Assembly (NCBI GenBank): GCA_030630935.1
Contig: DAOVMD010000098.1
Coordinates: forward strand, 1 to 8,941
DNA from: Candidatus Mcinerneyibacteriota bacterium
GTDB taxonomy: Bacteria > AUK180 > JAQVHJ01
Direction: 5' to 3'
Length of the DNA: 8,941 nucleotides
Part shown: positions 1 through 8,941 of the stretch, piece by piece
Layout: each line of letters begins with the position of its first letter
How positions within the stretch are numbered: position 1 is the stretch's first letter
Notes under the pieces: generated by a model
What the model was told of the DNA's origin: nothing
Databases searched by the model: none
The model's input: only the letters and a program-made list of their open reading frames with translations
Made by a program: the position numbers and the translations under genes

Positions 1-270
1 CATTAAGCAACAGATGAACTAAACCAAAGCAGTGAAATATCTGTAGTTTTGTTTTTAAATTATTTTATTGAGACGTGCAATTGCATGTCTCTACAATAAC
101 ATTTGAACTCTTTATTGTGGAGCGAAGCGAAACTATGTCAAAGAACAGATTTATATGAGATCATCTTATAAATGAAATTCCGAAACTGCAAAAGTAAGAA
201 AAGAGCTTCTTCATATATCTACTTTTGGGATAATTTTATTTTTCATATTTTTTCCTAATATTTTTTTATG
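1..270. other. Gene-free left flank
   Basis: No frame on either strand gives a credible protein here, and stops are frequent. The stretch holds one degenerate palindrome (65-99), a short GCGAA-GCGAA element at 122-131 that resembles the 'gagcgaagcga' interspersed-repeat motif seen in many genomes, and an AT-rich stem (AAAAGTA at 190-196 pairing with TACTTTT at 220-226). I see no RNA gene. It looks like repeat-bearing intergenic DNA. Confidence 0.6.
65..99. repeat. Interspersed palindrome, degenerate copy 1
   Basis: The left arm TTGAGACGTGCAA and right arm TTGCATGTCTCTACAA form an imperfect inverted repeat centred between 80 and 81. Aligned to the palindrome at 271-302, about 24 of 32 positions agree, including the core GACGTGC and the right end CTACAA. 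It therefore looks like a decayed copy of the same element. Short palindromes with a GGGACGTGCC-type arm occur in many bacterial genomes as non-coding dispersed repeats. Whether it moves or acts in RNA cannot be told here. Confidence 0.6.
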
Positions 271-302
271 TTGTAAGGACGTGCCATGGCACGTCCCTAC
301 AA
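271..302. repeat. Interspersed palindrome, well-preserved copy 2
   Basis: This is a 32-bp near-perfect palindrome. The left arm TTGTAAGGACGTGCCA and right arm TGGCACGTCCCTACAA pair at 15 of 16 positions; the only mismatch is at 276 against 297. There is no loop, so as RNA it would fold back on itself or with a neighbouring copy, and as DNA it could form a cruciform. It lies just upstream of the TatD-family gene promoter. An in-frame GTG at 281 falls inside the palindrome, which argues against using that codon as the gene start. Confidence 0.75.
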
Positions 303-311
303 TCTTTTCTA

Positions 312-340
312 TTGCTTTTTATTTAAAAATACATTATAAT
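312..340 (+). promoter_or_regulatory. Probable sigma70 promoter of the TatD-family gene
   Basis: A perfect TATAAT (-10, 335-340) lies 17 bases after TTGCTT (312-317), which matches the -35 consensus at three of six positions. Transcription would begin near 347, directly before the Shine-Dalgarno sequence, giving a leader of about 12 bases. The -10 and spacing are convincing; the -35 is weak and the region is AT-rich, so chance is possible. Confidence 0.45.
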
Positions 341-347
341 CATCAAA

Positions 348-353
348 AAGGAG
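348..353 (+). promoter_or_regulatory. Ribosome binding site that sets the TatD start
   Basis: AAGGAG lies five bases before ATG 359. This decides the start in favour of Met-Ile-Asp-Thr-His rather than the upstream in-frame GTG at 281, which lies in a repeat and would add 26 residues before the conserved N-terminus. Confidence 0.85.
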
Positions 354-358
354 TTATC

Positions 359-1117
359 ATGATTGATACTCATTGTCATATTGATGACAAGAAATTCTCC
401 GATGATTTAGCTGCGGTTATTGAAAGAGCAAAATCAGAAGGAATCAAATATTTAATTGCGCCCTCTGTTGACTTGAAGTCCTTTTACAGAATAACGGATA
501 TTTCAGAATCATATCCCGGGTTCATATATCCAGTCCCTGGTATTCATCCTTCTGAAGCAAATAACTACCCGAAAGAAACCAAGGATCAGCTTCATGAATT
601 AATTAAGCAATTTAAACCAATCGCAATTGGAGAGATTGGTTTGGATTATTATTGGGTTCAGGATAATAAAGAGGATCAAAAAAAGCTTTTTTCTCTTCAG
701 CTTCAAATAGCTGAGACATATAACCTTCCGGTGATCGTTCATAACAGAAGTGCAATTGAAGATTGTCTTGAGTTATTAAACAGCTTCAAGCTCAAAGCAG
801 TATTTCATTGTTTTTCAGAAGAACCCAGATTTGCTTATGATTTAATAGATGCTGGATATTTCATCTCTTTCACGGGAAACATTACCTATCCCAAATCCCA
901 GGGTCTCAGGGAACTAATCAAGGAGTTACCCCTTGAAAAGATTCTATTAGAAACTGATTCACCATATTTAAGTCCTCAGAAAAAACGAGGTAGAAGAAAT
1001 GAACCTGCAAATATTAAATTTCTTTATGAAGTGATTGCAGAATTAAAGGGAATTGAGATAGAAATATTTATCCCGGCAATTGAGAATAATGTAAAAGAAC
1101 TATTTACCAAAATCTAA
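359..1117 (+). CDS. TatD-family metal-dependent hydrolase (YcfH/YabD type)
   Basis: This encodes a 252-residue cytoplasmic protein, the usual length for the family. TatD proteins are TIM-barrel amidohydrolase-fold enzymes with two divalent metals; characterised members are 3'-5' DNA exonucleases or DNases. All expected metal and catalytic positions are visible: THCH (His5, His7) at the first strand, GIHP (His63), GEIGLDYY with Glu92, VIVHNR (His128), FHCFS (His150) and LLETDSPYLSP with Asp200. The RRNEPANI segment typical of the family follows at 212-219. The start is set by AAGGAG five bases upstream and by the family rule that the HxH motif lies almost at the N-terminus. The gene stands alone on the plus strand; its last 18 bases, including the stop, overlap the 3' end of the convergent propeller gene. 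The exact substrate cannot be assigned. Confidence 0.95.
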   Translation: MIDTHCHIDDKKFSDDLAAVIERAKSEGIKYLIAPSVDLKSFYRITDISESYPGFIYPVPGIHPSEANNYPKETKDQLHELIKQFKPIAIGEIGLDYYWVQDNKEDQKKLFSLQLQIAETYNLPVIVHNRSAIEDCLELLNSFKLKAVFHCFSEEPRFAYDLIDAGYFISFTGNITYPKSQGLRELIKELPLEKILLETDSPYLSPQKKRGRRNEPANIKFLYEVIAELKGIEIEIFIPAIENNVKELFTKI

Positions 1118-3241
1118 TGTTGTTCTATAATACCCTGCATTACCCTGCTTATCAATTGCTCTGACTAGAATAAAATGTTTCCCGCCTTTTAAATGGTATA
1201 GATTAAGAGTAAAGAATTCAATCTTTGAATCCAGAATCTCATCATCTGAAACAATTGATTTCCAATCCTTGAAATCAATCTGGTAATCTAATCTTGCAAT
1301 ATCAGAATGAGTATCTGAAACTCTTAGATTAAGGAATGAAATACTCTTCAGTTTTGTAATCTTGGGAGGAGTATTGTCAATTATAAACTTATTACTTATT
1401 TGAACATTTTCAAGGGCATTGTCTTTATTATGAGAAGGGATGTCTGAAACAACTAATTTTACCTGGTACTCTCCATCATCAAAATAATTCGCATCAAATT
1501 CATAAGGTGACCCTGCTAAATTCTCTGACATTATGGTCCATTTGCCCGTATTTATATTTCGAATATAAACCGAATAGACTAACGAATCAAAATTATCATC
1601 AACGCATGCCCAGGTAACCTTAATAATTCCGGAAGTATTTTTCATCGGCATGGATGGTGAGCTTGAATAAGTTGATGGTGTAAAAATTGTTTCCTGCCTT
1701 GAATTAACAGATGTTTTTGGAATTAACATTGAGAATTCCGGTGGTGTAACCTTTAAAGACATAATAATAGGTTTAATGTTCTTCTCGGTAAATGTTACTT
1801 TTACAGAAGATACTTCCGGGGAAACTTTAAGAGTTCCCGATGTCAGTTCAATCTTCCATTGTAAGAACCTGGCAGAGGATGATAAAATCCTTGCACCCGA
1901 TTTCTCATAGGGTCCTCTCCAATCTTCCCAGTAGTCACCGGGATTTTCCGAGTTGCCGGAACGGGTATAAATTCTCACACCTGTATCCTGGAGTGTGATT
2001 GACTCCCAAAAAATCCGACCCCAATCCCCGCTCGTACCTGCGTCTAAAACATCTGATTCAAGATATCCCGAAGTGCTAATTGTACTGTCAAGAAGATAAA
2101 CTTCCCCGGGAAAACCTGTAAGAATATATATTCTCTTATTTTCTTCTTTAATTCTTACAATTGTATTATTATTTATTTTCAAAAATAATCCGGGTAATTT
2201 CTCGGGCTCAAGTTTTAAGACTAACCCATTTGTATCAAATGCAACTATCCAACCAAATTTCCTATTGAAATATGAGTCCAGAATAAAGTTTTTCTTGACC
2301 GACCAAACCTCTTCCAGGTTACCATTTATTCCAACTCTAAACATCATTGCCCCGGTGCCTTTCGATCTATATTTTGGAACTCCGGAAGGCGGCAAGATTT
2401 TCTTATTAGTTAAGGCTTCATTCAAATCCGTTTCCTTCTTATCCACAACCTTTTTATTAATAAGGGGCATTGTCATCAAGGTTGGGAGTTTCGCACCTGA
2501 TAAATAAACTGAAGTAATTAAAATTTTATTATCGTTTGAAACATCAATCCCTGTAACCTCCTGACCTGGAGTATCATATAAAATCGAAATTTTCCCCGAT
2601 TTAATATCATATTTATAAACAATGCCTGTTGGGGTTTCACCAAATAAAAGGGAGTTCTCACCAAACCGTGTCAACCGGGTCAAGTGTGATGCCTTACTCG
2701 AAAACAGTACTTCTGATTTCCTTAAAATCGAAACTTTTATTAGCTTAGGGTCTTTACCGGTTAAAATATAATAGGAGCCCTTAATCTCTAAAATGCTCCA
2801 AATATAATTTGTATTACTATTAAAAAATTCAGTTTTTGTCCCGTCGCTTTTTATTCTGTAAACTTTTCCGGTCGGTGCAACACCAACTAAAATCCCATCA
2901 GGAAACTTCGCAAGACATAATATTCGCTCTCCTGTAAATTGTGTTAAGACAGATAGCTCACCTTTTTCAAATTTAAAAATCTTACCTGTACTTCCTCCTG
3001 CAATATATAATATGTCATTACTTTCTACAACATCAACGATATAATTATCTTCAACCTTCGTAACCAAATTAAGTTTCGGAGTCAAGCTCATCTTTCCATC
3101 ACTATCTATGGAAATATTAACCGGTTTACCGAGAGAAAATGTATGAAGGTTATCGTTCTCCCAAACTTTCTGTATCGCATTTAAATTTATAGAAAAAACA
3201 AGGATAATTAAATATAATAATATTACCTTTCTTTGTTTCAT
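1100..3241 (-). CDS. Secreted beta-propeller / Ig-like envelope protein
   Basis: This 713-residue protein has a Sec signal peptide (basic MKQRK, hydrophobic 6-20, likely cleavage near Ala22). Residues 30-390 show repeated propeller-like strands of the form 'ILYIAGGSTGKIFKF', recurring at 77, 117, 157 and 197 with an exact 40-residue period and less regularly at about 240, 331 and 370, which fits seven or eight blades. Residues 391-485 hold a separate module with ESDVLDAG, TRSGN and FLQWK; residues 490-713 are Ig-like, including a DNTPP junction at 622-626. I recall the same ESDV-DAG...TRSGN...LQW architecture in uncharacterised Acidobacteriota proteins. No catalytic motif is visible, so a binding or scaffolding role outside the cytoplasm is inferred. 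GGAG (3247-3250) lies five bases before ATG. It is the last gene of the rho operon, 11 bases after the protease stop, so translation of the two is probably coupled. Confidence 0.85.
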   Translation of the reverse strand: MKQRKVILLYLIILVFSINLNAIQKVWENDNLHTFSLGKPVNISIDSDGKMSLTPKLNLVTKVEDNYIVDVVESNDILYIAGGSTGKIFKFEKGELSVLTQFTGERILCLAKFPDGILVGVAPTGKVYRIKSDGTKTEFFNSNTNYIWSILEIKGSYYILTGKDPKLIKVSILRKSEVLFSSKASHLTRLTRFGENSLLFGETPTGIVYKYDIKSGKISILYDTPGQEVTGIDVSNDNKILITSVYLSGAKLPTLMTMPLINKKVVDKKETDLNEALTNKKILPPSGVPKYRSKGTGAMMFRVGINGNLEEVWSVKKNFILDSYFNRKFGWIVAFDTNGLVLKLEPEKLPGLFLKINNNTIVRIKEENKRIYILTGFPGEVYLLDSTISTSGYLESDVLDAGTSGDWGRIFWESITLQDTGVRIYTRSGNSENPGDYWEDWRGPYEKSGARILSSSARFLQWKIELTSGTLKVSPEVSSVKVTFTEKNIKPIIMSLKVTPPEFSMLIPKTSVNSRQETIFTPSTYSSSPSMPMKNTSGIIKVTWACVDDNFDSLVYSVYIRNINTGKWTIMSENLAGSPYEFDANYFDDGEYQVKLVVSDIPSHNKDNALENVQISNKFIIDNTPPKITKLKSISFLNLRVSDTHSDIARLDYQIDFKDWKSIVSDDEILDSKIEFFTLNLYHLKGGKHFILVRAIDKQGNAGYYRTTLDFGK

Positions 3242-3252
3242 CTTTACTCCAT

Positions 3253-4956
3253 TTATTTTTTTATTTGTATAACTATTTGTTTTGATCCAGTAAACGGGTA
3301 TTGCAATTCAAAAATTTGTTTCTTGATCGTGCGTTGAGTAGTAATTAGACCCTGGTGTGATGCCGAGCCCTGTTGAAGTAAAAAGAAGGTTGGTGGAACA
3401 TCTATGAATTCCATATCATCCACATTCAACCCAATTTCACCTTTTACTAATCTTACACTTAGTTTGTTTAAGGGAATTGAACCCGAAATCCATTCCTTTA
3501 TCTCGTCAAAAGAATTAAGGTAATTATAATTTGGTGATTCAATCAAGCGCTGTCTATCTTCATTTTGACTGTCTGAAATTAATAAGTAGTAATTCCCGGG
3601 AACAATTTTCTTTGGAATCGAAAACCTTATGACTTTTTCAACTACAGGCTTTTTCAATTGTTTTAATAATAACTTAATTTTTATTTCTTCACCAATCAAA
3701 AAATTATTTTTATTTATTACTACATCCTTAAGGAAAAACCTGGAGGGTTTATCTGAAACCTTAAACTTAATGATTATATTAGAAATAGGGATATCTTTCT
3801 CGGGATTATTCTTTGTAAATGTGAAGACCCTCAACATTCGACCGATGCCGCCTAATAAATCAAAAATATTTGTGACACTCATTAAATCAGAGTATTTTAG
3901 AAGTTCTTTCGACTCAGAGTAAATTTTGATCTCATACTTAATAAATAATTCACTAAAATTACTTAAGGTGGATGTTGCAAGATTAAATATCGCAGTTCTT
4001 AATAATGTTCCTAATAAGAATTTATTATTAATAATGTCGACATTGAATTCTTTTTCATTTATTAAAAACTTCAAGTTAACATAGTCTGGTTTCCTTCCAA
4101 TTTTACCATAGACTCCGGGAATCCGGTCTTGAACAAATTCACCAACTGTTGTAACGGAAGAACCTATTTTAAATGAACGATACATGCTTGGAAGAACTGT
4201 ATGGATATATGCAGTTGCCATTGGTAACCTGATATTCCCGCCATTTAACATTGGATGCCCAAATGCATATATTTCATCCCCGTCAACGTGTGTTACAGTA
4301 CCGATTGCTGAAATGTCCATATCACCTTTTATAAGTTGAACTGCAACCGGTGACCCAGGTTCAAGTGTGGTAATGCTAATATCTCCAATTCCAACTCCTC
4401 CGCCTTGAACAGGATAAAATCCAAATTTTAAAAACTCCTTTTTAAATTCTTTAAATCCATATTGGTTAAAACCTGTTAATGTTACAGGAGTTTGGATATA
4501 ATTCAAACCATCTTTCCCCATCTCCATACCGAATATGCCAAAACCTTCCGGCTTTGAATCAGAAAATTTCTTCTTTAACTCAAGCATCTCCATTATGGGA
4601 GTAACACCGGCAATCGGTTCTTTTGAGAATGACCATGAGTACGCAACTGCACCAATCAACTTTCCGTTAATATAAATTGGGGAGCCGCTCATACCGGATA
4701 TTACTCCGGCATTTTCAATATTTTCATTCCCGGATAACTTTACCAAAATCACATCATGATTAGGAGAAAAACCTTTCATTACACTTATAATTGTAGCAGA
4801 AAAAGTCTCAACCTTAGTTCCGGAAAAGACACTCTTCCCATATCCTTTCATACCTGGTTTTATTTCGTTTAGCTCCATGAATTCCTGTTCTGAATATATT
4901 GGGAAGGAGAGTAAACTAAGGATGACTATTAATAATAATACCTTTAATCTATTCAA
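3253..4956 (-). CDS. Exported SpoIVB/S55-family serine protease-like protein
   Basis: This 567-residue protein has a signal peptide or N-terminal anchor at residues 4-21 (LKVLLLIVILSLLSFPIY). Residues 32-125 carry the nucleophile half of an S55 peptidase: PGMKGYG, then GVISGMSGSPIYINGKLIGAV with likely catalytic Ser90. Residues 217-290 carry the histidine half: AIGTVTH, AFGHPM (His234) and VGEFVQDRIPGVYGKIG. In Bacillus SpoIVB these halves occur in the opposite order (His236 before Ser378), so the domain looks circularly permuted. The SpoIVB aspartate 15 residues before the serine corresponds to Ser75 here, so the third catalytic residue is uncertain. Residues 391-567 are beta-rich, with a Gly-Glu-Glu...PGNYYLLISD segment like an Ig fold. 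I see no PDZ domain. It is not a sporulation gene by context. Translation starts at TTG, and the gene lies 32 bases after rho. Confidence 0.85.
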   Translation of the reverse strand: MNRLKVLLLIVILSLLSFPIYSEQEFMELNEIKPGMKGYGKSVFSGTKVETFSATIISVMKGFSPNHDVILVKLSGNENIENAGVISGMSGSPIYINGKLIGAVAYSWSFSKEPIAGVTPIMEMLELKKKFSDSKPEGFGIFGMEMGKDGLNYIQTPVTLTGFNQYGFKEFKKEFLKFGFYPVQGGGVGIGDISITTLEPGSPVAVQLIKGDMDISAIGTVTHVDGDEIYAFGHPMLNGGNIRLPMATAYIHTVLPSMYRSFKIGSSVTTVGEFVQDRIPGVYGKIGRKPDYVNLKFLINEKEFNVDIINNKFLLGTLLRTAIFNLATSTLSNFSELFIKYEIKIYSESKELLKYSDLMSVTNIFDLLGGIGRMLRVFTFTKNNPEKDIPISNIIIKFKVSDKPSRFFLKDVVINKNNFLIGEEIKIKLLLKQLKKPVVEKVIRFSIPKKIVPGNYYLLISDSQNEDRQRLIESPNYNYLNSFDEIKEWISGSIPLNKLSVRLVKGEIGLNVDDMEFIDVPPTFFLLQQGSASHQGLITTQRTIKKQIFELQYPFTGSKQIVIQIKK

Positions 4957-4964
4957 TGGAATTT

Positions 4965-4968
4965 CTCC
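4965..4968 (-). promoter_or_regulatory. RBS supporting a TTG start
   Basis: On the minus strand GGAG lies eight bases before TTG 4956-4954. The nearest upstream ATG (4979-4977) is in another frame, and starting later would remove the signal peptide. TTG is therefore the likely start, which could lower protease yield relative to rho. Confidence 0.7.
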
Positions 4969-4988
4969 GGAATTTGCATTTCTGAAAA

Positions 4989-6488
4989 TTAATATTGTTG
5001 ATTCATGCTCCTCAAGAACTCAACATTTTTCTTTGTATTTCTGAGTTTCTTCACGAGGAACTCCATTCCTTCAAGTGTTCCCATCGAACTTAAAATCTTA
5101 CGCAGGATATAAATCCTCTGCATTTCAAATTCTCCAAGGAGAAGCTCTTCTTTTCTGGTACCTGATCGGATAAGGTCAAATGCTGGAAATACTCTATTAT
5201 CTGAAAGCCGTCTATCGAGATGGATCTCCATATTACCGGTGCCCTTGAACTCTTCAAAAATTACATCATCCATTCTTGAACCGGTATCGATTAAAGCTGT
5301 TGCAATAATTGTTAATGACCCACCCTCTTCTAAGTTTCGGGCTGAACCAAAGAATTTCTTTGGTTTTGAAAGTGCACTTGCTTCAATTCCTCCGGATAAA
5401 ACTCTACCTGTAGATGGAATAACTGAGTTATGAGCTCTTGCAAAACGTGTAATTGAATCAAGCAAAATCACAACGTCCTTCTTATACTCAACTAATCTTT
5501 TTGCCTTCTTCAAAACCATCTGAGCTACTGCGACATGCCTTGTGGGGGATTCATCAAATGTAGATGAGATGACTTCACCATTAACGGACCTTTCCATATC
5601 TGTGACTTCTTCCGGACGCTCATCAATTAAAAGAACGATTAAAACTACGTCCGGATGATTAATCGTAATCGCATTTGCTATCTCTTTTAATAACAATGTC
5701 TTTCCCGCACGCGGAGGTGAAACAATCAAACCACGTTGGCCTTTTCCTATTGGAATAAACATGTTCATTACTCGTGATGAAAACATTGAAGGCTCAAACT
5801 CTAACTCAAGTCTTTCATTTGGATAGATAGGAGTTAAATTATCAAATAAGGTTCGGGTCTTTGCTTTCTCAGGATTTTCATGATTTACCGCTTCGACTTT
5901 TAATAATGCAAAATATTTCTCACCATCCTTCGGTGGGCGAATCATTCCGGAGACAGTGTCCCCGGTCCTTAAGTTAAAGCGCCGCATCTGTGAAGGAGAT
6001 ACATAAATATCTTCGGGACCTTGAAGATAATTATAATTAGGTGAGCGTAAAAAACCAAACCCATCATCCAATATCTGAAGAACACCTTCACCATAAACAA
6101 AACCGTTCATCTCAATTCGCTTTTGAATAATTTTAAAAATTAAATGCTGCTTTCGAATATTATGATAACCGGGAATACCAACATTCTTTGCAATTTCAAA
6201 TAATTCCTGGATCGTCATTTTCTCAAGCTTCACAACATCCATAACCTCTTCCTTCTTAAAATTCTTGGAAGGCGGCGATGTTTTAACTGGCGCAGGTTTC
6301 ACTTCTTCCACGGGTGGCGGGGTTACTTGCTGCTTTGTAATAGTAGGGGTGGATGTCTTTGATTCTACTGGGGGTGGGGTTGGATCCGGTGAAACGGGTT
6401 TCTTAACCTTAGGAGGACGACCACGTCCTCGTTTCTTCGGAACTTCAATATTATCTTTTTTCGCGCTACCTGACTTTTTCGGATTCAT
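4989..6488 (-). CDS. rho: Transcription termination factor Rho
   Basis: This 499-residue protein is a hexameric RNA-dependent ATPase that ends transcription of untranslated RNA. The Rho N-terminal helical domain is at about 87-128. The RNA-binding S1/cold-shock domain is at 132-205 ([21 protein letters not shown]). The RecA-like ATPase domain has P-loop SPPRAGKT at 257-264 (Lys263), [10 protein letters not shown] at 289-298 with Glu290, Walker [13 protein letters not shown] with Asp344, and the Q-loop region [23 protein letters not shown] split around 363-385. Asp-Arg-Arg-Leu at 425-428 carries the arginine-finger region. E. coli Rho has 419 residues; the excess is an N-terminal tail with an AT-hook-like [10 protein letters not shown] (18-27) and a Pro/Thr/Val-rich linker (31-77). 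GGAGG (6498-6502) lies nine bases before ATG. It is the first gene of an operon with the protease and propeller genes and has a strong promoter upstream. Confidence 0.98.
6311..6400 (-). promoter_or_regulatory. C-rich, G-poor stretch in rho mRNA (possible rut site)
   Basis: Counting bases on the coding (minus) strand, these 90 bases contain 38 C and 11 G in an otherwise AT-rich sequence. They encode the Pro-rich linker of Rho. Rho-utilisation sites are long, unstructured, C-over-G RNA segments, so this is a candidate loading site for Rho on its own message. The proline codons alone could also cause the bias. Confidence 0.35.
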
Positions 6489-6537
6489 TCCTTTTTACCT
6501 CCTTAAAAAATGTATTCTTTAAATTAAATAACTCATA

Positions 6538-6558
6538 GAATAGAGAAGACCTCTTTTC
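6538..6558 (-). promoter_or_regulatory. Hairpin in the rho 5' leader
   Basis: In the minus-strand transcript GAAAAGAG and CTCTATTC pair at seven of eight positions around the loop GTCTT. It lies about 30 bases into the predicted leader and about 50 bases before the rho start codon. No U-run follows, so it is not an intrinsic terminator. It may only protect the 5' end. Confidence 0.35.
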
Positions 6559-6593
6559 GGATTTCTAATTTGGATAGTCTTTTACTAATTCGT

Positions 6594-6622
6594 ATTATAC
6601 AATAATTTTTTCAATTTGTCAA
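6594..6622 (-). promoter_or_regulatory. Consensus sigma70 promoter of the rho operon
   Basis: Reading the minus strand, TTGACA (6622-6617) and TATAAT (6599-6594) are separated by exactly 17 bases (6616-6600). Both hexamers are perfect. Transcription should begin near 6587, giving a leader of about 98 bases before the rho ATG. No other clear promoter lies in the gaps between rho, the protease and the propeller gene, so it probably drives all three. Confidence 0.88.
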
Positions 6623-6734
6623 CTTATTTTTATAAATTATCTTTGGCCTGATAAATTTTAATTGGAACATTTGTATTAGGACTTAACCTTAGTCAGATTA
6701 AATCTCTTCAACTTATCTCTTTTTAGAAAGAATT

Positions 6735-6768
6735 TAACTACGGACCACACTGAACACACTGCAAAGAT
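6735..6768. repeat. Degenerate 'GGACCACAC' interspersed repeat
   Basis: TAACTACGGACCACACTGAA followed by CACACTGCAAAG contains a nine-base tandem repeat (CACACTGAA / CACACTGCA). The whole resembles the 'aaccacggaccacacggac' (reverse: 'ctctgtggt') motif found scattered in intergenic DNA of many bacteria. This identification is by memory of the motif; only one copy is present here. Confidence 0.4.
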
Positions 6769-6862
6769 AAAAAAATAAAAAACAAATTTATTAACAGGGA
6801 ACTGAAGAGTACTAACGAGAACTAAGAAAAAAATAAAAATAAAACAAAGAAAAGAAAAATAT

Positions 6863-6891
6863 TTTATAGGAACTTTAAAGAGACATATAGT
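6863..6891 (+). promoter_or_regulatory. Candidate promoter of the outer-membrane barrel gene
   Basis: TTTATA (6863-6868, four of six consensus bases) and TATAGT (6886-6891, five of six) are 17 bases apart. Transcription would begin near 6898 and give a leader of about 90 bases carrying the hairpin at 6929-6948. AT-rich context makes chance matches common. Confidence 0.35.
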
Positions 6892-6920
6892 GGATGGTTT
6901 ACATCAATGGTTTTATCTAT

Positions 6921-6954
6921 GGCAGTAGGGGTTTCCAGCTTGAAACCCTGACCA
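6921..6954. repeat. GGGTTTC hairpin, probable interspersed repeat
   Basis: GGGTTTC (6929-6935) and GAAACCC (6942-6948) pair perfectly around CAGCTT; the flanks GGCAG and GACC extend the look of the common 'ggggtttc...gaaacccctgacc' dispersed palindrome. It lies in the predicted leader of the barrel gene, about 40 bases before its start codon. With no U-run after it, termination is unlikely. Confidence 0.5.
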
Positions 6955-6977
6955 TGATTAATAATCCTCCCTAATGT

Positions 6978-6982
6978 AGGAG
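6978..6982 (+). promoter_or_regulatory. RBS that fixes the true start of the barrel gene
   Basis: AGGAG lies six bases before ATG 6989, which begins a signal peptide. The ATG at 7095, where the long open frame appears to start, has only GAGGGA jammed against it. The upstream start is therefore the biological one, and it is out of frame with the rest of the gene. Confidence 0.8.
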
Positions 6983-6988
6983 TTACTA

Positions 6989-8057
6989 ATGAAAAAGAAA
7001 ATGGTACTATTCTTAATATTGTTTTTTTTTCTTTAACGTTATTAAGGGATATTCTCTATACTATTATGATTTAGTAAATGGTAAAGGTGAGGGAATGGCA
7101 GGGGCATTAACTGCTATTGGCAATGATATCCAATCAATTTATTGGAACCCTGCAATTGGATCGATGATTAAAGAAGAAAGGATGTCTTCTGGGTTTTCGT
7201 ATTATAGTGGTAATACAGAGGGCTTATCCCCTCGAGTTTATTTTAACAATTTTTCAATATTATTTCCATTAGAAAAATTCAATATTGGCTTTATATATTT
7301 TACTCCAATAAACTATGCAATGTCAACAAAAATTGATGGTTATGATATGTATGGTAATCCTACAGGGAAATTTGAGATCAAGTATGAAATGTTTATTAGG
7401 AAGCATGGAATTCATTTTTCAAGGGAATTTGTAAATGAAAATTTCGGAATTGGGATAAATTTATATTACAATAATATTGAAAATAGTATAAAGATAGCTG
7501 ACTATGTTTTGACAGCAACTGCCGATACTTTTAATTTTGATCTTGGAATTCATTATCATCCAGGTGAGATATTTGTTCTCGGTTTAAAATATTCAAATAT
7601 CAGTAAATTTACCTATAAAAAAGATTCATATTCAGATTCTTCTTTTTCTGATGGTGAAATAATTCCAACAGAATTGGTAATAGCTATGGGACTAAATTGT
7701 AAGAAAGTTAAATTTGGTTTTGATATCTTTGAAATCAAATGGTCAGAAAATAAAGAAGAGGATTATACTTATTATATTGGACCTTCAAAATATCTTCCTA
7801 CAAATGATTGGAGAGGTTTTAGACTTGGAACAGAGATCGATATTTATAAAAAACAAGTATTCCTTCGTCTTGGAATTAGAAGAAATTTCTGTACTGAAAA
7901 TTCATTTTACTATTACGGTTCTGAAAATATTGGTTTAGGTATTATACGTGATAAACATGGTTTTGATTTTGGATTAAGTAAATTAGAAAATCATGAATTT
8001 AGCATTAACGAAGGAAGTTATTATTCATTTAGAGCTGATTTCTATCTGAATTATTAG
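6989..8057 (+). pseudogene. PorV/PorQ-like outer-membrane beta-barrel, frameshifted in a T9 tract
   Basis: From ATG 6989 the frame reads MKKKMVLFLILFFF, a signal peptide, then meets a stop at 7073-7075. The body is open from 7017 in another frame and ends at TAG 8055-8057. Removing one T from the nine at 7022-7030 joins them into a 355-residue protein with signal peptide 1-22 and mature start near LYYYDLVNGKGEGMAGALTA. This N-terminal DLVxGxGxxGxAGA...DIQSIYWNPA block (27-55) is the hallmark of the PorV/PorQ/UPF0164 barrel group. The body alternates aromatic beta strands and ends FRADFYLNY, a typical barrel C-terminus with a final aromatic residue. PorV-type proteins act at the outer membrane, some in type IX secretion, but many relatives have unknown roles. 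Apart from the frameshift the gene shows no decay, which suggests a switchable gene, recent loss or sequencing error. Starting at 7095 would give 320 residues without a signal peptide. Confidence 0.8.
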
Positions 8058-8163
8058 ATTCTATCAATGATAGAAATCAAGGGTAAAATCGTTTTACTTT
8101 TTAGTAAGCAATACTTTGTTATTGCGTTTGTATTAAATGGAGGATGTTCGATAACTCCATTTT

Positions 8164-8217
8164 GTCATTGCGAGGGAAAGTTCAAAGAGGTTGTTCCTCC
8201 GGCAATATCTTTTTTTT
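8164..8217 (+). terminator. 'CATTGCGAGG' interspersed hairpin followed by T-run
   Basis: CATTGCGAGGGAA (8166-8178) pairs imperfectly with TTCCTCCGGCAAT (8194-8206), with small bulges and a loop of about 15 bases, and eight T's follow (8210-8217). The sequence GTCATTGCGAGG resembles a very common dispersed bacterial repeat. Lying 107 bases after the barrel gene stop, it could also end that transcript. As a terminator it is imperfect, so the repeat reading is the safer one. Confidence 0.5.
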
Positions 8218-8266
8218 ACATGTTTGAGGGAAAAAGCGTTGAGCTATTTTGAATTCACAATAAACT

Positions 8267-8341
8267 TTATTTGATTATAGTTAGTCTGCCTTGTTTTTCT
8301 TTACCCTTATCATCAGTAATTACATAGAAATAAACCACTGA
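8267..8341 (-). pseudogene. Fossil C-terminal tail of a type IX-like sorting domain
   Basis: The minus strand reads VVYFYVITDDKGKEKQG then RLTIIK and a TAA stop, 24 residues with the leading Ser. This closely fits the end of type IX secretion C-terminal sorting domains, whose last strands read roughly GVYFYxIxxDxGxxxxGKLxIIK. Upstream in this frame only AT-rich sequence and a stop are found, so the body of the protein is gone. It points to a genome that encodes type IX-secreted proteins and to deletion or rearrangement here. It is short, and chance cannot be fully excluded. Confidence 0.5.
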
Positions 8342-8350
8342 AAAAAAATA

Positions 8351-8368
8351 TATTAATATTTATTAATA
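8351..8368. repeat. Double self-complementary TATTAATA motif
   Basis: Two copies of the palindromic octamer TATTAATA start exactly 10 bases apart (8351 and 8361), one helical turn. It lies just downstream of the broken minus-strand gene. It could be a protein site or simply AT-rich drift; no function is claimed. Confidence 0.3.
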
Positions 8369-8390
8369 TAATACATAAGAGGTCGATATC

Positions 8391-8769
8391 CTAATTCTCC
8401 CATTTATCCAGAGCAGGGTCAATTTTCACTCCAAGAATTTCTACAAGTTGACCATAGATTGTTTTTATCTCTATTATATAACCATCAAAAGTTCGATTAA
8501 TTACTAAATTTAACATATAATTAATACAATCTTCCTCCGCAATCTCGTCAAACTCAGCCGAAATCACTTTGGTGATTTTTATGTGTAATTTACGACCTAA
8601 ATCTACAATGTGTTTTTTGGTTCTGAAGTTTTTAATAATAATCCACCCAATCCTCAAATGACTTGGGCGCACATTTTCGAATCAACTCGGAAGTTCCTTC
8701 AAAACTATGCGATTTAATTAATCTCCAAAGGAAATACTCTATTTTTAAAATATTTATTGAAAATTTCAT
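8391..8769 (-). pseudogene. Broken unrecognised gene, split over two frames
   Basis: From ATG 8769 one frame gives 45 residues ending SELIRKCAPKSFEDWVDYY and stops at 8634-8632. The adjoining frame continues, from about 8640, as KNFRTKKHIVDLGRKLHIKI and ends NLVINRTFDGYIIEIKTIYG...LGVKIDPALDKWEN with TAG at 8393-8391. Removing one base near 8629-8643, where T and A runs meet, joins them into a smooth protein of about 125 residues. The 93-codon frame that begins at GTG 8672 has no RBS and its first residues overlap the better-looking other frame, so that start is an artefact. I do not recognise the family with confidence; the segments DWVDYY and VINRTFDGY give a weak impression of restriction-endonuclease-like proteins, which I cannot confirm. 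The ending looks early, so the protein may be truncated as well as frameshifted. Confidence 0.6.
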
Positions 8770-8941
8770 TCCTTAATTCTAGTAGATCATCGGATACTTT
8801 CTCATTAACAGAAATTTGCATATAATAACTGTTATAAATCCTTTCTTGCATCACTAAAGTGCTTAAAGCACAATTATGAATTATTATAGCCAGTGCTTCT
8901 TCATGATCGTATCCCTCTTTTAATAACTTTCTAAATAGGTA
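8714..8941 (-). CDS. Partial unrecognised protein, runs off the right edge
   Basis: The minus strand is open from the window edge to TAA 8716-8714, giving 75 residues that start YLFRKLLKEGYDHEEALAII and end FNKYFKNRVFPLEIN. It is charged, mostly helical-looking, and has no signal peptide or membrane segment. It overlaps the next downstream frame (ATG 8769) by 56 bases. It may be a separate upstream gene, or the first part of the same broken gene: removing one A from the A5 run at 8746-8742 would continue it as NKYFKIEYFLWRLIKSHSF. The downstream ATG has AAGGA directly abutting it, too close for a good RBS, which favours the broken-gene reading. Function unknown. Confidence 0.55.
   Translation of the reverse strand, partial: YLFRKLLKEGYDHEEALAIIIHNCALSTLVMQERIYNSYYMQISVNEKVSDDLLELRNEIFNKYFKNRVFPLEIN

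Follow-up and report, generated by a model that had tools for sequence, protein, structure and literature searches.

The window, 8,941 nt of DNA, is the entire contig C110 of a MAG that amounts to 3.16 Mb in 471 contigs, is 80% complete, and has a GC content of 33% in the part surveyed here. It contains a putative surface-protein gene whose start and body lie in different reading frames, between a divergent rho gene and the remains of a restriction enzyme:

4989..6488, minus strand: rho, transcription termination factor, the divergent neighbour, in a block conserved in the nearest relative
6978..6982, plus strand: Shine-Dalgarno sequence AGGAG, spaced 6 nt from the ATG
6989..7036, plus strand: ORF of the ATG frame as assembled, 15 codons (MKKKMVLFLILFFFL) followed by TAA at 7034-7036
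7017..8057, plus strand: open frame with the remaining signal peptide, then the mature part of the PorV/FadL-like barrel, which probably starts at ~7053
7022..7030, plus strand: T9 tract at which the two frames part
8391..8772, minus strand: relic of a MjaI-type restriction endonuclease, with an N-terminal piece covering profile positions 17-41 and a middle piece covering 45-115 of 164

The short ORF encodes the n-region and the greater part of the h-region of a signal peptide, and the T9 tract falls at its codon 12. The barrel frame is open for 346 codons from 7017 to its stop at 8055-8057 and contained no ATG, GTG, or TTG upstream of 7095. An alternative start within this frame was rejected, as the first possible one, at 7095, would cost the signal peptide. 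A previous sequence-only reading had described a ribosome binding site and ATG opening a signal peptide, nine T at exactly 7022-7030, a barrel in another frame open from 7017, and fusion of the frames into 355 codons on loss of one base from the tract, all of which we reproduced. It had placed the stop of the ATG frame at 7073-7075, but that frame already ends at the TAA after 15 codons; the TAG at 7072-7074 belongs to the third frame and can be reached from the ATG only with one extra base. The rest of the gene was indeed undamaged, with no further lesion across the 346 codons and a normal coding score of 0.342 per codon (57th percentile of the genome's genes) that was even across thirds. Since the coding signal is normal over all three thirds, either the change is recent or the barrel gene is still under selection. 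The central claim, a barrel gene that loses its frame at a tract prone to slippage within its signal peptide, was therefore supported, and the intact remainder is predicted equally by phase variation, programmed slippage, and an isolated assembly error.

The gene product is predicted to be an outer-membrane beta-barrel of the PorV/FadL superfamily. The downstream frame matched the PorV family NF033709 over residues 23-286 (E 1.8e-12), where the barrel copy by itself reached 47.5 bits, below the model cut-off of 90, and it also weakly matched the FadL/TodX family. Compared with the known PorV and FadL/TodX barrels (PDB 6h3i, 3brz, and 1t16), a profile of the barrel and its paralogues fitted PorV of the type IX secretion system (6h3i) along its length (E 3.8e-19), and the profile of paralogues from the same genome and its relatives matched TodX and FadL more weakly. 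The alignment of the barrel with these paralogues starts right after their signal peptides and includes the conserved N-terminal glycine-rich stretch and NPA motif (GEGMAGALTAIGNDIQSIYWNPA). A single-sequence AlphaFold2 model of the barrel had a pLDDT of 29. In the closest paralogue, L002 (30%), the signal peptide is intact and free of long runs, and a long tract was absent from the paralogues' signal peptides. Another PorV-like paralogue carries an in-frame G8 run at the conserved MGGA motif (L019:5116-5123, C223), and its orthologue in the nearest relative (G001) is without that run.

One genome of the barrel's own genus was included in the comparison, and the nearest genome compared belongs to another genus of the same family (MAG 'bacterium isolate STE_202', JAQVHJ01, 72% complete). 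The order rho, S55 peptidase, and a gene of 713 aa is kept in this relative, and the barrel gene is absent from it, with a GGDEF gene (named from sequence) upstream of rho at the barrel's place. We found no barrel orthologue in that 72% complete MAG, a protein search of genome contigs likewise returned no orthologue, and viral contigs searched with a DNA pattern of the flank and tract gave no match. The missing orthologue and the GGDEF gene upstream of the relative's rho suggest that the barrel gene is accessory. On its other side, the pieces of the MjaI-type relic are in different frames, the reading frame changing near 8634, and the C-terminus is missing. An open ORF at 8714-8941 adjoins the relic and continues past the contig end. 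Because the next gene is a decayed restriction enzyme, the stretch appears to be losing genes, and such ongoing gene loss fits a nascent pseudogene.

We surveyed homopolymers in 130 contigs of the genome (952 kb with 789 coding segments, ~30% of the genome), with coding calls from a simple hexamer model that misses short frame breaks at gene starts, the T9 type included. Well inside coding segments, 487 A/T runs kept a single frame: 367 of seven bases, 108 of eight, and 12 of nine, the last all A9. Two-frame junctions at A/T runs mostly had the start codon of the next gene nearby, as in ordinary operons, and the A8 runs at such junctions, few in number, all fitted this pattern. Frame transitions at runs with no start nearby were confined to two A10 runs (L055 and L203), one A9 run (L041), and the T9 tract at 7022-7030. 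The A9 run at L041 (L041:5300-6250, C22, minus strand) marks a frame change in what is by eye an IS630-like transposase with a further stop, possibly a slippage-expressed or a decayed insertion sequence. Around the start of the barrel gene itself, an upstream hairpin at 6928-6949 and the CTCC/GGAG pairing flanking the Shine-Dalgarno sequence were considered and rejected: each exact palindrome occurred once in the survey, the looser CTCC/GGAG pattern was common (62), and the folding was unremarkable (z -1.09).

The 487 runs that keep a single frame make a systematic homopolymer indel error in this MAG unlikely, and we rejected it. The sequencing-error alternative is therefore less likely than the earlier reading had allowed, the part that stands being a single local error that added one T to the tract of an intact barrel gene. 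We consider this unlikely. The assembly is fragmented (471 contigs, 80% complete) and T9 is among its longest runs, which would favour a miscount, but the 108 8-mers and 12 A9 runs within coding sequence all keep frame, and the other long runs seen to break frame comprise two in transposase-like genes and one conserved across genera.

We compared observed run counts with those expected from synonymous shuffles of the same proteins. Sense runs of T>=9 were absent from 796 kb of coding sequence against 25.9 expected (range 20-34), A>=9 occurred 15 times against 100 expected, and sense T8 occurred 24 times against 58.5 expected, in some cases within signal peptides. Genes with a Shine-Dalgarno start had T>=7 within the first 40 codons in 19 of 502 cases, three of these being T8, and many of the T>=7 runs near gene starts were within signal peptides. 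Near 5' ends, 706 kb contained three further sense T9 runs, two of them terminator-like and one ending in an in-frame stop. A T9 run at L106:1780-2253 separates two ORFs of the same frame, one for a short membrane anchor and one for a thioredoxin-like protein, and ends in an in-frame TAA. T7-T8 in Phe-rich signal peptides is ordinary in this genome, and as T>=9 is purged while T8 is seen in signal peptides, T8 is tolerated and T9 is the exception. Baranov et al. explained such depletion of long A/T runs by selection against slippage of RNA polymerase (PMC1088944). The survey thus yields a local yardstick, T9 purged and T8 tolerated, with which to separate chance slips from selected ones.

Measured against this yardstick, we somewhat favour the reading that the barrel is an accessory surface gene left in an off state by a replication slip from T8 to T9, either as a nascent pseudogene or as a chance off allele. 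The run of Phe codons in the signal peptide would normally be T8, as is ordinary for a genome of 33% GC, and a slip during DNA replication would have extended this presumed T8 ancestor to T9. Ribosomes starting at 6989 are then predicted from the sequence to terminate after 15 codons, and most transcripts would lead to little or no export of the barrel. Tracts of U9 induce RNA polymerase slippage in other bacteria, which makes some leakage plausible, and with T9 slippery for both polymerases the off state can probably revert and is likely to leak slightly. Nothing we found marks the tract as a selected on/off switch.

Such a switch was what the sequence-only reading had in mind when it called the tract a classic site of slipped-strand phase variation. 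This is possible but found no support in a genome with two simple-repeat arrays in 952 kb and long T runs purged. In that reading, a tract selected for phase variation would reversibly toggle barrel export through slipped-strand mispairing, and the assembly would have captured the off state, which we regard as decidedly unlikely. It would suit a predicted surface protein with a tract inside its signal peptide and a gene otherwise intact, and the length of the tract does set the frame of the gene, as in phase variation at simple sequence repeats (SSRs). Tract lengths also change in this genome, as shown by two transposase-like copies that are 95% identical yet have A10 in one and A9 in the other at the same run. 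In that pair (L246 on C103 and L247 on C282), the A10 copy is out of frame and the A9 copy probably in frame. Meningococcal homopolymers of >=8 are mostly variable (PMC5084427), but A/T tracts make up 95% of the weak meningococcal candidates and G/C tracts are the commonest among the strong ones (PMC5084427). No second allele of the barrel tract was seen in the one genome of the genus, and the paralogues have no long tract in their signal peptides. Repeats were not enriched in the genome or its surface genes, as the two SSR arrays and the depletion of long A/T runs in genes show, and two arrays do not amount to a contingency repertoire.

We hold it to be improbable that slippage on U9 during transcription supplies a constant share of in-frame mRNA, and with it a low level of barrel expression independent of the state of the DNA; in the strongest form of this reading, T9 would be kept for that purpose. 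An A/T run of ~9 or more does lie at the frame transition (T9, 7022-7030), the depletion of A/T>=9 (A, 15 against 100 expected; T, 0 against 26) is the signature described by Baranov et al. (PMC1088944), and Shigella mxiE depends on slippage at a U run (PMC1088944) at a reported 20-30% (PMC4256274). The earlier suggestion that T9 would support transcriptional slippage is thus possible as such, but the barrel frame is restored by the loss of one base (or the gain of two), whereas polymerase slips within runs mainly insert, so the deletion required is the rarer kind. In Buchnera, 151/157 insertions but only 16/57 deletions were located in homopolymers (PMC5574713). A weak +1 ribosomal shift could add to slippage at the CUU-UAA-C at 7031-7037, which spans the stop and is preceded by U9, but we gave this motif little weight and rejected a prfB-type shift because no SD-like element precedes it, prfB of this genome is itself unshifted and lacks a frameshift site, and CTT-stop-C ends 0/789 surveyed genes.

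A parallel for slippage comes from another gene of the same genome. At L055:4959-6145 (C36), an ORF for an FMN_bind lipoprotein enters A10, beyond which a membrane 4Fe-4S protein (Fer4_5) follows in the -1 frame, its ORF lacking a start codon. The arrangement recurs with A10 in the nearest relative (L239) and with A9 in a genome of another family of the same class (G004, L240), so that the -1 transition at A9-A10 is present in three genera of the class. FMN_bind and 4Fe-4S are fused in one frame in two genomes of one further genus (G002 and G003). That the transition is conserved between genera suggests either programmed slippage or -1 ribosomal shifting for the FMN_bind/4Fe-4S gene, and as a candidate for programmed slippage its poly-A run is stronger than the barrel T9. 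We found no published FMN_bind/4Fe-4S frame transition in a limited literature search, which is weak evidence of absence. That slippage on U9 sets a low and noisy export of the barrel, in a lineage that joins FMN-binding and 4Fe-4S domains by slippage on poly-A, would be the most far-reaching extension of this parallel, and we hold it to be highly improbable.

As it stands, the recent slip from T8 to T9 that we favour makes the locus a clean example of such a change in an accessory surface gene. If the tract were a real switch, it would bring homopolymer control of a surface protein to an uncultured lineage distant from the pathogens that are well studied. The conserved poly-A frame transition is a by-product of the analysis that is open to direct testing.

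Known systems resemble the barrel locus in part. Like the poly-G genes pldA and fliP of H. pylori (PMC11756786) and the meningococcal tracts (PMC5084427), the barrel has a homopolymer within its coding sequence and is off by one base, and many phase-variable genes of these species encode surface proteins, as the barrel is predicted to do. Those cases are seen to switch on and off within a strain or from strain to strain, and G/C tracts are frequent among the strong ones, whereas the barrel is known from one assembly with T9. In Shigella flexneri mxiE (PMC1088944, PMC4256274), a T tract likewise parts an upstream ORF from the functional frame, but slippage there inserts a base and has been shown experimentally, while the barrel would need the loss of a base and is a candidate from its sequence. 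Citrobacter rodentium tssM1 (PMC4256274) is likewise a gene interrupted near a homopolymer with the rest intact, rescued by slippage at ~20-25%. Its tract is an A11 late in the gene, at which a base is inserted and both products are needed, whereas the barrel has a T9 at codon 12 and an upstream product of 15 residues.
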